From Kastovskya adunca ATA6-11-RM4 (GTDB taxonomy: Bacteria > Cyanobacteriota > Cyanobacteriia > Cyanobacteriales > Coleofasciculaceae): a stretch of 64,000 nucleotides of DNA. Below are positions 1-64,000 of the stretch, one piece after another. Position numbers and translations under genes: made by a program. The DNA is taken from contig JAHHHJ010000009.1 of the NCBI GenBank assembly GCA_019359445.1, forward strand, positions 124,001-188,000. The letters run 5' to 3'. Under the pieces are notes generated by a model. The model did no database searches and was not told where the DNA came from. It saw only the letters and a program-made list of their open reading frames with translations. The first letter of the stretch is position 1; every line of letters begins with the position of its first letter.

Positions 1-237
1 CCCCACTACGGAACACGGGGTAAAGGGAAGCGCTTACGTTCCGGCATGGTGTTTACAATTGAGCCGATGATCAATGAAGGCACCTGGGAAGTCGAAGTGC
101 TTGCCGACAAGTGGACAGCGGTTACAAAAGACCGCAAACTTTCTGCCCAGTTTGAGCATACGATCGCTGTCACTGACTCTGGTGTAGAGCTGCTCACCCT
201 CCGGGAAGAAGAAGCTCATTTACAATTTGCCTCGTAG
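1..237 (+). CDS. map: Methionine aminopeptidase, type I (C-terminal part)
   Basis: This is the 3' end of a gene that begins before the window; about 78 residues are visible up to the TAG stop. The enzyme removes the initiator methionine from new proteins in the cytoplasm using a dinuclear metal centre. The visible part contains [20 protein letters not shown] and then PMINEG, the conserved region of M24A aminopeptidases that carries a metal-binding glutamate (the E of TIEP). A second metal-ligand glutamate lies in the QFEHTIAVT segment. The family signature is clear in the sequence. The N-terminal half and the start codon cannot be assessed. A GC-rich repeat array begins four bases after the stop. 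Confidence 0.93.
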
Positions 238-240
238 TTA

Positions 241-415
241 GGGGATGGGGTGCAGGGGTGCGGGGGTGCAGGGGTGCAGGGGAGCGGGGGTGCAGGGGTG
301 CAGGGGAGCGGGGGTGCAGAGGAGATGAGGCGATGAGGCGATGAGGAAAACTGATAACCTCCTTCACCCTTCATACTTCACCCTTCATACTTCATCCTTC
401 CTTCACCCTTTCTTC
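241..415. repeat. Composite tandem-repeat array (octamer block plus heptamer block)
   Basis: Between map and the histidine kinase lie, in order, variants of the octamer GCAGGGGT/GCGGGGGT/GAGCGGGG (about 248-319), short GATGAGGC repeats (about 324-346), and heptamers TTCACCC/TTCATAC/TTCATCC (about 363-415). The block order matches other arrays in this window. It is non-coding and resembles the short tandemly repeated repetitive (STRR) sequences of cyanobacteria. Confidence 0.85.
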
Positions 416-493
416 GTCTAATGTTGAGATTGATGGGTTGAATGGGAATACTAAAACAGTTATTTACATCTCAGTTTTAGGGGATGATTGAAT

Positions 494-3400
494 ATGTGCT
501 CTCAAGATGCCAATTCTGGCGATCGCGTCAATTATCATCAGTGGACAGGGGCAGAGCATTTTTTTAATCTTTCCCTAGATTTGTTGTGTATAGCTGGTCT
601 AGATAGCTACTTTAAGCGGTTGAACCCAGCCTGGGAAAAGATGCTGGGTTATACCCAGGAGGAACTGTTAGCCAAACCGTTTATTGAGTTTGTTCACCCG
701 GAAGACCGAGACGCCACCCTCCTTGAAGTCCAAAAGCTCGCAGCAGGTCTAGACATAACGTCGTTTGAGAACCGCTACCGCTGCCAAGACGGCTCCTACA
801 AATGGCTGCGGTGGACAGCGGCTCCCTCTCTAGGAGAAAACTTAGTGTATGCCGTAGCGCGAGAGATTACAGAGCCTCAACACAATGAGCAAGTCATTGG
901 CACCAACGTCCTTTGCTTAGAGGAGCAATCCCAACAAGCCAAGCAACAATCGGGAGACACCATTTCAGAAGGGAAGAAATGGCGCAGAAAATTTGATAAT
1001 CGCTTAAAAAATGACGAATTTTGTAGGGAAATGCCTTCTATTCCCTCAGTATTCCATACAAGCAGAGAAGTTACAAATTTTATTAAAGTTGCTGAAGATA
1101 TTATTGAGCGCCAGCAAACAGAAACAGCCCTGAAACTGGCAAATGAAACCTTAGAAATACGGGTCGAAGAACGGACTGCCGAACTCAAACAGGCAATCAC
1201 GCAACTAGAAGCCCAAATGGCGGTTAGCGAAGCCGACCGCAGGGAACGTCAGCGAGCCGAGGCGGCTTTATTCCAGGAACGAGAATTTTTAAAGGCGCTA
1301 CTCAATAACCTGGAAGATGGCATTGTCGCTTGTGATGCCAAGGGAGATTTAACTCTTTTTAATCGGGCAACACGCGAGTTTCATGGGCTACCGGAACAAC
1401 CTCTACCACCGTCAGCCTGGGCAGAACACTTTAGCTTATATCTGCCTGATGGCAAGACCCTGATGCAAAGAGAGGACATTCCTTTGTTTCGAGCGTTTGG
1501 CGGGGAAATGGTGCGGGAGCTAGAAATGATTATTGCCCCAACCCAGGGGAAGCGGCGTACTCTCTTGGCGAGTGGACAGGCAATTTTTGATGCAGAAGGA
1601 AACAAACTAGGTGCCGTGGCTGCTATGCATGATATTACAGACCGAAAACAAGCAGAGGAAGCTCTACGAGAAAGTGAGTCGCGGCTCAATAGCATTTTGA
1701 ATTCTCTCAAAGATGTGGTCTGGTCTGTCGGCTTGACGGCAACTGGCGGCTTCAAAGTGCTGTATTTGAACCCAGCCACAGAAACGATTTATGGACGACC
1801 TTGCCAAGACTTTTTTGACGACGCCGACCTGTGGATTGAGGTAATCCATCCACAAGACCGCGATCGCGTCCTTAAGCATAACCAACAATATCCAGACATC
1901 AGTAGCAGTGAAATTGAGTATCGAATTATCCGCTCTGACGGTGAAGTGCGCTGGCTTCAAGACCGCAGTTGGCTGATTTATGACGAGACGGGGCAAGTTC
2001 TCCGCCTAGATGGGACTGCCACCGACATTACTGAACGCAAACAAGCCCAGCAAGCGCAGGCAAGACTCACGGCGATTTTGGAACTCACTACCGACTTTGT
2101 TGGCACCGCTGATGCCCAAGGAAACTCTCTCTACCTGAACAGAGCGGGGCGCAACATGATCGGAATTGGCGAAGCTGAAGACATCTCAGGTATACACGTT
2201 TCTGAATTTTGCGCTGAGAGTGCCAGAGAAAAAATTCTCACTGAAGGCGTGCCGATGGCGATCAAAAATGGAGTCTGGAGTGCAGAGACATCCCTAAAAT
2301 ACCGTAATGATCAAGAGATTCCCGTTTCGCAGGTAATTTTGGCACATACAGGAGAAAACGGAGAGCTAGAGTTTCTTTCAACGATTGTCCGCGATATTAC
2401 CATTGCCAAGCAAGTAGAAGCAGCCTTGCGTCAAAGCGAAGCTCAGTATCGCCGCATCGTGGAAACGGCAACTGAGGGTATCTGGATGCTCGATGCTAAC
2501 GGCAACACAACTTTCGTTAACCCGCAAATGGCTCAAATGTTGGGTTATACGGTAGAAGAGATGTTTGGCAAGTCTCTATTTGCCTTTATGGATGAAGAGG
2601 GACAAGCGATCGCTCAATACAATTTAGCTAGACGCCAGCAAGGGATTAACGAACAGCACGATTTTAAGTTCTCTCAAAAAGATGGCACAGATTTATGGGC
2701 GATCGTTTCTGCTAATCCGATCTTTGACCAAGGGGGACAATATTGTGGCACTTTGGGGATGATTACTAACATTACCGAGCGCAGACAGGCAGAAGAAGCC
2801 TTGCGTCAAAGCGAAACTCAGTATCGCCAACTCGCTCAACGCGAGGCATTGCTCAATCGTCTTGCCAGCGAGATTCGCAACTCCTTAGATGTAAACACCA
2901 TCTTAGAAACAGTTGTTACTGAAGTTCGCAACTTGTTGCAGCTCGACCGCTGCTTGTTTGTTTGGTATCGCTCTATGACTGAGCCAACGACCTGGGAGGC
3001 TGTCAAAGAAGCAAAACTTCCTGACTTGCCAAGCTTTATCGGTAGCTTCTCCTCCCAAGATTTAGACCCTTTGGGACAGCGGATAGCAAATCAGTCTATC
3101 TTTCGTGCTGATGACCTCAAAATAAGCGCTGACCCGAATTTGTACCAACTCTACGAGCATTATGGCTACACGGCGATGTTAACGCTGCCGATTTGCACAG
3201 ATTCAGGAGACACAGGGCTACTGATCTGCGGACAACACAGCGAACCCCGCGTTTGGAGTGACAGCGAAATAGAGCTGATAGAAGCAGTGGCTAACCAATT
3301 AGCGATCGCGCTAGTGCAAGCTGAACTCTACACCCAATCCCAAGATGCCGTCCAGCAAGCCCAGGAAAAAGCCACGCAGCTCCAGCAAACCCTACGCCAA

Positions 3401-4243
3401 TTGCAACAAACCCAAGCCCAACTGATCCAAACCGAAAAAATGTCTGGTCTTGGTCAGCTTGTGGCGGGAGTTGCCCACGAAATCAACAATCCCGTCAACT
3501 TCATCTACGGTAACCTCTCCCACGCGACTACTTACACCGAAGACTTACTCAACCTCGCCGCCCTCTACGCTAAACACTATCCCCACCCTCACCCAGAGAT
3601 TCAAGACGAAATAGAAGCAGTTGACCTCGATTTCATCAGCGAAGACCTCCCCCGGCTCTTGAAGTCAATGCAAATGGGAAGCGATCGCATTCGTCAAATT
3701 GTCCTGAGTCTGCGGAACTTCTCCCGTACAGACGAAGCTGATAAGAAAGACGTGGACATCCATGAAGGGATAGAGAATACCCTACTTATCCTGCATCACC
3801 GATTCAAAGCCAAGTCAGACTATCCCGAAATCGAGGTTGTCAAAGAATACAGCACCCTACCACTAGTCGAGTGTTATGTAGGGCAGTTAAACCAAGTGTT
3901 TATGAATATTTTGACTAATGCGATCGATGCTTTAGAGTTGTTAGATTTCAGCCGACAAACTCCCGGCAAAAAACCGAAGATTTGGCTTCGCACCAGTATT
4001 TCCGATGACCAGTCCCGCGTCCTGATCCGCCTAATAGATAATGGCCCAGGAATGAGTGAAAGCACCAGAACCCGCCTTTTTGACCCCTTCTTTACTACAA
4101 AACCCGTCGGGAAGGGAACGGGGCTAGGGTTGTCGATTAGCTATCAAATCGTGGTGGAAAAACATGGTGGAGAGCTAACGTGTGTCTCGGAACCAGGACA
4201 AGGTACAGAATTTTGCCTAGAAATCCCCATTTCGCAAGAATAA
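494..4243 (+). CDS. Multi-PAS/GAF sensor histidine kinase
   Basis: A soluble sensor kinase of about 1249 residues that should autophosphorylate on histidine and pass phosphate to an unlinked response regulator. There are five PAS folds, starting near residues 20, 260, 395, 525 and 654. Several end in the ITxRKQAE-type linker ([33 protein letters not shown]). A GAF domain runs from about 785 to 950, followed by a Gln-rich coiled coil. The H-box is [12 protein letters not shown], with the histidine near 995. The HATPase has the N-box [10 protein letters not shown], then IDNGPGM and GTGLGLS. No transmembrane segment and no receiver domain are seen. A TTG at 488 is in frame, but the ATG at 494 is better spaced from AGGGG at 479. 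No partner regulator lies next to it, so the signal is unknown; GAF and PAS suggest redox, light or small-ligand sensing. Confidence 0.93.
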
Positions 4244-4270
4244 GTGCCGTAATCCTCAACAATCCCTCCC

Positions 4271-4352
4271 CAGCTTGAAGTTGAGCGGACGCTGATTCTG
4301 TTTGGCATCACTAACCGTGTAATTTTCGTTCCGCTCCAAGGACTTGTTAGAC
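4271..4352 (+). other. attC-like hairpin, plus orientation, degenerate
   Basis: A stem formed by GAGCGGA (4283-4289) and TCCGCTC (4330-4336) is followed by CCAAGGACTTGTTAGAC, which ends in GTTAGAC (4346-4352). That fits the integron core-site consensus GTTRRRY. The opposite arm, CTTGAAGTTGAGCGGACG, resembles the left arm of attC sites, but the expected RYYYAAC core before it is degraded. Its GTTAGAC end faces the toxin gene at 4381. The call rests on sequence resemblance only; no integrase gene is in the window. Confidence 0.45.
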
Positions 4353-4380
4353 CGTGTATCTATAATTTATTTCTAGCCAG

Positions 4381-4878
4381 TTAAATTTCTACTTTGACTA
4401 CTTTCTCTAAACGATTACTTTCACCTCTTGCCTCTTTGAGTAAGTCATTCCAATCGTCTGGAGGATGACCACTTTCAAGCATTTTCTTAAAAACTCGATA
4501 AGCGTCTGTGTTACTGTCATAGGCTCGCTTAGAGTTCTCATCGTTAACCCAGGCAAAAACAATTATTTTGCTTTCTTGATGATATCGAAAAAACAGTCGG
4601 TACTGCTGAAAAAATTTAGCTCTAAACCAGTGCTTGTAATCATCACCAAGCGTAGTACCTTGGCGATAATTACTACGTGTTGGATCTTGAGAAATATCAT
4701 CAAATGCCAGCTTTGCTATGGCAGCTAGACGCTTTGTGGCATTTTTTTTCTTGTAGTCTTTAGGATACTTCTGACGCAAATGTTCGACCTGCGTCAGAAG
4801 TTCTTCAAACTGGTCAAGGAAGAGAGGATGAGCAAATATATTCCACTCATTAATCACTAGCGGCTGATTTACAGACAA
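4381..4878 (-). CDS. yhaV: Type II toxin, YhaV family
   Basis: A 165-residue protein resembling the YhaV ribonuclease toxins (RelE-like fold), which cleave mRNA when not bound by the PrlF antitoxin. Recognisable segments are NEWNIFAHPLFLDQ at the N-terminus, the central FRAKFFQQYRLFFRYH and IIVFAWVNDE, and the C-terminal VFKKMLESGHPPDDW. The start is TTG; no in-frame ATG precedes the conserved N-terminus, and GAGG lies about 11 bases upstream inside the antitoxin's last codons. The gene begins two bases after the antitoxin stop, so the pair is an operon with antitoxin first, as is usual for prlF-yhaV. Full length, no damage seen. Confidence 0.88.
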   Translation of the reverse strand: MSVNQPLVINEWNIFAHPLFLDQFEELLTQVEHLRQKYPKDYKKKNATKRLAAIAKLAFDDISQDPTRSNYRQGTTLGDDYKHWFRAKFFQQYRLFFRYHQESKIIVFAWVNDENSKRAYDSNTDAYRVFKKMLESGHPPDDWNDLLKEARGESNRLEKVVKVEI

Positions 4879-4880
4879 GC

Positions 4881-5213
4881 TTATTCATCCTCGTCAGACA
4901 ATGGTGCATCAAGATCAAAATCAACCTCAGCAACCAAGGACTGAACACGGCTTACTAAATCAGAGCTAATCGCTTGTAAGTGCTGAGGATTCTTTTCGAT
5001 ATCTCGTGCAATAAAATTCAGAAACTTCCCAAGTATAGGATCGCTCTCGGTCTTGTCAGCGCGAGAAATCACTACATTGCCGTCAGCCTGGATAGCGTAG
5101 CAGATTTTATCACCCTTATTTAAGCCAAGAACCTTCCGAACGGTCTCAGGGACTGTAGTCTGGTAACGAGCGGTAAGAGTAGATTCTGAGCAGGGGGTTG
5201 GTCTTACAACCAT
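4881..5213 (-). CDS. prlF: Antitoxin of YhaV system, PrlF/AbrB-like
   Basis: An antitoxin of about 110 residues. The N-terminal part (ESTLTARYQTTVPETVRKVL then GLNKGDKICYAI) is a swapped-hairpin AbrB-type DNA-binding domain. The acidic C-terminal tail (VAEVDFDLDAPLSDEDE) would wrap the toxin. A longer reading frame opens further upstream, but the ATG at 5213 is preceded by TTAGAGGTCGCT (GAGG at a good distance), and the extra N-terminal residues look unlike the family. Type II antitoxins of this kind usually repress their own promoter together with the toxin. It is followed immediately by yhaV. Confidence 0.85.
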   Translation of the reverse strand: MVVRPTPCSESTLTARYQTTVPETVRKVLGLNKGDKICYAIQADGNVVISRADKTESDPILGKFLNFIARDIEKNPQHLQAISSDLVSRVQSLVAEVDFDLDAPLSDEDE

Positions 5214-5298
5214 AGCGACCTCTAAACCTATCAATATAAACATTACTAAGGTAATGCAAATGCATTGTCTTATCAAGAGTGACAGGCTTGGGTTTTGA

Positions 5299-5385
5299 GC
5301 CTAACAAGGCGTTGGAGCCGACCGACGAAAAGTGATGGGTGAGAGCCAAAAAATGTCTGCGGCGGCTCAACTTCACCATTAGGTG
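5299..5385 (-). other. attC-like hairpin, minus orientation, degenerate
   Basis: Read on the minus strand the element ends in GGCTCCAACGCCTTGTTAGG plus C, so it carries GTTAGGC (5305 to 5299), an exact match to GTTRRRY. The other arm is CACCTAATGGTGAAGTTGAG, with ACCTAAT as a one-base-off RYYYAAC core. Arms GAGCCG (5315-5320) and CGGCTC (5363-5368) can pair. It lies just upstream of the antitoxin promoter region, and its core end points toward the toxin-antitoxin genes. It could instead be an ordinary palindromic repeat. Confidence 0.45.
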
Positions 5386-5459
5386 ACTTAAATTCTTGGT
5401 GAAGGCGATTCATCAGCTTTACCTGTTTGCATTTGGTGATCAGGCAGGTGAAAACAGCA

Positions 5460-6314
5460 TCAAGCAAAAACCACGGTGCGATTGTCATAAATCAACACTT
5501 GATGGCGCAGATGCAGGCGCACGGCTCTTGCTAAGACGAAGCGTTCCAAGTCCTTACCTTTGCGAATCAAATCGGCGATGCTGTCGCGGTGGCTGACTCG
5601 CACCACATCCTGCTCAATAATCGGCCCGGCATCCAGTTCTGGGGTGACGTAGTGAGCCGTTGCGCCAATGATTTTGACGCCTCGTTCGTGGGCTTTGTGA
5701 TAGGGCTTGGCACCCGCAAAGGCAGGGAGAAAGGAGTGGTGAATGTTGATAATTTGGGGAAACTGGGAGATAAAGTCGGTACTAAGTACTTGCATATACT
5801 TAGCGAGAATCACCAAGTCAATGTTGTACTGACGCAGTAGTTCTAGTTGTTTGGCTTCTTGTTCGGCTTTGTTTTCTTTGGTGATGGGAAGGTGGTAAAA
5901 ATCCGCCCCAAATTGTTCGCCAACGGCTTTTAAATCTGTGTGGTTGCTGATAATCAACGGAATCTCTGCGGAAAATTCCTTCGCCTGCTGTCGCCAAATT
6001 AAGTCAAACAAGCAATGATCTTGCCGACTTACCCAGATCGCTATGCGGGGGATTTTGTCGGAGAAGTGGAGCCGCCACTCGGCTTGTAGGGGTTGCGCGA
6101 TCGCATTAAATGCGGGCCCAATCAATTCGCGGGGCAAGTTAAACCCGCCTAACTGCCACTCGATCCGGGTGAGAAATAGCCCGCTAGCAAAGTCTGTGTG
6201 TTGGTCAGCATGGATAATATTGCCGCCATTTGAGTAGATAAAGTTGGCAAACTTTGCGACTAGTCCCCGTTGATCGGGGCAGGAAATTAACAGTGTCGCA
6301 GTGGGGACTGTCAT
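5460..6314 (-). CDS. purU: Formyltetrahydrofolate deformylase
   Basis: A 284-residue cytoplasmic enzyme that hydrolyses 10-formyltetrahydrofolate to tetrahydrofolate and formate, balancing one-carbon units and supplying formate for purine synthesis. The N-terminal ACT domain (about residues 6-80) begins TATLLISCPDQRGLVAKFAN. The C-terminal formyltransferase fold contains NIHHSFLPAFAGAKPY and ATAHYVTPELDAGPIIEQD, which carry the catalytic Asn, His and Asp of the family. Length is normal for PurU. The start is ATG at 6314. It stands alone: upstream on the same strand is the SWIM-protein gene, 200 bases away; downstream is the attC-like hairpin. Confidence 0.95.
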   Translation of the reverse strand: MTVPTATLLISCPDQRGLVAKFANFIYSNGGNIIHADQHTDFASGLFLTRIEWQLGGFNLPRELIGPAFNAIAQPLQAEWRLHFSDKIPRIAIWVSRQDHCLFDLIWRQQAKEFSAEIPLIISNHTDLKAVGEQFGADFYHLPITKENKAEQEAKQLELLRQYNIDLVILAKYMQVLSTDFISQFPQIINIHHSFLPAFAGAKPYHKAHERGVKIIGATAHYVTPELDAGPIIEQDVVRVSHRDSIADLIRKGKDLERFVLARAVRLHLRHQVLIYDNRTVVFA

Positions 6315-6515
6315 GGCTCAACGGTAAGTTTCTGGACTCATAGCCTACCAAATAAGCAGCGCAGTTTCAGCTTGACAGATAGGCTCGCCTCATCTGTAGC
6401 CGCCTGTCAAGAGGCTTCGGCATCCACTGAACCGCTAATTTTCACAACAAAGCGACCTAGACCCCGCCACCTACAACGGTAAACCGCATCCCCGGATTGA
6501 GCAGTTGGGACTTGA

Positions 6516-7340
6516 CTACTCTTCCCGATTCAACGCCACCATCATGGCTTGCTGACTGATAGACTGATAAACCTCATTCAGGTACTGCCTAATCGCCTGA
6601 GAATTAGAGGACGCTAACGGTATCGTCCCCAAAACATCAAGCACCGAACTGCTATCAGGTGGCGGCGCAATCACCACTAGCGAAGATTCTAGCGGCTCGT
6701 CGTACTTCCAAAACTGCTCAATATTGAGGGGTGTTGCCGATTGTGTAGGTTCAGGTGCAGACTCTTTCGAGGCTTTCCCGTTGCTTTCCGGTTGTTCTTG
6801 AGTGTCACCCGTGCTTCGCAGTTGGCGCAACTCGTCGAGAATTTGCCCCTTAGTCCGTCCCCGCAACTGGAATAATACAAACGGGTCTTCACTAAAGCGA
6901 TCGCCTAACTCATAATAAACCGCCGCAATATGTTTGCAGGGGTTTTGTGGGTCAGGGCAACTACACCGCGATCGCACATCAGACAGGGTAAAGGGAAATA
7001 AACTCAACCCATTAGAAGTAAATACTTCTTCAATATTTTGGGGCATTTCTCCTGCCAACAACTGAGCTGAGTAAATCGCTTGCTCAGACATAGTTTTGAC
7101 AACAAAATCCCAATCTTCATCCGTAAAAGGAGCGATCGAAATAGAAAGTTTGTAAGGTTCTGGCGCAGTTCCTTGTACTTTTGCCAAAACCTCTGCACCT
7201 TGAAACTCAATACTGAGAATATTCCCTTGTTTAGCGTAAATACGCCCCCGTTCTAAGCGCTTTTTAAATCGGTAAGAATTGAGCAAGTCAATCCACCGCT
7301 GCACCCACCATTCTTGGCTTTCAATTTCGTAGTTTGTCAT
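6516..7340 (-). CDS. SWIM zinc-finger protein, partner of SNF2 helicase
   Basis: A 274-residue protein with one SWIM motif, RSRCSCPDPQNPCKHIAAVY, giving the CxC...CxH zinc ligands around residue 130. The N-terminal part starts NYEIESQEWWVQRWIDLLNS and includes a RIYAKQGNILSIEF stretch common in SWIM proteins next to SNF2 helicases. The C-terminal third is low-complexity and proline/serine-rich, ending in a short helical region. SWIM domains bind DNA or protein. The gene lies 199 bases downstream of the SNF2 helicase on the same strand, an arrangement repeated across many bacteria. Its biochemical role is not known; accessory DNA binding for the helicase is an inference. Confidence 0.85.
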   Translation of the reverse strand: MTNYEIESQEWWVQRWIDLLNSYRFKKRLERGRIYAKQGNILSIEFQGAEVLAKVQGTAPEPYKLSISIAPFTDEDWDFVVKTMSEQAIYSAQLLAGEMPQNIEEVFTSNGLSLFPFTLSDVRSRCSCPDPQNPCKHIAAVYYELGDRFSEDPFVLFQLRGRTKGQILDELRQLRSTGDTQEQPESNGKASKESAPEPTQSATPLNIEQFWKYDEPLESSLVVIAPPPDSSSVLDVLGTIPLASSNSQAIRQYLNEVYQSISQQAMMVALNREE

Positions 7341-7362
7341 TGTTTTTTAGTCCTGAGTCCTG

Positions 7363-7540
7363 AGTAGGGAGATGAGGGGCTGGGAATTTTAATAAACCAC
7401 AGAGGCACAGAGGGCGCGGAGGAGGGAAAGAAGAGAAGGAGAGGGAGATGAGGAACCCCTGGAAAAGCGATAATCCCTAACCTTTTACCTTTAACCCCTC
7501 ATACTTCATCCTTCATCCTTCATACTTCATCCTTTCTTCC
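7363..7540. repeat. Composite repeat array with CACAGAGG-type element
   Basis: Between the SWIM gene and the helicase: TCCTGAG heptamers (7363-7375), a dispersed-repeat core AATAAACCACAGAGGCACAG (from 7391), purine-rich GGAGAGGGAGATGAGG, then TTCATAC/TTCATCC heptamers (7500-7532). The same series of blocks occurs at 40903-41187. Confidence 0.8.
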
Positions 7541-10500
7541 TAATCTTCTTCATCAATCACTGCACTGCGGTCGAGTAAGAGTAAGTTTCGCAACTGATTG
7601 GTATCCATTTGCGTCAGCCACTGTTCGCCTGCATCTACGGTTTGTTCGGCTAGTTGTTTCTTGCTTTCGATAATGTCGTTGATGCGTTCTTCTAGAGTGC
7701 CTGTACAGACAAATTTGTGTACCTGCACATTGCGGGTTTGACCAATCCGAAAGGCACGATCTGTTGCTTGATTTTCCACGGCTGGGTTCCACCAACGATC
7801 GACGTGGAAAACATGGTTTGCCCGTGTTAGGTTCAGTCCTGTTCCCCCTGCTTTTAGGGAGAGAATTAAGATGCGCGGACTTTGCGGATCATTCTGGAAG
7901 CGGTCGATCATCTCCTCCCGTTGCGATTTGCGAGTTGCGCCGTATAAAAAGAGCACGTCCTCGCCTAAACGCTTTTCTAGATGGGGTTGCAGCAGTTTGC
8001 CCCACTCCGCAAATTGGGTAAAGATTAAGGCATGATCGTCTTGGGCGATCGCCTCTTCTAACATCTCCTCCAATCGCTGCAATTTACCCGATTGGCGACT
8101 ATCGAGCATGTCTTTCTCGCCTTTGGCTTTGGGCTTTTTAGCATTCAACAGGGCAGGATGGTTGCAAACTTGCTTTAAGCGCAGCAACAAAGTCAAAATC
8201 AGACCGTGACGCTGGATGCCTTCGGCTTCTTCAATCTTTGTCAGCGAATCATCCACTAGCTGTTGATACAGTGCCGCTTGTTCGGCGGCGAGTCCGCAGA
8301 AGACGGTCATCTCCTGCTTTTCTGGCAAATCTTGGATAATGTCTTTGTCTGTTTTTAGGCGACGGAGGATGAAGGGTTGCACAAGCGATCGCAAAGTCTG
8401 CAACGAATCCGTATCGCCATACTTCTCAATTGGCATCGCAAACCGCCGCTGGAAGAATTGCCGATTGCCCAAATATCCCGGATTGAGAAAGTCCAAAATC
8501 GACCACAATTCTGACAAGCGATTTTCTATCGGCGTCCCTGTCAAAGCAATCCGAAACCCTGCTTGGAGTTGCCGCACCGCCTGGGACTGCTTGGCACTAG
8601 GGTTTTTGATATTCTGTGCCTCATCCAGTACCATCCCTGCCCAAGAAACCCCCTCTAGGCTTTTAATATCTCGATACACCAGCGGGTAACTAGTAATGAC
8701 CAGATGCTTATCCTTAACAGCTTTGGCAAATTCCTTCCCCTTGGGGCGCTTGTCTCCGTGGTGGACAATCGTCTTCAAAGAGGGGCCAAATTTCTTAACT
8801 TCTCGTTCCCAGTTTCCTAATACAGAAGTCGGGCAAACGAGCAACGTTGACCCCTCCAAAGTCTCTTGCTCCTTTTGATGGAGCAAAAAGGCGATTAGCT
8901 GAATGGTATTGTGACAAAGGATATTATTGGCGACAAAGTTGTGATGTTCGTTCACTTCCAAGTCATACACCCATCCCTCATACTCGATCTCCTCAATCTC
9001 CTGAATTGGGCAGTAGAAGACTTCTTGATCAAGCAGGCACTGTAAGTTTTGTCGTGTTACATTTAGCTGCTGTTTGTCGAGCTGGGCATAGCGCTCTAAA
9101 GTCTGAAGCGTCCACTTAGAAGGCTTTTGCAGGCGATACTCTTGTTCGGCTACACCGCTCAAGACGCCCTCAACACCAACTAGCACTTTTTCTAGACTGA
9201 GGCGAGAAAACTGCTGAGAACCATTAATATAGACGGTGTTGTGCATCCCAAAATGGCGGATTGGCAACTTAGTTGTCTCGACGGCTTGGGCAACTATTTC
9301 AGAGGCGGGGATGCCTTCTACATTGGTGTTACTTAGCCGTTGGCAGATCGCTTCTAGTTTCTGCTGTTTGGCAGGAATGCCAAATCCAATTTTTTGCAGA
9401 AAGCGTCTGGCACTATTTCCGCCGAGGGTGCCGATGTAGTAGGTGCGGAGGATACCACTGCCATTTGTTGCCCGTTTTTGTTGTGGTGAAATTCGCAGCC
9501 AAATTCCGAAGCGTCGCAGGAGTACCGAAAGTTGTTGAATCAGCAGCGGTGAGGCGGTGCTAATTTCCACAGTCCGCATCCTGGAGTTGACTGAGCCTTC
9601 AGCGTCAAAGTAGTTCCGCAAGAAGATACGCAGGCTTTCCAGATTTGCCTGCATGATCAAAGGCGGAAAGGCTTTATCGCGCGATCGCTTACCCCAGTTG
9701 TACCCTTTCGCTTCCAAAAAGCGCCGATAAGCTTGGCTATTGACTCGCAAGGCGGCAACTCGGTTAGGAAAGTTACACAGACGCGGTTGATTAATGTTGA
9801 GGTCATAGCGCTGAGCAATTCGCACTAAAGTCTGGTGCAAGTCTTCTAAGCAGTTTGTGTCTTTCTGGTATATCTTCAACGCACCTACAGACTGCTCGTT
9901 TCCCTCGGCAATTTGCCAAGCCAGAAACTTGACCAAATCGGGATCTTCTGGTTTTCCTTCCCAGAGCATTTTGCCAGGGACACAGACGCGATCGCCCACT
10001 TTTAAGTTATTTGTCCAACCGTTAGTTGTTAGCAGCTTGTGACGCTGGGTAATGGTAATCGTGCTACCGTCTTGCAGGGTTACTTTTCGCAACTTCTCGC
10101 AGACTTGCTGTCGATACAGCCGCCGGATGGGAGCTTGCACAATTTTTCCAGTTTCTTCATCAATGGAATTGACCAGTAATTGCTCAGTCGGCGTTGTCCA
10201 GAACCCTTCGCCATCAAACTCTTGTTCGTTGGCATGAGTCTCCCAAATTTCTGCCGCCGTCTGTACTACACCGTTGACAGGAATCAGGGAATCTGCACTC
10301 AGGCATTTTCCGAGTCCCATATCGTCCGCGAGGCAAGCTCCCAAGCCCCAACGTTCCAGGAAGGTGAGCCAACTGACGCCTCGTGCTTGGTAAGGTCTTA
10401 ACGTACCGTGGAAGCTTTCCGGGGCTTCAATCGGCTCAATCGAGCGATTACCTGTCAAATTGGTAATCAGCTCCTGCAATGCCCCAGAGGCTTCAAACTT

Positions 10501-12201
10501 AACAACCGGGAGCTTTTCGAGGGTCGTTGTGTCACCCGTACTCAGACGCAACGCATCCTCGACAGAAAGCTTCATGTTGTCCTGAGCTGCCGTAAATAAG
10601 GATTGTGCGGCACGGACATCAGCAGGTTGCAGGGCAAACCACTCACCGTTAACCTCTACTAGAGGCGATCGCAACGACATCAATCGGTCAAATTCTTTCT
10701 TTGAGATCGTTTGATCGCCAATGGCTAAGTCCCAATTGAACTTCAGCAGGCTTTGCAGCCCTAATCGTTCATTTTTCTTTGTTGAAGCGACTTCGGCTTT
10801 AATGCTGATTCCCAAGCGTTTTTCCCCGGTTCCCAAGGCTAAACCGGGAGGTAACACAACGCCTAAACCACTGTCCTGTAAGCGCCAAGCACTGCTTTTG
10901 ATAAACTCATACACCTCAATCGGCATGAGTTGGCAGGAGGTAGGGCAAGGTTTGTGCAGACTGGGTTCTATGGGGGGATAAAGGCGACAAGCCAAGCCCA
11001 ACCCTTTGAGTAATGTTTCTTGGGGTTGCTTAATCCTGCGGTCTTGAAGCGAGAGTTGCTCGACGGGATGCTGCCAAATAGTTTCGGCATCGACTAAAAC
11101 TTCCGGTGCATCAGTTGCTTGTAGACAATATTTCAATAGCCAGTTTTCCTCTCCTGAGGCTGGGGGATGGAGAGAAAAGCAGGTACGAAACAAATTCTGC
11201 CCGATTCCTCGATATTCTCCTCGATCGAGAGCGGCGGGAGTGACTAAGTAGTCTTGTACAGGGGATGTCCAGGTATGCAGTGCCGTTGACAGGCGTTCTA
11301 CTGTCCCTGGTTCAACTTCTTCAATGGTGTTGGTGTCCTGGGACAGCGCTTGCAACCATTTTTGGACATAGGTTTCTGCGGTGGCTAAAGGATGAGCCTC
11401 AACCCAATTCCGAATTTGCGCGTCAAGAGCGCTGCTAAGGAAGCGTAGCAGCAGTTCTTGAGGTTCTATCCATTGCCAGGTTGGCGAAGATTGGGGACTG
11501 GCGACGGGTAATTCTCCCCCCTGCTCCCCCGCTCCCCTGCTCCCCCGCTCCCCCGCTCCCCCGCTCCCCCGCTCCCCTGCTCCCCTTTCCCCATAAGTAC
11601 GACAAGCGGCGGGCATAGTGCGGGTGAATTTTTCCAGCCTGGCTCGATCGATGGCGCTGTCGAGGAGAGGTTGCCAAGTGGCAATAACTGTACCGTCGGG
11701 CTGTTGATCGATGCCGGGTAGAAATTTGCGTCGGGAGAGTAAATCGAGACTCCAACGGCTAACTTGTGACCAAAAGCGCAGCTCACTGCCGATATGGGCA
11801 TTGGCAGCTTGGAAAGTGCCTAGGGGTAATGCCTGGAGAAATTTCACGGCACTTAGAGGGTCAAGACAAAACCCTTCAACTTGCCAGGGTTGCAGCGTCA
11901 GTGAGATATCTGTGCTGTCCTTTGGTATTTGGGATGACAGCAGTGGGGGTGAGGAGTGGTTTTTTGAGGAGGGGGTTGGTAGGGCGATGATCTGCGATCG
12001 CCATTGCCACTCTGATTGCTTCAAACGCATACTGACAGGCAGGTTACTCGTTAACTCTGCTTGACTCATTCCATAGGGATGGGCGTTGACTGCGTTTGAT
12101 GCAGTGGTTTTTCCGGTTGAGGCTGTGCTGCGCCAGGTTTCTCCCCAAATAAATAAATAACCACCACTTGACTGAGGAATCCAACTACCGTTTAATGCCA
12201 T
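7540..12201 (-). CDS. SNF2-family helicase with an intein in Walker A
   Basis: The precursor is 1553 residues; about 1087 remain after removing the intein (residues 633-1098). It is a bacterial SNF2/Rad54-like DNA translocase with a large N-terminal region (the DUF3670-type extension) and two RecA-like lobes. Walker A is DDMGLGK|T, split by the intein. Walker B is VLDEAQNIKNP, motif III LTGTPIENRLSELW, and motif VI QATDRAFRIGQ. A Gly-Glu-Arg-Ser-rich stretch of about 25 residues near 205-232 is encoded by the octamer repeat array at 11515-11586 and keeps the frame open. It likely works with the SWIM protein downstream. The substrate is unknown; DNA repair or remodelling is the usual proposal. 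Starts at ATG 12201. Confidence 0.93.
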   Translation of the reverse strand: MALNGSWIPQSSGGYLFIWGETWRSTASTGKTTASNAVNAHPYGMSQAELTSNLPVSMRLKQSEWQWRSQIIALPTPSSKNHSSPPLLSSQIPKDSTDISLTLQPWQVEGFCLDPLSAVKFLQALPLGTFQAANAHIGSELRFWSQVSRWSLDLLSRRKFLPGIDQQPDGTVIATWQPLLDSAIDRARLEKFTRTMPAACRTYGERGAGERGSGGAGERGSRGAGEQGGELPVASPQSSPTWQWIEPQELLLRFLSSALDAQIRNWVEAHPLATAETYVQKWLQALSQDTNTIEEVEPGTVERLSTALHTWTSPVQDYLVTPAALDRGEYRGIGQNLFRTCFSLHPPASGEENWLLKYCLQATDAPEVLVDAETIWQHPVEQLSLQDRRIKQPQETLLKGLGLACRLYPPIEPSLHKPCPTSCQLMPIEVYEFIKSSAWRLQDSGLGVVLPPGLALGTGEKRLGISIKAEVASTKKNERLGLQSLLKFNWDLAIGDQTISKKEFDRLMSLRSPLVEVNGEWFALQPADVRAAQSLFTAAQDNMKLSVEDALRLSTGDTTTLEKLPVVKFEASGALQELITNLTGNRSIEPIEAPESFHGTLRPYQARGVSWLTFLERWGLGACLADDMGLGKCLSADSLIPVNGVVQTAAEIWETHANEQEFDGEGFWTTPTEQLLVNSIDEETGKIVQAPIRRLYRQQVCEKLRKVTLQDGSTITITQRHKLLTTNGWTNNLKVGDRVCVPGKMLWEGKPEDPDLVKFLAWQIAEGNEQSVGALKIYQKDTNCLEDLHQTLVRIAQRYDLNINQPRLCNFPNRVAALRVNSQAYRRFLEAKGYNWGKRSRDKAFPPLIMQANLESLRIFLRNYFDAEGSVNSRMRTVEISTASPLLIQQLSVLLRRFGIWLRISPQQKRATNGSGILRTYYIGTLGGNSARRFLQKIGFGIPAKQQKLEAICQRLSNTNVEGIPASEIVAQAVETTKLPIRHFGMHNTVYINGSQQFSRLSLEKVLVGVEGVLSGVAEQEYRLQKPSKWTLQTLERYAQLDKQQLNVTRQNLQCLLDQEVFYCPIQEIEEIEYEGWVYDLEVNEHHNFVANNILCHNTIQLIAFLLHQKEQETLEGSTLLVCPTSVLGNWEREVKKFGPSLKTIVHHGDKRPKGKEFAKAVKDKHLVITSYPLVYRDIKSLEGVSWAGMVLDEAQNIKNPSAKQSQAVRQLQAGFRIALTGTPIENRLSELWSILDFLNPGYLGNRQFFQRRFAMPIEKYGDTDSLQTLRSLVQPFILRRLKTDKDIIQDLPEKQEMTVFCGLAAEQAALYQQLVDDSLTKIEEAEGIQRHGLILTLLLRLKQVCNHPALLNAKKPKAKGEKDMLDSRQSGKLQRLEEMLEEAIAQDDHALIFTQFAEWGKLLQPHLEKRLGEDVLFLYGATRKSQREEMIDRFQNDPQSPRILILSLKAGGTGLNLTRANHVFHVDRWWNPAVENQATDRAFRIGQTRNVQVHKFVCTGTLEERINDIIESKKQLAEQTVDAGEQWLTQMDTNQLRNLLLLDRSAVIDEED
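8908..10305 (-). other. Intein with LAGLIDADG homing endonuclease inside SNF2 helicase
   Basis: 466 residues inserted between Lys and Thr of GLGK|T. The N-terminal splice block is CLSADSLIPVNG (catalytic Cys1). Block B is ITITQRHKLLT. Endonuclease motifs are FLAWQIAEGNE and LRNYFDAEGSVNSR (LAGLIDADG type). The C-terminal splice blocks are VYDLEVNEHHNFV and NNILCHN, with the penultimate His and terminal Asn, and the +1 extein residue is Thr. All splicing residues are present, so it should be active. Because it interrupts Walker A, the helicase should have no ATPase activity until splicing is done. Confidence 0.95.
11515..11586. repeat. Octamer tandem repeat inside helicase coding sequence
   Basis: About nine copies of the octamer CCCCCGCT/CCCCTGCT, the same unit found in the intergenic arrays. 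Three octamers make 24 bases, so the frame is kept and the protein gains an 8-residue periodic Gly/Glu/Arg/Ser insert. All three minus-strand frames stay open through the block. Confidence 0.9.
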
Positions 12202-12509
12202 GCGAACAGTTCTGATTTTGCTGAATTACAAATTTAAAATTTAGAAATCATGAGCTTTTGCCCACAACATGCATGATGAAAATGTTGAATCTAACGACCG
12301 ACTCTGAACCTCAAACTCGTTTCGAGCTTAGAGTCACAACTGATTGAGCAAAATTACTCTCCAAATGCTTTAAAAACTCCAAAAAATTGCTATTTCTAGG
12401 AAACCTGCCAGGGCAATGCTACTTACTCTCCAGCTCAAAGCATCCATAGGACAGAAATGCTACGATTGCCACAGAGAAAGAAACATGATAGAGAAGGAAC
12501 AAGGACTGC
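12202..12509. other. Divergent intergenic region, helicase/pnp
   Basis: 308 bases between the divergent helicase and pnp start codons. It must hold the promoters of both genes and the pnp leader. No open reading frame, repeat array or clear hairpin was found. Confidence 0.5.
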
Positions 12510-14657
12510 ATGCAAGAGATAGATAAGTCAATATCCTTTGACGGACGGGATATTCGGCTGAAAGTGGGTTTGCTTGCCCCACAAGCTGGTGGTTCCGTCC
12601 TGATTCAGTCGGGAGAGACTGCAGTTTTAGTGACAGCAACGCGCTCTGGAGGCAGAGAAGGCATAGATTTTCTTCCTTTATTAGTAGACTATGAAGAAAG
12701 ACTCTACGCAGCCGGTCGCATTCCGGGTGGTTTTCTACGACGTGAAGGTCGTCCTCCCGAAAAAGTAACCCTCACCAGCCGTCTGATTGACCGTCCCTTG
12801 CGTCCCCTGTTTCCGAGTTGGCTGCGGGATGATATTCAAATCGTAGCAACTACGATGTCAATGGATGAACAAGTGCCGCCTGATGTCTTGGCGGTAACGG
12901 GAGCTTCGATTGCCGTATTGCAAGCGCAAATTCCCTTCTATGGCCCGATGGCAGCCGTGCGTGTTGGTTTGGTAGGGGATGATTTCATTATTAACCCGAC
13001 TTTCAAAGAGATTGAGGCGGGAGACTTAGATTTGATCGTCGCGGGTTCTCCTGATGGCGTGATCATGGTAGAGGCGGGGGCAAACCAGTTACCCGAACAG
13101 GACATCATTGAAGCGATCGACTTTGGCTATGAAGCGGTACGCGCCTTGATCGAAGCTCAACGCGACTTGATGACGCAGTTGGGGATTGAGTTGGTACGTG
13201 AAGAACCCCCCGTCGTCGATTCGACGCTGGAAGACTTTATTCGCGATCGCGCCACTACCCAAATCAAGCAAGTCCTAACTCACTTTGACCAAGATAAACA
13301 CGAGCGCGATGCTGCCTTAGACGAGATTAAGGAAAAAGAGATCATCGCCCCCATCGAAGCCCTCCCAGAAGATGACCCCCTCCGCGTTGCCTCCACAAAC
13401 AGCAAAGCGATAGGCAATACCTTCAAAGCCCTCACCAAAGAACTGATGCGCCGTCAAATCACAGAAGATGGCGTCCGGGTCGATGGTCGAAAACTAGACG
13501 AAGTGCGTCCCGTATCTTGCCGCGTCGGTCTACTACCGTCACGAGTCCATGGTAGCGGCTTGTTTAATCGGGGACTGACCCAGGTTTTATCCACCGCCAC
13601 GCTGGGAACACCGGGAGACGCTCAGGATCTAGATGACTTGCATCCGGAAGAAGAAAAGCGGTATCTGCATCACTACAACTTCCCTCCCTACTCTGTGGGA
13701 GAAACCCGACCGATGCGATCGCCCGGTCGTCGAGAAATTGGTCACGGTGCTTTAGCCGAACGCGCCATCATCCCGGTTTTACCACCGAAAGAAACCTTCC
13801 CTTACGTTTTACGAGTCGTGTCGGAAGTGTTATCTTCTAACGGTTCTACGTCTATGGGTTCCGTTTGTGGTTCTACCCTTGCCTTAATGGATGCGGGTGT
13901 GCCGATTATTAAGCCAGTCAGCGGCGCGGCGATGGGCTTAATCAAAGAAAAAGACGAAATCCGCATCCTCACCGATATTCAGGGCATCGAAGACTTCTTG
14001 GGTGACATGGACTTCAAAGTCGCGGGAACCGACACGGGAATCACGGCATTGCAGATGGACATGAAAATCACGGGTCTATCGATGGAGACAATTGCCGAAG
14101 CGATTCAGAAAGCCCGACCTGCCCGACTGCATATCTTAGATAAAATGCTAGCGGTAATTGACAAACCCCGTCCGGAGATGTCTAACTACGCCCCACGCCT
14201 GCTGACGATCAAGATCGATCCCGAACAAATTGGGATGGTGATTGGCCCTGGCGGTAAAACCATCAAAGGCATTACTGAACAAACAGGTGCCAAAGTGGAC
14301 ATTGAAGACGATGGAACCGTCACTGTCTCCGCTATAGAAGGAGAAAAGGCGAAAAAGGCCATCCAAATCATTCAGGGTATGACCCGCAAACTGCATGAAG
14401 GCGATGTCTATTCGGGTCGCGTCACGCGGATTATTCCCATTGGGGCGTTTGTAGAAGTGCTGCCAGGGAAAGAAGGGATGATCCACATCTCCCAACTGGC
14501 TGACTACCGCGTTGGCAAAGTGGAAGATGAAGTCGCAGTCGGTGATGAAGTCGTTGTAAAAGTACGCGAAATCGACAATAAAGGTCGCCTCAACCTCACC
14601 CGATTGGGTATTCACCCCGATGAAGCCGCCGCCGCGCGCGCCGCAGCAGCCGTTTAA
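12510..14657 (+). CDS. pnp: Polyribonucleotide nucleotidyltransferase (PNPase)
   Basis: A 715-residue phosphorolytic 3'-5' exoribonuclease, which can also add heteropolymeric tails to RNA in cyanobacteria. Order: first RNase PH domain (from [20 protein letters not shown]), helical linker (about 215-310), second RNase PH domain with [20 protein letters not shown] and [15 protein letters not shown] domain ([20 protein letters not shown], near 570), and S1 domain ([20 protein letters not shown], near 630-700). The protein lacks a long acidic tail after S1. Length is normal. Starts at ATG 12510. A weak hairpin (14702-14723) follows before the xylanase gene, so the two are probably separate units. 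Confidence 0.97.
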
Positions 14658-14756
14658 GGCGTAGGTAGCAAGAGTAAACAAAAAAAGGTAGAACGTAACA
14701 AGGAAAAGTTTTTTGGCTTTTCCAGAGAACATGCCTTTTTTATCCCCTCTTCCCCA

Positions 14757-15851
14757 ATGAAATACCGCTTACTCCTTGCTTTTCTAGTACTAGTGTTGGT
14801 GTCGTTTGTTGCGGTATTGACCTTGGGGAGTCCGCCACCACCACAGTTGGCAACGGTGGCGGATACAACAGAAAATACCAATAGCTTGCGATCGCTCGCC
14901 CAAAAGCAGGGAATCGCCATCGGGGCGGCGGTGGCATTTAAGCCGTTACAGAATGACCCGACCTACGCCAAAGTGCTGGCACGGGAGTTTAATCTCTTGG
15001 TGCCAGAAAATGAAATGAAGTTTTCCCAGGTACATCCGAAACGCGATCGCTACAACTTTAGCAAATCCGATGCCCTGGTAGAATTTGCCAAAACTAATCA
15101 CCTGAAAGTCCGGGGACATCCCTTGGTGTGGCATTATGCCCTGCCTTCCTGGCTGGATGACGGCAACTTTACCCGCGACGAACTGCTGACCATCCTGAAA
15201 ACTCACGTCCAAACCTTAGTCAGCCGCTACCGAGAGCAAACTGTCGCTTGGGATGTGGTAAATGAAGCCCTTAACCGCGATGGTTCCTTTCGGGACACCC
15301 TTTGGCTCCGGCATATTGGCCCGGAATATCTTGACCTAGCCTTTCGATGGGCACACGAAGCCGACCCAGACGCCCGCTTATTCTACAGCGACTACGGCGG
15401 TGAAGAATTGGGGCAAAAATCCGATGCCATCTATAAGCTAGTTGAAGGAATGCTACAGCGAGGAGTGCCGATTCATGGCGTTGGCATGCAAATGCACAAA
15501 GGCTTAAGCTACGTCCCTGAACTAGAACCCCTAACGAAAAACATCAAACGTCTAGGAGAACTCGGCTTAGAGGTACAGTTCACAGAGCTAGATGTGCAAA
15601 TCGCTGATGGTAGCGGTAGCCGCCAAGAGAGGCTAGAGAAGCAAGCTGATATTTACAAAGGTCTACTTGATGTGTGCCTATCGCTGAAAAACTGTACCGC
15701 CTTTATTACCTGGGGCTTTACAGACCGTCACTCCTGGGTAGGGGATTTAACCGGACAAGTAGAAGCCCCTCTCCTATTTGACGCCACTTATCGCCCCAAA
15801 CCCGCTTACGAAGCGTTAATTGAATCACTGGAAACAGAGACTCAGGAGTAG
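14757..15851 (+). CDS. Endo-1,4-beta-xylanase, GH10, secreted
   Basis: A 364-residue retaining glycoside hydrolase predicted to cut beta-1,4-xylan outside the cytoplasm. An N-terminal hydrophobic segment (residues 3-22) acts as a signal peptide or membrane anchor. The GH10 barrel shows KVRGHPLVWHYALPSWL, the acid/base glutamate in AWDVVNEAL (E170), the nucleophile glutamate in VQFTELDVQ (E277), and ITWGFTDRHSWV near the end. Every key residue of the family is present, and no carbohydrate-binding module is attached. Xylanase is unusual in a phototroph; a role in remodelling its own sheath polysaccharide or using plant debris is speculation. A composite repeat array starts right after the stop. 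Confidence 0.93.
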   Translation: MKYRLLLAFLVLVLVSFVAVLTLGSPPPPQLATVADTTENTNSLRSLAQKQGIAIGAAVAFKPLQNDPTYAKVLAREFNLLVPENEMKFSQVHPKRDRYNFSKSDALVEFAKTNHLKVRGHPLVWHYALPSWLDDGNFTRDELLTILKTHVQTLVSRYREQTVAWDVVNEALNRDGSFRDTLWLRHIGPEYLDLAFRWAHEADPDARLFYSDYGGEELGQKSDAIYKLVEGMLQRGVPIHGVGMQMHKGLSYVPELEPLTKNIKRLGELGLEVQFTELDVQIADGSGSRQERLEKQADIYKGLLDVCLSLKNCTAFITWGFTDRHSWVGDLTGQVEAPLLFDATYRPKPAYEALIESLETETQE

Positions 15852-15853
15852 AG

Positions 15854-16006
15854 ATGGGGAGCGGGGGTGCGGGGGTGCAGGGGTGCGGGGGTGCAGGGGT
15901 GCAGGGGTGCGGGGGTGCAGGGGTGCAGGAGAAAACCTCTTACCTCTTACCTTTCATACTTCACCCTTCATACTTCATACTTTCTCCCCGACTCACCGAC
16001 TCAGGA
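15854..16006. repeat. Composite tandem-repeat array
   Basis: Octamers GCGGGGGT/GCAGGGGT (15861-15928), a joint GAGAAAACCTCTTACCTC, heptamers TTCATAC/TTCACCC (15954-15980), TTTCTCCCC, and ACTCACCGACTCAGGAC heptamers (15990-16006). It shows the full module in one orientation. It separates the xylanase from the convergent GGDEF-EAL gene. Confidence 0.88.
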
Positions 16007-16016
16007 CTTTGTTTTA

Positions 16017-18590
16017 TCACCACTGAGGAGCCTGTGATAGCAGGACAGTTGCAGCGTCTGCTGGCAAGGGTTTTGAGAAGAAATAACCCTGACCATACTC
16101 GCACTGCAAGTCCCGGATAACTTGCATCTGGGTAGAGGTTTCTACACCTTCAGCGATAACATTCATGCCCAGGTTGTGACCAAGTTTGATGATGGTGCGT
16201 ACAATCTCGCCGTTTTCACTGGTGTCTTCCATCCGACTGACGAAAGAGCGGTCTACTTTGAGCATATCGATGGGGAACCGATGAAGATAACTTAACGAGG
16301 AGTAACCTGTACCAAAATCATCAATTCCCAGTTGAATCCCCAAGGCTTTTAGACGCACTAGCTGGGTGATGGTGGACTCCACTTCGTCCATCATCATACT
16401 TTCAGTAATTTCTAACTTTAAGCTGTGACTATTTAACTGAGTGGTTTCTAGAACTTGTTCAATTTGTTCAACAAGGTCAGGATTAGTCAGTTGTCCACTA
16501 GAAAGATTGACACTGATCATCAAGGGGGGAGTGCTGGGAAACAATTCGTGCCAAAGATGCATCTGGCGACAAGCTGTTTGCAGAATCCACAGCCCTAGGG
16601 GATCGATTAGCCCTGTTTCTTCTGCCACTGAGATAAAATCAAGCGGGCAAATGTAACCGTGTTGGGGATGCAGCCAGCGCACAAGCGCTTCAAATCCGGC
16701 GATTTTGCTGGTTGCTGTTGAAATAATCGGCTGGTAGTGCAGCAGAAATTCTTTCCGTTCAAGGGCTTGCCGCAAATCTGTCTCTAACTGCAAGCGCTTG
16801 ACTACAGCCGTCCGCATTCCCGTAGCGAAAATTTCGTGGCGGGCTTTGCCAAGGGATTTGGCTCGATACATGGCGGTGTGGGCATCCCGGAGCAAGTCCT
16901 CTGGATGATGCTCGTAGCCTGTTTGATTAAAGGCAATGCCCGTGCTGACGGTTGTAAAGATTTCCTGTCCATTTAGGTGGAAGGGTAATTGCAGCGCTTT
17001 GTGCAAGGAGTCTGCCACAGAGGTGGCTTCACTCACGTCATCCAATTGCTCTAACAAAATAGCAAACTCGTCTCCTCCCACTCGTGCCACTTGATCGCCT
17101 GCTCGTAAACAGGTTTTCAAGCGGCTGATGGTTGCGATCAGGAGTTGATCGCCTATTTGATGCCCAAAGCTTTCATTAATGACTTTAAATCGGTCTAAAC
17201 CCAAAAAGAGAATCGCCAGGAGATCTGACTGGCGGTGTTTTGTGCGGGCGATCGCTTTCTGGAGATGCCGAACAAACAACACTCGGTTGGGTAACGCCGT
17301 TAAAGGATCGTGAGAGACACTATGTAGCACCTTGTAAGCCAGCGTTGCACTACCCGTGACAATAAACGCCAGAGCGGGCAGCACGACCGGAACCCAACCC
17401 GCTTGGGTAAAAATGAGGAAACTCACCCCAAAGAGTCCCCCAAGCATCACAACACCTACTAGTCCAGAAACCAGAGGATGCCGCAGTCGCCATGCCAGTA
17501 TTCCGCCAGCAAAAGACCACGTCCACAGCCATAGCGCTTCTGTCCCTTCATTCCAAAACCAAAACAGCTTTTGCTCATCTAGCGCCGCGCTGAGGATCTG
17601 ACTGATCATCTGGGCGTGAACAATTACCCCCGGCATGAGCGGCTGACCCTGTTGACTAGCACTGTAGGGAGTCAAGAAAGAATCTTTCGCGCTGGGTGCC
17701 GTTGTGCCAATCAAGACGATTTTGTCTTTTACCCAGTCGGGGTTGATTTGTCCCTGCAAAACTTGGGTGAGTGTTACCTGCTGTGCTACCCGCTCTGGCG
17801 AATGGTAGTTGAGCAAAACTTGGTAGCCTTGGTCATCAATGTTTTGATAGCCTCCAGAACGGGCTTGCAAGGCGGCAAACCTAGCGTTGCCTAAGCATAG
17901 GCCGTTAGAGCGAACGTTGAGCGCCATATCGCGATCGCTTAGATAACTCAGACTTACCCGGAGAGAGAATGAGTAGAAGCGTTCATTTCCCAAGGCAGCA
18001 AACATTAGATTGCGACGAAGTACCCCATCAGGATCGATGACAAAGTCGGTGAAGCCAATGCGCTCGGTTGGAACTGTGGGAGGTGGCGGTACTCCACCCT
18101 TTTCGTCGCCCAGCGCATTAATAGCAATGACGTTAGGGGCTTGGAGTTGCTCAAGCAGTGCTGCCTGACCCTCTCCTTGGGGAAGGTCACGATGTAGGTC
18201 AAGTCCGATGACTTTGGGGTCATATTGTTGCAGTTTTTGTATGAGTTGCGCCACAACCCGATCGGAAAGGGGCCACTCTTTGATGGACTGGATGTCTGAT
18301 TCTGCGATCGCAACCACTAAAATGCGAGGGTCGGGCGGGGCATCTTTTTGTAGCCGCACCATTTGATCGAAGGCTGCAAGTTCTAAGGGTTGCAGACTAG
18401 CGCTTAGTTTGACTCCCAGCAGTAAGCCCGTTATCAATAAACTAATCGGGAGCGGAGCTTCTTTGCAACTCAAGATGCCTTGCAAAACCCATGAGGGGAG
18501 ACGCTTTCGGCGGTTTGCAAAGCGACCATCGCGGTCTTTTTTTTGTCCTAACAGCAGCAAGCGGATTTTCTGAGGAAGTTTAACAATCAC
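16017..18590 (-). CDS. CHASE2-GGDEF-EAL cyclic-di-GMP protein
   Basis: An 857-residue membrane protein that should make and/or break down cyclic di-GMP in response to an external signal. A transmembrane segment lies near residues 45-65. A CHASE2 sensor follows to about 330 (ILVVAIAESDIQSIKEWPLS; GLDLHRDLPQGEG), then two to three transmembrane helices (about 350-425). The GGDEF domain has RVGGDEFAILLEQ near 504 and an RAGD inhibitory site five residues before GGDEF. The EAL domain has GFEALVRWLHP near 634, LEITESMM, GIDDFGTGYSS, MLKVDRSFV and AEGVET. Both catalytic motifs look intact, so it may be bifunctional, with GGDEF possibly allosteric. It faces the xylanase; no partner gene is adjacent. 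Confidence 0.94.
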   Translation of the reverse strand: MIVKLPQKIRLLLLGQKKDRDGRFANRRKRLPSWVLQGILSCKEAPLPISLLITGLLLGVKLSASLQPLELAAFDQMVRLQKDAPPDPRILVVAIAESDIQSIKEWPLSDRVVAQLIQKLQQYDPKVIGLDLHRDLPQGEGQAALLEQLQAPNVIAINALGDEKGGVPPPPTVPTERIGFTDFVIDPDGVLRRNLMFAALGNERFYSFSLRVSLSYLSDRDMALNVRSNGLCLGNARFAALQARSGGYQNIDDQGYQVLLNYHSPERVAQQVTLTQVLQGQINPDWVKDKIVLIGTTAPSAKDSFLTPYSASQQGQPLMPGVIVHAQMISQILSAALDEQKLFWFWNEGTEALWLWTWSFAGGILAWRLRHPLVSGLVGVVMLGGLFGVSFLIFTQAGWVPVVLPALAFIVTGSATLAYKVLHSVSHDPLTALPNRVLFVRHLQKAIARTKHRQSDLLAILFLGLDRFKVINESFGHQIGDQLLIATISRLKTCLRAGDQVARVGGDEFAILLEQLDDVSEATSVADSLHKALQLPFHLNGQEIFTTVSTGIAFNQTGYEHHPEDLLRDAHTAMYRAKSLGKARHEIFATGMRTAVVKRLQLETDLRQALERKEFLLHYQPIISTATSKIAGFEALVRWLHPQHGYICPLDFISVAEETGLIDPLGLWILQTACRQMHLWHELFPSTPPLMISVNLSSGQLTNPDLVEQIEQVLETTQLNSHSLKLEITESMMMDEVESTITQLVRLKALGIQLGIDDFGTGYSSLSYLHRFPIDMLKVDRSFVSRMEDTSENGEIVRTIIKLGHNLGMNVIAEGVETSTQMQVIRDLQCEYGQGYFFSKPLPADAATVLLSQAPQW

Positions 18591-19586
18591 AGCACCTGGT
18601 AGCTGACTGATAAGGAGGATCTACGTAGCAATTTTAGATAAATTGCTACAAACTAACACTTTTTAACAGTATTAGCCCAAAATCTGTAGAGAAGATTGAC
18701 AGCTTTTCGTAGAGCATAAGTCCCATTGCTTTTGTTTCAATGGTAAATTCACAGCCTCAGGATAGATAGGCTAGACCTATGGTTACTGGCTCACGAATCG
18801 CCTGTTTAGGCACTGTAGATGCTCCAAAAGCAATTCGGGCGTTACGGTTTAACTACCCTATTGATTGGATGATGAGGATGCACACCTAGTCCGGCTGAAA
18901 TTTCCGCTTCACTACCAAGGTCTGTCTGAACCCTTGAGCAAGTGTTACAGGAAATAGTAGTGGCAATCAACTTTAAGGAAGCGATCGCTTCCCTACAACT
19001 TAACCTACAACAAGCAGTTTAAGACAGCTCTCTTTCTTGCCTGGATAATAGGAAGACAGGATTTAACAAGTATTTAACCGGGATTGCTCAAGCACAGGCA
19101 GGATTCTTCCGTGAGAGGGACTGTTGGTTAATGGAGAGCGCCATCCTACGAGGTGCAGGGGATGGTGCGATCGCTTCCGGCAAAAATTGTCGTCTCTAAA
19201 AGCTCTAGTCCATTAATTTATCTATTCTGCATCCGTCTTTAGGATTATATTTTAAAAAACCCCAAAAGCTTTATCCTTTCAACAAAAAGCACTTGTTAAT
19301 TCCTCAGTAAATGCCTACAAAGTACTACTATCTTGACTTTTTCATTAAGTAAAAACTCAATAATTCTACGGAGGACGAAAAATAAGTAGTTACATGTATT
19401 TTCCTTTTCTGGCTTGTGGTTTACGATGATGACTGCTACTAACTGTTCAATCAAATATGTCGCTATAGCTACAAGATTTGCTGAGTAACAGGAACTAAAT
19501 TGAGTTGAAGAAAATAAGTAACTAAGATTACTCAATTTAGCTCCAATTTAATTGAACGGGTCTACTATTTCTCAGGGTGCCAGTCG
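18591..19586. other. About 1 kb without a recognisable gene
   Basis: No reading frame longer than about 80 codons and no known protein similarity in either direction. It contains scattered HIP1 octamers. An ATG-initiated 36-codon frame at 18779-18889 has no recognisable product. The last 60 bases probably hold the promoter of the truncated DUF928 gene. I see no tRNA or hairpin-terminator signature. Confidence 0.5.
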
Positions 19587-19778
19587 ATGAAATTCCGTAA
19601 AGCTCTTTCTGCCATGGGTTTGGCTTTGCTGCTCAATGCAGTTTCTACCAGCCTTCCCAGCTTAGTTTCAGCAGGGGAATCCCAAAATGAGGCTCCCAAG
19701 CAAGGAATACCAGGACGGCGTGTTAGTGGAGGAACTAGGATGGTGAGTCCTGAGCTGGGGAAAAAGTATGAAGGGTGA
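19587..19778 (+). pseudogene. DUF928-like secreted protein, N-terminal remnant
   Basis: 63 codons: a signal peptide (MKFRKALSAMGLALLLNAVS... ending near VSAGES), then KQGIPGRRVSGGTR, which resembles the start of the cyanobacterial DUF928 proteins (P-x-GRR-x-GGGTR). The frame then runs straight into the repeat array: residues from MVSPELG onward are encoded by GTGAGTCCTGAG and GAAGGGT repeats. The rest of the DUF928 domain, normally about 200 residues, is absent. I infer truncation by an array-associated rearrangement. An intact small secreted peptide is the alternative. Confidence 0.6.
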
Positions 19779-19866
19779 AGGGTGAAGGATGAAGGATGAA
19801 GGGTAAGAAGTTCTCCCCTGCACCCCCGCTCCCCTGCTCCCCTGCACCCCCGCTCCCCCGCTCCCC
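19741..19866. repeat. Composite tandem-repeat array, inverted orientation
   Basis: Order: GTGAGTCCTGAG, GGGGAAAAAG, heptamers TATGAAG/GGTGAAG/GATGAAG (19766-19802), a joint GGTAAGAAGTTCTCCCC, then octamers CCCCCGCT/CCCCTGCA (about 19816-19866). It is the reverse complement of the 15854-16006 module in block order. Its left end lies inside the DUF928 remnant, and its right end nearly touches the TPR gene's stop codon. Confidence 0.88.
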
Positions 19867-19870
19867 GGCT

Positions 19871-20800
19871 CTAGGCGATCGCGTTTTCATCGGAAGACAA
19901 AAGCCATTGCTGAAGTCTGGCGATGAACGACAGTGTTTGTTGGTACGCCGCCGTATTGCCCTGTTGCTCAAAGTGTCCGGATGCTGTCTTGAAATCTGAT
20001 AGTGCTGCCTGCTGAAGTCCTAGTTGGTGGTGGATAATGCCCCGATTAACATAGGCTTCAGCATGGTTTGGTTCAAGTTGCAATGCTAAAGTGAAATCTC
20101 GGATTGCGCCCTGTAAATTGCCGCTGTGGTGACAGGCACAGGCACGGTTGTAGAAAGCACGATGGTTGTTATGGTCTAGCCGAATGGCTCGCTCGAAGTC
20201 AGCGATCGCTCCTGGTATATTTTCCAACATCAGTCGAGCCAAACCTCGGTCATTGTAAACCTCTAGCAGGAGCGAGGTATCAGACGGGTGATGCTGACGT
20301 AATGCCTGGTTATAGTCAGCGATCGCTCCTGGATAGTCTTTCAGTTCAAAACGCGCCAATCCTTGATTGTAATAAGCACGAAAATCAGTACGATGTCGGG
20401 CGATCGCCTCAGTATAATCCGCGATCGCAGCTTGGTAATTTCCCAGACGGTAGTAGGCGAGTCCTTGATTGAGGTAGGCTTCTGTGTTGTCAGGATTTAG
20501 TCGCAAGGCTTGGGTACAATCTGTCGCAGCGGCTGTGTAATCACCCCACTGAACACGCGCCAAACACCGATTGCTATAGGCTGCCGCCAAATTAGGGTCG
20601 CGTTCAATCGCTTTAGTAAAATCCTCTATAGCTCCTAAATAATCATTACCTTGCAGCTTTTCTACGCCAGAATTAAAAATTTCTGAGGCGATCGCCATGG
20701 GAGTAGCTACGGTTATAGCTTGAGCAGGTGCTGTCAGTGGTAAGACAACAAGCACCAATGCTATACCCAAGCCAAACAAGATGCGGTACAAGTGGCTCAT
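19871..20800 (-). CDS. Secreted tetratricopeptide-repeat protein
   Basis: About 309 residues from the ATG at 20800, which puts a clean signal peptide first (MSHLYRILFGLGIALVLVVL then PLTAPAQA). An upstream in-frame ATG at 20866 with GGAG before it is a possible alternative. The mature part is a run of about seven TPR units of 34 residues, e.g. AAYSNRCLARVQWGDYTAAA, AYLNQGLAYYRLGNYQAAIA, AFYNRACACHHSGNLQGAIR and AYVNRGIIHHQLGLQQAALS. TPR stacks form protein-binding superhelices; the partner is unknown and the location is probably periplasmic. It lies downstream of the petJ genes on the same strand but has its own spacing, so joint function is not implied. Confidence 0.9.
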   Translation of the reverse strand: MSHLYRILFGLGIALVLVVLPLTAPAQAITVATPMAIASEIFNSGVEKLQGNDYLGAIEDFTKAIERDPNLAAAYSNRCLARVQWGDYTAAATDCTQALRLNPDNTEAYLNQGLAYYRLGNYQAAIADYTEAIARHRTDFRAYYNQGLARFELKDYPGAIADYNQALRQHHPSDTSLLLEVYNDRGLARLMLENIPGAIADFERAIRLDHNNHRAFYNRACACHHSGNLQGAIRDFTLALQLEPNHAEAYVNRGIIHHQLGLQQAALSDFKTASGHFEQQGNTAAYQQTLSFIARLQQWLLSSDENAIA

Positions 20801-20919
20801 AAATCTATTAATAGTAGGGTTGAGCGATAGATTCGCTTCAGGGAGCAAAAAAGTGTAGAAGTTCATTCCTGCTCCACCCATCAAAGGCGGCAAAATTGCT
20901 CCACTCTTGTCGAGAGAAC

Positions 20920-21255
20920 TTAGTGCCAGCCTTTCTCTGCTTGCTCTAAAACATAAGCGGCAACATCTTCAATTTGCTGCTCGTTTAGACGGCGGCGGAA
21001 GGCAGGCATAGAATTTTTACCATTCTTTACCTGATTTGTAATTGCCTCCAGTGAGTTCATCCCGTACTTTTCCAGGGCGGCTTTCTTCAAAGTTTTGCTG
21101 GCTACGACGATGTTGCGACCACCAAGATGGCAGGCGGCACAGTTAGCCCCGAAAATACTACCTCCCTTGACTGTGTTAGCCGCGAAAGCGGGTTGAGAGA
21201 GGACAACGGTGAACAAGGCGATCGCGACCCAGACAATCGATACAATTTTTTTCAA
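20920..21255 (-). CDS. petJ: Cytochrome c6 (copy 1)
   Basis: 111 residues: a signal peptide ([20 protein letters not shown], cut near QPAFA-A) followed by a class I c-type cytochrome. The heme-binding motif is CAACH, and the distal axial Met is in [10 protein letters not shown]. It carries electrons from cytochrome b6f to photosystem I in the thylakoid lumen when plastocyanin is lacking. The start is a TTG at 21255, supported by AGGAGA seven bases upstream; no ATG fits. It lies downstream of a second petJ on the same strand. The two copies are close paralogues, this one being more basic near the C-terminus (RRRLNEQQ). Confidence 0.95.
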
Positions 21256-21302
21256 CTGAGTTCTCCTGAAAATAGCTACCCAGAGTTAGGGTAGCGCCCC
21301 AT

Positions 21303-21353
21303 ATTATCGAGGGAAAAAGTTCTCCGCGTCAAAATAAATTGTCAGACGTTGTC
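21303..21353 (-). promoter_or_regulatory. Candidate petJ copy 1 promoter with GAC/GTC motif
   Basis: On the minus strand TTGACG (21332-21327) and GATAAT (21308-21303) are separated by 18 bases, a plausible -35/-10 pair 48 bases before the TTG start. Just upstream lies GACAACGTC (21353-21345), a GAC-N3-GTC palindrome, a possible but imperfect relative of the GAC-N5-GTC site before copy 2. Confidence 0.4.
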
Positions 21354-21447
21354 AAGGGCGATCGCCTACGTAGCTGGCTAATTGAGCCAAAAAGGGAGAA
21401 GCCGAACCATCAAGGGCCAAATTGCCCCTCCCCAGCCAAGATTTGAT

Positions 21448-21786
21448 TTAACTCCAGCCTTTCTCTGCTTGTTCTAAAACATAGGCAGCGACATCTTCAA
21501 TTTGATTGGCGCTGAGACGTCCCTTAAAAGCTGGCATGGTATTTTTGCCGTTCGTTACCTGTTGGACAATTGCTTCCATGGAGTCCATGCCATACTTCTC
21601 TAGGGCATCCTTCTGGAGAGTTTTGCTTGCCATGACGACATTGCGTCCCCCGGTATGACAGGCAGCACAGTTAGCACCAAAAATTTTTGCTCCACCAGCG
21701 GGATCAGCCGCGAGGGCAGGGTGTGTTGTCAAGCTGAAGAAGGCGATCGCTAAACTTAGTACCGACAGTAGCGTTTTTAAAAGCAT
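21448..21786 (-). CDS. petJ: Cytochrome c6 (copy 2)
   Basis: About 112 residues from the ATG at 21786, chosen because AGAGGA lies four bases upstream; the open frame extends eight codons further. A signal peptide ([20 protein letters not shown] ... ALA-AD) precedes the mature protein, which has heme motif CAACH and axial Met in [10 protein letters not shown]. It has the same lumenal electron-carrier role as copy 1. This copy is divergent from the petR-like repressor gene, the arrangement expected for copper-controlled petJ. The two copies differ at many surface positions but share the C-terminal [16 protein letters not shown], so they look like an old tandem duplication. Confidence 0.95.
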
Positions 21787-21855
21787 TTTCCTCTCACAAC
21801 CAGTAAGCATTAAGATCGTTATTCATTGTGAAGTGAGCTACAGTCGGCGTCAAAA

Positions 21856-21866
21856 GACAAGCTGTC
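21856..21866. promoter_or_regulatory. Candidate PetR operator between petJ and petR
   Basis: GACAAGCTGTC is an inverted GAC-N5-GTC in the 124-base divergent region between petJ copy 2 and the BlaI-type regulator. My recollection, not checked, is that a GAC-N5-GTC motif has been reported for PetR targets. Position and symmetry fit an operator for one or both genes. Confidence 0.5.
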
Positions 21867-21910
21867 GTACTTCGCTCAAGATCATTTCTCTAACTCACTA
21901 ACCCGGACAA

Positions 21911-22333
21911 ATGGCACCTCTTCCTCCTCACCGTCCTCAAAAACTTTCTCTTGGCCCTTTGGAGACCGAGGTTTTGCACATTGTCTGGGAACTTGGTTCG
22001 GCAACAGTCAAGGATGTGCACGAACGAATTTTGAGCGATCCAGAGCGGGAGTTGGCTTATACCTCCGTCACTACGGTGCTGCGCCGTCTTACGAAAAAAG
22101 GCTGGTTAATGTGCGAAAAAACAGAGCGTGCTTTTTGCTGGCAACCTTTAGTTTCACGCCAGGAAGCACAGCTTCTAAACGCCCACGCTCGACTCAATCA
22201 ATTTCTGGCTGTCAGCAATCCTGATATTGTCGCCGCTTTTGCCGATAGCCTGGATGCTGCCAGTGTCGAGCAAATTGAAGCGATCGCGCAACGCCTGCAA
22301 GCCCTGCGTCGAGCAACAGAGGAGGACTCGTAA
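21911..22333 (+). CDS. petR: BlaI/CopY-family transcriptional regulator, PetR-like
   Basis: 140 residues with a winged-helix domain at the N-terminus (LGPLETEVLHIVWELGSATV, then VTTVLRRLTKKGWL) and a helical dimerisation tail (VEQIEAIAQRLQALRRATEE). In Synechocystis a BlaI-type protein, PetR, represses petJ and activates petE, and is removed by the membrane protease PetP when copper is present. Here the same pair is linked to petJ: this gene is divergent from petJ copy 2 and overlaps the next gene by one base (TAATG). Orthology is inferred from family, order and neighbour rather than from alignment. Confidence 0.85.
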   Translation: MAPLPPHRPQKLSLGPLETEVLHIVWELGSATVKDVHERILSDPERELAYTSVTTVLRRLTKKGWLMCEKTERAFCWQPLVSRQEAQLLNAHARLNQFLAVSNPDIVAAFADSLDAASVEQIEAIAQRLQALRRATEEDS

Positions 22334-23172
22334 TGCATCTAGTGATGATTCTGCTGGCTGTGGCGCTATCTTACGGGCTGAGATGGAGCTGGATAGAACC
22401 CAGTGGAACTTGGGCAGAACGCTGGCAGCGATCGCTGTTGTTATTTGCCTTACCTCCCCTGATGCTGCTGATGACGGCGCTGGCGGTGCTGTGTATGGGG
22501 CCTCAAGGACGAATGCTGGGGCTACATACGGATTGGTTTAGCTATTGGCTGGTGCTGGGAGGTGTCGGAGTAGCTCTTGGTTTTTGCTTGAAGTTAGCAG
22601 TGGAAGGTTGGCGATCGCTACAACAAATTCGCACCTATCCTCAAATCAATCTACAGGCGACCTCCGCACGTCTGTTGGACAAGCCAATTTTATTCAGCGC
22701 TCAAGTCGGTTTCTGGCAGCCAGAACTAGTTGTCAGCCAGGGATTATTACAAACTTTGAACCCAAACCATCTCAACGCAGTCTTAACCCATGAGCAAGGT
22801 CATGCCTACTACCGGGATACTTTTTGGTTTTTCTGGCTGGGTTGGCTACGTCGCCTGAGCTTCTGGTTACCCAATACAGAAGCCCTGTGGCAGGAACTCC
22901 TTGTTTTACGGGAACTCCGGGCAGATCGTTGGGCAGCAGAACGAGTCGATCCGCTGCTACTGGCAGAATCCTTGTTGATTGTCGTCAGTACCTCGATTGC
23001 CGCACCGGAAAGCATCTGTGCTGCCTTTAGTCAGCCAGCGCCGCGTAATCGCTTGCAGGAGCGGATCGATGCCCTTTTAGAGGCACCACCGTCAATTCAG
23101 TCCAATTCCTGGATTTGGAGTTGGGGAATTTTATCCCTGTTACCGCTAATGGCAATTCCGCTTCATAATTAG
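22333..23172 (+). CDS. petP: M56-family membrane metalloprotease, PetP-like
   Basis: A 279-residue integral membrane protease with a zinc motif HEQGH (in VLTHEQGHAYYRDTFWFFW, near residue 157), preceded by three hydrophobic segments (about 2-17, 34-55, 62-88) and followed by a helix near the C-terminus (IWSWGILSLLPLMAIPL). It is shorter than BlaR1/MecR1, without a penicillin-sensor domain, as expected for PetP. Its proposed substrate is the regulator encoded just before it; proteolysis would release petJ repression when conditions change. Translational coupling (TAATG) supports a shared operon. Confidence 0.87.
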   Translation: MHLVMILLAVALSYGLRWSWIEPSGTWAERWQRSLLLFALPPLMLLMTALAVLCMGPQGRMLGLHTDWFSYWLVLGGVGVALGFCLKLAVEGWRSLQQIRTYPQINLQATSARLLDKPILFSAQVGFWQPELVVSQGLLQTLNPNHLNAVLTHEQGHAYYRDTFWFFWLGWLRRLSFWLPNTEALWQELLVLRELRADRWAAERVDPLLLAESLLIVVSTSIAAPESICAAFSQPAPRNRLQERIDALLEAPPSIQSNSWIWSWGILSLLPLMAIPLHN

Positions 23173-23312
23173 TTACAAAAGCGCTGATTATTTTTAGAGA
23201 ATAGCTTGACCAAATAGCTTGACAAATTAGAGATTTTATGAGTTTACAGACTTAGCACTTCTCTGTCGGATTAAGCACATTGGTAAAAAATTGAACGCCA
23301 AAACGCTCCCTT

Positions 23313-24722
23313 GTGACAGGAACATCTATTTTGCGAACACGCCCTAATAAAGCCTCAGCAAAACAGCACCTGGCTGTTCAACACCGTTACTCCTTGAGTT
23401 TGTCTCCCTGGCGATCGCCGTTGAGTTTGGGCATCCAGTTTTTAGTAGCAGGCTCCCTCCTCGCCTTATCTGGCTGTGGGTTGCTCAGTGAAACTGAAGC
23501 TGGCGCTCAACCGCGTACCCCTGGTGCAGAAAGAGGAGGAGGCACAACCCCTGTAGAAGTTGCCGTTGCCCGCCCTGGCACCCTAGGCGAACCCCTGAAC
23601 TATGTCGGCACCACCCAACCCATTCGGGAAGTAGCGGTGCGATCCCAAATAGAAGGGCGGTTACTCGCTCTGCAAGTGGGAGTGGGCGATCGCGTTAGTC
23701 AGGGGCAAATCATCGCTCGGTTAGACGATTCCTTACTGCTGACTACTGTTAATCAAGCAGAGTCAGAACTTGCCACCCTGACGTCAGAAGTTGCCCGCGC
23801 TCAGACGCAGGTAAACAATGCGAAAGCGCAAGCGGCAAGGGCACAGGCAGAACTACAACAGGCACAAGTGGATGCTGAACGATTGCGATCGCTTGCTGCC
23901 TCCGGAGCAATATCCCGACAACAAGCCGAACTCGCTCAAACCGCCGCCGTGACTGCCCAACAAAACCTAAATGCGGCAAATTCCCAAATCGCCACCGAAC
24001 AGCAAGCCGTCGCCGCCGCTCAAGGTCGAGTCGCTGCCCAACGCGCCACTCTTGCTCAGGCAAAAGAACGCCAGTCTTACGCCCTCCTGGCTTCCCCCCT
24101 TAACGGCGTCGTGCTACAGAAAACGAGCGAACCGGGCAATCTCATCCAGCCGGGCGGGGAAATTATCAAAATCGGTGACTTTAGCCGCGTCAAAGTAGTC
24201 GTTCCCGTTTCGGAGTTAGGGGTTGGCGAGCTTCAAGTCGGGCAGTCTGTGCAGGTCAGCTTAGATGCTTTGAAAGATGAAGAATTTTCCGGACAAGTGA
24301 CTCGCATCTCCCCCGTTGCGGACAATACCACCCGTCAGTTACCCGTAGAAGTCACCATTGCTAACCCTAATGCTCGTATTGGTAGTGGCTTATTAGCACG
24401 GGTGAGCTTTGGAGGGAGCAAGACAGCGCGGGTTGTGGTGCCGCAGTCGGCATTGCAAGAAGGCAGGGGGCAAGGGAGCCGGGAAGCTGAGACAGAGGCT
24501 TCTCAACAACAGACTCCCTCCTCGTCAACTGTGTTTGTGGTTACAGGGAACGGACAAGAGGCAAAAGTTGAGGCTCGTTCGGTGCAAGTTGGCACTCGTA
24601 CCAATAACAAGGTGGAAATCCTGGAGGGATTGCAACCCGGGGAGCGTTTTGTTGCCCAGAGTGGCAAACCGCTTAAAGATGGCGAATCTGTGCGCTTGAG
24701 CGTTCTGTCAGAAGAATCATGA
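23313..24722 (+). CDS. RND efflux periplasmic adaptor (membrane fusion lipoprotein)
   Basis: 469 residues. A hydrophobic segment ends in the lipobox LALSGC (Cys 55), so the mature protein is a lipoprotein anchored to the inner membrane. Then come a lipoyl half (VGTTQPIREVAVRSQIEGRL), a long Ala/Gln-rich hairpin coiled coil (about 140-250), the second lipoyl half (SPLNGVVLQKTSEPGNLIQP) and beta-barrel/membrane-proximal domains. It would bridge the RND pump encoded 83 bases downstream to an outer-membrane channel not present in the window. The start is a GTG at 23313; the basic N-terminus before the hydrophobic segment is unusually long, so a later start remains possible. Confidence 0.92.
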   Translation: MTGTSILRTRPNKASAKQHLAVQHRYSLSLSPWRSPLSLGIQFLVAGSLLALSGCGLLSETEAGAQPRTPGAERGGGTTPVEVAVARPGTLGEPLNYVGTTQPIREVAVRSQIEGRLLALQVGVGDRVSQGQIIARLDDSLLLTTVNQAESELATLTSEVARAQTQVNNAKAQAARAQAELQQAQVDAERLRSLAASGAISRQQAELAQTAAVTAQQNLNAANSQIATEQQAVAAAQGRVAAQRATLAQAKERQSYALLASPLNGVVLQKTSEPGNLIQPGGEIIKIGDFSRVKVVVPVSELGVGELQVGQSVQVSLDALKDEEFSGQVTRISPVADNTTRQLPVEVTIANPNARIGSGLLARVSFGGSKTARVVVPQSALQEGRGQGSREAETEASQQQTPSSSTVFVVTGNGQEAKVEARSVQVGTRTNNKVEILEGLQPGERFVAQSGKPLKDGESVRLSVLSEES

Positions 24723-24805
24723 GAAATAAGGGTAGGGAATAACTGCTAACCCCGGTAAATCCGCCCTTTGTTAGGACTCGGTGGCAACCCAATAATTGAA
24801 CAAAC

Positions 24806-27800
24806 ATGAGCAACGGACAACGGACACCCGCAGGATTTAGCCTCAGCGCCACGGCAATTTACCGTCACATTGGCACGCTGATGCTAACGCTGGCAACCCT
24901 GGTACTTGGGGTATTTTTCCTGACGCAGATTCAGGTCGATTTGTTGCCATCCATTACTTATCCTCGGATTGGGGTGCGGGCAGATGTGCCCGGAGTCTCG
25001 CCGGAGGTAGCGGTGGAAGAAGTCACCAAACCCTTAGAAGCCGCCTTAAGCACGACAGAAGGCGTGGTGCAGGTGTATTCCCAAACCCGTGAGGGACGAG
25101 TGAGTGTAGATTTGTTCTTCCAACCGGGGGGCAATATTGACCAAGCACTAAATGATGCGACAGCCGCCTTGAACCAGGCGCGGGGTCGCCTCCCAGATAC
25201 AGTGGAGCAACCGACGCTGTTTAAAGCTGACCCTTCACAGTCACCCATTTACGAATTGGCATTGCGATCGCCTTCTTTAGAAGAAGTCGATTTGCGAGTG
25301 TTTGCCGAGGAAGAACTCGTCCGCGAACTAGGAGTCGTTTCTGGCGTGGCATCAGTAGATGTTTCTGGTGGCGTCAGCGAAGAAGTGCGAGTGCAAATTG
25401 ACTCAAATCGCCTCCAATCATTAGGTATTGGCTTAACAGAGGTATTGAATGCCCTCAGAGAACGCAATCAGGATGTAGCGGGAGGACGCTTGGAAGGTGA
25501 TGAGGCAGAACCCTTAACCCGTACCGTGGGACGCTTCCAAAGTTCTGAAGAAATTCGCAATATCTCTTTTGAGGTGAGTAATGCTAGCTCCGAGGAGTCG
25601 GCTCTCAATCAAAGATCCTTAGTCTACTTGCGTGACTTTGCCGAAGTCATCGACGGTTCAGAAGAACAACGGGTTTACGTTTTCCTCAATGGCGAACAAG
25701 CCATTAAACTGAGTATTCAAAAACAGGCGGATGCTAACACAATTGCCGTCGTAGATGGGGTGAAAAAACGGATTGCCGAACTGCGACAGTCCGGTTTAAT
25801 TCCGGAAGATTTAGAGCTGGTTGCCACGCAAGACGAATCCGTTTTTATTCGCAACTCGATCTCTAATGTGACAACGTCTGGCTTAATCGGTGCGGCTTTA
25901 GCCGCGATCGCTGTGCTGTTATTTCTGGGTTCTCTCAGGCAAACGGTAATTATCGTTTTCGCAATTCCCCTAGCCACGCTGACAGCAATTATCTTGATGA
26001 AGTTGTTTGGATTATCCCTGAACGTTTTTAGCCTGGGCGGTTTAGCGCTGGGTGTGGGGATCGTCGTAGATAACGGGATTGTCATGTTAGAGAATATCTC
26101 CACAGGAATGGGGATGACTCCCGACGGAGGAAAAGAGCCACGCCGCAGTTCCGAGTTCTTTATCCAGCAAGCCGCATCTAGCAGCCGCGAAGTGGAATCA
26201 GCCCTGGTGGCTTCCACGAGTACAAACTTAGTCGCCGTGCTGCCATTTTTGCTGATTGGTGGCTTCATCTCACTGCTATTTAATGAATTAATTTTGACGA
26301 TTAGCTTTTCTGTTGCTGCTTCTTTGGTGGTAGCGCTAACTGTCGTGCCGATGATGACTTCCCGCTTGTTGGGGATACGTCGTTCTAGTGGGGTAAAAAA
26401 TTCTTGGCTATTACAGCAGTTTAATCGCCGTTTTGAGGCAGCAACCCATGGTTACAGGCGCTTTTTGCAGATGGTGCTGCGTTATCGAATTGTCGTCATT
26501 GCGATCGCCTTTTTAGTCTTAGGCGGCGGTAGTTTTTTCCTCGTCAATCAAATTCCCCAAGAAATCCTGCCCCGCATCGATACTGGACAAGCGAGACTGT
26601 TTGCCTCCCTTCCTCCCGGTACCAGCCTAGAAAACAATCGCAAAGTGATGACAATGGTGGATGACATCCTCCTGTCTCAACCAGAAACCGACTACGTCTT
26701 TACCACGTCCGGCGGCTTTCTTTTTGGCAGCAACACCATCGCAAATCCTTTGCGGGGTTCCAGCACGATTTCCCTGAAACCGGGTAGCGATGTTGAGGCG
26801 TTTGTTGCCCGCGTCACGCCGCAGTTTGACAAGCTGAACTTAGTCGGCTCTCGCCTCCGTCTCAGTCCGGGTGAAGTACGGGGGATTATTTTAACTAACT
26901 CACCCATACGGGGTGCAGAAGTTGATGTTATTCTGCAAGGACCAGATACGGAACAACTTAACCAGGCAGGGCAGCAAGTGCTGCAAGCCTTAGACGAGCA
27001 AGTCACCCTGGCGCAGTTTCGTCCGGATGCTGACGACCAACAGCCGGAAGTGCAGATTCGCCCCGACTGGGAGCGGGTGGCGCAGTTTGGTCTCACGACA
27101 CAGGACATAGGCAATACCATCCAGACGGCAATTGAGGGGTCGGTTCCCACACAACTGCAACGGGAAGAGCGTTTGGTAGATGTGCGCGTGCAACTGGAGC
27201 GAGGAGCCTTGCAACGGGCGGCTCAGTTAATGCAATTACCCTTATTTGGCAATCAAGTCCGTCTGGGAGATGTGGCAACCATTGAGGAAGGGGCTGCACC
27301 GGGTGAGATTCAGCGGATTAATCAGCGCCAAGTGTTTATCATTGCCGGAAATCTGACAGAAGGAGCCGTTTTGAGCGATGCGATCGCTCAAACCGAATCA
27401 GTGATTTCCCAACTCGACTTACCGGAAGGTGTCAGCGTCATCCCGAGTTCCGCTAGCGAAACCAATCAGCAACTGCAAGACTCGCTAAAAACTCTCGGCG
27501 GGCTTGCCGCTTTCCTCGTGTTTGTCGTGATGGCGGTGCAGTACAACTCGCTCATCGATCCCTTGGTGATTATGCTCACCGTTCCCCTCGCCCTAGCTGG
27601 CGGAATAATGGGACTATTTATCACCCAAACCGCCATCGGCGCAACTGTGCTAGTCGGTGCCGTTCTCCTCGTGGGGATTGTCGTCAACAACGCCATCATC
27701 CTGGTGGAGTTGGCAAACCAAATCCACGCTTCAGAAGGTATCGACCGCAAAAGTGCCATTCTCAAAGCCGCCCCCCAACGCCTGCGACCGATTTTGATGA

Positions 27801-28045
27801 CTACCATCACCACAGTTTTAGGATTATTCCCCCTAGCACTGGGAATTGGCGAAGGTTCAGAGTTTCTGCAACCCTTGGGCGTGGTTGTCTTTTCCGGTTT
27901 ATCCCTAGCCACTCTATTGACACTATTCATCATTCCCTGCTTCTACACCCTTCTCCACGACTGGTTTAGTGGCAAACCACCCCGCAAACCTACAAGAAAA
28001 GTTGTACAGATCGATACGCTGGATATTGTGTCTAGCAAGACCTGA
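24806..28045 (+). CDS. RND multidrug efflux transporter (AcrB/HAE1 type)
   Basis: A 1079-residue inner-membrane proton antiporter. Features include the N-terminal helix followed by QIQVDLLPSITYPRIGVRAD and VPGVSPEVAVEEVTKPLE, porter domains, helices 2-6 with NVFSLGGLALGVGIVVDNGI (the proton-relay Asp in VVDN), a second large periplasmic loop, and helices 8-12 with VPLALAGGIMGLF and LRPILMTTITTVLGLFPLAL. The hydrophobic relay motif and the lack of heavy-metal Met clusters favour organic substrates over copper or silver. The adaptor gene is just upstream; together they form an operon lacking its own TolC. Confidence 0.96.
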   Translation: MSNGQRTPAGFSLSATAIYRHIGTLMLTLATLVLGVFFLTQIQVDLLPSITYPRIGVRADVPGVSPEVAVEEVTKPLEAALSTTEGVVQVYSQTREGRVSVDLFFQPGGNIDQALNDATAALNQARGRLPDTVEQPTLFKADPSQSPIYELALRSPSLEEVDLRVFAEEELVRELGVVSGVASVDVSGGVSEEVRVQIDSNRLQSLGIGLTEVLNALRERNQDVAGGRLEGDEAEPLTRTVGRFQSSEEIRNISFEVSNASSEESALNQRSLVYLRDFAEVIDGSEEQRVYVFLNGEQAIKLSIQKQADANTIAVVDGVKKRIAELRQSGLIPEDLELVATQDESVFIRNSISNVTTSGLIGAALAAIAVLLFLGSLRQTVIIVFAIPLATLTAIILMKLFGLSLNVFSLGGLALGVGIVVDNGIVMLENISTGMGMTPDGGKEPRRSSEFFIQQAASSSREVESALVASTSTNLVAVLPFLLIGGFISLLFNELILTISFSVAASLVVALTVVPMMTSRLLGIRRSSGVKNSWLLQQFNRRFEAATHGYRRFLQMVLRYRIVVIAIAFLVLGGGSFFLVNQIPQEILPRIDTGQARLFASLPPGTSLENNRKVMTMVDDILLSQPETDYVFTTSGGFLFGSNTIANPLRGSSTISLKPGSDVEAFVARVTPQFDKLNLVGSRLRLSPGEVRGIILTNSPIRGAEVDVILQGPDTEQLNQAGQQVLQALDEQVTLAQFRPDADDQQPEVQIRPDWERVAQFGLTTQDIGNTIQTAIEGSVPTQLQREERLVDVRVQLERGALQRAAQLMQLPLFGNQVRLGDVATIEEGAAPGEIQRINQRQVFIIAGNLTEGAVLSDAIAQTESVISQLDLPEGVSVIPSSASETNQQLQDSLKTLGGLAAFLVFVVMAVQYNSLIDPLVIMLTVPLALAGGIMGLFITQTAIGATVLVGAVLLVGIVVNNAIILVELANQIHASEGIDRKSAILKAAPQRLRPILMTTITTVLGLFPLALGIGEGSEFLQPLGVVVFSGLSLATLLTLFIIPCFYTLLHDWFSGKPPRKPTRKVVQIDTLDIVSSKT

Positions 28046-28227
28046 GCAAGAGAAGGAACGCGATCGCCTCCTCAAGCTCCCCCCATCAAGATAGAAGGAA
28101 CAGATCGCCCCACTTTTGCTTCTATGAATGTACTCTTCATCTGTTGCGGTTTTTCACGTCTGTAGCTCAATACCAGTCCACGCCTGCAACCGATTGTTAA
28201 AATCCAGTAAGTTTCCCAGAACGCTTT

Positions 28228-29181
28228 ATGGTTAACACCGTCTTCAACCCCCATCAGCGGCTAGCTCACTTCTCCGTACCTAGCCAGTTCATTGCCAAAG
28301 GTCTTTTACTAGCAATGCTGGGGACGCTGGGAGCCTCACTTGGCGTTGCACAATTGGCTCCCCCTGCGGCGGCTCAAGAACAATCGGCTGCCGAGAACGC
28401 GGTGCAGAGGCAACTTTTAGGGCAGTGGCAAGCCAAAGACCCGACATCGGAGGAAGTCTTTACCTTTATCTTTGCCCCTGACAATAAACTGTTTGTAGTG
28501 TTACCTGCGCCTGAGGGGACTTCAGTGGCGCTTCAGGTAGAGTACGCCATCGATACCACCACCCAACCGATGCAACTAGATATCCAGCTCAGCCCTGAGC
28601 AAGTGGCGGCGACAATTTTTGAATTTACGGCTGATGGTAAGTTGCGTTTGCCTTTAGAGGGATTGGAACCGGGACAGCCTAGACAAACGGCGTTTAAACC
28701 CAACACGACACAATTTACAAAAACCTCTGAGGCAACAACCGTACCAGAAGACATCGAAGTGATCGAACTAGAAGCGGAAATTGCGAAAACGCGATCGCCC
28801 GAAGGTGAAGCCAAAAACTATATGTATGCTCTGACGATGGTGCAGCAGGCGCACTATGTGGAACAGGGAAATTTTGCCAATGCCATTGAAGATGTGAGCA
28901 TTGGGCTGAGGACAGAAACGGAGTCCTATCTCTACCAGATTGTGCCTCAACGAGACAACAAGAAAAGTGTGATGGTAACGGCAACGGCTAAGGATGCCAC
29001 ACTACCTAGCTACACTGGGGCTGTATTTGTCACTCAAGTAAACGGGAAAGAAACAACCGTTGCCCAGGTTTGCCAAACCGAGCAGCCCTCAACTTCGCCG
29101 CCTGTAATGCCTCAGGCTCCTACCAGGGGTTCTGTAGAGGTTCAGTGTCCTGTGGGTTCCAAAGCATTACAGCTACAGTGA
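28228..29181 (+). CDS. Secreted protein with type IV pilin-like G/H domain
   Basis: 317 residues. A signal peptide (about residues 1-50, ending PPAAAQEQS) precedes a beta-rich domain (AVQRQLLGQWQAKDPTSEE to about 150). Then a conserved stretch, AKNYMYALTMVQQAHYVEQG followed by NFANAIEDVSIGLRTETESY, matches the pilin-like G/H domain found in many cyanobacterial proteins. Unlike true pilins, the domain is not preceded by a prepilin cleavage motif; it sits mid-protein behind a normal signal peptide, so the protein is probably periplasmic or secreted rather than assembled into pili. Function unknown. It stands alone between the RND pump and the ABC transporter. Confidence 0.8.
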   Translation: MVNTVFNPHQRLAHFSVPSQFIAKGLLLAMLGTLGASLGVAQLAPPAAAQEQSAAENAVQRQLLGQWQAKDPTSEEVFTFIFAPDNKLFVVLPAPEGTSVALQVEYAIDTTTQPMQLDIQLSPEQVAATIFEFTADGKLRLPLEGLEPGQPRQTAFKPNTTQFTKTSEATTVPEDIEVIELEAEIAKTRSPEGEAKNYMYALTMVQQAHYVEQGNFANAIEDVSIGLRTETESYLYQIVPQRDNKKSVMVTATAKDATLPSYTGAVFVTQVNGKETTVAQVCQTEQPSTSPPVMPQAPTRGSVEVQCPVGSKALQLQ

Positions 29182-29313
29182 GGTTAACAAGCGGGCTGAA
29201 ACGGAAGTGAAAGTAGCGATCGCTGACAGCCAATCATAACAAAATGTCCAGATTAACCCATCGTTAAGGGAAGAGATTGCTACAATCTCAATTAATTTTC
29301 GTTCTTGATTGCC

Positions 29314-31275
29314 ATGACTGATCATGTTCTTGACGTTCGCAACCTGCAAGTAGAATTCCTCACTGACGCAAGACGGGTTTTGGCAGTCAACGGCATTAAC
29401 TTTACGTTGAAGCGCGGTCAAACCCTGGGAATCGTTGGCGAATCGGGTTCAGGAAAATCCGTCACTTCCTTGGCAGTTATGGGGTTAGTTCCTACCCCCG
29501 GTAGAGTAACTGACGGCGAAGTTATCTTTCACGATCTTGCCCAAGATGGCAGCCCCCTAGAACCCGTGGATCTCGTAAGGCTCACTCCGGAGCAAAAGCG
29601 CCTTTACCGGGGCGGTCAAATCTCGATGATTTTCCAGGAACCAATGAGTTCCCTTAACCCGGTCTATACCTGTGGGTTTCAGCTTACCGAAGCGATTCGC
29701 CAACACCAGAACGTTTCCCAAGCAGAAGCACGGCGACAAGCGATCGCCCGTCTTCAGGAAGTTAAACTCTTACCTAGCGATGAAGAGCTGCGCCAACGCT
29801 ACCTAGAAAACCTCCAACAGCTAGATCTCGGTCAATCTTTACCGGGAGAAAAGGAAGTTAATCATCACATTAATCAGCAAAAACTGGCAATCCTGGAACG
29901 CTATCCCCACGAACTTTCCGGCGGTCAGTTGCAACGGGTAATGATTGCCATGGCGATCTCCTGTAACCCGGATGTGTTGATTGCGGATGAACCTACAACC
30001 GCCTTGGATGTTACGGTGCAAGCCACTATTCTCGATTTGTTGCGGGAGCTGCGCGACATCCGGGGGATGTCGATGATTTTCATTACCCACGATTTGGGTG
30101 TGATTGCAGAAATTGCCGACACTGTGGCAGTGATGTATAACGGCAAAATTGTCGAAAGCGGTGATGTTTGGCAGATTTTTTCCGATCCTCAGCATCCCTA
30201 CACGAAAGGGTTACTCGCTTGTCGCCCGCGCCTCGACCAGACTCTGCCATACCTACCGACTGTGTCAGATTTCATGGAAGTTGTGACGGCAGAAAATGGG
30301 GAACAAGCTATTAAAGAAAAATCCCCTGACGTATTACCCAAAGTTACAGATGAGGGCTTAGAAATAAGGGAAAAGGTAACTGATAAACCCTCTAATGTTG
30401 TAAAAACTTCTTCCCCTTTGATCGCCGTCCGCAACCTGCAAGTCGGCTTTCCTGTCCAGGGCGTTTTTGGCGCAACTCAACGTTACATCATGGCGGTTGA
30501 TGGGGTTTCCTTTGAGGTTTATTCTGGGGAAACTTTGGGATTAGTCGGGGAGTCGGGCTGCGGGAAATCTACCCTGGCGCGGACTTTGCTGCGGCTAATT
30601 CAGCCCATCAGTGGCGAGATTCAGTTTGAAAATCAAGATGTGACTCGTCTCAAGGGGAATCGCCTGCGACAGTTGCGACGGGAGATGCAAATTGTCTTCC
30701 AAAATCCCTATAGCTCCCTCGATCCTCGGATGAAGATTGGAGAGGCGATCGCCGAACCGATGTTAATTCATCGTGTGGGAGGTAATCAAAAAGTCAGACG
30801 CGATCGCGTTGCTTATTTACTAGAGCGTGTTGGTTTAAACCCCAACTGGATAAATCGCTATCCTCACGAGTTTTCCGGCGGTCAACGTCAACGGGTATGC
30901 ATTGCCAGGGCTTTAGCCTTGAACCCGAAGTTTATCATCTGCGATGAATCTGTTTCTGCATTAGATGTATCTGTGCAGGCGCAGGTACTCAATTTGCTCA
31001 AAGAAGTACAAGCCGAATTTAATTTGACTTACATCTTTATTTCCCACGATTTGAGCGTGGTGAAATTTATGAGCGATCGCATTATGGTGATGAACAAAGG
31101 ACGGATTGAAGAAATTGGTCTGGCGGAAAATATCTACCGCGAACCGGAAAAGGAATACACCCGTCAACTGATCGCCTCGATTCCCACAGGGAGTTTGGAA
31201 CGCATCCAAGAGCAACAAGCGGGACGGGGTATTGCGCCATTATCTGCAGTCAGAGATCCCTGGGCTGTGAATTAA
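29314..31275 (+). CDS. Oligopeptide-type ABC transporter, duplicated ATPase protein
   Basis: 653 residues from the ATG at 29314; an upstream in-frame TTG adds three residues. Two nucleotide-binding domains lie in tandem, DppD-like then DppF-like. The first has Walker A GESGSGKS, signature ELSGGQLQRV and Walker B VLIADEPTTALD, with an insertion of about 50 residues (EVKLLPSDEELRQRYLENLQ region) before the signature. The second has GESGCGKS, EFSGGQRQRV and FIICDESVSALD, with the C-terminal Opp/Dpp extension. A linker of about 70 polar residues joins them. It powers import of peptides or related solutes; no permease or binding-protein gene is adjacent, so the partners lie elsewhere. Confidence 0.93.
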   Translation: MTDHVLDVRNLQVEFLTDARRVLAVNGINFTLKRGQTLGIVGESGSGKSVTSLAVMGLVPTPGRVTDGEVIFHDLAQDGSPLEPVDLVRLTPEQKRLYRGGQISMIFQEPMSSLNPVYTCGFQLTEAIRQHQNVSQAEARRQAIARLQEVKLLPSDEELRQRYLENLQQLDLGQSLPGEKEVNHHINQQKLAILERYPHELSGGQLQRVMIAMAISCNPDVLIADEPTTALDVTVQATILDLLRELRDIRGMSMIFITHDLGVIAEIADTVAVMYNGKIVESGDVWQIFSDPQHPYTKGLLACRPRLDQTLPYLPTVSDFMEVVTAENGEQAIKEKSPDVLPKVTDEGLEIREKVTDKPSNVVKTSSPLIAVRNLQVGFPVQGVFGATQRYIMAVDGVSFEVYSGETLGLVGESGCGKSTLARTLLRLIQPISGEIQFENQDVTRLKGNRLRQLRREMQIVFQNPYSSLDPRMKIGEAIAEPMLIHRVGGNQKVRRDRVAYLLERVGLNPNWINRYPHEFSGGQRQRVCIARALALNPKFIICDESVSALDVSVQAQVLNLLKEVQAEFNLTYIFISHDLSVVKFMSDRIMVMNKGRIEEIGLAENIYREPEKEYTRQLIASIPTGSLERIQEQQAGRGIAPLSAVRDPWAVN

Positions 31276-31347
31276 GGTTGCGACAGGTTAGCTAAGGTGG
31301 GAGCAGATGTGGCTATGATTGTGATTTTTTTAGAACTAACTTCTGCT

Positions 31348-31608
31348 CTAAATCTTGCCTTCAAACCGCTGGTGCCAGATGATGTTAGCCAAGACGACAA
31401 CAGCTAGAGTGATGCCTCCTCCAACCCAAGCCAGCAGGGGATTGTAACCACCACGGCTGAGGTTCTCCATCCAGAGATGGGTGAGATCGGAGGACACTAA
31501 CCGATCGGCGAGGAAGGGAGAGAGATAGATCAAAGCTGCACCAATAAGCAGCCAGCCCACCATAGAGGCGAGCAGAAAGATGGTTTTGGCGGTAGATTGG
31601 CTACCCAT
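31348..31608 (-). CDS. Small two-helix membrane protein, unknown function
   Basis: 86 residues with two hydrophobic segments, IFLLASMVGWLLIGAALIYL (about 9-30) and LLAWVGGGITLAVVVLANII (about 58-78), separated by a polar loop and ending in HQRFEGKI. I do not recognise a family. The gene is on the opposite strand to its neighbours and starts with ATG. Hydrophobic pattern and a complete frame support a real gene; nothing in context indicates its role. Confidence 0.6.
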   Translation of the reverse strand: MGSQSTAKTIFLLASMVGWLLIGAALIYLSPFLADRLVSSDLTHLWMENLSRGGYNPLLAWVGGGITLAVVVLANIIWHQRFEGKI

Positions 31609-31741
31609 GAGCGATCGCGGTAAAGAACTAAGGTTGAGATTAGCATGGGCGATGCGTTACGGCAGAATAAAGGCAATCTGTGGCAGGGGGCGATCGCCAA
31701 TTTCATAGGCTACGATTGCACGAGTAAGCTTTGATTGAACT

Positions 31742-32008
31742 ATGAAGAAGCCGGAACATCCCCTCACGGGAGAAGCACTAATTAAGGAAGTCTGTCGGCG
31801 GATTCGGGTTGCCCGTAGTTACTGGGATGCTCATAATAATGCGGCTTGTCGGGGAGAACGCGATCGCGCTTTAGCCCTTTACAATACTCTGACGAAAGAA
31901 CAAAAAGACAAGATTCCGCAGCAGTTGCGGGTGTGGCTTCGCTACCGCAGTGAAAAATACTTTGGAGAACACCGAACGCCGCCCAAGTCGAAACGAAAGT
32001 CGAAGTAG
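31742..32008 (+). CDS. Small basic conserved protein, unknown function
   Basis: 88 residues, strongly basic at the C-terminus (HRTPPKSKRKSK). The N-terminal part, EALIKEVCRRIRVARSYWDA, and the middle, ALALYNTLTKEQKDKIPQQL, look helical. It resembles short conserved cyanobacterial proteins, but I cannot assign a function. Its codon use and an internal HIP1 site match the chromosome, unlike the AT-rich genes that follow 180 bases later. Confidence 0.6.
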   Translation: MKKPEHPLTGEALIKEVCRRIRVARSYWDAHNNAACRGERDRALALYNTLTKEQKDKIPQQLRVWLRYRSEKYFGEHRTPPKSKRKSK

Positions 32009-32186
32009 TAATTTTCTTTTACGGGGTTTGGATAGGGCGATCGCACCCTTAATCAGGTCTTGCCGTCGTTCCAAGCCTCTTTTCGATTGACATAGTGAAA
32101 GCTTATAAAGTTAAGTCAATGTATAATAAATTTTGAGTAATCAAAGGCTGAAATAGCTTGCACAGAGCCTACCAACATAGCACCTG

Positions 32187-32663
32187 ATGCCTGCATACAC
32201 ACTTCCTCAATGTCCAGAACTATTATTGAGAGTAGCAGGCTCGGATTCCGATAATGCACGATATAAGGCTTTGAAGAATGTTGTTGAACTTGTTAACGCA
32301 GGCTATCTAAAAATTCAACTGCCTGAAGGCTTTAGTACATGGCAACTCATTGAAATTAAAGAGCAAGATTTAATGGCTGAAGATGAAAATAAAATCATTG
32401 AAGCTGTAAAAGTTCTTAATAAGCTTTCTGTTTCAAGGCAGAGAATGCAGGAACTCAATGAACAAGCTTTGCAAGCTCGAAGACATATAGATGTTCTCTT
32501 CACCGAGAAAATTTTAGCGAAAGAAGATTTTAAGAATATTGAGGAAGGTCTTAAGATTATCAGGGATTTTGCTCAAGTTAGTTTGCGATATAAGGAAGCA
32601 TCAACTAAAGCAGAAGAAGCTCGTTCTATACTTGACGAAGCATTGAATATATATGAAGAGTAA
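32187..32663 (+). CDS. Predicted helical/coiled-coil protein of an AT-rich two-gene unit
   Basis: 158 residues, no recognised family. After a short start (MPAYTLPQCPELLLRVAGSD) the protein is mostly charged helix, with heptad-like stretches around 75-155 (VSRQRMQELNEQALQARRHI; KEASTKAEEARSILDEALNI). No signal peptide or membrane segment. It is 20 bases upstream of the 660-residue gene on the same strand and shares its AT-rich base use and absence of HIP1 sites, so the two were probably acquired together and are co-transcribed. A structural or regulatory partner for the larger protein is inference. Confidence 0.7.
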   Translation: MPAYTLPQCPELLLRVAGSDSDNARYKALKNVVELVNAGYLKIQLPEGFSTWQLIEIKEQDLMAEDENKIIEAVKVLNKLSVSRQRMQELNEQALQARRHIDVLFTEKILAKEDFKNIEEGLKIIRDFAQVSLRYKEASTKAEEARSILDEALNIYEE

Positions 32664-32683
32664 TTTTTCAAAAAAAGAGTAGA

Positions 32684-34666
32684 ATGAAGCTAAAATATTT
32701 TTCTCAATCTTATAACATTCCAACAGCAGAGGATGAGGACTGGTTCGATCCCCAAATGTCTTCGGATACACTTTTATTTATAGATCCTTTCCTTGTTTTT
32801 GAAAGTGATATTCCTTTATTCAGCAATGCCAAAGAAAAGTTTTTTACTTTCTTTAACTCAGCTTTTGAATTAGCTCATGAGGCTGTGAACTCACGTACAG
32901 CCTATAACAAATTAAAAGCAGTACTTAAGTTTCCAGAGGTGAAAGAATTATGCTTAGGGTTCTCTGAGCGAGGAACTGCTGGATCGGGTTCTGGAGGTGG
33001 TTACTCTAAAGGTTTTGCTGATGCATTATTGAAACTGGCTTCTGCTGGTTATACAGGGCTAGATCACTTTGAAGAAATAGAAATTTTTACATTAGGTATT
33101 GGTAAGGATAGAATTAGCGATGCTACAGCAAATATTATTAAGCCTGAATTAATTGAATATACTCAACAAGTATGTAATATATTCAAGATTCCTACGATAT
33201 CTCATGTAATTGAAAATGCTGGATTTGACTATGAATACAAGCGTTGGGACAAAGGTCGAGTTTATACCCTACCAGGAAATCCTTTTTTCAATAGAGGAGA
33301 AAGGGCTGTAATCCTTGTACCCAAAGCTTTTCTTTGTGCAACTCATGCAATTGGAGCTGATGGCTTCAAGAATTATGTCCAAGACAACAAGAATGAAGAA
33401 CTAAGAGCAGATTTAAACTACGAAATTGAAAAAGAATTTAAAAAAATTAATAAGTCACATATTGTTGATTTAGCAGAAAGACATCCGAAGTGGGTTCGCG
33501 AGTATGTAGATTATGTTGAGAATGATGCAGATATAAAACCGTACGATCTTGAAGTTGACCGTGAGAACTTATATAGAAATGAAAAAAGAGCTTATTCTTT
33601 TATTATTTCTCATCCAATTGAAGTATCTGTTTCAAACAATGAAGAATTCGTTCAGTGGATCGAACTTTTAATTGATAGATTTAGATTGTTTATTGAAGAG
33701 CAAGATGGAAATAAGCTTCTATGGAATATAGTCAAAAAACCATGTAGCCAGATAGTTGACTGTCAACCTTGTAAGGAGTCTACTGCTCGAAGCGTTTTAG
33801 TTGAGATAATTTTAGGTTATTGCTCTATCAACAAAGTCAATATATCTAAAGAATCAGATTTAGGCAAAAAAATTGTTGAATTTAGCTTTTCGTCAGGATA
33901 CAAAAACCAAGCTTTGATTGAGTTAAAGCTTGCTAAAAATAGCAAAAACATTACTCAGGATGATTTGGGCAAGCTTCCAGCACATATAGAATCATATAAA
34001 ACCAATTATCGTTATTTTCTAGTTATTCCGTATACAAGAAAAGAACTTGAGTGCATAAACAAAGCTCTTACTAAAATTGAAGCTATAAGCTTTGGAGAAC
34101 TCGCGTTTAAATTTTTTGTTGTTGATGCGACTTTAGATCAACCAAATATTTCTTTTGCACCCTCAGAATCTAAGCAAATGTCAAATGATCGTCTTCGTGC
34201 AGTTGAAAAGAATCTAGAACTTCTTCGCAAGCAGATAGAAGGTAGGGAAGAGGCTAAAAGTATAGCTCCCTTCGAGGAAAAAACTCGTATCGAATTAGGA
34301 ATTCAGAAGCTACGTGAGGAGATGCGTCCTTTTGAGGAAGAATACTGGCGGCTTCTAGCGGTACGCTCAACCCAGGTGGAAATTGCTGAACCAGAAGCAG
34401 AACTCGTAGTTGCAGAACTCGTAGAGCAAGTGGGGCAACTGCAAAATAGCAGCCAGTATCCTAATGGAGTACTTCAGCTTTTGCAGAAGATTTACATTGA
34501 AGTGAGTAAACCGGGTACACCTGCTGCCGCAAAGCTAAAGGGCGCAGTGTCAATGTTTCCACCATTTGTGAGCTTAGGCTACGAAGCAGAAATTGACATT
34601 GAAAGCTTTTTTCGTACCCATATGCCGACCTTTACTCAGTGGTACAAGAATTTAGCGAAAAAGTGA
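32684..34666 (+). CDS. Large protein with putative PD-(D/E)XK nuclease core, possible defence gene
   Basis: 660 residues. The N-terminus (KLKYFSQSYNIPTAEDEDWF, then DTLLFIDPFLVFES) and a GTAGSGSGGGYSKGFADALL segment belong to a type I associate, from memory, with unnamed proteins near defence loci. Around 390-450, FSFSSGYKNQALIELKLAKN followed by LPAHIESYKTNYRYFLVIPY fits the beta-hairpin E-x-K core of PD-(D/E)XK nucleases, with Glu and Lys in IELKL. A coiled coil (about 500-565) precedes a C-terminal module (KLKGAVSMFPPFVSLGYEAE...FFRTHMPTFTQWYKNL) similar to tails on other cyanobacterial accessory proteins. The gene is AT-rich and lacks GCGATCGC, unlike its surroundings. It is the second gene of a two-gene unit. 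The nuclease call is inference. Confidence 0.75.
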   Translation: MKLKYFSQSYNIPTAEDEDWFDPQMSSDTLLFIDPFLVFESDIPLFSNAKEKFFTFFNSAFELAHEAVNSRTAYNKLKAVLKFPEVKELCLGFSERGTAGSGSGGGYSKGFADALLKLASAGYTGLDHFEEIEIFTLGIGKDRISDATANIIKPELIEYTQQVCNIFKIPTISHVIENAGFDYEYKRWDKGRVYTLPGNPFFNRGERAVILVPKAFLCATHAIGADGFKNYVQDNKNEELRADLNYEIEKEFKKINKSHIVDLAERHPKWVREYVDYVENDADIKPYDLEVDRENLYRNEKRAYSFIISHPIEVSVSNNEEFVQWIELLIDRFRLFIEEQDGNKLLWNIVKKPCSQIVDCQPCKESTARSVLVEIILGYCSINKVNISKESDLGKKIVEFSFSSGYKNQALIELKLAKNSKNITQDDLGKLPAHIESYKTNYRYFLVIPYTRKELECINKALTKIEAISFGELAFKFFVVDATLDQPNISFAPSESKQMSNDRLRAVEKNLELLRKQIEGREEAKSIAPFEEKTRIELGIQKLREEMRPFEEEYWRLLAVRSTQVEIAEPEAELVVAELVEQVGQLQNSSQYPNGVLQLLQKIYIEVSKPGTPAAAKLKGAVSMFPPFVSLGYEAEIDIESFFRTHMPTFTQWYKNLAKK

Positions 34667-34687
34667 TAAGTTAGGCAATGCTCTGCA

Positions 34688-34896
34688 TCACAGCCTTATC
34701 CCCAAAAAGAAGTGAGGCAAACGCCCTAAAAATTCCTGTTGCCATTCCAGAGTTCGAGTTGGGTTGTTGCTTGGCAGCGCACTATCGAACATACAGCCAT
34801 CTCTTCAAGGGAGATAGAATGCAAGCGATCGCGCACCGACACCGAGCGACCATTCAAATACATCACACAAACATTCGTGTCGAGCAGGTAACGCAT
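34688..34896 (-). pseudogene. vapC: vapC toxin remnant (PIN domain, frameshifted)
   Basis: Starting at ATG 34896, the frame reads MRYLLDTNVCVMYLNGRSVS and continues to EEMAVCSIV, the N-terminal strand and first acidic residue of a PIN-domain ribonuclease. It then runs out of frame and stops at 34726. In another frame the sequence resumes as SNNPTRTLEWQQEFLGRLPH, which looks like the next part of the same protein, so a small deletion with frameshift has occurred after SIV. The rest of the domain, including the other acidic residues, is missing. It begins three bases after the vapB stop. Confidence 0.8.
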
Positions 34897-34899
34897 TCT

Positions 34900-35142
34900 C
34901 TAGTCAAACGCTCCAGCAAGGTCATCATCAAGGCTCTCTGAAATTCCTGAATCATCAAGGACAATAGGATCATCAGCACAGATGCCATAGAACCGTTCTA
35001 GCGATCGCCCCGTTACTTTTGGTGATGAAACAGGCTGATAAATGACCATCACTTCCACCTCTCGTTCTGTTAGTCCAACAGGAATATCGAGATGGAGAAT
35101 GCCATCTTGCCCAACACGCTGCCGTACCTTAATACTTTCCAT
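34900..35142 (-). CDS. vapB: VapB-type antitoxin
   Basis: 80 residues: an N-terminal beta segment, MESIKVRQRVGQDGILHLDI followed by PVGLTEREVEVMVIYQP, typical of short antitoxins paired with VapC toxins in cyanobacteria, then a linker and an acidic C-terminus (DDSGISESLDDDLAGAFD) for toxin binding. The frame is intact although the toxin gene behind it is decayed. A 36-residue reading frame ends 17 bases upstream. It may still regulate its own promoter or cross-act on other VapC proteins. Confidence 0.8.
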   Translation of the reverse strand: MESIKVRQRVGQDGILHLDIPVGLTEREVEVMVIYQPVSSPKVTGRSLERFYGICADDPIVLDDSGISESLDDDLAGAFD

Positions 35143-35159
35143 CGTCGCTACCTCTGTAC

Positions 35160-35270
35160 TTACAAACTGATTTCCTCACCCAATTCTTGCAAAATTCCCT
35201 GCAATTCGGTGATGGCTGCTTCCAATTTACCGATCGCCTCCTGTGCAAGGATGGCGGGTTCAGCAACCAT
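35160..35270 (-). CDS. Short helical ORF upstream of vapB
   Basis: 36 codons from ATG 35270 with AGGA six bases before it. The product begins MVAEPAILAQEAIGKLEAAI and continues with an amphipathic helix to GEEISL. It sits 17 bases before vapB on the same strand. The ribosome site, spacing and regular helix favour translation, but so short a frame could be chance. No function known. Confidence 0.45.
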   Translation of the reverse strand: MVAEPAILAQEAIGKLEAAITELQGILQELGEEISL

Positions 35271-35284
35271 AATCCTATTAAAAA

Positions 35285-35311
35285 TTGCACTTTTGACGCA
35301 ATTTTGTGCAA
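35285..35311. promoter_or_regulatory. Inverted repeat upstream of the vapB operon
   Basis: TTGCAC (35285-35290) and GTGCAA (35306-35311) form an inverted repeat with 15 bases between, in AT-rich sequence just before the first ATG of the vapB unit. It could be the antitoxin's autoregulatory operator. The evidence is symmetry and position only. Confidence 0.3.
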
Positions 35312-35488
35312 AATCAAAAATCACTTTAATCTAATCATGAAAAACTTATTAATCAACTCTTCTCTTAACATTTATCACTATTCAGAAAAACTACTGGTTA
35401 TATTAATTGCATCGCTGCTCCGGAATGGGGACACTTTCCGGGGAAGCATAACTGTGCACTCTGGTTTTTCTCTTAGTCACTAAAAATT

Positions 35489-36271
35489 ATGAACAACAGA
35501 TTTTCCAAAGCCCTAGGTTTCGGTCTCTTTTCCCTCCTGCTCTTGATAACCAGTTGTTCTGAGGCTACCAATACTGAACAGCCAGCCTCTACCACGGTTG
35601 AATCTGAGCAAGCTGTTATTCAACAAGAGCCATCTGCATCGAGCCAGAGCCTTGCCCCCGGAGACTATTGCTTTAAAATTGCTGAAGAGACTATCACTGG
35701 CTCCACTCGATTAAGCATTGCCTCAGACAATCGCGTCACTGGAACCGGTGAAGCAGTGATTCGCAATGAGAAGGAAGGCTACTTCACTTCTTATCAGCAA
35801 GTGCTTAAAGGTACATTATCTGGCGAGCAATTGAAGCTAGATGTGACCACGGATATCGAAAACGATACTCAAAGCTCCCAGGAAACCTGGAAGTTAACTG
35901 AAAATACCTTAGATACGGATAGAAATATATATCAAAAAGTTGACTGTTCTGCTTTAAATTCTGATCAAAGCAATGGTGACCGTCGCCTGAGTTTTGCTTC
36001 TGGTAGTAATTCTGCGGTTGTTGAAAATGCGGTTGTGCGTGGCGATAGAGATACCTATCTGCTAAATGCTAGAGCCAATCAAAAAATGGCTCTCAACATT
36101 ACGTCTGTTGAGAATAATGCTGTGTTTGATGTCGTTGCTCCCAATGGTGAGACGCTCAAGCAAGAAGCAACCAACTCAAGCCTTGTCTTGCCCGCAACTG
36201 GGGATTATTCGGTGGTTGTCGGTGGCACTCGTGGCAACGCTACTTACAAACTGCAAGTCGAGATCAACTAA
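35489..36271 (+). CDS. Lipoprotein with PPC-like C-terminal domain
   Basis: 260 residues. The signal sequence has lipobox LLITSC (Cys near 23), followed by a Ser/Thr/Gln-rich linker (about 25-55). A beta domain (PGDYCFKIAEETITGSTRLS to about 150) contains two cysteines. The C-terminal part, VVENAVVRGDRDTYLLNARA to YSVVVGGTRGNATYKLQVEI, is a pre-peptidase C-terminal (PPC)-like beta sandwich. It is probably anchored in the outer or plasma membrane facing the periplasm. Function is unknown. A similar PPC-like segment occurs in the kinase at 45699-47633. Confidence 0.8.
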   Translation: MNNRFSKALGFGLFSLLLLITSCSEATNTEQPASTTVESEQAVIQQEPSASSQSLAPGDYCFKIAEETITGSTRLSIASDNRVTGTGEAVIRNEKEGYFTSYQQVLKGTLSGEQLKLDVTTDIENDTQSSQETWKLTENTLDTDRNIYQKVDCSALNSDQSNGDRRLSFASGSNSAVVENAVVRGDRDTYLLNARANQKMALNITSVENNAVFDVVAPNGETLKQEATNSSLVLPATGDYSVVVGGTRGNATYKLQVEIN

Positions 36272-36475
36272 TGCCATAGAATGTGCTGCCCAAAACATCA
36301 GTTTGGGAGTGCTGGCTGCTACAGTGCGATCGCCACTTCTGGGAGAGGAGCGCGATCGCCAACAAGACTATCCTCAAAACACCTTTGCCTGACATTCAGT
36401 AGTGAATTTTGCCAGATCTGTTCTTCTTCTCGCCCTAGTCGAAAAGGGTTGGGGAGGCTCTAACGACTAACTACC

Positions 36476-38272
36476 ATGGTGAAGCGCTCCTCCCGCCGCA
36501 TCCCTAAAACTGCAAGTGTTGTCTTAACATCCCTGATAGTGGTCTTTGCTCTATCAATCAGCCAAGCTCTCATGCCATCTCCGCCGCTACTGCTGACCGA
36601 ACCCTTTCTCCAACTCCCAACTGAGACATCTGTAAAAGTTGTTTGGTTTACCGAGTTTGCAGGTTTTCGCCATCTTGTCACCTACGGTTCAAAACTGAAC
36701 CAAAAAGCGATCGCCACAACAACCCAACTCACCCGCACCCAAGAAGACCAAAACTCCAAAGTCGGAGAACAAACAGAAACAGGGCAGATTTACCAACAAC
36801 CCATAAAGCGCCACATCTGGCGTCATGAAGCTGAGGTGACAGGTTTAATACCAGGAGATCGGATTTCCTATCGCGTCACTAGCCTTCGGGAAGATAACCA
36901 GAGTGTGAATAGCGAAGTCTTCACCCTGGCTGCTACTCCACCACCCGGAACGCCGCTAAAAATCCTCCTCACCTCCGATTACCAACTGATGCCCATGACA
37001 GCGGCGAATCTTCAGAAGGTTGTGGAAACAGTCGGTCAGGTGGATGCTGTTTTTCATGCCGGAGATTTAGTTAATGTACCCGATCGCGCCTCTGAGTGGT
37101 TTGATGACAATCGCGGTGGGGCGTTCTTTCCCGTCATTCAAGGACGTGCCAATTACGAACTGAAAAAAAATGGCGTCAAGACTCTTTACAAAGGCGGTGA
37201 GTTAATTCAACACGCTCCTTTATTTCCAACCATCGGCAATCATGAAGTAATGGGGCGAGTTTCCAGTTCAAATAGTCTCAGCGACCAGTTGAATGATGCC
37301 TATCCTCGTCATGCTGCTGAGGCACTTTACACAAAAAATGCCCAGCAATTGAACCCTACGAACGACGCCACAGTGCGTGAAGCGTGGCTGAAAGATAACT
37401 CCTTCAACACTGATACCTACAACGAAATTTTTACTCTGCCGCAGAAGGACCAGGGGAATGAGAATTACTATGCTGTGACCTTTGGGGATGTGCGCTTGGT
37501 TGTGCTGTATGTCACCAATATCTGGCGGAATCCTAGCCTTGAGGCTAATGCTAGAGGCAGATACAAAGAGTCAGAGCAAGACCTGAATAACCCCGCACAG
37601 TGGGGCTACGGACAGCACATCTTTGAACCCATCGCTAAAGGTAGCCCTCAGTACACTTGGCTGGAACAGGAACTCAATAGCCCAGAGTTTCAGCAGGCAA
37701 AGTACAAAATCGTCATGCTGCACCATCCGCCCCATACCCTAGGTGATAACATCGTGCCTGCCTACACCGATCCGGTGCAGAAAATTGAGCGGGACGAAGA
37801 TGGAGAAATTAGAGCGATTCGTTACGAGTACCCGCAGGACAAAGATTATATTTCTCAGGATTTGCTACCCCTGCTGGAATCGGCACAGGTGCAGTTGGTA
37901 TTTTTTGGACACTCTCATCTCTGGAATCGCTTCTTGAGTCCGAAGGGAATGCACTTTTTGGAAACCTCTAATGTGGGTAACAGTTACGGTGCTTTTTTGG
38001 GCGATAAAGAGCGTCCTGTACCAACAGGCTACAGCGAGAGATACGTGGCAACAGGCGATCCAAATGGGCTAGAGGCGATCGCGCCCAGTATCGCTCCCCT
38101 AGTCGGAGAAGATAACCAGCCGCTACCCTATATCGCCAGTAATGACATTACCGCCTTCAGTATTTTGGATACGGGGGCGGGAACGGTGACTAGCTACTAT
38201 TTCGATACGCAAAAACCCAAATCAGAGGTGGTGAAGTTTGATCAGTTTAAGCTGACGACACCGCTTGAGTAG
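36476..38272 (+). CDS. Secreted metallophosphoesterase, purple-acid-phosphatase-like
   Basis: 598 residues. An N-terminal hydrophobic segment (about 13-32) acts as signal peptide or anchor. A fibronectin-like domain precedes the catalytic fold (PFLQLPTETSVKVVWFTEFA). The metal-binding motifs appear in order: ILLTSDYQLMP (an altered D-x-H site reading SDYQ), VFHAGDLVN (GD), PTIGNHEVMG (GNHE), MLHHPPHTLG (H) and VFFGHSHLWNR (GHxH). The first motif replaces the usual histidine with Gln, which could alter one metal site. It likely releases phosphate from organic esters in the periplasm; the substrate is unknown. A good terminator follows 112 bases after the stop. Confidence 0.88.
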   Translation: MVKRSSRRIPKTASVVLTSLIVVFALSISQALMPSPPLLLTEPFLQLPTETSVKVVWFTEFAGFRHLVTYGSKLNQKAIATTTQLTRTQEDQNSKVGEQTETGQIYQQPIKRHIWRHEAEVTGLIPGDRISYRVTSLREDNQSVNSEVFTLAATPPPGTPLKILLTSDYQLMPMTAANLQKVVETVGQVDAVFHAGDLVNVPDRASEWFDDNRGGAFFPVIQGRANYELKKNGVKTLYKGGELIQHAPLFPTIGNHEVMGRVSSSNSLSDQLNDAYPRHAAEALYTKNAQQLNPTNDATVREAWLKDNSFNTDTYNEIFTLPQKDQGNENYYAVTFGDVRLVVLYVTNIWRNPSLEANARGRYKESEQDLNNPAQWGYGQHIFEPIAKGSPQYTWLEQELNSPEFQQAKYKIVMLHHPPHTLGDNIVPAYTDPVQKIERDEDGEIRAIRYEYPQDKDYISQDLLPLLESAQVQLVFFGHSHLWNRFLSPKGMHFLETSNVGNSYGAFLGDKERPVPTGYSERYVATGDPNGLEAIAPSIAPLVGEDNQPLPYIASNDITAFSILDTGAGTVTSYYFDTQKPKSEVVKFDQFKLTTPLE

Positions 38273-38383
38273 CAGGCTAGGTGCCGTTACAGAGTCTCTG
38301 GATCGATGCCTAGCGATCGCCATCTTTCCGCATTCAAAGTTTTCTAGAAACAAAAAGTAATACTTGCCAATTTGTCAAGCCAG

Positions 38384-38417
38384 TCGCATCTCCTGCTCAA
38401 GAGGGATGCGATTTTTT
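38384..38417 (+). terminator. Rho-independent terminator after metallophosphoesterase
   Basis: TCGCATC (38384-38390) pairs with GATGCGA (38405-38411), followed directly by TTTTTT (38412-38417). Confidence 0.8.
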
Positions 38418-38547
38418 AATAGGGAATAAGCTCACAAAAAACTGTAAAGTTATGTTTCAACCCTTTTAAAAATATATAGAAACCTCCCGAACATTAATGC
38501 AAGACTTAACCTAGAACGTTATAGGAAGGAACATTTAAAGGAAACCT

Positions 38548-38868
38548 ATGGATAACCAAAAACCACGATATCGCCTCGCCTGCACCCTTTCTTTTGGCGA
38601 CATCTATGGTCAAATCATCATTTGGTTAATTGTTATTTTCATTTCACTTGCCTCAGCACTGGCACTATGGAGTGCCGAGCGCCAAATCTACGCGTTACTG
38701 ACAGTAGGGCTAATTCTAGTATTGTCTTTGCCTTTTCTGCTTTTTGCCTTCGTCACCACACTGCTCAATCACATTGAGCTGTCGCCGATGAAGGAAATCG
38801 AAACGACAGAAACTGTCCGTGGCAACACGCCCAATCAAAACCCAACACAAGCACAAGCAGCAAGTTGA
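38548..38868 (+). CDS. Small membrane protein, unknown function
   Basis: 106 residues with two hydrophobic segments (IIIWLIVIFISLASALALWS and LLTVGLILVLSLPFLLFAFV) followed by a polar tail rich in Thr, Asn and Gln (GNTPNQNPTQAQAAS). AAGGAAAC lies just before the ATG. The last codons run into the repeat array that follows. I do not recognise the family. The clear ribosome site and membrane pattern support a real gene. Confidence 0.65.
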   Translation: MDNQKPRYRLACTLSFGDIYGQIIIWLIVIFISLASALALWSAERQIYALLTVGLILVLSLPFLLFAFVTTLLNHIELSPMKEIETTETVRGNTPNQNPTQAQAAS

Positions 38869-39060
38869 GGCAGGGAGTAGGGGCGCAGGGGCGCAGGGGC
38901 GCAGGGGAGAACCAACAACCTCTTTCATACTTCACCCTAGCCTTCGGCAACGGCTTCGCCGAACATACTTCACCCTTCACCCTTCACCCTTCACCCTTCA
39001 CCCTTCACACTTCATACTTTCTCCCCTACTCAGGACTCAGCACTCAGGACTCAGGACTTA
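38868..39060. repeat. Composite tandem-repeat array with palindrome insertion
   Basis: GC-rich octamer-like GGGGCGCA repeats (38879-38906), a joint GAGAACCAACAACCTC, heptamers TTCATAC/TTCACCC (38924 to about 39018), TTTCTCCCC, then ACTCAGGACTCAGCACTC heptamers to 39060. The heptamer block is split by AGCCTTCGGCAACGGCTTCG (from 38939), a small GC-rich palindrome, indicating that a second repeat type entered the array. Confidence 0.88.
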
Positions 39061-39092
39061 GTATCCCCTTCACCCCAATCGCCAAGATGAAG

Positions 39093-39127
39093 AACTTCCC
39101 TCCCTTTTGGGAGGGAAGTTTTTCTTT
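39093..39127 (+). terminator. Rho-independent terminator upstream of sdhA
   Basis: AACTTCCCTCCC (39093-39104) and GGGAGGGAAGTT (39109-39120) form a perfect 12-bp stem with a TTTT loop, followed by TTTCTTT. It would stop transcription arriving through the repeat array and so insulate sdhA. Confidence 0.88.
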
Positions 39128-39171
39128 GCGTCACGATAGTAGGAGAGAGGAATTGCAGAACTCACACAAAG

Positions 39172-40899
39172 ATGCTAGAACACGATGTGATCATTGTCGG
39201 CGGCGGTTTAGCTGGATGCCGTGCCGCCTTAGAGATTAAACGCACCGATCCCAGTTTGGATGTCGCTTTAATTGCTAAAACTCATCCAATTCGCTCCCAC
39301 TCCGTTGCGGCGCAGGGCGGGATGGCGGCGACGCTAAAAAATGTCGATGCGGACGATAGTTGGGAAGCCCATGCTTTTGATACTGTCAAAGGTTCAGATT
39401 ACCTGGCGGATCAGGATGCGGTAGAAATCCTCACCCGTGAAGCGCCTGATGTAGTAATTGACCTAGAACATCTGGGAGTTTTGTTCTCCCGCTTGCCAGA
39501 TGGGCGCATCGCTCAACGGGCATTTGGCGGGCATTCCCACCGCCGTACCTGCTACGCCGCTGATAAGACAGGTCACGCGATTTTGCACGAGTTGGTGAAT
39601 AACCTGCGGCGTAATGGCGTACAACTCTACGATGAGTGGTACGTAATGCAGTTGATTTTGGAGGATGGTCAGGCAAAGGGCATCTTGATGTACCACATCC
39701 TCGACGGGCATTTGGAGGTGGTACGAGCCAAAGCGGTGATGTTTGCCACGGGGGGCTATGGCAGGGTCTTTAATACGACCTCGAATGACTTTGCCTCAAC
39801 GGGGGATGGTTTGGCGATGTCAGCGATCGCTGGCGTGCCTTTGGAGGATATGGAGTTTGTGCAGTTTCACCCCACAGGGTTGTATCCAGTCGGCGTGCTG
39901 ATTTCTGAAGCCGTGCGGGGGGAAGGAGCGTATCTAATTAACTCCGAGGGCGATCGCTTTATGGCAAACTACGCGCCCAACAAAATGGAACTAGCTCCCC
40001 GCGATATTACCTCACGGGCAATTGGGCGAGAAATCCGTGCCGGACGGGGCATTCATCCCGATGGTAGTGCGGGCGGCTCCTATATTTACCTCGACCTGCG
40101 TCACATGGGACGAGAAAAGATTATGAGCCGCATTCCCTTCTGTTGGGAAGAAGCCCACCGCTTACTGGGGATTGACGCCGTGCATCAACCAATGCCAGTG
40201 CGACCGACTGCCCATTATTCAATGGGGGGAATTCCTGTAAATACAGAGGGTCAGGTGCAAAGTGGTGCAGATGGTTTGGTGGAGGGATTCTTTGCCGCAG
40301 GTGAGTCTGCCTGTGTCTCAGTTCACGGTGCTAATCGACTGGGAAGTAATTCTCTGCTGGAATGCGTAGTGTATGGCAAAAGAACCGGGGGGGCGATCGC
40401 GCAGTACGTCCAAAACCGTAAATTACCAGAAATTAACGCAGCACCCTACCTAAAAGCTGCCCAAGAGCAAATCCAAGCGCTCCTCGACCAACCCGGCACC
40501 TCCCGCATCGGAAAGCTTCGTCAAACCTTCCAGGACTGCATGACTGAGCATTGCGGTGTTTTCCGCTCTGAATCAGTAATGAGTGAAGGTTTGCAAAAAT
40601 TACAGCAGCTTCAAGCCCAATACGGGCAAATTTACCTTGATGATCAGGGGAGTTGCTGGAATACCGAAATTATCGAAGCCCTAGAACTGCGAAATTTGAT
40701 AATTGTTGGGGAAATCATCCTCACCTCCGCCCTCAAGCGTCAAGAAAGCCGGGGTGCCCACTACCGAGAAGATTTTCCCGAACGAGACGACACCAACTTC
40801 CTCAAGCACACGATGGCATTCTATTCCCCCGCAGGCATTGACCTGGCTTACCCTGCCGTCAATTTGAGCTTGTTTGAACCAAAAGAGCGGAAGTATTGA
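39172..40899 (+). CDS. sdhA: Succinate dehydrogenase/fumarate reductase flavoprotein subunit
   Basis: 575 residues; oxidises succinate to fumarate, or the reverse, and feeds electrons to the quinone pool in the thylakoid or plasma membrane. The FAD-binding start is HDVIIVGGGLAGCRAALEI. The FAD-linking region is SHSVAAQGGMAATL. Active-site regions are EFVQFHPTGLYPVGVLISEA and RGEGAYLI. ARPTAHY-type is here RPTAHYSMGGIPVN, and SVHGANRLGSNSLLECVVYG lies near 390. The C-terminal fumarate-reductase domain is complete. No sdhB or membrane-subunit gene is adjacent; cyanobacterial sdh genes are often scattered. Confidence 0.95.
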   Translation: MLEHDVIIVGGGLAGCRAALEIKRTDPSLDVALIAKTHPIRSHSVAAQGGMAATLKNVDADDSWEAHAFDTVKGSDYLADQDAVEILTREAPDVVIDLEHLGVLFSRLPDGRIAQRAFGGHSHRRTCYAADKTGHAILHELVNNLRRNGVQLYDEWYVMQLILEDGQAKGILMYHILDGHLEVVRAKAVMFATGGYGRVFNTTSNDFASTGDGLAMSAIAGVPLEDMEFVQFHPTGLYPVGVLISEAVRGEGAYLINSEGDRFMANYAPNKMELAPRDITSRAIGREIRAGRGIHPDGSAGGSYIYLDLRHMGREKIMSRIPFCWEEAHRLLGIDAVHQPMPVRPTAHYSMGGIPVNTEGQVQSGADGLVEGFFAAGESACVSVHGANRLGSNSLLECVVYGKRTGGAIAQYVQNRKLPEINAAPYLKAAQEQIQALLDQPGTSRIGKLRQTFQDCMTEHCGVFRSESVMSEGLQKLQQLQAQYGQIYLDDQGSCWNTEIIEALELRNLIIVGEIILTSALKRQESRGAHYREDFPERDDTNFLKHTMAFYSPAGIDLAYPAVNLSLFEPKERKY

Positions 40900-40902
40900 A
40901 GA

Positions 40903-41187
40903 AAGTCCTGAGTCGGTGAGTCCTGAGTCGGTGAGTCCTGAGTCCTGAGTCGGTGAGTCCTGAGTCCTGAGCAGAGGCACAGGGGCAGGAGATTTTAATG
41001 AACCACACCAGGCACAGAGGGCACGGAGGTAAAAGAAGGAGAGGGAGATGAGGGGATGAGGTGTAGGGGTGATAAAGTGTACGGGCACAGGCTTCCCTTG
41101 CCCCTACCGACTTACCGACTCACCAACTCTCTTCATACTTCATCCTTCATACTTCATCCTTCATACTTCATCCTTCATACTTCATCC
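40903..41187. repeat. Composite repeat array with CACAGAGG-type element
   Basis: CCTGAGTCGGTGAG heptamers (40907-40970), GATTTTAATGAACCACACCA and GGCACAGAGG (40991-41020), GGAGAGGGAGATGAGG, a GC-rich spacer, then TTCATAC/TTCATCC heptamers (41131-41187). The sequence of blocks copies the 7363-7540 array. The heptamers run into the stop codon of the TPR gene. Confidence 0.86.
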
Positions 41188-42057
41188 TTAACTTCCGCCT
41201 ACTGGGGTTTCTGAGACATCGGGCGAGACACCAGGGGTAGTAGCGCTGGCGGTCGCTTGGGTGGCGAGTTGTTTGATTTGGTCTTTGTATTGGGCAGGAG
41301 CAAGGGAAATGGCAGTGGTAAATAGGGATTTAGCTTCTGCCTCTCTTCCCTGTTGTTGCAGCACCATTGCTTTTGCTAATACGGGGCGAAAGTCCTGTTT
41401 ATTGCTGTTGATCGACTCGTCGTAAATAGTGACCGCCTCGGTATAGCGCTGCTCGTTGGCATAGACCTGACCGAGGAGCAGTTGTACAGAGGTGACATCA
41501 ATGTTGTTTTCCGGCTGCACGCTGTTGATTTGCGTTCCTGCCTTCAAGGTGTCTTGGAGTAAGCCAATCGCTGCTTCTGGGCGGTCTTCTTGCAACAGCA
41601 AACTGACTAATCCTTGTAACGCCTTCAGGTTTCCAGGTTTTGTGGACAAAATGGTGCGGTACGTTGTAGCGGCTCCTTCGCGATCGCCTGCTTGTTGTTT
41701 TGCCTGAGCCAGCAAGACGCCGTAATCCGTTTGTTCAGGATTAAGCTTTGCCAGCCTTTCTAACGGCTCAATCGCTCCTGGGATATCTCCTAGTTGTAAC
41801 CGTGCCTCCAACAGCCCTCGCAGCGCTGTGGAGTTATCTGGCTCTCGCTGAACAACCAACTGATAGCCTCTGGCCTGCTCTTCCAGTTCAGCTTTCTTAG
41901 CTGTTGTCAGGCTGGGTGATGCTGTGGGTGTAGCTCCGACTGTAGGCTGGCTTTCACTGAAAACATTTCCTAACAAGGGAACCATCGAAATCCCGACGAA
42001 TGCCAGCACTGCCAGCACTATTACCACACTGATCCACGGACTGCGCTTTTGAGACAC
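41188..42057 (-). CDS. Membrane-anchored TPR protein
   Basis: 289 residues. An N-terminal transmembrane segment (WISVVIVLAVLAFVGISMVP, about 8-27) is followed by a low-complexity linker and TPR units (ARGYQLVVQREPDNSTALRG; GAIEPLERLAKLNPEQTDYG; AATTYRTILSTKPGNLKALQ; AVTIYDESINSNKQDFRPVL). The C-terminus is Ala/Thr-rich. It probably presents a protein-binding scaffold on one face of a membrane; the partner is unknown. The strand is opposite to sdhA, and repeats fill the space between them. Confidence 0.87.
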   Translation of the reverse strand: MSQKRSPWISVVIVLAVLAFVGISMVPLLGNVFSESQPTVGATPTASPSLTTAKKAELEEQARGYQLVVQREPDNSTALRGLLEARLQLGDIPGAIEPLERLAKLNPEQTDYGVLLAQAKQQAGDREGAATTYRTILSTKPGNLKALQGLVSLLLQEDRPEAAIGLLQDTLKAGTQINSVQPENNIDVTSVQLLLGQVYANEQRYTEAVTIYDESINSNKQDFRPVLAKAMVLQQQGREAEAKSLFTTAISLAPAQYKDQIKQLATQATASATTPGVSPDVSETPVGGS

Positions 42058-42411
42058 TGAACTTGTTTGAACTCTTATGACATTATTAACCCACGCGTCG
42101 ATTTTTTCTCCCGTCCCAACAGCAACACTTCACAATCTCCATTGCCGTATTGCTGATTCACCCGGAATTACAGGTATTTTTACTTAAATATTTTCTAAGC
42201 TATACGGATTTACCTTGTTGAGCGCTGCATTTTGTACAATGAGCAGACTAACACCCTGTCTTCTCTACAATCCGCCTGTCTAAATTTGGTTAAATTAAAG
42301 CTAAAAACTTTAAAAACAGCCAAACAGTGGGATGGTAGTGAAGAAAATGACGTTTTACCGCGTCGGTCTGACCCCCACCAGGGGAAAGTGTCTCCGCCGC
42401 TAGGAGGTTAT

Positions 42412-43410
42412 ATGAGTCCTTCTGTGAACCGGTCTTCCGAGTCACCAGAATCTTTTGGCACAACGCCACCAAATTCCCCTGATCTGCAAAGCCAAGAGCC
42501 AACGATGTCATCGGACGATGCGAATAAAACCAATGAGTCAACCCCTATGACTGACTCCCCTGAGGCAGCATCCTCAGCTATCCAACGTCAGCAGCCCATT
42601 CCCCCGCCCAGTGAACCGAGACAATACCGCGCCATAGGACTAGTTCAGGGTCAATACATGCCTTCTGCCGAACAAATGACTAGAGGCACTCTCTTGTCAA
42701 GCGAGGGGACATTGATTGATGCTGTATTGCTAGGTCGGGTGATGAGTTTGGTGAAAAATCACCTGGACTTAAGCCAGAACCACCTGTGGGTGGTTTATCC
42801 TCGCACCCGGCAATTAGAGGAGGGCTTGCATGTTCAAATTGTTGGTGTTTGGGAACCTGAAAAACTCGGCAGTCCCGAATCAGACACAGGTGTTTGGGAA
42901 CCTGAAAAACTCGGCAGTCCCGAATCAGACACAGAAGACTCAGGAGCAGTGGTCTTGGGAAAATCTGAAACTGACTCTGCCTCCACTACTATGCAAGATG
43001 GCTATTTTTCCATTCGTGGTGAAGTGATTTATTACTCCCAAGAAGAAGAACAGCTCGTCATCAAAATTCAGCAGGCTCCTCGCAGAGAATCGGAAAAAAC
43101 TAAGTTCTTCAAGCTAAACCTTAAAGGAAATCTCGGCGATCGCGCTGTCGGTCATTTTTGGGATTTGCAGGTACAGTTGCAAAAAGACGTGTTGGTTGTT
43201 CAACAAGCAACAGATATCGGTCTTGTTCCCGTGAAAAAACGAGGCAAAAGACCGCCCTTCGGCAATCGTCCTCGGAGCGGAAACCGACCCTCTTCTACCC
43301 CTCGCCCGGTTCGCAAAGATGCCCCAACAGCCGGAACTCCGCCTCAACGTCGGGAAGTTCCCAAACCGATTAAGCGCAAAGATCCGCCGAGTGACGGGCA
43401 AGATAGTTGA
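42412..43410 (+). CDS. Conserved cyanobacterial protein with a 15-residue tandem duplication
   Basis: 332 residues from ATG 42412, chosen because AGGAGG lies five bases before it; the open frame extends 60 codons further. The N-terminal 70 residues are Ser/Pro-rich. The conserved part starts RQYRAIGLVQGQYMPSAEQM and includes LSQNHLWVVYPRTRQLEEGL and GYFSIRGEVIYYSQEEEQLV. The tail is basic and Pro/Arg-rich (RGKRPPFGNRPRSGNRPSST), as in nucleic-acid-binding proteins. Within the conserved part VWEPEKLGSPESDTG occurs twice in tandem, encoded by a 45-base exact or near-exact repeat. Function unknown. Confidence 0.78.
   Translation: MSPSVNRSSESPESFGTTPPNSPDLQSQEPTMSSDDANKTNESTPMTDSPEAASSAIQRQQPIPPPSEPRQYRAIGLVQGQYMPSAEQMTRGTLLSSEGTLIDAVLLGRVMSLVKNHLDLSQNHLWVVYPRTRQLEEGLHVQIVGVWEPEKLGSPESDTGVWEPEKLGSPESDTEDSGAVVLGKSETDSASTTMQDGYFSIRGEVIYYSQEEEQLVIKIQQAPRRESEKTKFFKLNLKGNLGDRAVGHFWDLQVQLQKDVLVVQQATDIGLVPVKKRGKRPPFGNRPRSGNRPSSTPRPVRKDAPTAGTPPQRREVPKPIKRKDPPSDGQDS
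42846..42935 (+). repeat. 45-bp in-frame tandem duplication
   Basis: Two adjacent 45-base copies beginning TGTTTGGGAACCTGAAAAAC, identical over at least the first 43 bases. Each encodes VWEPEKLGSPESDT plus one residue. The near identity at synonymous sites indicates a recent duplication. Confidence 0.95.
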
Positions 43411-43480
43411 CGAAAAGATTTGAGTTCTGAGTTTTAAGTTTTGAATCCTCAAGACGTTTCAACTCAGAACTCAACAGGGG

Positions 43481-43770
43481 AGAATTCTTTTGATGGGGTG
43501 AAGGATGAAGAGAGTCGGTGAGTCGGTGAGTCGGTGAGTCGGGGAGAAAGGATGAAGTATGAAGGGTGAAGTATGAAGGGTGAAGTATGAAGGGTGAAGT
43601 ATGAAGTATGAAGGGTGAAGTATGAAGTATGAAGTGTGGGTGTAGTTATCCCCTGCTCCCCTGCTCCCGTTCGGCTGAGCGTTCGACTGCCCTTCGGCAG
43701 GCTCAGGAACCGCGCTCACGCCGAAGTCTCACGTCGAAGCCTGCTCCCCTGCTCCCCCGCACCCTTATCT
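43481..43770. repeat. Composite tandem-repeat array interrupted by a palindromic element
   Basis: GTGAGTCG heptamers (43510-43540), GGGGAGAAAG, a long block of GATGAAG/TATGAAG/GGTGAAG heptamers (43550-43640), a joint, then octamers CCCCTGCT (43652-43668). The octamers are broken by about 70 bases beginning GTTCGGCTGAGCGTTCGACT and resume at 43741-43765 (CCTGCTCCCCTGCTCCCCCG). The block order is the same as at 19741-19866. Confidence 0.88.
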
Positions 43771-43787
43771 CCCCATAGCGTCACAGC

Positions 43788-45485
43788 TTAGTGCAGATTA
43801 GCGTCCCAGATGCCAATGTAAATGCGATCGCTACTGTTCCGTTCTACCACCCCTTTCAAGCCACTTGTCTGAAAGGAGTATTGCTTCGTCTGGCGTTGAT
43901 GCACCCGTTCGACTCCCTCCTCAATCTCCCTAGAAGCACCACCGCCGAGCATTCCATTCACTACCTGTACCATTACCTCCGGTTCTACCGATGACGCGAA
44001 AGCGGCTTCACTCTGGCGCAGTCTACCAGTATTTCTGTCAAACAGATATCCGAAAGATACCCGATCCGGGACATAGTTTTCGTAAAGTACCGCCCTGGTA
44101 TTCCACAACCCTCCGCTAACCTTTGTGGGATTACCCAAGGTTCCTCTGATTTGACTTTCCGGCGTTCCCACGGGAAATCCCGTCAGGCTGGCGACAGGCG
44201 GGGGCGCTTCCTGATTCTCTGGCGGTGCTGGGGCGGGAGACTCAGGAAGTGCCGGGGATGGTGTTATCGCTTCTGTAGGCGAGGACTCTACTATCGGTGC
44301 CGGGGATGGTGCCACAACGGGGGGAGGAGTTTCTCGGATAGGGTTTGGGGAGGGGCGAACGGCAGGGGGTGCTGAGGTGGTGGGAGGTTGTTGCGTAACG
44401 GGTTCCTCTGGGGCGGTGGGGATTTCCTGCGTAATCGGTTCTTCAACGGTAGGTTGACGTTGGTTTTGGATAGCCGCAACTGCCAACCCCGCCCCTAGTA
44501 AAACAGCGGCAACGATTAAACCGATCACCTGGGTATTTTGCCCTCCTGGTTGCTTTACCACAGGCGCAGGGTTAACAGGGGAAGTGTAAGGTAAGCCAGG
44601 GGTAGGAGGGGCGGGGTATCGGGCGGGAGAAACGGCTACAGTTTGGGCAATTGAGGGGGCTTGAGTAGAGCGCAGGGCGTTGAGCATGTCTGTTGCCGAG
44701 GCGAAGCGATCGCGCGGATAAAATCGAATCGCCCGATCGATTACAGAGGCTAGGTTTGAGTGGACATTGGCAGCCTCTTGACGCCACAAAGTCTCCCCAG
44801 TTTGAGGATCGGATTCCAACTGCTGCGGCGTTTTCCCCGTCAGCAAAAATACCGCTGTTAACCCCAAGCTATATAAATCGCTAGCAAAGGTGGGGCGTCC
44901 CGAAGCTTGCTCGCTCGACATATACCCCGGCGTGCCAATTACCAAGGAATGCATTGCGTTTCCCGGCGTATTTACCACCGTCGTTACCACCTCTTTCACC
45001 GCACCAAAATCAATTAGCACGGGCAAGTTATCCCGTTTGCGGATGATCACGTTATCCGGCTTAATATCCCGGTGGATCGTGCGCTGGTTGTGGATATACT
45101 CCAGCACAGGCAATAACTTCACGAGGATATCCTTCACCTCCGCTTCGCTAAACTTGCCTTGTTGTTCTACCTGTTGCGTCAGGGTATTGCCTTCAATCCA
45201 TTCCTGCACAAGATGGAATTGCCCGCCCTCAGAAAAATAGGCATACAAGCGGGGAATCTGAGAGTGCCCTTCGCCCAACTCTTCCAAGACGGCAGCTTCT
45301 CGCTGGAAGCGTTCTTGCGTCTGCTGATGCGCTAAAGGATCGTGAGTGACGGGTTTAAGCTGCTTAATCACGCATTGGCGTCTTGACGGCATGTAGCTGT
45401 CTTCTGCCAAAAATGTATTGCCAAATCCTCCCGCACCGAGCGCTCGAATGATGCGATAGCGATTGTTTAAGAGCGTTGGCGTCAT
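43788..45485 (-). CDS. Ser/Thr protein kinase, membrane-anchored (paralogue 1)
   Basis: 565 residues. The kinase domain has glycine loop ALGAGGFGNTFLAE (15-28), catalytic Lys 41 (CVIKQLKP), HRDIKPDN (138-145), DFGAVKE (159-165) and GTPGYMSSEQ, so it should be active. A Pro-rich linker leads to one transmembrane helix (IGLIVAAVLLGAGLAVAAIQ, about 320-340), then a Pro/Glu-rich stalk (about 345-430). The extracytoplasmic C-terminal domain (SLTGFPVGTPESQIRGTLGN to the end) resembles outer-membrane-assembly (SmpA-like) folds found on cyanobacterial kinases. It is a close paralogue of the kinase upstream (45699-47633) with a different sensor tail. Confidence 0.93.
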   Translation of the reverse strand: MTPTLLNNRYRIIRALGAGGFGNTFLAEDSYMPSRRQCVIKQLKPVTHDPLAHQQTQERFQREAAVLEELGEGHSQIPRLYAYFSEGGQFHLVQEWIEGNTLTQQVEQQGKFSEAEVKDILVKLLPVLEYIHNQRTIHRDIKPDNVIIRKRDNLPVLIDFGAVKEVVTTVVNTPGNAMHSLVIGTPGYMSSEQASGRPTFASDLYSLGLTAVFLLTGKTPQQLESDPQTGETLWRQEAANVHSNLASVIDRAIRFYPRDRFASATDMLNALRSTQAPSIAQTVAVSPARYPAPPTPGLPYTSPVNPAPVVKQPGGQNTQVIGLIVAAVLLGAGLAVAAIQNQRQPTVEEPITQEIPTAPEEPVTQQPPTTSAPPAVRPSPNPIRETPPPVVAPSPAPIVESSPTEAITPSPALPESPAPAPPENQEAPPPVASLTGFPVGTPESQIRGTLGNPTKVSGGLWNTRAVLYENYVPDRVSFGYLFDRNTGRLRQSEAAFASSVEPEVMVQVVNGMLGGGASREIEEGVERVHQRQTKQYSFQTSGLKGVVERNSSDRIYIGIWDANLH

Positions 45486-45698
45486 GAATTACCCCAAACT
45501 TTGCGGATTTGCGATCGGTAGATAGATTGATACCAATTCTCTTTAATTTTATTGATTTGTGAAGGCGAGATCCTCGACTTCTTTAAGTTGGGAATCTAAG
45601 CCACTAGCGATCGCATCTCTTTAATCACGCGATCGCATACACACATTTTAGTTACCTTGTCAATACTTAAGTCTGAGTCAGGTTTATTTTCATTTTGC

Positions 45699-47633
45699 TC
45701 AAGGACGGCGATAGAGCTGCACAATCTGTTCATTAGTTAGCAAGCGATCGCCTTGATAAACGCGCAACTCATCATTATTAGAAAAATCGCTAGCACGGAA
45801 GTCTGGCACGTCGTAAAGATAGTTGCCGTTGTAGAAGCCGTCGCCTTTCCAGGGAACGGTTATGCTGTTACCCATTTTCTTACCGCGTCCAATGTAGTAC
45901 CGAGGATTATTATTCTCCCCACAGACAGCGAAGTTGAAGTTTGCGGTTTCTCCGAACAGATACACAGCGCTGCTATCTGGGCAAGAAATCATCACATTTT
46001 CTGCCGGGAGAGCCGCCTCCATGTAACTGGGGAGAACTTGATCTAAGCGGGAAGTACTCGCAGCGGAGGGATTTTCAGAGACGACATCCACCCTGACGGC
46101 GTAGTCAGAACCCTTTGCTGAGGAAACTTCTACAACGTAATCCCCGGAACTGGGGAGAGAACCTTCCCACTGGGGAGAGGCTGTACCAAGGATTTGTCCA
46201 TTGGGGGCAATTACCGCGACATCAACATTGCCTTGCTCAACTTGGGCAGTAAACCATTGTCCTCTGCCAGAGTTAATTAGGTAGCGTTGAGTTTGGTTAG
46301 GCGCTGCGTAGGCGCGTAGTGTTGCGCCTGTTTCGCCGTTGGCAAATCTCACCCGTCTCATGATATTGCTCGATTGGGCAGGTTCCGTTGATTCAGGTGG
46401 CGCAGGATTGACGATCGGACGAGACGGTTCGGACTGGGGATTGGTGGCGATGGAATCTGCAGGAAGAGGAGATTCGACAGATTGCTGAGATTGGGGTTGG
46501 GGCGATCGCGTTAGCATCAAACCCATCAAAATAGAGCCACCAATCAACCCGCCCGCGATCGCACTAGCTAAAAGAATCATTTTGCTCCCATTCCCACTCT
46601 CCTGAGTCGCTACAGGTGTTTGCGTCGTGGGGAGAGTTTGAGTCGGTTGAGAGGGTGGGGAAGGTTGAAGGGGTTGTACAGGATTAGCGATAGTTGGCGG
46701 CAAATTTGAGGAGGGAGAAGGCATCACCTGTACCGTGGGGGGTACTGTACTCGCTACCGTCTCTACCCCCGCCATACCTGCACTATTTAAGGCAGCCAGC
46801 ATTTCGCCTGCGGTAGAGTAGCGATCGCGGGGATGTCCTTGAATCGATTTATCCAGCACCGCCGCAAAATGCGGATCGAGATTAGGCACATGGTGACGCC
46901 ACAAAATATCCCCATTGAAGGAATCCACCTCCAACTGCGGCGGTAGCTTTCCAGTCAGCAAATAAACCGCCGTTAGCCCCAAACTATACAAATCGCTACA
47001 GTACATCGGACGCCCTGCCGACTGTTCGGAGGGCATAAACCCCGGCGTCCCAATTACAATCGACTGAGTAGCATTACCTCCCGATGTCACCACCGTCCCC
47101 ATCGTTTCCTTCACCGCACCGAAGTCAATCAGCACCGGAACCTCTCCCTTCCCGACAATAGGATAGGGCGAAGATTGGGAAGCCGTACGCAAAATAATAT
47201 TATCCGGCTTGATATCCCGGTGAACCATGCGCTGACTGTGGACATAATCCAGCACAGGTAACAAACTGACCAGGATGTCTCGGACTTCTGCTTCCGGTAA
47301 ACGTCCTCGTTCTTGCACGCGCAGGGTGAGAGTTTCTCCTTCCACCCACTCCTGCACTAAATAAAATTGCCCCTCTACTTCAAAGTAAGCATACAGCCGG
47401 GGAATTTGGGGATGAGCTTCCCCCAGTCGTTCTAGGATGGCGGCTTCCCGTTGAAACCGCTCTTTTACCATTTGCTGAATCTGGGGATTATTGCTGACTG
47501 GCTTTAGCTGCTTGAGGACGCAGCGACGCCCAGAAGGCATTTGAGTATCTTCCGCAAGAAAGGTTTCGCCAAAGCCACCAGCACCCAGCGCTCGAATGAT
47601 GCGATATCGGTTGTTTAAAAGTGCTGGTGTCAT
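45699..47633 (-). CDS. Ser/Thr protein kinase, membrane-anchored (paralogue 2)
   Basis: 644 residues. Glycine loop ALGAGGFGETFLAE, Lys 41, HRDIKPDN (138-145), DFGAVKE (170-176) and GTPGFMPSEQ are all intact. A Gly/Ser insert (about 150-165) lies before DFG. The transmembrane helix is about 351-375 (KMILLASAIAGGLIGGSILM). Outside the membrane come a Pro/Ser linker, a PPC-like beta domain (VRFANGETGATLRAYAAPNQ to SAKGSDYAVRVDVVS) and a C-terminal domain with two cysteines (SCPDSSAVYLFGETANFNFA). The kinase half is nearly parallel to paralogue 1 while the tail differs, so the two probably sense different cues. 213 bases separate the two genes. Confidence 0.93.
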   Translation of the reverse strand: MTPALLNNRYRIIRALGAGGFGETFLAEDTQMPSGRRCVLKQLKPVSNNPQIQQMVKERFQREAAILERLGEAHPQIPRLYAYFEVEGQFYLVQEWVEGETLTLRVQERGRLPEAEVRDILVSLLPVLDYVHSQRMVHRDIKPDNIILRTASQSSPYPIVGKGEVPVLIDFGAVKETMGTVVTSGGNATQSIVIGTPGFMPSEQSAGRPMYCSDLYSLGLTAVYLLTGKLPPQLEVDSFNGDILWRHHVPNLDPHFAAVLDKSIQGHPRDRYSTAGEMLAALNSAGMAGVETVASTVPPTVQVMPSPSSNLPPTIANPVQPLQPSPPSQPTQTLPTTQTPVATQESGNGSKMILLASAIAGGLIGGSILMGLMLTRSPQPQSQQSVESPLPADSIATNPQSEPSRPIVNPAPPESTEPAQSSNIMRRVRFANGETGATLRAYAAPNQTQRYLINSGRGQWFTAQVEQGNVDVAVIAPNGQILGTASPQWEGSLPSSGDYVVEVSSAKGSDYAVRVDVVSENPSAASTSRLDQVLPSYMEAALPAENVMISCPDSSAVYLFGETANFNFAVCGENNNPRYYIGRGKKMGNSITVPWKGDGFYNGNYLYDVPDFRASDFSNNDELRVYQGDRLLTNEQIVQLYRRP

Positions 47634-47671
47634 TTGATTTCAGGGAATAAAGCAAATAGGATGTTAGCTAA

Positions 47672-48211
47672 TTATTTCAAGTCCAGCAAGCCATTTTCCT
47701 TAAGCTTCGGGTTGAAGCGAATTTCCGTTTGTACGCCCCGTTCCTTTAGCTGCTCTACAATTTCCGCTTCCACGCGTCGAGCCACTTTTTTCAACAGCTT
47801 GATTTGCATCAACTCATCACCGTTGTTATAGCTTGAGCGTTCCTCCTCCGTCATTGTCGGTTTTGCATCTATCGGTTGAGTCCAAGCTGCTTCATCCGCC
47901 CCATTACCCGGAGGAACATCACCATTATCGCGAATCCACGCTTCCCGCACGCCTTCTAATAAAGTGCGATTGGGGCGATCAATGGTTTGTACTTTTAGCC
48001 AGTAACAACTGTTGGGCTGACGCACAAGATGCTGTTTGATGCTGAGATAAATATCGCGAGAATAGCCAACAAATTGTAGGACTTGCTGACGATCAAAAAT
48101 CGCATAAATCCCAATTTTCCCCAGCAGTTGTTCCGGTAATTCACCGTCCTCATTTAGGTACGGGATATAGTCTAAAGTTTGAAGAGGTTTAATTTCTGTT
48201 TCAGTAGACAT
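47672..48211 (-). CDS. GIY-YIG nuclease-like protein
   Basis: 179 residues. The GIY-YIG core is GIYAIFDRQQVLQFVGYSRD, with the second motif reading FVGYS in place of YIG, followed by ILYL-type helix DIYLSIKQHL; a putative catalytic Glu may lie in EGVREAWI. The C-terminal half is charged and helical (LLKKVARRVEAEIVEQLKER). Single-domain proteins like this are conserved in cyanobacteria and have no established function; altered motif residues leave nuclease activity uncertain. It starts 39 bases beyond the kinase start, on the same strand. Confidence 0.8.
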   Translation of the reverse strand: MSTETEIKPLQTLDYIPYLNEDGELPEQLLGKIGIYAIFDRQQVLQFVGYSRDIYLSIKQHLVRQPNSCYWLKVQTIDRPNRTLLEGVREAWIRDNGDVPPGNGADEAAWTQPIDAKPTMTEEERSSYNNGDELMQIKLLKKVARRVEAEIVEQLKERGVQTEIRFNPKLKENGLLDLK

Positions 48212-48226
48212 TGGTAAATAAATATT

Positions 48227-48553
48227 CTAGTTAACGATCTTATAAATGGCGCAAAGTCGGCTGGGGTTGAAAACTTTTGCTTTGAACATAAAGTTCGGTG
48301 GCACGTTAATGATCGCATAATCATCAGATTCGTGATACTGCTCAAATTCTGCTGGCATCCCTTTGGGAGTTGCCGTTGTGTAGGGAATCGGTTGAAAAAG
48401 TAACTCTGTAAATTCCACAGTTTGACATTTAGCTTGTCCGGCTATTTGGCTCAAGAAGCCTTCACTTTTTAACAAAGTAAATAAGTTTTCTCTAGCTTCT
48501 GGGTCAAGAACAAAATCACTGTCAAAACTATTAACGATTTTTAATCTAGCCAT
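48227..48553 (-). CDS. Conserved hypothetical protein
   Basis: 108 residues, no recognised family. Begins MARLKIVNSFDSDFVLDPEA and contains LLKSEGFLSQIAGQAKCQTV and DYAIINVPPNFMFKAKVFNP. No signal peptide or membrane segment. It lies 15 bases upstream of the GIY-YIG gene on the same strand, so the two are probably co-transcribed. Confidence 0.65.
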   Translation of the reverse strand: MARLKIVNSFDSDFVLDPEARENLFTLLKSEGFLSQIAGQAKCQTVEFTELLFQPIPYTTATPKGMPAEFEQYHESDDYAIINVPPNFMFKAKVFNPSRLCAIYKIVN

Positions 48554-48886
48554 GCTTAATAAAACGGGTGGAGCGTAGTTGACAACAGGGGTGATTATAC
48601 CTGAGGTACCTAGCTCTTACCAAAGCAGAAGCCGTCATGGTAACAACTTGTAGCAGTTTAGTCTGGCAATTTTGTAACTAGGAATCAGACTCAACAAAAG
48701 TCTAACCTTCGAGGCAAAAAACCTCTTAACTGGAAGAGTACTGACATAATAGGTTTGGCGGCGCTGAAGCCCCTACTACGAACCCTCAAGTCTCCTAACC
48801 TCTCTTCTCTGTGCCTCTGCGTCCTCTGTGGTTTATAAAAAAGAATAGACTTTGCACCACAAGCTAAACCCCAAAAGGAGAAACAG
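48554..48886. other. Intergenic region with a dispersed-repeat copy
   Basis: Between divergent genes. At 48804-48836 TCTGTGCCTCTGCGTCCTCT followed by GTGGTTTATA is the reverse-complement form of the element at 7391 and 40993. The rest, 48554-48800, must contain the promoter for the minus-strand pair; no other structure was seen. Confidence 0.6.
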
Positions 48887-49462
48887 ATGTCACGCGTTAC
48901 CGAGATTTTAAACTTCTGGTTTGGTTCCCCTGAGTCAGAGGAATATGGCAAGCGGCGTCAGTTCTGGTTTACCAAAAGTGCCGAGTTTGATGAAGAAGTG
49001 CGATCGCGTTTCTTAAGCGACTACGAACAAGCCGCATCAGGACAACTAGACGACTGGAAAGACTCCCCTCTTAGCTGTTTAGCGCTAATTATCCTCCTCG
49101 ATCAGTTCCCCCGCAATATGTTTCGCGGTACAGCCAAAGCCTTTGTCACCGATCCGCAAGCCCTCGCCGCCGCCCAACACGCCGTCGCCCAAGGCTTCGA
49201 CAAGGAACTGCTACCAGTACAGCGCTGGTTTATCTACCTACCCTTTGAGCATAGCGAGAACCTAGAGCATCAGCACCAAGCCGTTGAGTTATTTAGCCAA
49301 CTACCTGACAATCCCGACAATGCCGAAACCCTAGACTACAGCAAGCGACATAGGGCAGTAATTGAGCGTTTCGGACGCTTTCCCCATCGCAACAAGATTT
49401 TGGGGAGGGAAAGTACTCCAGAAGAAGTGGAGTTTCTCAAGCAGCCAGGTTCGTCGTTTTAG
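48887..49462 (+). CDS. DUF924 family protein
   Basis: 191 residues, full length for DUF924. Diagnostic parts are VTEILNFWFGSPESEEYGKR near the start, LALIILLDQFPRNMFRGTAK, and FIYLPFEHSENLEHQHQAVE. The fold is all-helical and TPR-like; no biochemical role is established. AAAGGAG precedes the ATG at a good distance. No operon partner. Confidence 0.9.
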   Translation: MSRVTEILNFWFGSPESEEYGKRRQFWFTKSAEFDEEVRSRFLSDYEQAASGQLDDWKDSPLSCLALIILLDQFPRNMFRGTAKAFVTDPQALAAAQHAVAQGFDKELLPVQRWFIYLPFEHSENLEHQHQAVELFSQLPDNPDNAETLDYSKRHRAVIERFGRFPHRNKILGRESTPEEVEFLKQPGSSF

Positions 49463-49526
49463 AGATGAGATGCGTGCATTCTTATCAATAGTTATGAGTA
49501 GCGATCGCTTTCATATTGTAGGGAAA

Positions 49527-49577
49527 GAGCGATAAGCCTACGGCATAGCTTCGCTTAGCGCTTTTCGTGCTGCTTCG
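49527..49577. repeat. Palindromic dispersed repeat, left of hicAB
   Basis: GCGATAAGCCTACGGCATAG followed by CTTCGCTTAGCGCTTTTCGT; ends can pair (GCGATAAGC with GCTTAGCGC, imperfectly). It matches 50279-50328 in about 42 of 50 positions, in the same orientation. Confidence 0.75.
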
Positions 49578-49625
49578 GCTTTGGGGGAGTGACTTTCGAG
49601 GAGGATGGAGCGATTGGAATATTGC

Positions 49626-49648
49626 TATGATACTATCCGTGATACTAT
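49626..49648 (+). promoter_or_regulatory. Direct repeat and -10-like box before hicA
   Basis: GATACTAT occurs twice with a 12-base period (49629-49636, 49641-49648), seven bases before the hicA ATG, and overlaps a TATGAT (49626-49631) that could serve as a -10 box. It could be a HicB operator; the evidence is position and repetition only. Confidence 0.35.
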
Positions 49649-49654
49649 TCCCGG

Positions 49655-49930
49655 ATGGGCAAATTAAGGAAATTAATAGAGCAATTCCTCAACCAACCGC
49701 CGGAAGTGCGGTTTGAAGACGTGCGCTATCTATTGGAAGCTTTTGGCTTTGAAGAAAAAAGGTCTAAGGGTAGCCACCATAGTTTTCGAGATTCACAAGG
49801 TAGAAAAGTCACTGTACCCAAAAAAGGCGGACAGAAAGTTAAAGGAGTTTATGTCCAGCAAATTGTTGAACTATTGAACTTGGAAGAATGGAGCGATGAC
49901 AACACTGAATCAGAAGAACAAGCAGATTGA
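49655..49930 (+). CDS. hicA: HicA-type mRNA interferase toxin
   Basis: 91 residues with the double-stranded-RNA-binding-like HicA fold: VRYLLEAFGFEEKRSKGSHH, where the catalytic His is in GSHHSF, then GRKVTVPKKGGQKVKGVYVQ and QIVELLNL. It would cut mRNA when not bound by HicB. The toxin gene comes first and overlaps the antitoxin by 35 bases, the usual hicAB order. The N-terminal extension (MGKLRKLIEQFLNQPPEVRF) is longer than in minimal HicA. All key residues are present. Confidence 0.9.
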   Translation: MGKLRKLIEQFLNQPPEVRFEDVRYLLEAFGFEEKRSKGSHHSFRDSQGRKVTVPKKGGQKVKGVYVQQIVELLNLEEWSDDNTESEEQAD

Positions 49931-50273
49931 GAAGCAACCACTGGAGTATTACTTGAACCTTCAGTATCCAGTAACACTTTACCCCGACCGAGAGGGGGGA
50001 TATGTGGCTCAAATTAAAGACTTGCCTGGATGTTTAACTCAAGGTGAAACGTTGGATGAGGCGATCGCAAACATTCAGGAGGCGCGGGAGTTGTGGATTG
50101 AGACAGCTTATGAAGCTGGAGATGAAATTCCTTTACCCAGTACTGATGATTCTTACAGCGGTAAACTACTCCTGCGGATGCCGAAATCTCTGCATCGTCG
50201 TTTGGCGGAAAAGGCTGACGGAGAAAATGTGAGTCTCAATCAGTACATTGTGTCTGTGTTGAGTAGGGGATGA
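49896..50273 (+). CDS. hicB: HicB-type antitoxin
   Basis: 125 residues. The N-terminal partial RNase H-like fold (YPVTLYPDREGGYVAQIKDL followed by PGCLTQGETLDEAIANI) binds the toxin; the C-terminal ribbon-helix-helix (LRMPKSLHRRLAEKADGENV, then SLNQYIVSVL) binds DNA, so it probably represses the operon. ATG 49896 has GGAG four bases ahead, within the hicA reading frame. Full length. Confidence 0.92.
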   Translation: MTTLNQKNKQIEKQPLEYYLNLQYPVTLYPDREGGYVAQIKDLPGCLTQGETLDEAIANIQEARELWIETAYEAGDEIPLPSTDDSYSGKLLLRMPKSLHRRLAEKADGENVSLNQYIVSVLSRG

Positions 50274-50278
50274 AGCGG

Positions 50279-50328
50279 CGCGATAAGCCTACAGCGTGGC
50301 TCCGCTTATCACTTTTCGTACTGCTAAG
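50279..50328. repeat. Palindromic dispersed repeat, right of hicAB
   Basis: GCGATAAGCCTACAGCGTGG then CTCCGCTTATCACTTTTCGT. Arms GCGATAAGC and GCTTATCAC pair imperfectly. It is in direct orientation to the copy at 49527-49577 and begins about five bases after the hicB stop. Confidence 0.75.
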
Positions 50329-50360
50329 GACTATAGAATTTAGATTTATCTGCTAGGCGA

Positions 50361-50483
50361 ATGATTGTATTGCGAGAGCCGCAAAATGGTCAGTACGCTA
50401 CACAACAAATTATTTATGAAGGGGCAATTGTGCCGTTAGCATTTCTAGATATTCAGGTATTGGTTGAGAGACTTTTGGCTTGA
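50361..50483 (+). pseudogene. Uma2-type endonuclease, C-terminal fragment
   Basis: A 40-codon frame reading MIVLREPQNGQYATQQIIYE, then GAIVPLAFLDIQVLVERLLA, which matches the end of Uma2 (DUF820) proteins, where a YREP segment is followed by the strand ending in PLAFPD. The catalytic PD-(D/E)XK part is missing. I read it as a decayed Uma2 gene, one of three Uma2 traces within 5 kb. Confidence 0.6.
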
Positions 50484-50546
50484 GCCTTTTGCACCCGTGG
50501 ATAGGGGGCGATTGCGATCCTCTGTAAGTATTTACTTCAACTTGCC

Positions 50547-51497
50547 TTAAAGCCTATTTCTCCACGTTTCTAGAGCTTCAGATACCAGATCGTCTATATA
50601 ACCGCCAACTTGTTTGCCTCCTTCATATAAGAAATACAATGTCGTGCGTCCTATCTCCATTTTGCCAATTCCTTTTGGAACATGACCGAATGCCCAATAA
50701 ACATTCCACTCAGTATCAACATTACCTACTTGCATCCTACCAACAGCTTTTGTCTTACGCTTAGGAATGGGTAACCAGAGGAATAGTATAAGCTTTTTCG
50801 ACTTTCTTTCAAAAACTAACTCTGCACATAACTTTGTCTTTCCTCTTCCATACTTTATACTCTTAGACTCCGTTATTTCTTGCATAAGGTTATCAAAGGC
50901 AAGTATCTGCTGTCGAATTTTGAGAATTCCTTCTTCCTCGCTAACTGTACACGAACCTAACCAATCTAGGAGTAATCTAGGAGGAGTTAGTACACCTTCA
51001 TTAATATTATTAAAGTCTATCTCACGATAGGGAATTTCTATTGAATAAACTTGTTCTGTATCTATATTATTTAATTGCAAATAAAAATTATCCTTCTTAA
51101 AAACTCCTAAATGTAAAAAATCTAATTCAAGCTTGTTGTATTTACGATCTATCAAATTATGCTTATGAAAACTTGGTGCAACTGCCACTAGACGAACAGG
51201 TTTTTCATAATCCAATTGTTCCTTGAAGGGTTTTCCCTCTAGCAAGTTGTCATAATAACGAGTTAGTTGCTGAACAAGATAGCGATCTTCAGCATTTTTC
51301 AGCTCAATTACAACTAATTTCTGATTGTTATCAATTGCTAAAATGTCGCAGACTTCGCCTTTGACAGAGTATTGTCGCTTTAGGGGAACCAACCCTAGTA
51401 GCTGCTTCAAATTAGCCCAGACGAAATCTTCCAAAGCTGCTTCGCTTGAAAATTCCCATCCCGACCCTGTCTTCCTTAAGGCTGCACCACTCAGCAT
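50547..51497 (-). CDS. NucS-like/DUF91-type PD-(D/E)XK endonuclease
   Basis: 316 residues. The N-terminal region (EDFVWANLKQLLGLVPLKRQ, then YSVKGEVCDILAID) leads into VVIELKNAEDRYLVQQLTRY, which gives the D...E-x-K catalytic core of RecB-like nucleases; the Asp is in CDILAID. The middle is AT-rich, with Asn/Lys/Ile-rich sequence. The C-terminal part (VGNVDTEWNVYWAFGHVPKG to SEALETWRNRL) looks like a separate DUF5655-type beta domain, which is an inference. It has no HIP1 sites and stands alone, suggesting transfer. Roles could be repair or defence against foreign DNA. Confidence 0.82.
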   Translation of the reverse strand: MLSGAALRKTGSGWEFSSEAALEDFVWANLKQLLGLVPLKRQYSVKGEVCDILAIDNNQKLVVIELKNAEDRYLVQQLTRYYDNLLEGKPFKEQLDYEKPVRLVAVAPSFHKHNLIDRKYNKLELDFLHLGVFKKDNFYLQLNNIDTEQVYSIEIPYREIDFNNINEGVLTPPRLLLDWLGSCTVSEEEGILKIRQQILAFDNLMQEITESKSIKYGRGKTKLCAELVFERKSKKLILFLWLPIPKRKTKAVGRMQVGNVDTEWNVYWAFGHVPKGIGKMEIGRTTLYFLYEGGKQVGGYIDDLVSEALETWRNRL

Positions 51498-51849
51498 TAT
51501 TATCTCCTTGTTTCAGCAAATAGCTACCTTACGACCAAGGCGCGATCGCACGGTTTAAGGTTAGTCTGTTTGTCGTTACAGTCACAATCGCCCCCTTCCT
51601 ACATCTAGTTCGGGAGGCTGTAAACCCAACTTTAGCAGAGCATTGCGGAACTTATTTCCGATGCCGTTGGCACAACTAAAGAGCGTGAAGCGTAGCTATC
51701 CCGTAAGGAATCGCCACCCTACAATACGGCTTAGTCCGCCTATCATCCGAATGATGCCTTAAGAGCGATCGCCTTTGTAAAGCTCCAACACGATCGCTCC
51801 GCCATTCCAACAAGTTAACCTTGAGAACAGAGCAATCAGGAAGTTAGCA
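51498..51849. other. Intergenic region with dispersed repeat
   Basis: 352 bases between the divergent nuclease and the Phd/YefM antitoxin. It holds the repeat described at 51590-51692 and a GAAGCGTAGCTATCCCGTAA element (51698 onward) that looks like a short palindromic cyanobacterial repeat. No gene seen. Confidence 0.55.
51590..51692. repeat. Diverged ~100-bp non-coding repeat, copy 1
   Basis: Begins CCCCCTTCCTACATCTAGTT, continues GGAGGCTGTAAACCCAAC and GCATTGCGGAACTTA, and ends CAACTAAAGAGCG. It aligns over its whole length, in the same orientation, with 54243-54340, at roughly 70% identity by eye. Confidence 0.7.
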
Positions 51850-52146
51850 ATGTCACGAGCAATTGACGCAACAGAAGTTGGTAACCACATTAGTGAATTG
51901 ATCCAGCAGGTTGTTGAACAGCAGCAGCCTCTGATTATCGAATCTGAAGGGAAGCCTCAGGTTGTCATGCTTTCTATCGCTGAGTACGAGCGTTTGCTCT
52001 CAGCTAACAGAGTAGAAGTAGGGCAAACCCCTTTGGGCAGGAAACTCTCTCGAATTCGTCAGCAGATTGTTGCTACTGGTGAACCGCTTCTAGATTGGGA
52101 TGAAGTCAATCGGGAAGTGGCTGAACGTCGAGGCGAAAACGGCTAG
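51850..52146 (+). CDS. Orphan Phd/YefM-type antitoxin
   Basis: 98 residues. The N-terminal fold MSRAIDATEVGNHISELIQQ, then PLIIESEGKPQVVMLSIAEY, is the Phd/YefM DNA-binding domain; the C-terminal tail (LLDWDEVNREVAERRGENG) is the toxin-binding region. No toxin gene follows within 160 bases and none is divergent, so it is solitary. In cyanobacteria such antitoxins often pair with PIN or RelE toxins; loss of the partner is likely. Confidence 0.85.
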   Translation: MSRAIDATEVGNHISELIQQVVEQQQPLIIESEGKPQVVMLSIAEYERLLSANRVEVGQTPLGRKLSRIRQQIVATGEPLLDWDEVNREVAERRGENG

Positions 52147-52309
52147 AACATTGCATGAAGCGTACTTTCATTGATAACGACTGAGAAACCCAGTAAACCC
52201 ATGCATCGTGTAACGAAGATCAAGGTTATTTCGATCGCTCTAAACGAGTCCTGAAGTGCGATCGGAAGCACAATTGCCTTTGGCACTATCTAAAGAGCGA
52301 TCGCTCTCC

Positions 52310-52771
52310 TTAACCATCAACCTGATTCGACTCCGGTAGGAATTCAGGATTCATCACTTGCTCTGGAGTGTAGGGACATTCTTCTGGAAAAACCTGTTCG
52401 CCCAACTGAGTCTCTCGAATCGCCAAAGCTAAGCCGAGTTCGTAAGCAGCGAGGAAAACCTCATTAAGATAGGACTTCAAACTAGGACTATCCTGCAAAA
52501 GTAATCTAATCTGAACCCGTTGTTCTCGAATTGTACCCAACCAACTATTGCTGCGTTTGTCAGGTTGAAATTGCCATTTCAGCAGGTGTCCTAACAATAC
52601 TCCCAGCCGATTTCTCAGCTCTTGTCGCTCTTTCCTGCCCAACGATTCAATTTCCTCAATCAGGTTGAGTGTGTCTAATTGCTCCCACTGCTGAGCTTTG
52701 AGCAGAGTTACCTGCTCTTGAGTCCAGCCATAAAAATCTGTTTCATAGAGGTGAGATATATGCATTCTCAT
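52310..52771 (-). CDS. DUF29 family protein
   Basis: About 153 residues; an all-helical DUF29 protein. Signature: LYETDFYGWTQEQVTLLKAQ, LDTLNLIEEIESLGRKERQE, LGVLLGHLLKWQFQPDKRSN, and the C-terminal FPEECPYTPEQVMNPEFLPE. This family is abundant and multicopy in cyanobacteria and often sits in toxin-antitoxin-rich places, but no activity has been established. ATG 52771 was preferred over the TTG one codon earlier. The next gene on the strand is 40 bases upstream. Confidence 0.9.
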   Translation of the reverse strand: MRMHISHLYETDFYGWTQEQVTLLKAQQWEQLDTLNLIEEIESLGRKERQELRNRLGVLLGHLLKWQFQPDKRSNSWLGTIREQRVQIRLLLQDSPSLKSYLNEVFLAAYELGLALAIRETQLGEQVFPEECPYTPEQVMNPEFLPESNQVDG

Positions 52772-52813
52772 CAAATGATTTAGTAGAGAGAGTTTGAGAG
52801 AAAGAGCGATCGC

Positions 52814-53161
52814 CTAAAAAGGCAGGTACTCAACCACATTGAGCCATTCCTCAGGTTCTGAGGCGAGAGCAATCAGTTCCAAATCCTTGACAAACTGCCC
52901 AATCGTACCTCCTAACTGGTGTCCAAATATCAAACCCGCAAACGGTCGTTCCTGACGCTGCCAATCTTCAGCCAGTGCTTTAAAGCGGATATCCTGAGTG
53001 AACAAAACTCGACCCAGCGAACTAGTGCGTTCCAAAAGTGCCTCATCAGTTAACTCGGCTGAATTGTCTTCAATTGCAGTGAGAACGTCTACACCACGAC
53101 GACGCAACTGATCCGTAATAGCTTGAGGTACATGAACATCCATATAGAGCGCGATCGCCAC
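52814..53161 (-). CDS. DUF5615 PIN-like toxin
   Basis: 115 residues. The start IALYMDVHVPQAITDQLRRR, then GVDVLTAIEDNSAELTDEAL, with RVLFTQDIRFKALAEDW, fits the DUF5615 PIN-like family: the first Asp (MDVH) and a later Asp (TQD) correspond to acidic nuclease residues. The start is a GTG that directly follows the TAA of the DUF433 gene, so the two are translationally linked. The pair behaves as a candidate type II toxin-antitoxin unit; nuclease activity is inferred from the fold. Confidence 0.85.
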   Translation of the reverse strand: MAIALYMDVHVPQAITDQLRRRGVDVLTAIEDNSAELTDEALLERTSSLGRVLFTQDIRFKALAEDWQRQERPFAGLIFGHQLGGTIGQFVKDLELIALASEPEEWLNVVEYLPF

Positions 53162-53476
53162 TTACAACAGCCCTCTTGCCTTCATCCGCACAAAGAATGG
53201 AGTTGGCGATGCTTGAGATTTTGCCTGTTGCGCTTGCTCCCATTCCAGGCGAATTTCATTGTCAATCTCATCTTGGCGATCGAAGTAATACACCATCGCC
53301 GCATGAGCTTCTGATAGCGTCAGGTAAGGATGCTGTCGGCACATTTCTTCAACTGACCAACCATAAGCCAAATAATCCATGACAATCTGAGCAACGCGCA
53401 CACGCGGTATCCGTTGTAACCTTGCGGGTTGACCTTCTGCTTTCTCTATATGAGGATAAATTACTCCTGATGTCAT
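53162..53476 (-). CDS. DUF433 antitoxin-like protein
   Basis: 104 residues. The core is RIPRVRVAQIVMDYLAYGWS, then VEEMCRQHPYLTLSEAHAAM and VYYFDRQDEIDNEI, the DUF433 helix-turn-helix that accompanies DUF5615 toxins. Its TAA stop abuts the toxin GTG with no gap. Likely antitoxin and autoregulator. Confidence 0.87.
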   Translation of the reverse strand: MTSGVIYPHIEKAEGQPARLQRIPRVRVAQIVMDYLAYGWSVEEMCRQHPYLTLSEAHAAMVYYFDRQDEIDNEIRLEWEQAQQAKSQASPTPFFVRMKARGLL

Positions 53477-53565
53477 GGCATTGGTTTTGAATCCCTACTG
53501 AAGCCTAGAATAACAAGTCTGTTGGGTATTCGCTTTCCTTAACTATTCACCTAATTACAAGTTCT

Positions 53566-54150
53566 TTAAGCATCACCCTTCCCAACTCCCGGAACTTTGC
53601 GATAAATCGCCGCAATATCGCACCGGAAATCTATACTATCGAAGTAAACTTTATCTCCTGTTTCATAAGTTTTAGAAACCCAACCTTCTGACTCAGACAA
53701 GCAAAAACACTCAACACTCATCTGAGATTGATTAATCAACACATATTCCCGTAAAGATGACAAAGTTTGATAATCAGCAAATTTTTCTCCTCTATCAAAT
53801 GCTGCTGTTGAGGGAGATAGCACCTCAATAATTAAAGAGGGGTAGAGAATGAAATCTTCTGTAGAGTTTGTATCTCGCTCATCACAGGTGACAACAACAT
53901 CTGGATAATAATAGCAGTTCGCTTCCTCAAGTCTGACTTTAATATCTGAGGTAAGAACAAGGCAAGGGCTATCATTGAAGTGATTACCCAAAAGTATTAT
54001 TAAATTACTTGCAATAACAATATGAGGTTTCTTTGCCCCAACCATTGCATAGACATGTCCGCGTCTATACTCGTGTTTGATCGGGCTAACTAGTTCTCCC
54101 TCTAAGTAATCTTTTGGAGAGATGTAGAATTGGTTGTTGCTAACAGTCAT
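53566..54150 (-). CDS. Uma2 family putative endonuclease (copy A)
   Basis: 194 residues of the Uma2/DUF820 PD-(D/E)XK-fold family. Motifs: YLEGELVSPIKHEYRRGHVY near the start, YYYPDVVVTCDE (the PD motif), SLIIEVLSPSTAAFDRGEKF (the E motif with the Lys further on), and LREYVLINQSQMSVECF. Uma2 genes are highly multiplied in cyanobacteria, with unproven function. This copy has no HIP1 site and is more AT-rich than the next one. Confidence 0.88.
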   Translation of the reverse strand: MTVSNNQFYISPKDYLEGELVSPIKHEYRRGHVYAMVGAKKPHIVIASNLIILLGNHFNDSPCLVLTSDIKVRLEEANCYYYPDVVVTCDERDTNSTEDFILYPSLIIEVLSPSTAAFDRGEKFADYQTLSSLREYVLINQSQMSVECFCLSESEGWVSKTYETGDKVYFDSIDFRCDIAAIYRKVPGVGKGDA

Positions 54151-54242
54151 TGAATCACCCCAGTGGGAAGAATATGTTCAATCGCTATTGGTCTAGCAAT
54201 CCAGTCACATCTGGTACGGTGGATCTCGGCATTAATTTATAG

Positions 54243-54340
54243 ATTGCCTCCTTCCCGCATTTAGTTTAGTAGGCTGTGACCTAACTTTAACAAGCATTGC
54301 GGCACTTAGTTTCAAATGCAGTTGGGATGACCAAAAAGCG
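54243..54340. repeat. Diverged ~100-bp non-coding repeat, copy 2
   Basis: Begins ATTGCCTCCTTCCCGCATTT, continues TAGGCTGTGACCTAAC and GCATTGCGGCACTTAG, and ends ACCAAAAAGCGATCGC. It aligns with 51590-51692 in the same orientation. It lies between the two Uma2 genes. Confidence 0.7.
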
Positions 54341-54358
54341 ATCGCACTCTAAACGAAT

Positions 54359-55039
54359 TTACTCAGGCAATTCTCCAAAACGTTCTCGATAACGAGCCAA
54401 TAGAGCCTCAGCTTGTTCTGCTCGCTCCTCGGCTTGCTTCCGAGCCGTAGCTTCTTCCTGAAGAGCCTCCACCAACTCCTCCGGAATCAACAACTTCTCG
54501 CCCGTATCCTCGCGGGTAAAACTAATCAGTTCCCCCTCCACAGCCAAGCGTAGCTGTAACGGTTCGCTCCGACTATCTGTAATCGGCTCATAGCTCTCTC
54601 CCCGGAGACGATAGCCCCGCAATCGTTCTTCTATCCACTCCCCTTTGGGGTCAAATAGCCAGTATTCCTGAACCTCTAATTGCTCGTACAAGGTTTTTTT
54701 GAAACTTATATCTTGCCCTTGCGTTCCTGCGGAAGTCATCTCAAAAATTACAACAGGTACTTGACCTTCTTCCCAGATTTTGTAATTGTCCCTTCCTCCA
54801 AGCTCAACATCAAAAATCACCATCACATCCGGAGCAACTCGCAACTTAGGAAAACCCTGAGCGTAGTACAGAAACTGATTACCTAAAACTGTTGCCTGAC
54901 GACCCTTCAGATATTGCCTCAAAACTTCTAGAGTTGTCAGTAAGGCGTAGAGATGAACAAAAGTTTCTGCCACGGGTTCGCCGTCACTACTGGGGTATAA
55001 GAGTTGGGACTGTTTGGCTGCGGGAGTAATAGCTGTCAT
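54359..55039 (-). CDS. Uma2 family putative endonuclease (copy B) with coiled-coil tail
   Basis: 226 residues. Uma2 core: LYPSSDGEPVAETFVHLYAL, LRVAPDVMVIFDVELG (PD motif), VPVVIFEMTSAGTQGQDISF (E motif) and LEVQEYWLFDPKGEW. The C-terminus is a charged helix (EELVEALQEEATARKQAEER, then AEQAEALLARYRERFGELPE), the usual tail of this Uma2 subgroup. It differs strongly from copy A, so the two are not a recent duplication. Confidence 0.9.
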   Translation of the reverse strand: MTAITPAAKQSQLLYPSSDGEPVAETFVHLYALLTTLEVLRQYLKGRQATVLGNQFLYYAQGFPKLRVAPDVMVIFDVELGGRDNYKIWEEGQVPVVIFEMTSAGTQGQDISFKKTLYEQLEVQEYWLFDPKGEWIEERLRGYRLRGESYEPITDSRSEPLQLRLAVEGELISFTREDTGEKLLIPEELVEALQEEATARKQAEERAEQAEALLARYRERFGELPE

Positions 55040-55280
55040 AGTTGCAGATTTTAGCGTTACTGTCTATTATGTCAGCCTCTAATTAGCTAGCCCTGTCAAG
55101 ATGAGCTTAAGAAATTTACGTTATTGAGCGCGAAGCTTGTTAATAATCAATAGAGAATGACTGTATTAAAACAGCAATTTTTGTTTAGTCGGTTACGGCT
55201 TCGCCTAACTACGAAATTCTAAGACGCCACAAGAACAATCATGATTGAGGTGGCTAAGAAGAGGTCAAACGTTATTTGTT

Positions 55281-56984
55281 ATGTCTGACAAAGAAAATCT
55301 CTACCAACAACTTCTACAACTGGATGGTCGCGGGTACAAAGCCTACAAAGCCATTCAAGGTCGCTACAATTTCCCAGAATTTACCCTAATTATCGCTCGT
55401 GTTCAGGGCGATACGTTCGCTTCTCCCAGTCATTTCCGGGTGCAGATGTCGCAGTTAGTTGCGGGTTTTCCTCCTCAGCTTTATCAAACCCACAGCCGGG
55501 AAATTGCGCTGCGAGATTACCTAACGCGGCAGTTTGCTCAGGTAGCCAGACAAACTAGCAGTCGTCGGGGAACGGGTAGGAGTGGGTTAATTGCCATTAC
55601 CTCTGTGGGGCAAACGGTGCTGGAACGCACTGCATGTGGGGTGAATGGGGAATCTGTGGAAGTGCGATTTGTGGTGGGATTACCTGCGAGGGGGAGGCAA
55701 ATTTTAGGGCGTCAGGCGGCAGAGATGCTGTGTGAAGATATCCCGGAAATTGTCGGGCGATCGCTAAAATACTCACAGCTTGACCCAATAGCGATTCAGC
55801 ATCACGTTGAAACGGTTGAGGATGCAGACTGGCTGCGGCAGCAGTTAAGGTCACGGGGATTAGTGGCATTTATTCCCGATGGGGCAATCTTACCTCGCCG
55901 CAGTGGAGTGGACGATCGCCCGTTAGAAACAGATGCTGTACCGTTTGAGTCACCCGACTCCTTACGCGTGGAGTTTACCTGTCCCAATCGCGGTTTAGTT
56001 AGGGGGATGGGAGTACCAGCAGGAATTACCTTGATTGTTGGCGGTGGCTATCATGGTAAGTCAACCTTGCTCAGAGCAATTGAGTTAGGCGTTTATAGCC
56101 ACATTCCCGGTGATGGGCGGGAGTTGGTGGTGACTGACGCGGCAACGATGAAGATTCGCGCCGAAGATGGACGCAGTATTGTCGGGGTGGATATCTCGCC
56201 GTTTATCAATCAGCTTCCCCAAGGTCGTTCTACTAGTAACTTTTCCACTCCTAATGCTAGTGGTAGCACCTCTCAGGCGGCAAATATTATTGAAGCGTTG
56301 GAAGCGGGAACTCAAGTATTGCTAGTGGATGAGGATACCGCCGCCACTAATTTTATGATTCGCGATCGCCGGATGCAACAACTCATCGCTAAGGACAAGG
56401 AACCAATTACCCCCTTCATTGACAAGGTGCGGCAGCTATACAAGGACTACGGGGTTTCCACCATCCTAGTCATGGGGGGGAGTGGCGATTACTTTGATGT
56501 TGCCGATACGGTAATCGCGATGGAGAATTTTCAATCCAGCGAGGTGACGGAAGATGCCAAAGCGATCGCCCAACAATATGCCACCCAACGCATCGCTGAA
56601 GGCGGGAAGCAGTTTGGGCAAATTACTCCCCGCGTGCCATTACCCGAAAGTATCGATCCGAGTCGGGGAAAGCGAGAGGTGAAGTTGAAAGTCCGGGATG
56701 TGGATCAGGTTGTCTTTGGCAGCGAAGATATCGATCTGTCGGCGGTGGAACAAGTTGCTGAGGCGGGACAATTACGGGCGATCGCGGAGGCGATTGTTTA
56801 TGCCAAGCAGCAATACATCAACGGCAAGCGTACCCTACCAGAAGTTCTTGATCGCCTCATTGCAGATATCGATTCTGAGGGGTTAGATATCCTTACCCGC
56901 TTTCCTGAAGGAGATTTAGTGCGATTTCGTCGTTTTGAGTTTGCGGCTGCCCTCAACCGCCTTCGTACTCTCGAAGTTCGCTAA
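55281..56984 (+). CDS. ABC-ATPase domain protein, soluble
   Basis: 567 residues from ATG 55281; an open frame extends 12 codons further. It belongs to the predicted ABC-class ATPase family that has no transport domain. The N-terminal part (LLQLDGRGYKAYKAIQGRYN, then FPEFTLIIARVQGDTFASPS) is diagnostic. Walker A is VGGGYHGKSTLLRAIELG (near 270), the signature-like region is ASGSTSQAANIIEALEAG, and Walker B is VLLVDEDTAATNFMIRD. Its role is not established; nucleic-acid or stress functions are guesses. Followed 150 bases later by an aminotransferase on the same strand. Confidence 0.9.
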   Translation: MSDKENLYQQLLQLDGRGYKAYKAIQGRYNFPEFTLIIARVQGDTFASPSHFRVQMSQLVAGFPPQLYQTHSREIALRDYLTRQFAQVARQTSSRRGTGRSGLIAITSVGQTVLERTACGVNGESVEVRFVVGLPARGRQILGRQAAEMLCEDIPEIVGRSLKYSQLDPIAIQHHVETVEDADWLRQQLRSRGLVAFIPDGAILPRRSGVDDRPLETDAVPFESPDSLRVEFTCPNRGLVRGMGVPAGITLIVGGGYHGKSTLLRAIELGVYSHIPGDGRELVVTDAATMKIRAEDGRSIVGVDISPFINQLPQGRSTSNFSTPNASGSTSQAANIIEALEAGTQVLLVDEDTAATNFMIRDRRMQQLIAKDKEPITPFIDKVRQLYKDYGVSTILVMGGSGDYFDVADTVIAMENFQSSEVTEDAKAIAQQYATQRIAEGGKQFGQITPRVPLPESIDPSRGKREVKLKVRDVDQVVFGSEDIDLSAVEQVAEAGQLRAIAEAIVYAKQQYINGKRTLPEVLDRLIADIDSEGLDILTRFPEGDLVRFRRFEFAAALNRLRTLEVR

Positions 56985-57135
56985 CTCAGGGATTGTTGCA
57001 GTCAGGGCATGGCAGTGCTATGCCCTTATAAGTGGTGTTCTAAGCCAGAAAATACGTAAGTCCTGTTCGGATCGGCTCGGATGGGAACTCAAGTTTAAAG
57101 CGCGATCGCGTACTCACCTGGAGGATAATAAGCAC

Positions 57136-58470
57136 ATGATCGCGCTTAAGGGAGCAAAACCCGTGCAATCCAATCTCGAAGCCTTCTGGATGCCCTTTAC
57201 TGCCAATCGGCAGTTCAAAGCAAAGCCCCGCTTGCTAGTTGCGGCGCAGGATATGCACTACACCACGGCGGATGGTCGGCAAATCCTGGATGGAACAGCG
57301 GGATTGTGGTGTGCCAATGCAGGGCATTGTCGCCCTCAAATTGTCGAGGCAATTCACAAACAAGCCGCGAATCTGGACTTTGCCCCGACGTTTCAGATGG
57401 GGCATCCAGGGCCGTTTGAGTTGGCAGAACGCTTGCTGCCCATGATGCCGGGGAATTTTGACCACGTCTTTTTTGCCAATTCTGGTTCGGAAGCGGTAGA
57501 GACAGCCTTAAAGATTGCGATCGCTTATCATCATGTTCGCGGTGAAGGCACGCGACAGCGACTGATTGGGCGAGAACGGGGCTATCACGGCGTCGGCTTT
57601 GGCGGCATTTCTGTGGGCGGGATTGCTAACAATCGCAAGTACTTCGGCAGTTTGTTGGCAGGCGTCGATCATCTTCCCCACACCCATAACTTAGAACACA
57701 ACGCCTTTACTCGCGGACAACCGCAATGGGGGGCGCATCTTGCCGATGAGTTGGAACGCCTAGTTGCGTTGCACGATGCCTCAACCATTGCGGCGGTAAT
57801 TGTCGAACCTGTAGCGGGTTCGACAGGGGTACTGATTCCCCCGGTAGGCTACCTAGAACGCCTGCGGGAAATTTGCGACAAGTACGGCATTTTGCTAATT
57901 TTCGATGAAGTCATCACCGGGTTTGGGCGTTTGGGAGCCAGCTTTGCCACAGAATACTTTGGGGTAATGCCGGATTTGGTGACAGTCGCTAAGGGTTTAA
58001 CGAATGCGGCGGTGCCGATGGGGGCGGTATTTTGTCGGGAAGGGATTTATGACGCATTTATGAATGCCCCAGAAGGAGCAATTGAGCTATCCCACGGTTA
58101 CACCTATTCTGGTCATCCCCTTGCTTGTGCGGCGGCAATAGCAACCCTCAACATTTACAAGGAAGAGGATTTGTTTGCTCGTGCTCGCGATTTATCTAGC
58201 TATTGGGAAGATGGTGTGCATTCTCTCAAAGGCTTACCCCACGTCATCGATCTTCGCAATCTTGGTTTAGTTGCGGGAATTGAACTAGAGGCGTTTCCTG
58301 GTAAACCGGGTTTCCGGGGTGCTGAATGTCTCCAGCGTTGCTACGACAATGGGCTACTGATCCGCACAACAGGGGATATCATTGCCCTCTCGCCACCGTT
58401 GATTGTCCAGAAAGAGCAAATTGACCAAATGTTTGAGATTCTGGCTGGGGTGTTACGGACGCTGAATTAA
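57136..58470 (+). CDS. Class III aminotransferase, omega-amino acid:pyruvate type
   Basis: 444 residues from ATG 57136, with GGAGG about 11 bases upstream; the open frame reaches back into the previous gene but lacks family similarity there. PLP-dependent transaminase moving an amino group from beta-alanine or similar omega-amines to pyruvate. Motifs: FWMPFTANRQFKAKPRLLVA at the start, FFANSGSEAVETALKIAIAY, RERGYHGVGFGGISVGGI, IFDEVITGFGRLG (the Asp binding the pyridine nitrogen), and VTVAKGLTNAAVPMGAV, which carries the PLP lysine. Exact substrate cannot be fixed from sequence alone. Confidence 0.92.
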   Translation: MIALKGAKPVQSNLEAFWMPFTANRQFKAKPRLLVAAQDMHYTTADGRQILDGTAGLWCANAGHCRPQIVEAIHKQAANLDFAPTFQMGHPGPFELAERLLPMMPGNFDHVFFANSGSEAVETALKIAIAYHHVRGEGTRQRLIGRERGYHGVGFGGISVGGIANNRKYFGSLLAGVDHLPHTHNLEHNAFTRGQPQWGAHLADELERLVALHDASTIAAVIVEPVAGSTGVLIPPVGYLERLREICDKYGILLIFDEVITGFGRLGASFATEYFGVMPDLVTVAKGLTNAAVPMGAVFCREGIYDAFMNAPEGAIELSHGYTYSGHPLACAAAIATLNIYKEEDLFARARDLSSYWEDGVHSLKGLPHVIDLRNLGLVAGIELEAFPGKPGFRGAECLQRCYDNGLLIRTTGDIIALSPPLIVQKEQIDQMFEILAGVLRTLN

Positions 58471-58664
58471 GTGCATCGGTTGCTTTCTTGAGAAGTTGTC
58501 TGCAATGTCCGAAATCTGTCAGGGCTGAGGCGATTTTTAACGAACCGCACTAAGCACCGGGGTAGTCAAACCTCAGCGCTTCATTATCCGCACAAACGTG
58601 TAGAGACGGTTGGTTTTATACTTGCCGCTGCGATCGCGTATCGAAATACAGTTACGTCCTTCGC

Positions 58665-59453
58665 TCATCGTAACCCCTGCTCCCGCAACAAAGCATCAGC
58701 CCAAGCCGCATCAGTTTCTGATAACGCTGGCACTGGTTCGCGGGTGTAATCTATCCGCATCTCGTAACCCGCTACGTCATACATGTTATTCAATAACGCC
58801 TGCAAATCTAGAACGGGTTCGACATCTTCTGACTTCAAAGGTAGGGAGAACTTAGGAATTGTATGTTGTAAGTTAAAAGCGTATAAATCGGCTATAGGAC
58901 GGCGATCGCTCCGACAAACTAAAATCCGGTAATCGCTTTGAATCCCATTACTAAAAAATGGCATGGGCTTCCCACTTCGTAGGAGGTCGATCTCCAGTAA
59001 ATGCGTCGAACTCCCCAAGACTTTCTGACGTTTTTTCTCATAGGCTTTGCGTCCTTCCCCAGAGCGTTTGTTGACGGGAGAGAGAATTTCTATTGCTGTT
59101 ACGACTTCTTTTGTTTCCACCTCTCGGATTTCTAAATATCCCTGCTTGACCGTTTCCGGTATGGGAACTGTTACTTTCAAAGGTTGCGATGGCGGTGCAG
59201 CGACAGTAACATTTGTTTTGGGATTTGTTGCCGTTAGCGGGCGTTGTACCACCACGTCGGGAATACCGACAAGCAGCGAATCTTCTCCGCTGGTTTCATA
59301 AATTCGCACCTCAACTGCAACTATGTATTTAGGACGCAGTTGAGGAGCTAATGTTCTCAAAATCTCACTAATTAGCAAGTGATGTACTCCCGACCAAAAG
59401 TCAGGATGTTCTAAATAGGGATTCATTCCCGGAAATGGAGAAGGCATAATCAT
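58665..59453 (-). CDS. DUF4058 family protein
   Basis: 262 residues. Begins PSPFPGMNPYLEHPDFWSGV, with VGIPDVVVQRPL and VVTAIEILSPVNKRSGEGRK, then LLEIDLLRSGKPMP: an arrangement like the PD...E-x-x PD-(D/E)XK-type fold noted for Uma2-like proteins. DUF4058 is common and multicopy in cyanobacteria, with no known activity. Full length. Confidence 0.9.
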   Translation of the reverse strand: MIMPSPFPGMNPYLEHPDFWSGVHHLLISEILRTLAPQLRPKYIVAVEVRIYETSGEDSLLVGIPDVVVQRPLTATNPKTNVTVAAPPSQPLKVTVPIPETVKQGYLEIREVETKEVVTAIEILSPVNKRSGEGRKAYEKKRQKVLGSSTHLLEIDLLRSGKPMPFFSNGIQSDYRILVCRSDRRPIADLYAFNLQHTIPKFSLPLKSEDVEPVLDLQALLNNMYDVAGYEMRIDYTREPVPALSETDAAWADALLREQGLR

Positions 59454-59482
59454 ATCGCCTCAAGTCTTATCCATCTGGAGTT

Positions 59483-59788
59483 CTACTTCACATCGTAGCC
59501 AAACAAATTAGGGTCAACTTTGGAAGAAATTGCCCACACCACCTGACGCGGAGCGCGGATATTGATGTCTTTATCCACCACAATTACAAACTTGGTGTAA
59601 GTAAATTGGGGCAACGCACTCCAAAAAGCGAGGGCAGCACGACGGGCTTGTCCGGGATAGGCTTTGTCAATGGAGATAATTGCCGATTTGTAGCTGAGGG
59701 CTTCCATGGGCAGGAAGAAGTCTACAATTTCTGGGACTTGTTGCCGCAGGATGGGGGTATAGATGCGGTTAAGGGCGATCGCGCACAA
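59483..59788 (-). pseudogene. ubiD: UbiD-family decarboxylase, internal fragment
   Basis: About 100 codons matching the C-terminal half of UbiD-type (de)carboxylases: PILRQQVPEIVDFFLPMEAL, YKSAIISIDKAYPGQARRAA and QFTYTKFVIVVDKDINIRAP, then RQVVWAISSKVDP. The usual protein is about 450-500 residues, so both the N-terminal part and the final segment are missing; after SKVDP the frame ends in unrelated residues. No ATG start is evident. I read it as a remnant. The close match over the preserved part suggests recent truncation. Confidence 0.82.
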
Positions 59789-60153
59789 ATGTTCCGTAGA
59801 TTTTTTTACTTCATCAAAACTTGATAATTTCCTCAGTTAATATACTCAGTATTTAAAGATTAGATGAAGCTAAGTTTTGTGAATTGACAGTATTTATGCC
59901 AAATGGAGTATTGTACTGGGTATGAAATTCAAGTTTTAAATTTAGTAAGAGCGGGGACAAAATCCATTCTTACGCGGTTTTCGTAAATAACAGCTCTTAA
60001 TAAGCGATTTAGTAAGCTAACAAGCTTGCTAAAAGCAATTTATTTTTTAGCGTCTTCAATTTTGAAGTACGTAAAGATCTGCTTTTATTTAGCGATTTCC
60101 TAATAAAAAACTGGATCTAATCAGTTTTCCTACAACTACATAAGTCATAAATC
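59789..60153. other. AT-rich intergenic region
   Basis: 365 bases between the ubiD remnant and the toroid gene, noticeably AT-rich with several short TTTAGTAAG-like stretches. It probably contains the promoter of the 60154 operon. No gene, tandem repeat or clear hairpin was found. Confidence 0.5.
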
Positions 60154-61371
60154 ATGAAAGTTTTACCTAGGAATGTACCTCGTTCCCAGGCAATTGTTGC
60201 TGCGGAATCATCGACTAGTTTTGTATTCCAGAAAGTCAAGCCTTCAGACAACAAGCAACTGACTTTACTGACATCCTTTGCTGGAATTGTTGCCAAAGAT
60301 TTGTTTCTGGGAACGCCAGCTTTAGGTGAACCCCAAGAGCATTTAGAGGCTGCCATTAGCTGGCTCAAGCAAGCCCACAATCTTAGCCCTGACGAGGGTG
60401 TGAGTTGGGGATATTCCCTTAAAGGTGGGTGGCGAGCCTCTTACCGCGAGACATCTGGCTATATTGCGGTGACGTTCTTTGATCTGGCGAAACAGTTGCA
60501 GGACGAGGATGCTTGGCAACGGGCAGTAATGGTTTGCAAATGGCTGTGCCAAATGCAAAATGCCGACGGCTCTTTTTCTGACCCCCGCTATGGTTCCGAG
60601 GGAATTGTGTTTGATACGGGTCAGGATTTGTTGGGGCTAGTCCGTGCTTATACGGAGACGCAAGATCCGTGTTTTCTAGAGGCAGCGGAGAGAGCGGGAG
60701 ACTGGCTCGTTGAAGTTGCGGATGCCTCCGGACGGTGGACGCGTAACACGCATTTAGGCATTCCCCATGTCTACAACACCCGTGTTGCCTGGGCGTTGTT
60801 GCAGTTACACGCCATCAGCCCCAATGCAGAACGGGAGCGGGTAGCACGGACAAATTTGGACTGGGCATTGAGCCAGCAATGCAATGGATGGTTTGAGCAA
60901 TGTGCCTTTACTACGGGGGCTGCTCCCTTTACCCATAACATTGTCTACGCGATTCGAGGTCTTTGGGAATCGGGCTTGCTGCTGAAAGAGCAGAAATATC
61001 TCGATGGAGCGATCGCGGGTGCTGAAGCAATGCTGGGACATCTGCGTTCTGATGGCTTCATTCCCGGTCAGATTGACCCCAGTGGCAAAGCTCAAGGGCG
61101 CTACTGCTGCCTAACTGGTAACTGCCAAATGGCGATCGTTTGGCTTCAGCTTTTTCAACACACAAAGGAGCAGCGTTATTACGATGCTGCCGCCGCTAGC
61201 CTCCGTTATGTGATGTCTTGCCAAGACATTCACACTACTAACGCCAACATCCGGGGCGGCATCAAAGGTTCGCAGCCTATTTGGGGCAGATACACGCGGT
61301 TGTCCTATCCCAACTGGGCAACCAAATTCTTTATTGACGGCATGTTAACGCTAATTAGGGCACTACCATGA
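60154..61371 (+). CDS. Alpha/alpha-toroid protein, probably surface-polysaccharide related
   Basis: 405 residues. Repeated helical pairs with QW-like turns (WLCQMQNADGSFSDPRYGSE; WLVEVADASGRWTRNT; AEAMLGHLRSDGFIPGQIDP; YCCLTGNCQMAIVWLQLFQ) indicate an (alpha/alpha)-barrel like glycosidase or terpenoid-cyclase toroids. Conserved acidic residues and HVYNTRVAWALLQLH suggest a carbohydrate-active enzyme, but no catalytic site can be named. No signal peptide. The stop overlaps the ATG of the WecG/TagA glycosyltransferase by four bases (ATGA), which ties it to polysaccharide synthesis by context only. Confidence 0.75.
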   Translation: MKVLPRNVPRSQAIVAAESSTSFVFQKVKPSDNKQLTLLTSFAGIVAKDLFLGTPALGEPQEHLEAAISWLKQAHNLSPDEGVSWGYSLKGGWRASYRETSGYIAVTFFDLAKQLQDEDAWQRAVMVCKWLCQMQNADGSFSDPRYGSEGIVFDTGQDLLGLVRAYTETQDPCFLEAAERAGDWLVEVADASGRWTRNTHLGIPHVYNTRVAWALLQLHAISPNAERERVARTNLDWALSQQCNGWFEQCAFTTGAAPFTHNIVYAIRGLWESGLLLKEQKYLDGAIAGAEAMLGHLRSDGFIPGQIDPSGKAQGRYCCLTGNCQMAIVWLQLFQHTKEQRYYDAAAASLRYVMSCQDIHTTNANIRGGIKGSQPIWGRYTRLSYPNWATKFFIDGMLTLIRALP

Positions 61372-62243
61372 CTCAAGTACAAGTTTTAAATCGCCGGGTT
61401 GACTCTAGAACAAACGCCGATGCTGTTTTGGATGACAGGATTGAGCGGGTGCAAATTCTCAACAGCAGTTTTGACGAGATTACGACAAAAGAAACGGTGG
61501 ATTGGGCAACTCGTTTAATCCTGTCCGGTCGTCGAGGATATATCTGCACTGTCAACGTTGCCATTTTAATGATGATGGCTTCTGATACCCGGCTACAACA
61601 GTTTGTCGATCAAGCCGCGTTGATTGTAGCGGATGGTCAACCACTCGTTTGGGCGTCGCGGTTACTTTCTCGCCCTTTACCGGAGCGGGTAACGGGTGTT
61701 GATTTGGTGGATGCTCTAGCCAAACGAGCTGAACAGAAGCAGTTTAAAGTCTACCTAATGGGCGCAACTCAAGAGGTGATCGAAGCAACTGCCACGAAGC
61801 TCAAGGCGAAGTATCCTCTGCTAAAAATCTGCGGCGTTGCCGATGGCTATTTCTCAGAAACGGAAGCGCCTGCACGGGTTCGGGCAATCCGCGAGAGTGG
61901 CGCACAAGTTCTCCTAGTAGGGATGGGAGTACCGAGACAGGAATACTTTCTGGATCAGTATTGGTCGGAGTTGGGGGTTAATCTGGCACTCGCCGTTGGT
62001 GGCAGTTTTGAAGTGATTACCGGGAGGAAGAAACGTGCGCCACGCTGGATGCAGAAAGTTGGGCTGGAGTGGTTTTACCGACTACTTCAGGAACCGCAAC
62101 GCCTCTGGAAACGTTACCTAACGACTAATTCAGAGTTTATTTATCGGTTACTAGTAGAAATGCTCCGGACGAGTTTTAGAGATCATCGTCCGGAGCAAAG
62201 TCACCTGGCTTACAAAGACAGGTTTGCGAAAGTCAAGTCTTGA
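61368..62243 (+). CDS. WecG/TagA/CpsF family glycosyltransferase (GT26)
   Basis: 291 residues. Transfers an amino-sugar such as N-acetylmannosamine(uronic acid) from UDP to a lipid-linked acceptor in exopolysaccharide or teichoic-acid-like synthesis. Motifs: CTVNVAILMMMASDTRLQQF, LIVADGQPLVWASRLL (the D-G region with catalytic Asp), RVTGVDLVDALAKRAEQKQF, VYLMGATQEVIEATATKLKA, and LLVGMGVPRQEYFLDQYWSE with the GMG-PRQE substrate-binding motif. GRKKRAPRWMQKVGLEWFYR near the end is the membrane-associating C-terminal part. Coupled to the toroid gene by an ATGA overlap; a terminator follows. Confidence 0.94.
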   Translation: MTQVQVLNRRVDSRTNADAVLDDRIERVQILNSSFDEITTKETVDWATRLILSGRRGYICTVNVAILMMMASDTRLQQFVDQAALIVADGQPLVWASRLLSRPLPERVTGVDLVDALAKRAEQKQFKVYLMGATQEVIEATATKLKAKYPLLKICGVADGYFSETEAPARVRAIRESGAQVLLVGMGVPRQEYFLDQYWSELGVNLALAVGGSFEVITGRKKRAPRWMQKVGLEWFYRLLQEPQRLWKRYLTTNSEFIYRLLVEMLRTSFRDHRPEQSHLAYKDRFAKVKS

Positions 62244-62333
62244 GTTGGGGAACTCAGACCAGTTGAGCGATCGCGGCTACGATCGCTCTCGATAAAAAGT
62301 AACATTTTTTTCTGGCAATAGTGATTTGAAGAG

Positions 62334-62354
62334 GTGGGCATTGCCCACTTTTTT
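62334..62354 (+). terminator. Rho-independent terminator after the WecG-type gene
   Basis: GTGGGC (62334-62339), loop ATT, GCCCAC (62343-62348), then TTTTTT (62349-62354). It lies between convergent genes. Confidence 0.75.
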
Positions 62355-62364
62355 GATCGCGGCT

Positions 62365-63288
62365 CTACACCGAGGCTGGGATGGGAAGGAGGGTTGGCAA
62401 CCATTCGGCTCGTAATTTCGCGATCGCCTCTTGTTTAAGTTTGGCTTCAATCTCAATCCAAGGCGCATCGGTGTAGGCACTGGGCATAGTTGCAATCAAA
62501 TCGCTATGATGTCTGTCTCCAAAGGATTCCCGCCCATTAGAAATATGCACTAACTGCCATTGGGGAACTGACCAGGTTGTCCGCGCCGCCGCCAGAATTT
62601 CTGCAATGCTGGGGTGTTCGTAACTATCTAAGGCTTCGTGAATAACGTGGTGGTGGGCATCAAAAACCATCGGCACCCCAGCTTCACGACAAATCGCTAA
62701 AATCTCATTGGCACTGTAGGCGTATTCGTCATTTTCCAGTGCTAGTCGGGTGCGAATGTTATCGGGTAGGTTGCGGATTACCTGAATGAGTTGTGCGGCG
62801 CGATCGCTTTTACCACCATGAATCTCGATAATTGCCCAAGGCGATCGCGGTAAGGCGAGTTTATCCATAATCATCGCCTGCATTTCTAATATTTTGATGC
62901 TATTGGCGACGACTTCTGGTTTATCGGAACTCAGGACAACAAACTGATCGGGATGCACAACCATACGCAAGGGAACTTGAGAAGCGCGATCGCCAGTATG
63001 CAATAACTCCTCATTCAGTTCCTCTAATACACTTCTTCCTAATTCGATATCTGCGAAGGGAAATAAGCCAGAAGGAATCCGATAAAGCTGAATATTATTG
63101 GCAACGCAAAAATCAATTGCCAGATTCAGGCGTCGTAGGTTATCAGCGTACAGTTCCCGTAGCATTTGGGCTTGCTGTATTTCGGTAAACTGCAACAACC
63201 GCTTTCGCGTCAAAGTGCGAAAGCGTACCTCTTTGGAGGTGGTGATGCAGACTAACCCCAAATGAGGTGTACTGCTGCTCGGACTCAT
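62365..63288 (-). CDS. uvsE: UV damage endonuclease
   Basis: About 307 residues from ATG 63288; a GTG lies three codons earlier. A TIM-barrel, metal-dependent endonuclease that nicks 5' to UV photoproducts and starts an alternative excision repair. Motifs: LGLVCITTSKEVRFRTLTRK at the start, LYRIPSGLFPFADIEL, RMVVHPDQFVVLSSDKPEVV (the HPDQF box), IIEIHGGKSDRA, LALENDEYAYSANEI, and MVFDAHHHVIHE, which supply the metal-binding Glu, His and Asp. LVHISNGRESFGDRHHSDLI completes the site. The convergent neighbour is the glycosyltransferase. Confidence 0.95.
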   Translation of the reverse strand: MSPSSSTPHLGLVCITTSKEVRFRTLTRKRLLQFTEIQQAQMLRELYADNLRRLNLAIDFCVANNIQLYRIPSGLFPFADIELGRSVLEELNEELLHTGDRASQVPLRMVVHPDQFVVLSSDKPEVVANSIKILEMQAMIMDKLALPRSPWAIIEIHGGKSDRAAQLIQVIRNLPDNIRTRLALENDEYAYSANEILAICREAGVPMVFDAHHHVIHEALDSYEHPSIAEILAAARTTWSVPQWQLVHISNGRESFGDRHHSDLIATMPSAYTDAPWIEIEAKLKQEAIAKLRAEWLPTLLPIPASV

Positions 63289-63394
63289 ATTGACCACGGG
63301 TTACTACAGTTTCATTGTGATCAAAGTCTCCCAGCACGGCACCCGCCGTGAGAGTGACTCTTTAAGGCTTTTAATTATTTGCGTCCATCATGAG

Positions 63395-63516
63395 TAGACC
63401 TCTTGCATAAGTCGAATAGACCCCCCTTAGTAAGGAGGGAGACTTGAAATCTTGCCCCCTCCCCTTACTAAGGGGAGGGTTGGGGAGGGGTCTGGTACAT
63501 TTTTGCAAGAGGTCTA
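63395..63516. mobile_element. MITE-like element with perfect terminal inverted repeats
   Basis: TAGACCTCTTGCA (63395-63407) and TGCAAGAGGTCTA (63504-63516) are perfect 13-base inverted repeats. With TA at both outer ends, the element can be read as GACCTC...GAGGTC flanked by a TA duplication, as in IS630/Tc1-type insertions. The 122-base interior has no gene but contains a secondary inverted pair (CCTTAGTAAGG; CCTTACTAAGG) and CCCCTCC-rich sequence. Confidence 0.8.
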
Positions 63517-63824
63517 GTGACGCATTTTGGTTTAAGACCCCACCTATAGCGGGGATACAAATTACTGGCGTCAGTCCTGTCCATCTCAATTGAAGGTTAC
63601 TGACTTGAGGGAAAAATAGTTGTTCTTGAGAAAAACCCAGTTTGGGGGGCTTCCCCCCAATCCCCCCAATCCCCCACGCTTGGGATGAGTGCCTCCCCCA
63701 GACCCCCTGCACAAGGTTTGATCGGTTGTGAGGAATTTTCTGGAGTCAGTGCCATTCCGATCTCAATTGAAAATATAGGGGTTCTCGTTTGCCTAGAGTA
63801 CAGGTTTCTGACTGAGAGCTGCTG
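63517..63824. other. Intergenic region between MITE-like element and ftsH
   Basis: About 308 bases. It contains C-rich runs around 63640-63710 (GGGGGGCTTCCCCCCAATCC) and a short repeated phrase, GTCAGT-CC-ATCTCAATTGAA (63567-63595 and 63742-63769). No gene seen. Confidence 0.5.
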
Positions 63825-63858
63825 AAAAAAAAGGACAGCAGATTAATGTGCTGTCCTT
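63825..63858 (-). terminator. Rho-independent terminator of ftsH
   Basis: AAGGACAGCA (63831-63840) and TGCTGTCCTT (63849-63858) form a perfect 10-bp stem. Read on the minus strand it is followed by a run of eight T (63832-63825). It lies 32 bases after the ftsH stop. Confidence 0.93.
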
Positions 63859-63890
63859 CAAGGAATTAACCAATTAGAAGTGTTTTGAGA

Positions 63891-64000
63891 CTAGGCGATC
63901 GCTGCCATTTTGATATCGTTGTTTGCCAGTAGCTCTTGCAGTTCCTCAGCATCAACGGTTTCTTTCTCAATCAGCATTACCGAGAGTTTGTCGAGGATGT
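63891..64000 (-). CDS. ftsH: FtsH ATP-dependent zinc protease (C-terminal end)
   Basis: Only the last 35 or so codons are in the window: ILDKLSVMLIEKETVDAEEL, then QELLANNDIKMAAIA and a TAG stop. The LIEKETVDAEEL segment matches the C-terminal peptidase-domain end of FtsH proteins (usually LxEKETLDGEEF). In cyanobacteria FtsH complexes degrade damaged photosystem II and other membrane proteins. Which paralogue this is cannot be decided from the fragment. A strong terminator follows. Confidence 0.8.
   Translation of the reverse strand, partial: ILDKLSVMLIEKETVDAEELQELLANNDIKMAAIA

Follow-up and report, generated by a model that had tools for sequence, protein, structure and literature searches.

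A two-gene unit of Kastovskya adunca pairs a diverged protein copy with a PDC-M36A-type protein that has an eroded nuclease domain and a candidate adaptor module

Introduction

What does an AT-rich pair of genes with foreign-looking composition do in the genome of the cyanobacterium Kastovskya adunca, and is it the nuclease-based immunity or selfish module that a first-pass annotation proposed as a candidate? The pair lies in a stretch of 64,000 nucleotides, here called the window, to which all positions refer. As annotated, the ORF coordinates give a 158-aa protein (32187..32663, plus strand) followed after 20 bases on the same strand by a 660-aa, three-part protein (32684..34666). We asked where the two genes are likely to come from, what each encodes, and whether a putative nuclease core, marked by the motif IELKL, is still intact.

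Results

Composition and immediate surroundings of the unit

The AT-richness of the unit is strongly borne out by comparison with the other genes of the window. GC at third codon positions (GC3) is 0.252 in the 158-aa gene and 0.21-0.26 in codons 1-485 of the 660-aa gene, versus a mean of 0.478 (sd 0.061, minimum 0.312) in 38 other window genes, and this supports the view of both genes as foreign-looking DNA. The absence of GCGATCGC (HIP1), which had also been remarked upon, is real: one site ends at 32044 and the next starts at 34825. The window holds 98 copies, and random placement of the sites would give an expected 1.36 gaps of 2788 bases or more. The gap alone is thus weak evidence for foreign DNA, and we dropped it as proof of foreign origin because it fits random expectation; GC3 serves instead. 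Short flanking repeats are few and unremarkable, and promoter-like and terminator-like sites around the unit are no commoner than in shuffled sequence. An empty-site comparison used eight related-genome regions (L206-L213) with the gene at 36476; no other near-island window gene was matched in them, and insertion is therefore not demonstrable.

Downstream of the unit, and not part of it, the minus strand carries a short, apparently truncated ORF (34726..34896) with a PIN/VapC-like start (MRYLLDTNVCVMYLNG...) and a stop after 56 codons. It lies where a decayed vapBC had been proposed, and the 80-aa antitoxin-like ORF beside it has no Pfam match at E <= 0.1. We assume the name vapBC for these minus-strand ORFs and the VapC/PIN-like label for the short one.

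The 660-aa protein belongs to a listed family and keeps its N-terminal domain

Residues 8-241 of the 660-aa protein match the PADLOC profile PDC-M36A (E 5.6e-26), which at E <= 0.001 matches 54/54 aligned family members, so that the main family is not undescribed, as had been supposed, but already listed. In the literature searched, which did not extend to preprints, PDC-M36 was not named and a fusion of the 660-aa type was not described. The N-terminal domain (aa 1-240, 32684..33403, plus strand) resembles PDC-M36A, keeping 37/42 conserved columns, including the acidic residues D28, D34 (32783-32785), E85 and E130; the G-x-D-x-x-SD motif (residues 140-146, 33101-33121) is intact as well, and His50 is replaced by Lys. 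The protein departs from PDC-M36A in that its similarity is confined to positions 10-235 of the 457-position profile, leaving the C-terminal profile half unmatched, in that its nuclease half is eroded, and in the addition of a 165-aa C-terminal module. A modeled helical linker region (aa 241-344, 33404..33715, plus strand) keeps 4/4 conserved columns.

The tip branch of the window protein in the N-domain tree is short (0.15), and plasmids of Acinetobacter and Bacillus encode relatives of 304 and 317 aa whose similarity is confined to roughly the N-terminal part. Conservation of this domain is favored in our sample, since most genome loci of the family were located by patterns in the N-terminal region, a selection in which the nuclease part played no role. 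For its fold there is no informative PDB match among the matches listed, which mostly span residues 283-468 of the family representative, and a viral library gave no match at E <= 0.001. Sequence searches of solved structures gave nothing significant (best E 5.7 and 0.66).

Homologues lie in defense-rich surroundings and show no recurrent partner in the loci compared

Defense-island surroundings of the homologues are evident from their neighbors. At E <= 1e-10, 288 PADLOC families were matched among 80 neighbors of 20 homologues (of 80 fetched loci) versus 28 among 80 controls taken from the same contigs at a distance of 50 kb or more, the counts being of families, not proteins; among the matches listed, one control protein strongly matches SIR2 (4.4e-120). 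The Calothrix homologue, sister to the window protein, adjoins a divergently oriented pPIWI_RE gene upstream. We take the "multi-gene" of the PDC-M name to imply a constant partner gene. No neighbor recurs across 91 homologous loci, where the largest neighbor cluster, presumably HsdS-like, reaches at most 6/91, and a conserved two-gene unit is thus not supported.

The nuclease fold is predicted, and its signature is incomplete

A PD-(D/E)XK core fold, as the first-pass annotation would lead one to expect, is predicted for the window protein itself (aa 345-485, 33716..34138, plus strand; mean pLDDT 78.9, residues 389-398 below 50), and the model of the family representative (pLDDT 86.2) has the same predicted topology. 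The C-terminal part of the representative matches BstYI (Z 10.3, 3.4 A, 138 aligned residues), BamHI (Z 10.1), OkrAI (8.9), Can2 (8.3) and McrBC (8.3). Two results count against our main reading: Foldseek returned nothing at E <= 0.001, and PF08011 matches only 11/54 members at E <= 1, the window protein not among them. The first structure searches, with the 660-aa model, were dominated by its long C-terminal helices.

IELKL is present and corresponds to E413-x-K415 of the family alignment (33920-33928). With E365 and its predicted topology, this likens the window protein to the PD-(D/E)XK superfamily (BstYI, BamHI, McrBC, Can2), from which it differs in that Asp399 has become Glu (33878-33880), Gln430 has become Lys, and the GRGP motif, as well as Y434, is lost. 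The signature, in which a catalytic Asp of the second strand accompanies E-x-K, is thereby incomplete. Asp399 is kept in 101/103 other members and Gln430 in 103/103, and the core can no longer be called intact. (Asp399 stood at 86/86 in a first set; 17 further members brought the exceptions L216, with Glu, and L218, with Asn. These residue counts omit 11/116 rows that lack the nuclease type or are cut off: L015, L036-L038, L161, L197-L201 and L205.) Glu at 399 may be tolerated, because L216, which has no extension, carries it too and keeps Gln430 and the other residues. Judged by these residues, nuclease activity of the 660-aa protein is doubtful.

Erosion extends to the sister protein of Calothrix, which has lost Asp399 and Glu413 outright. 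The window protein retains 11/23 conserved nuclease columns and the Calothrix protein 7, each with 37 of the N-domain columns, whereas the lowest of 86 other members still keeps 72% of the nuclease columns (counts that omit these two proteins and L015, L036, L037 and L038). In trees built from 35/92 rows, the clade of the two accounts for 6.4% of tree length in the N domain and 13.2% in the nuclease. Both proteins share R395K, G396K and P397I, and the erosion therefore probably began before they split; both ORFs have stayed open despite it.

The C-terminal module has separate relatives beside immune-receptor genes

The last part of the protein (aa 496-660, 34169..34663, plus strand) is an adaptor-like module made up of a helical hairpin and a helical tail, with counterparts that other genomes of the phylum encode as ORFs of their own; a long helical C terminus is predicted in the model of the 660-aa protein. 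Its GC3 is higher, 64/165 codons versus 117/490 in codons 1-490 (Fisher p 2.9e-4), as a mosaic gene would show. Among 27 control genes, however, one or more has a larger GC3 step (0.175) than the 0.149 at the junction, which counts against our main reading.

In related genomes the module is usually a separate small gene, often adjoining NB-ARC/NACHT receptor genes. We examined 20 regions representing 21/28 places, plus L032, and scanned 10 downstream genes and the partners of L131, L124 and L137; the scan left out L125, L130, L132, L133 and L135, and L121 and L127 have no intact partner. Annotated or scanned partners carry NB-ARC, NACHT, TPR, HEAT, VMAP-C or Band_7 domains, with NB-ARC in six and NACHT in one of 10 scanned, NACHT separately annotated beside L032, and VMAP-C adjoining L137. 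STAND NTPases lie at most two genes away in 8/21 loci examined. A tail of accessory-protein type had been proposed; the separate occurrence of the module beside immune-receptor genes was missed at the time.

Effector-associated domains (EADs) have been described previously (PMC7159879, PMC8195603), and, so far as we draw on Kaur et al. 2020 (PMC7159879), the module resembles them in being small and all-helical, in standing alone or at a terminus, in its STAND NTPase neighbors, in the VMAP-C neighbor of one locus, and in a hairpin half that aligns with EAD9. It differs from EADs as characterized in the parts of that work used here by having no Pfam EAD9 match, no second copy in its genome and an extra C-terminal helical part. 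The link to EAD9 is weak: hhalign aligns the hairpin with EAD9 at E 8e-5 (probability 61%, 52 columns, only four EAD9 sequences; controls E 0.29 and 0.79), Pfam EAD9 (PF19962) does not match the window module at E <= 1, and it weakly matches 4/19 module homologues (best E 0.0038). Neither a second module nor an EAD9 was found in the own genome, so no like-with-like partner is seen, which argues against our main reading; nine other genomes, picked for having the module, hold one to three copies each. Fusion of this module with a PDC-M36A core was found in this genome only, a further point against our main reading; of the ORFs compared, 128 carry the core and 43 the module, and the two come together in copies of the window gene alone.

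Extension and loss of Asp399 coincide

Extensions of more than 100 aa at the C terminus occur in 3/105 members with the same nuclease type, and Asp399 is lost in 3/3 of these versus 1/102 others. The gain of an extension and the loss of the catalytic Asp thus coincide in all three extended members, in two lineages. The chance of this pattern is 2e-5 if they are counted as three events and 6e-4 as two.

The third extended member, L218, is a 598-aa PDC-M36A relative from a genome of the same order. Like the window protein, it has intact N-terminal acidic motifs, a replaced Asp399 (Asn) and an adaptor-like C-terminal extension; E413, K415 and Q430 are kept. It is distant from the window protein, with 28.7% identity over residues 21-283, and the hairpin of its ~110-aa tail is EAD9-like (hhalign probability 95%, E 3.6e-8; blastp E 6e-5 to an EAD9 protein), with no Pfam EAD9 match reported at E <= 0.001. 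L218 differs further in that its locus lacks a homologue of the 158-aa protein and in that two EAD9 copies lie elsewhere in its genome (E 3.7e-24 and 2.9e-14). As L218 belongs to another subfamily and has an EAD9-like tail, extension with loss of Asp399 probably had two separate origins.

The 158-aa protein is a diverged second copy

The first-pass annotation described the 158-aa protein as helical and missed its origin. By comparison with its homologues, it is a second copy, strongly and rapidly diverged, of a protein that is conserved in the phylum and to which no function is assigned. That protein is matched at E <= 2.2e-29 in 65/386 phylum genomes, as a single copy in 64 of the 65 and as two only here; weak extra copies could be missed, since at most nine candidates were scored per genome. 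The 159-aa orthologue in the own genome (G000:C16:201091-201558) is homologous to the 158-aa protein over its full length. The latter is set apart by identities of 39-48% to 12 orthologues, which share 59-86% among themselves, by a terminal branch of 6.21 versus a median of 0.14, and by its low GC3, that of the own-genome orthologue being 0.484. Profile matches of the family are weak (NCBIfam best E 0.00038, Pfam best 0.0018), and separate searches found no plasmid match and no viral relative. By hhalign, the family shows no kinship with the C-terminal module. The pair of 158-aa and 660-aa genes is seen in one genome only, and five extra related loci that were checked, L218 included, have no 158-aa homologue.

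Discussion

On balance, we lean toward reading the unit as a horizontally acquired conflict module, directed against invaders, that would work through its N-terminal domain and adaptor and not as a plain nuclease. The original proposal of an immunity or selfish module thus finds support in the foreign-looking DNA, the predicted nuclease fold and the defense surroundings of homologues, and finds none for an intact nuclease core, a conserved two-gene unit or an undescribed family. The ancestral family protein may have been a two-domain nuclease effector of defense islands, with DNA cutting weakened, changed or lost in the extended branches. The 660-aa protein would then act through the intact N-terminal domain, helped perhaps by a pseudonuclease that binds DNA; the C-terminal module may tether it to an immune-receptor or signaling complex or drive oligomerization; and the 158-aa copy could be a co-acquired partner, a regulator or a bait for invader action on the normal protein. 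Against this reading we count the retention of E365, E413 and K415 by the window protein and of E413, K415 and Q430 by L218.

Those residues bear on an alternative that we regard as unlikely, an active PD-(D/E)XK effector in which Glu399 substitutes for Asp399 and DNA is degraded upon infection. Its case includes the fold predicted for the window protein, the restriction enzymes that relatives match and the recurrence of Glu399 in L216; the near-universal Asp399 and Gln430 of other members, the missing GRGP motif and Y434, and a sister protein without Asp399 and Glu413 weigh against it. Less likely still is a degenerating relic: a gene brought in with an island, to which the C-terminal module was added and on which selection no longer acts. 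A fusion confined to one genome, an eroding nuclease domain, the apparently truncated VapC-like neighbor and the very long branch of the 158-aa gene would suit it, but both reading frames are intact across 2.5 kb, the N-terminal domain is well kept on a short branch, nuclease erosion recurs with extension in L218, and the erosion is old, because it is common to the window and Calothrix proteins.

The role of the smaller gene invites further alternatives. That it is an unrelated paralogue that happens to lie upstream, the module being the 660-aa gene only, is the most serious of them, if still rather improbable: the pair occurs once, Calothrix has the pPIWI_RE gene in its place, and the five extra loci offer no homologue, yet the 20-base spacing, the shared strand and a GC3 like that of the core and unlike that of the own-genome orthologue weigh against it. 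A toxin-antitoxin or addiction pair, in which the 158-aa protein neutralizes the 660-aa protein, is improbable; a small gene 20 bases upstream of a larger one and homologues on small plasmids fit such an arrangement, but 91 homologous loci show no conserved small partner and the phylum conserves the 158-aa family as a protein in its own right. Within a conflict module, we also consider, as an outside chance, a guard-and-decoy unit in which the 158-aa protein would lure invader proteins directed at the normal copy and be watched by a receptor composed of disarmed nuclease, intact enzyme-like N domain and NLR-type adaptor, the family being repeatedly disarmed when wired by adaptor tails into receptor networks. 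The decoy idea is not new, because inactive enzyme domains are described as possible decoys in such systems in the part of PMC7159879 that we draw on.

If the conflict-module reading holds, the locus would exemplify how two kinds of bacterial immunity trade parts: in two lineages, a restriction-type candidate loses its nuclease signature on gaining an NLR-like adaptor. The N-terminal PDC-M36A domain, with its conserved acidic residues, emerges as the part that probably does the work in this widespread defense-associated family, and the association of a conflict gene with a diverged duplicate of a conserved host protein may make a decoy or guard model testable in bacteria.

Results

On the plus strand at 32187-34666, a 158-aa ORF is followed after 20 bases by a 660-aa ORF, and both are AT-rich as the first-pass annotation claimed: GC3 is 0.21-0.26 in the 158-aa gene and in the first 485 codons of the 660-aa gene, versus 0.478 (sd 0.061) in 38 other window genes. 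The lack of the short HIP1 repeat GCGATCGC, taken there as a sign of foreign DNA, is real but carries little weight, as chance alone suffices to explain the repeat-free stretch even with 98 copies in the window. Together with this repeat, the named closest matches, which sit on plasmids of Calothrix, Crinalium, and Leptolyngbya, suggest that the window is cyanobacterial. Adjoining the 660-aa gene at its 3' end is a short, apparently truncated ORF (within 34726-35142, minus strand), presumably VapC-like, preceded by an antitoxin-like 80-aa ORF; together they may be a scar left when the island arrived. Elsewhere in the window, a further AT-rich gene (50547-51497, minus strand; GC3 0.312) encodes a 316-aa protein whose E-x-K stretch (VVIELKN) we liken to those of NucS/RecB-type nucleases, and two neighboring low-GC3 genes (4381-5276, minus strand; 0.331 and 0.402) resemble a YhaV/PrlF toxin-antitoxin system.

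Residues 8-241 of the 660-aa protein match the PADLOC candidate defense family PDC-M36A. A scan of genome contigs gave 273 relatives, the best 80 of which were fetched, and the majority of family members have ~475-500 aa and no tail. The genes flanking 20 homologues (two on each side) hit 288 PADLOC families (E <= 1e-10), versus 28 for an equal number of control genes taken from the same contigs at a distance of at least 50 kb. By this enrichment, which the first-pass annotation had proposed to check, the family is defense associated. Among the matches listed, neighbors include type I and IIG restriction enzymes, PglX, DrmMI, GajA, and Old, and controls include RtcR-type regulators, GlgB, SIR2, dGTPase, and a TAP-like protein. 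No constant partner gene was found across 91 loci, the biggest neighbor cluster spanning 6. The core (N-terminal and nuclease parts) occurs in 19 of 20 matching plasmid records, the C-terminal module (C-module) alone in the other; core relatives are encoded on 11 viral contigs, and none of 50,697 phage records matched. At the Calothrix locus (L031, 6068-10523), a pPIWI_RE_Y/REase gene adjoins the homologue. Relatives at five other loci (L015, L038, and L198-L200) share the N-terminal motifs and differ in their C-terminal part, and a VFELKN stretch is present in L015 and L038.

The PD-(D/E)XK fold suspected from the sequence is borne out by prediction: models built from a family alignment for the window protein (mean pLDDT 78.9) and for an intact Mesonia relative (86.2) both have the elements in PD-(D/E)XK order. 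Plain Foldseek with the Mesonia relative gave no match below E 0.001; the closest structures to its C-terminal half, among the matches listed, are BstYI (Z 10.3), BamHI (10.1), and OkrAI (8.9), followed by Can2 and McrBC (8.3) and EcoRV (7.8). The view of the window protein's nuclease core as intact is not supported. With conserved nuclease columns defined as the same in at least 90% of 86 members (window and Calothrix excluded), the window protein keeps 11 of 23 and Calothrix 7, versus 18-22 in ten comparison relatives; 37 of 42 N-terminal conserved columns are kept by the window protein. Outside these two proteins, Asp399 is kept in 101/103 members and Glu413, Lys415, and Gln430 each in 103/103; the window copy has Glu399 and Lys430, and Calothrix has Asn399, Lys413, and Asn430. 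The two form one clade (SH-aLRT 100) with several losses in common, and their share of the tree length is 13.2% for the nuclease domain versus 6.4% for the N-terminal domain. Judged from these alignments, the window nuclease domain is eroded.

C-terminal extensions of more than 100 aa occur in 3/105 members, with 174 (window), 197 (Calothrix), and 116 (the relative L218) residues beyond position 486; the next longest member has 18. All three lack Asp399 (Glu, Asn, and Asn, respectively), as does 1/102 nonextended members. L218 (598 aa; 7143-8939), from the same order as the window genome, shares only 28.7% identity with the window protein across residues 21-283 and by sequence resembles the other main subfamily. 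Its tail is EAD9-like (EAD, effector-associated domain) by hhalign (probability 95%, E 3.6e-8) and by blastp to an EAD9-bearing ORF (E 6e-5); the Pfam EAD9 model gave no match to it at E <= 0.001. Elsewhere in the L218 genome are two more EAD9 copies (L239 and L241), which we take to lie one within a trypsin-like ORF and one adjoining a P-loop ATPase-like ORF. A missing catalytic Asp and an added adaptor-like tail thus go together, in apparently two lineages. The counterexample is the relative L216, with Glu399 and no tail; therefore, Glu may be tolerated at this position.

The C-module (residues 496-660) matches stand-alone ORFs of ~160-240 aa, best at 54-61% identity and closest on a Crinalium plasmid, directly before a gene annotated NACHT. 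Ten scanned partner genes carried NB-ARC (6), NACHT (1), TPR only (2), or HEAT (1), other loci had VMAP-C or Band_7 partners, and 8/21 loci examined have a STAND NTPase no more than two genes away. At L137 (6293-7725), the gene right after a C-module homologue encodes a VMAP-C protein, which connects the module with vWA-MoxR ternary systems. By hhalign, EAD9 can be aligned with the C-module hairpin at E 8e-5 (controls, 0.29 and 0.79); the Pfam EAD9 model found no match in the module. The Calothrix homologue ends in another, unlike coiled-coil tail; this tail (FGTNHGKQTGNEHN) and the next gene (FGENRGTQIGIQHN) have in common a glycine-spaced motif that resembles bacterial amyloid signaling motifs. 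Across the junction, GC3 rises from 117/490 to 64/165 codons (p 2.9e-4); when 27 other genes were split likewise, the mean step was +0.009 (sd 0.058) and the maximum 0.175, above the observed 0.149. A mosaic origin of the gene is likely, not proven. No core/C-module fusion was found in other genomes among 386, and of the ORFs at loci examined, 128 carry the core and 43 the C-module, only copies of the window gene carrying both.

The 158-aa protein is homologous along its full length to a protein in 65/386 sampled phylum genomes, with one strong match in 64 of these and two in the window genome only. Orthologues share 59-86% identity among themselves and 39-48% with the window copy, whose branch length is 6.2 versus a median of 0.14. 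Its GC3 is 0.252, versus 0.484 for its own genome's orthologue and 0.30-0.33 for those of three other genomes; AT-rich DNA, not a recent local duplication, is therefore the probable source of this copy. No confident Pfam or NCBIfam match was found for the family, which includes a 159-aa protein of no named family at L165 (6089-6562, minus strand) with orthologues in other genomes.

Discussion

We infer that the unit is an anti-invader module. The N-terminal domain, in which D28, D34, E85, E130, D142, S145, and D146 are intact in the window, Calothrix, L218, and L216 proteins and to which matches of Acinetobacter and Bacillus plasmid relatives (304 and 317 aa; residues 3-278 and 3-263) are largely confined, is a putative enzyme or ligand-binding domain that would act or sense. 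The pseudonuclease part might bind or scaffold, the C-module might oligomerize or link to a signaling complex, and the 158-aa copy could be partner or bait. PMC7159879 describes EADs as coupling adaptors acting via like-with-like contact; the single C-module copy in the window genome counts against such a partner there. The same source describes inactive enzyme domains as possible decoys, making the anti-invader reading natural, though not unique.

The 660-aa protein could instead be an active nuclease, as its predicted fold would allow and its replaced catalytic positions would disfavor, or the unit could be a relic, a reading that fits the eroded domain and fits poorly with the well-kept N-terminal columns. 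The close gene spacing would also suit a toxin-antitoxin pair, which the want of a constant partner across the family would disfavor. The 158-aa gene could also be an unrelated neighbor, as the sighting of the pair in a single genome would suggest and the shared AT richness would not. With the observation confirmed, the candidate undescribed defense system of the first-pass annotation is supported in part: it keeps its defense association and loses its undescribed, intact nuclease, PADLOC already listing the family. The unit is unusual in two respects: a nuclease signature has apparently been lost repeatedly along with the gain of an adaptor-like tail, and a conflict-type gene is paired with a diverged copy of a conserved protein.
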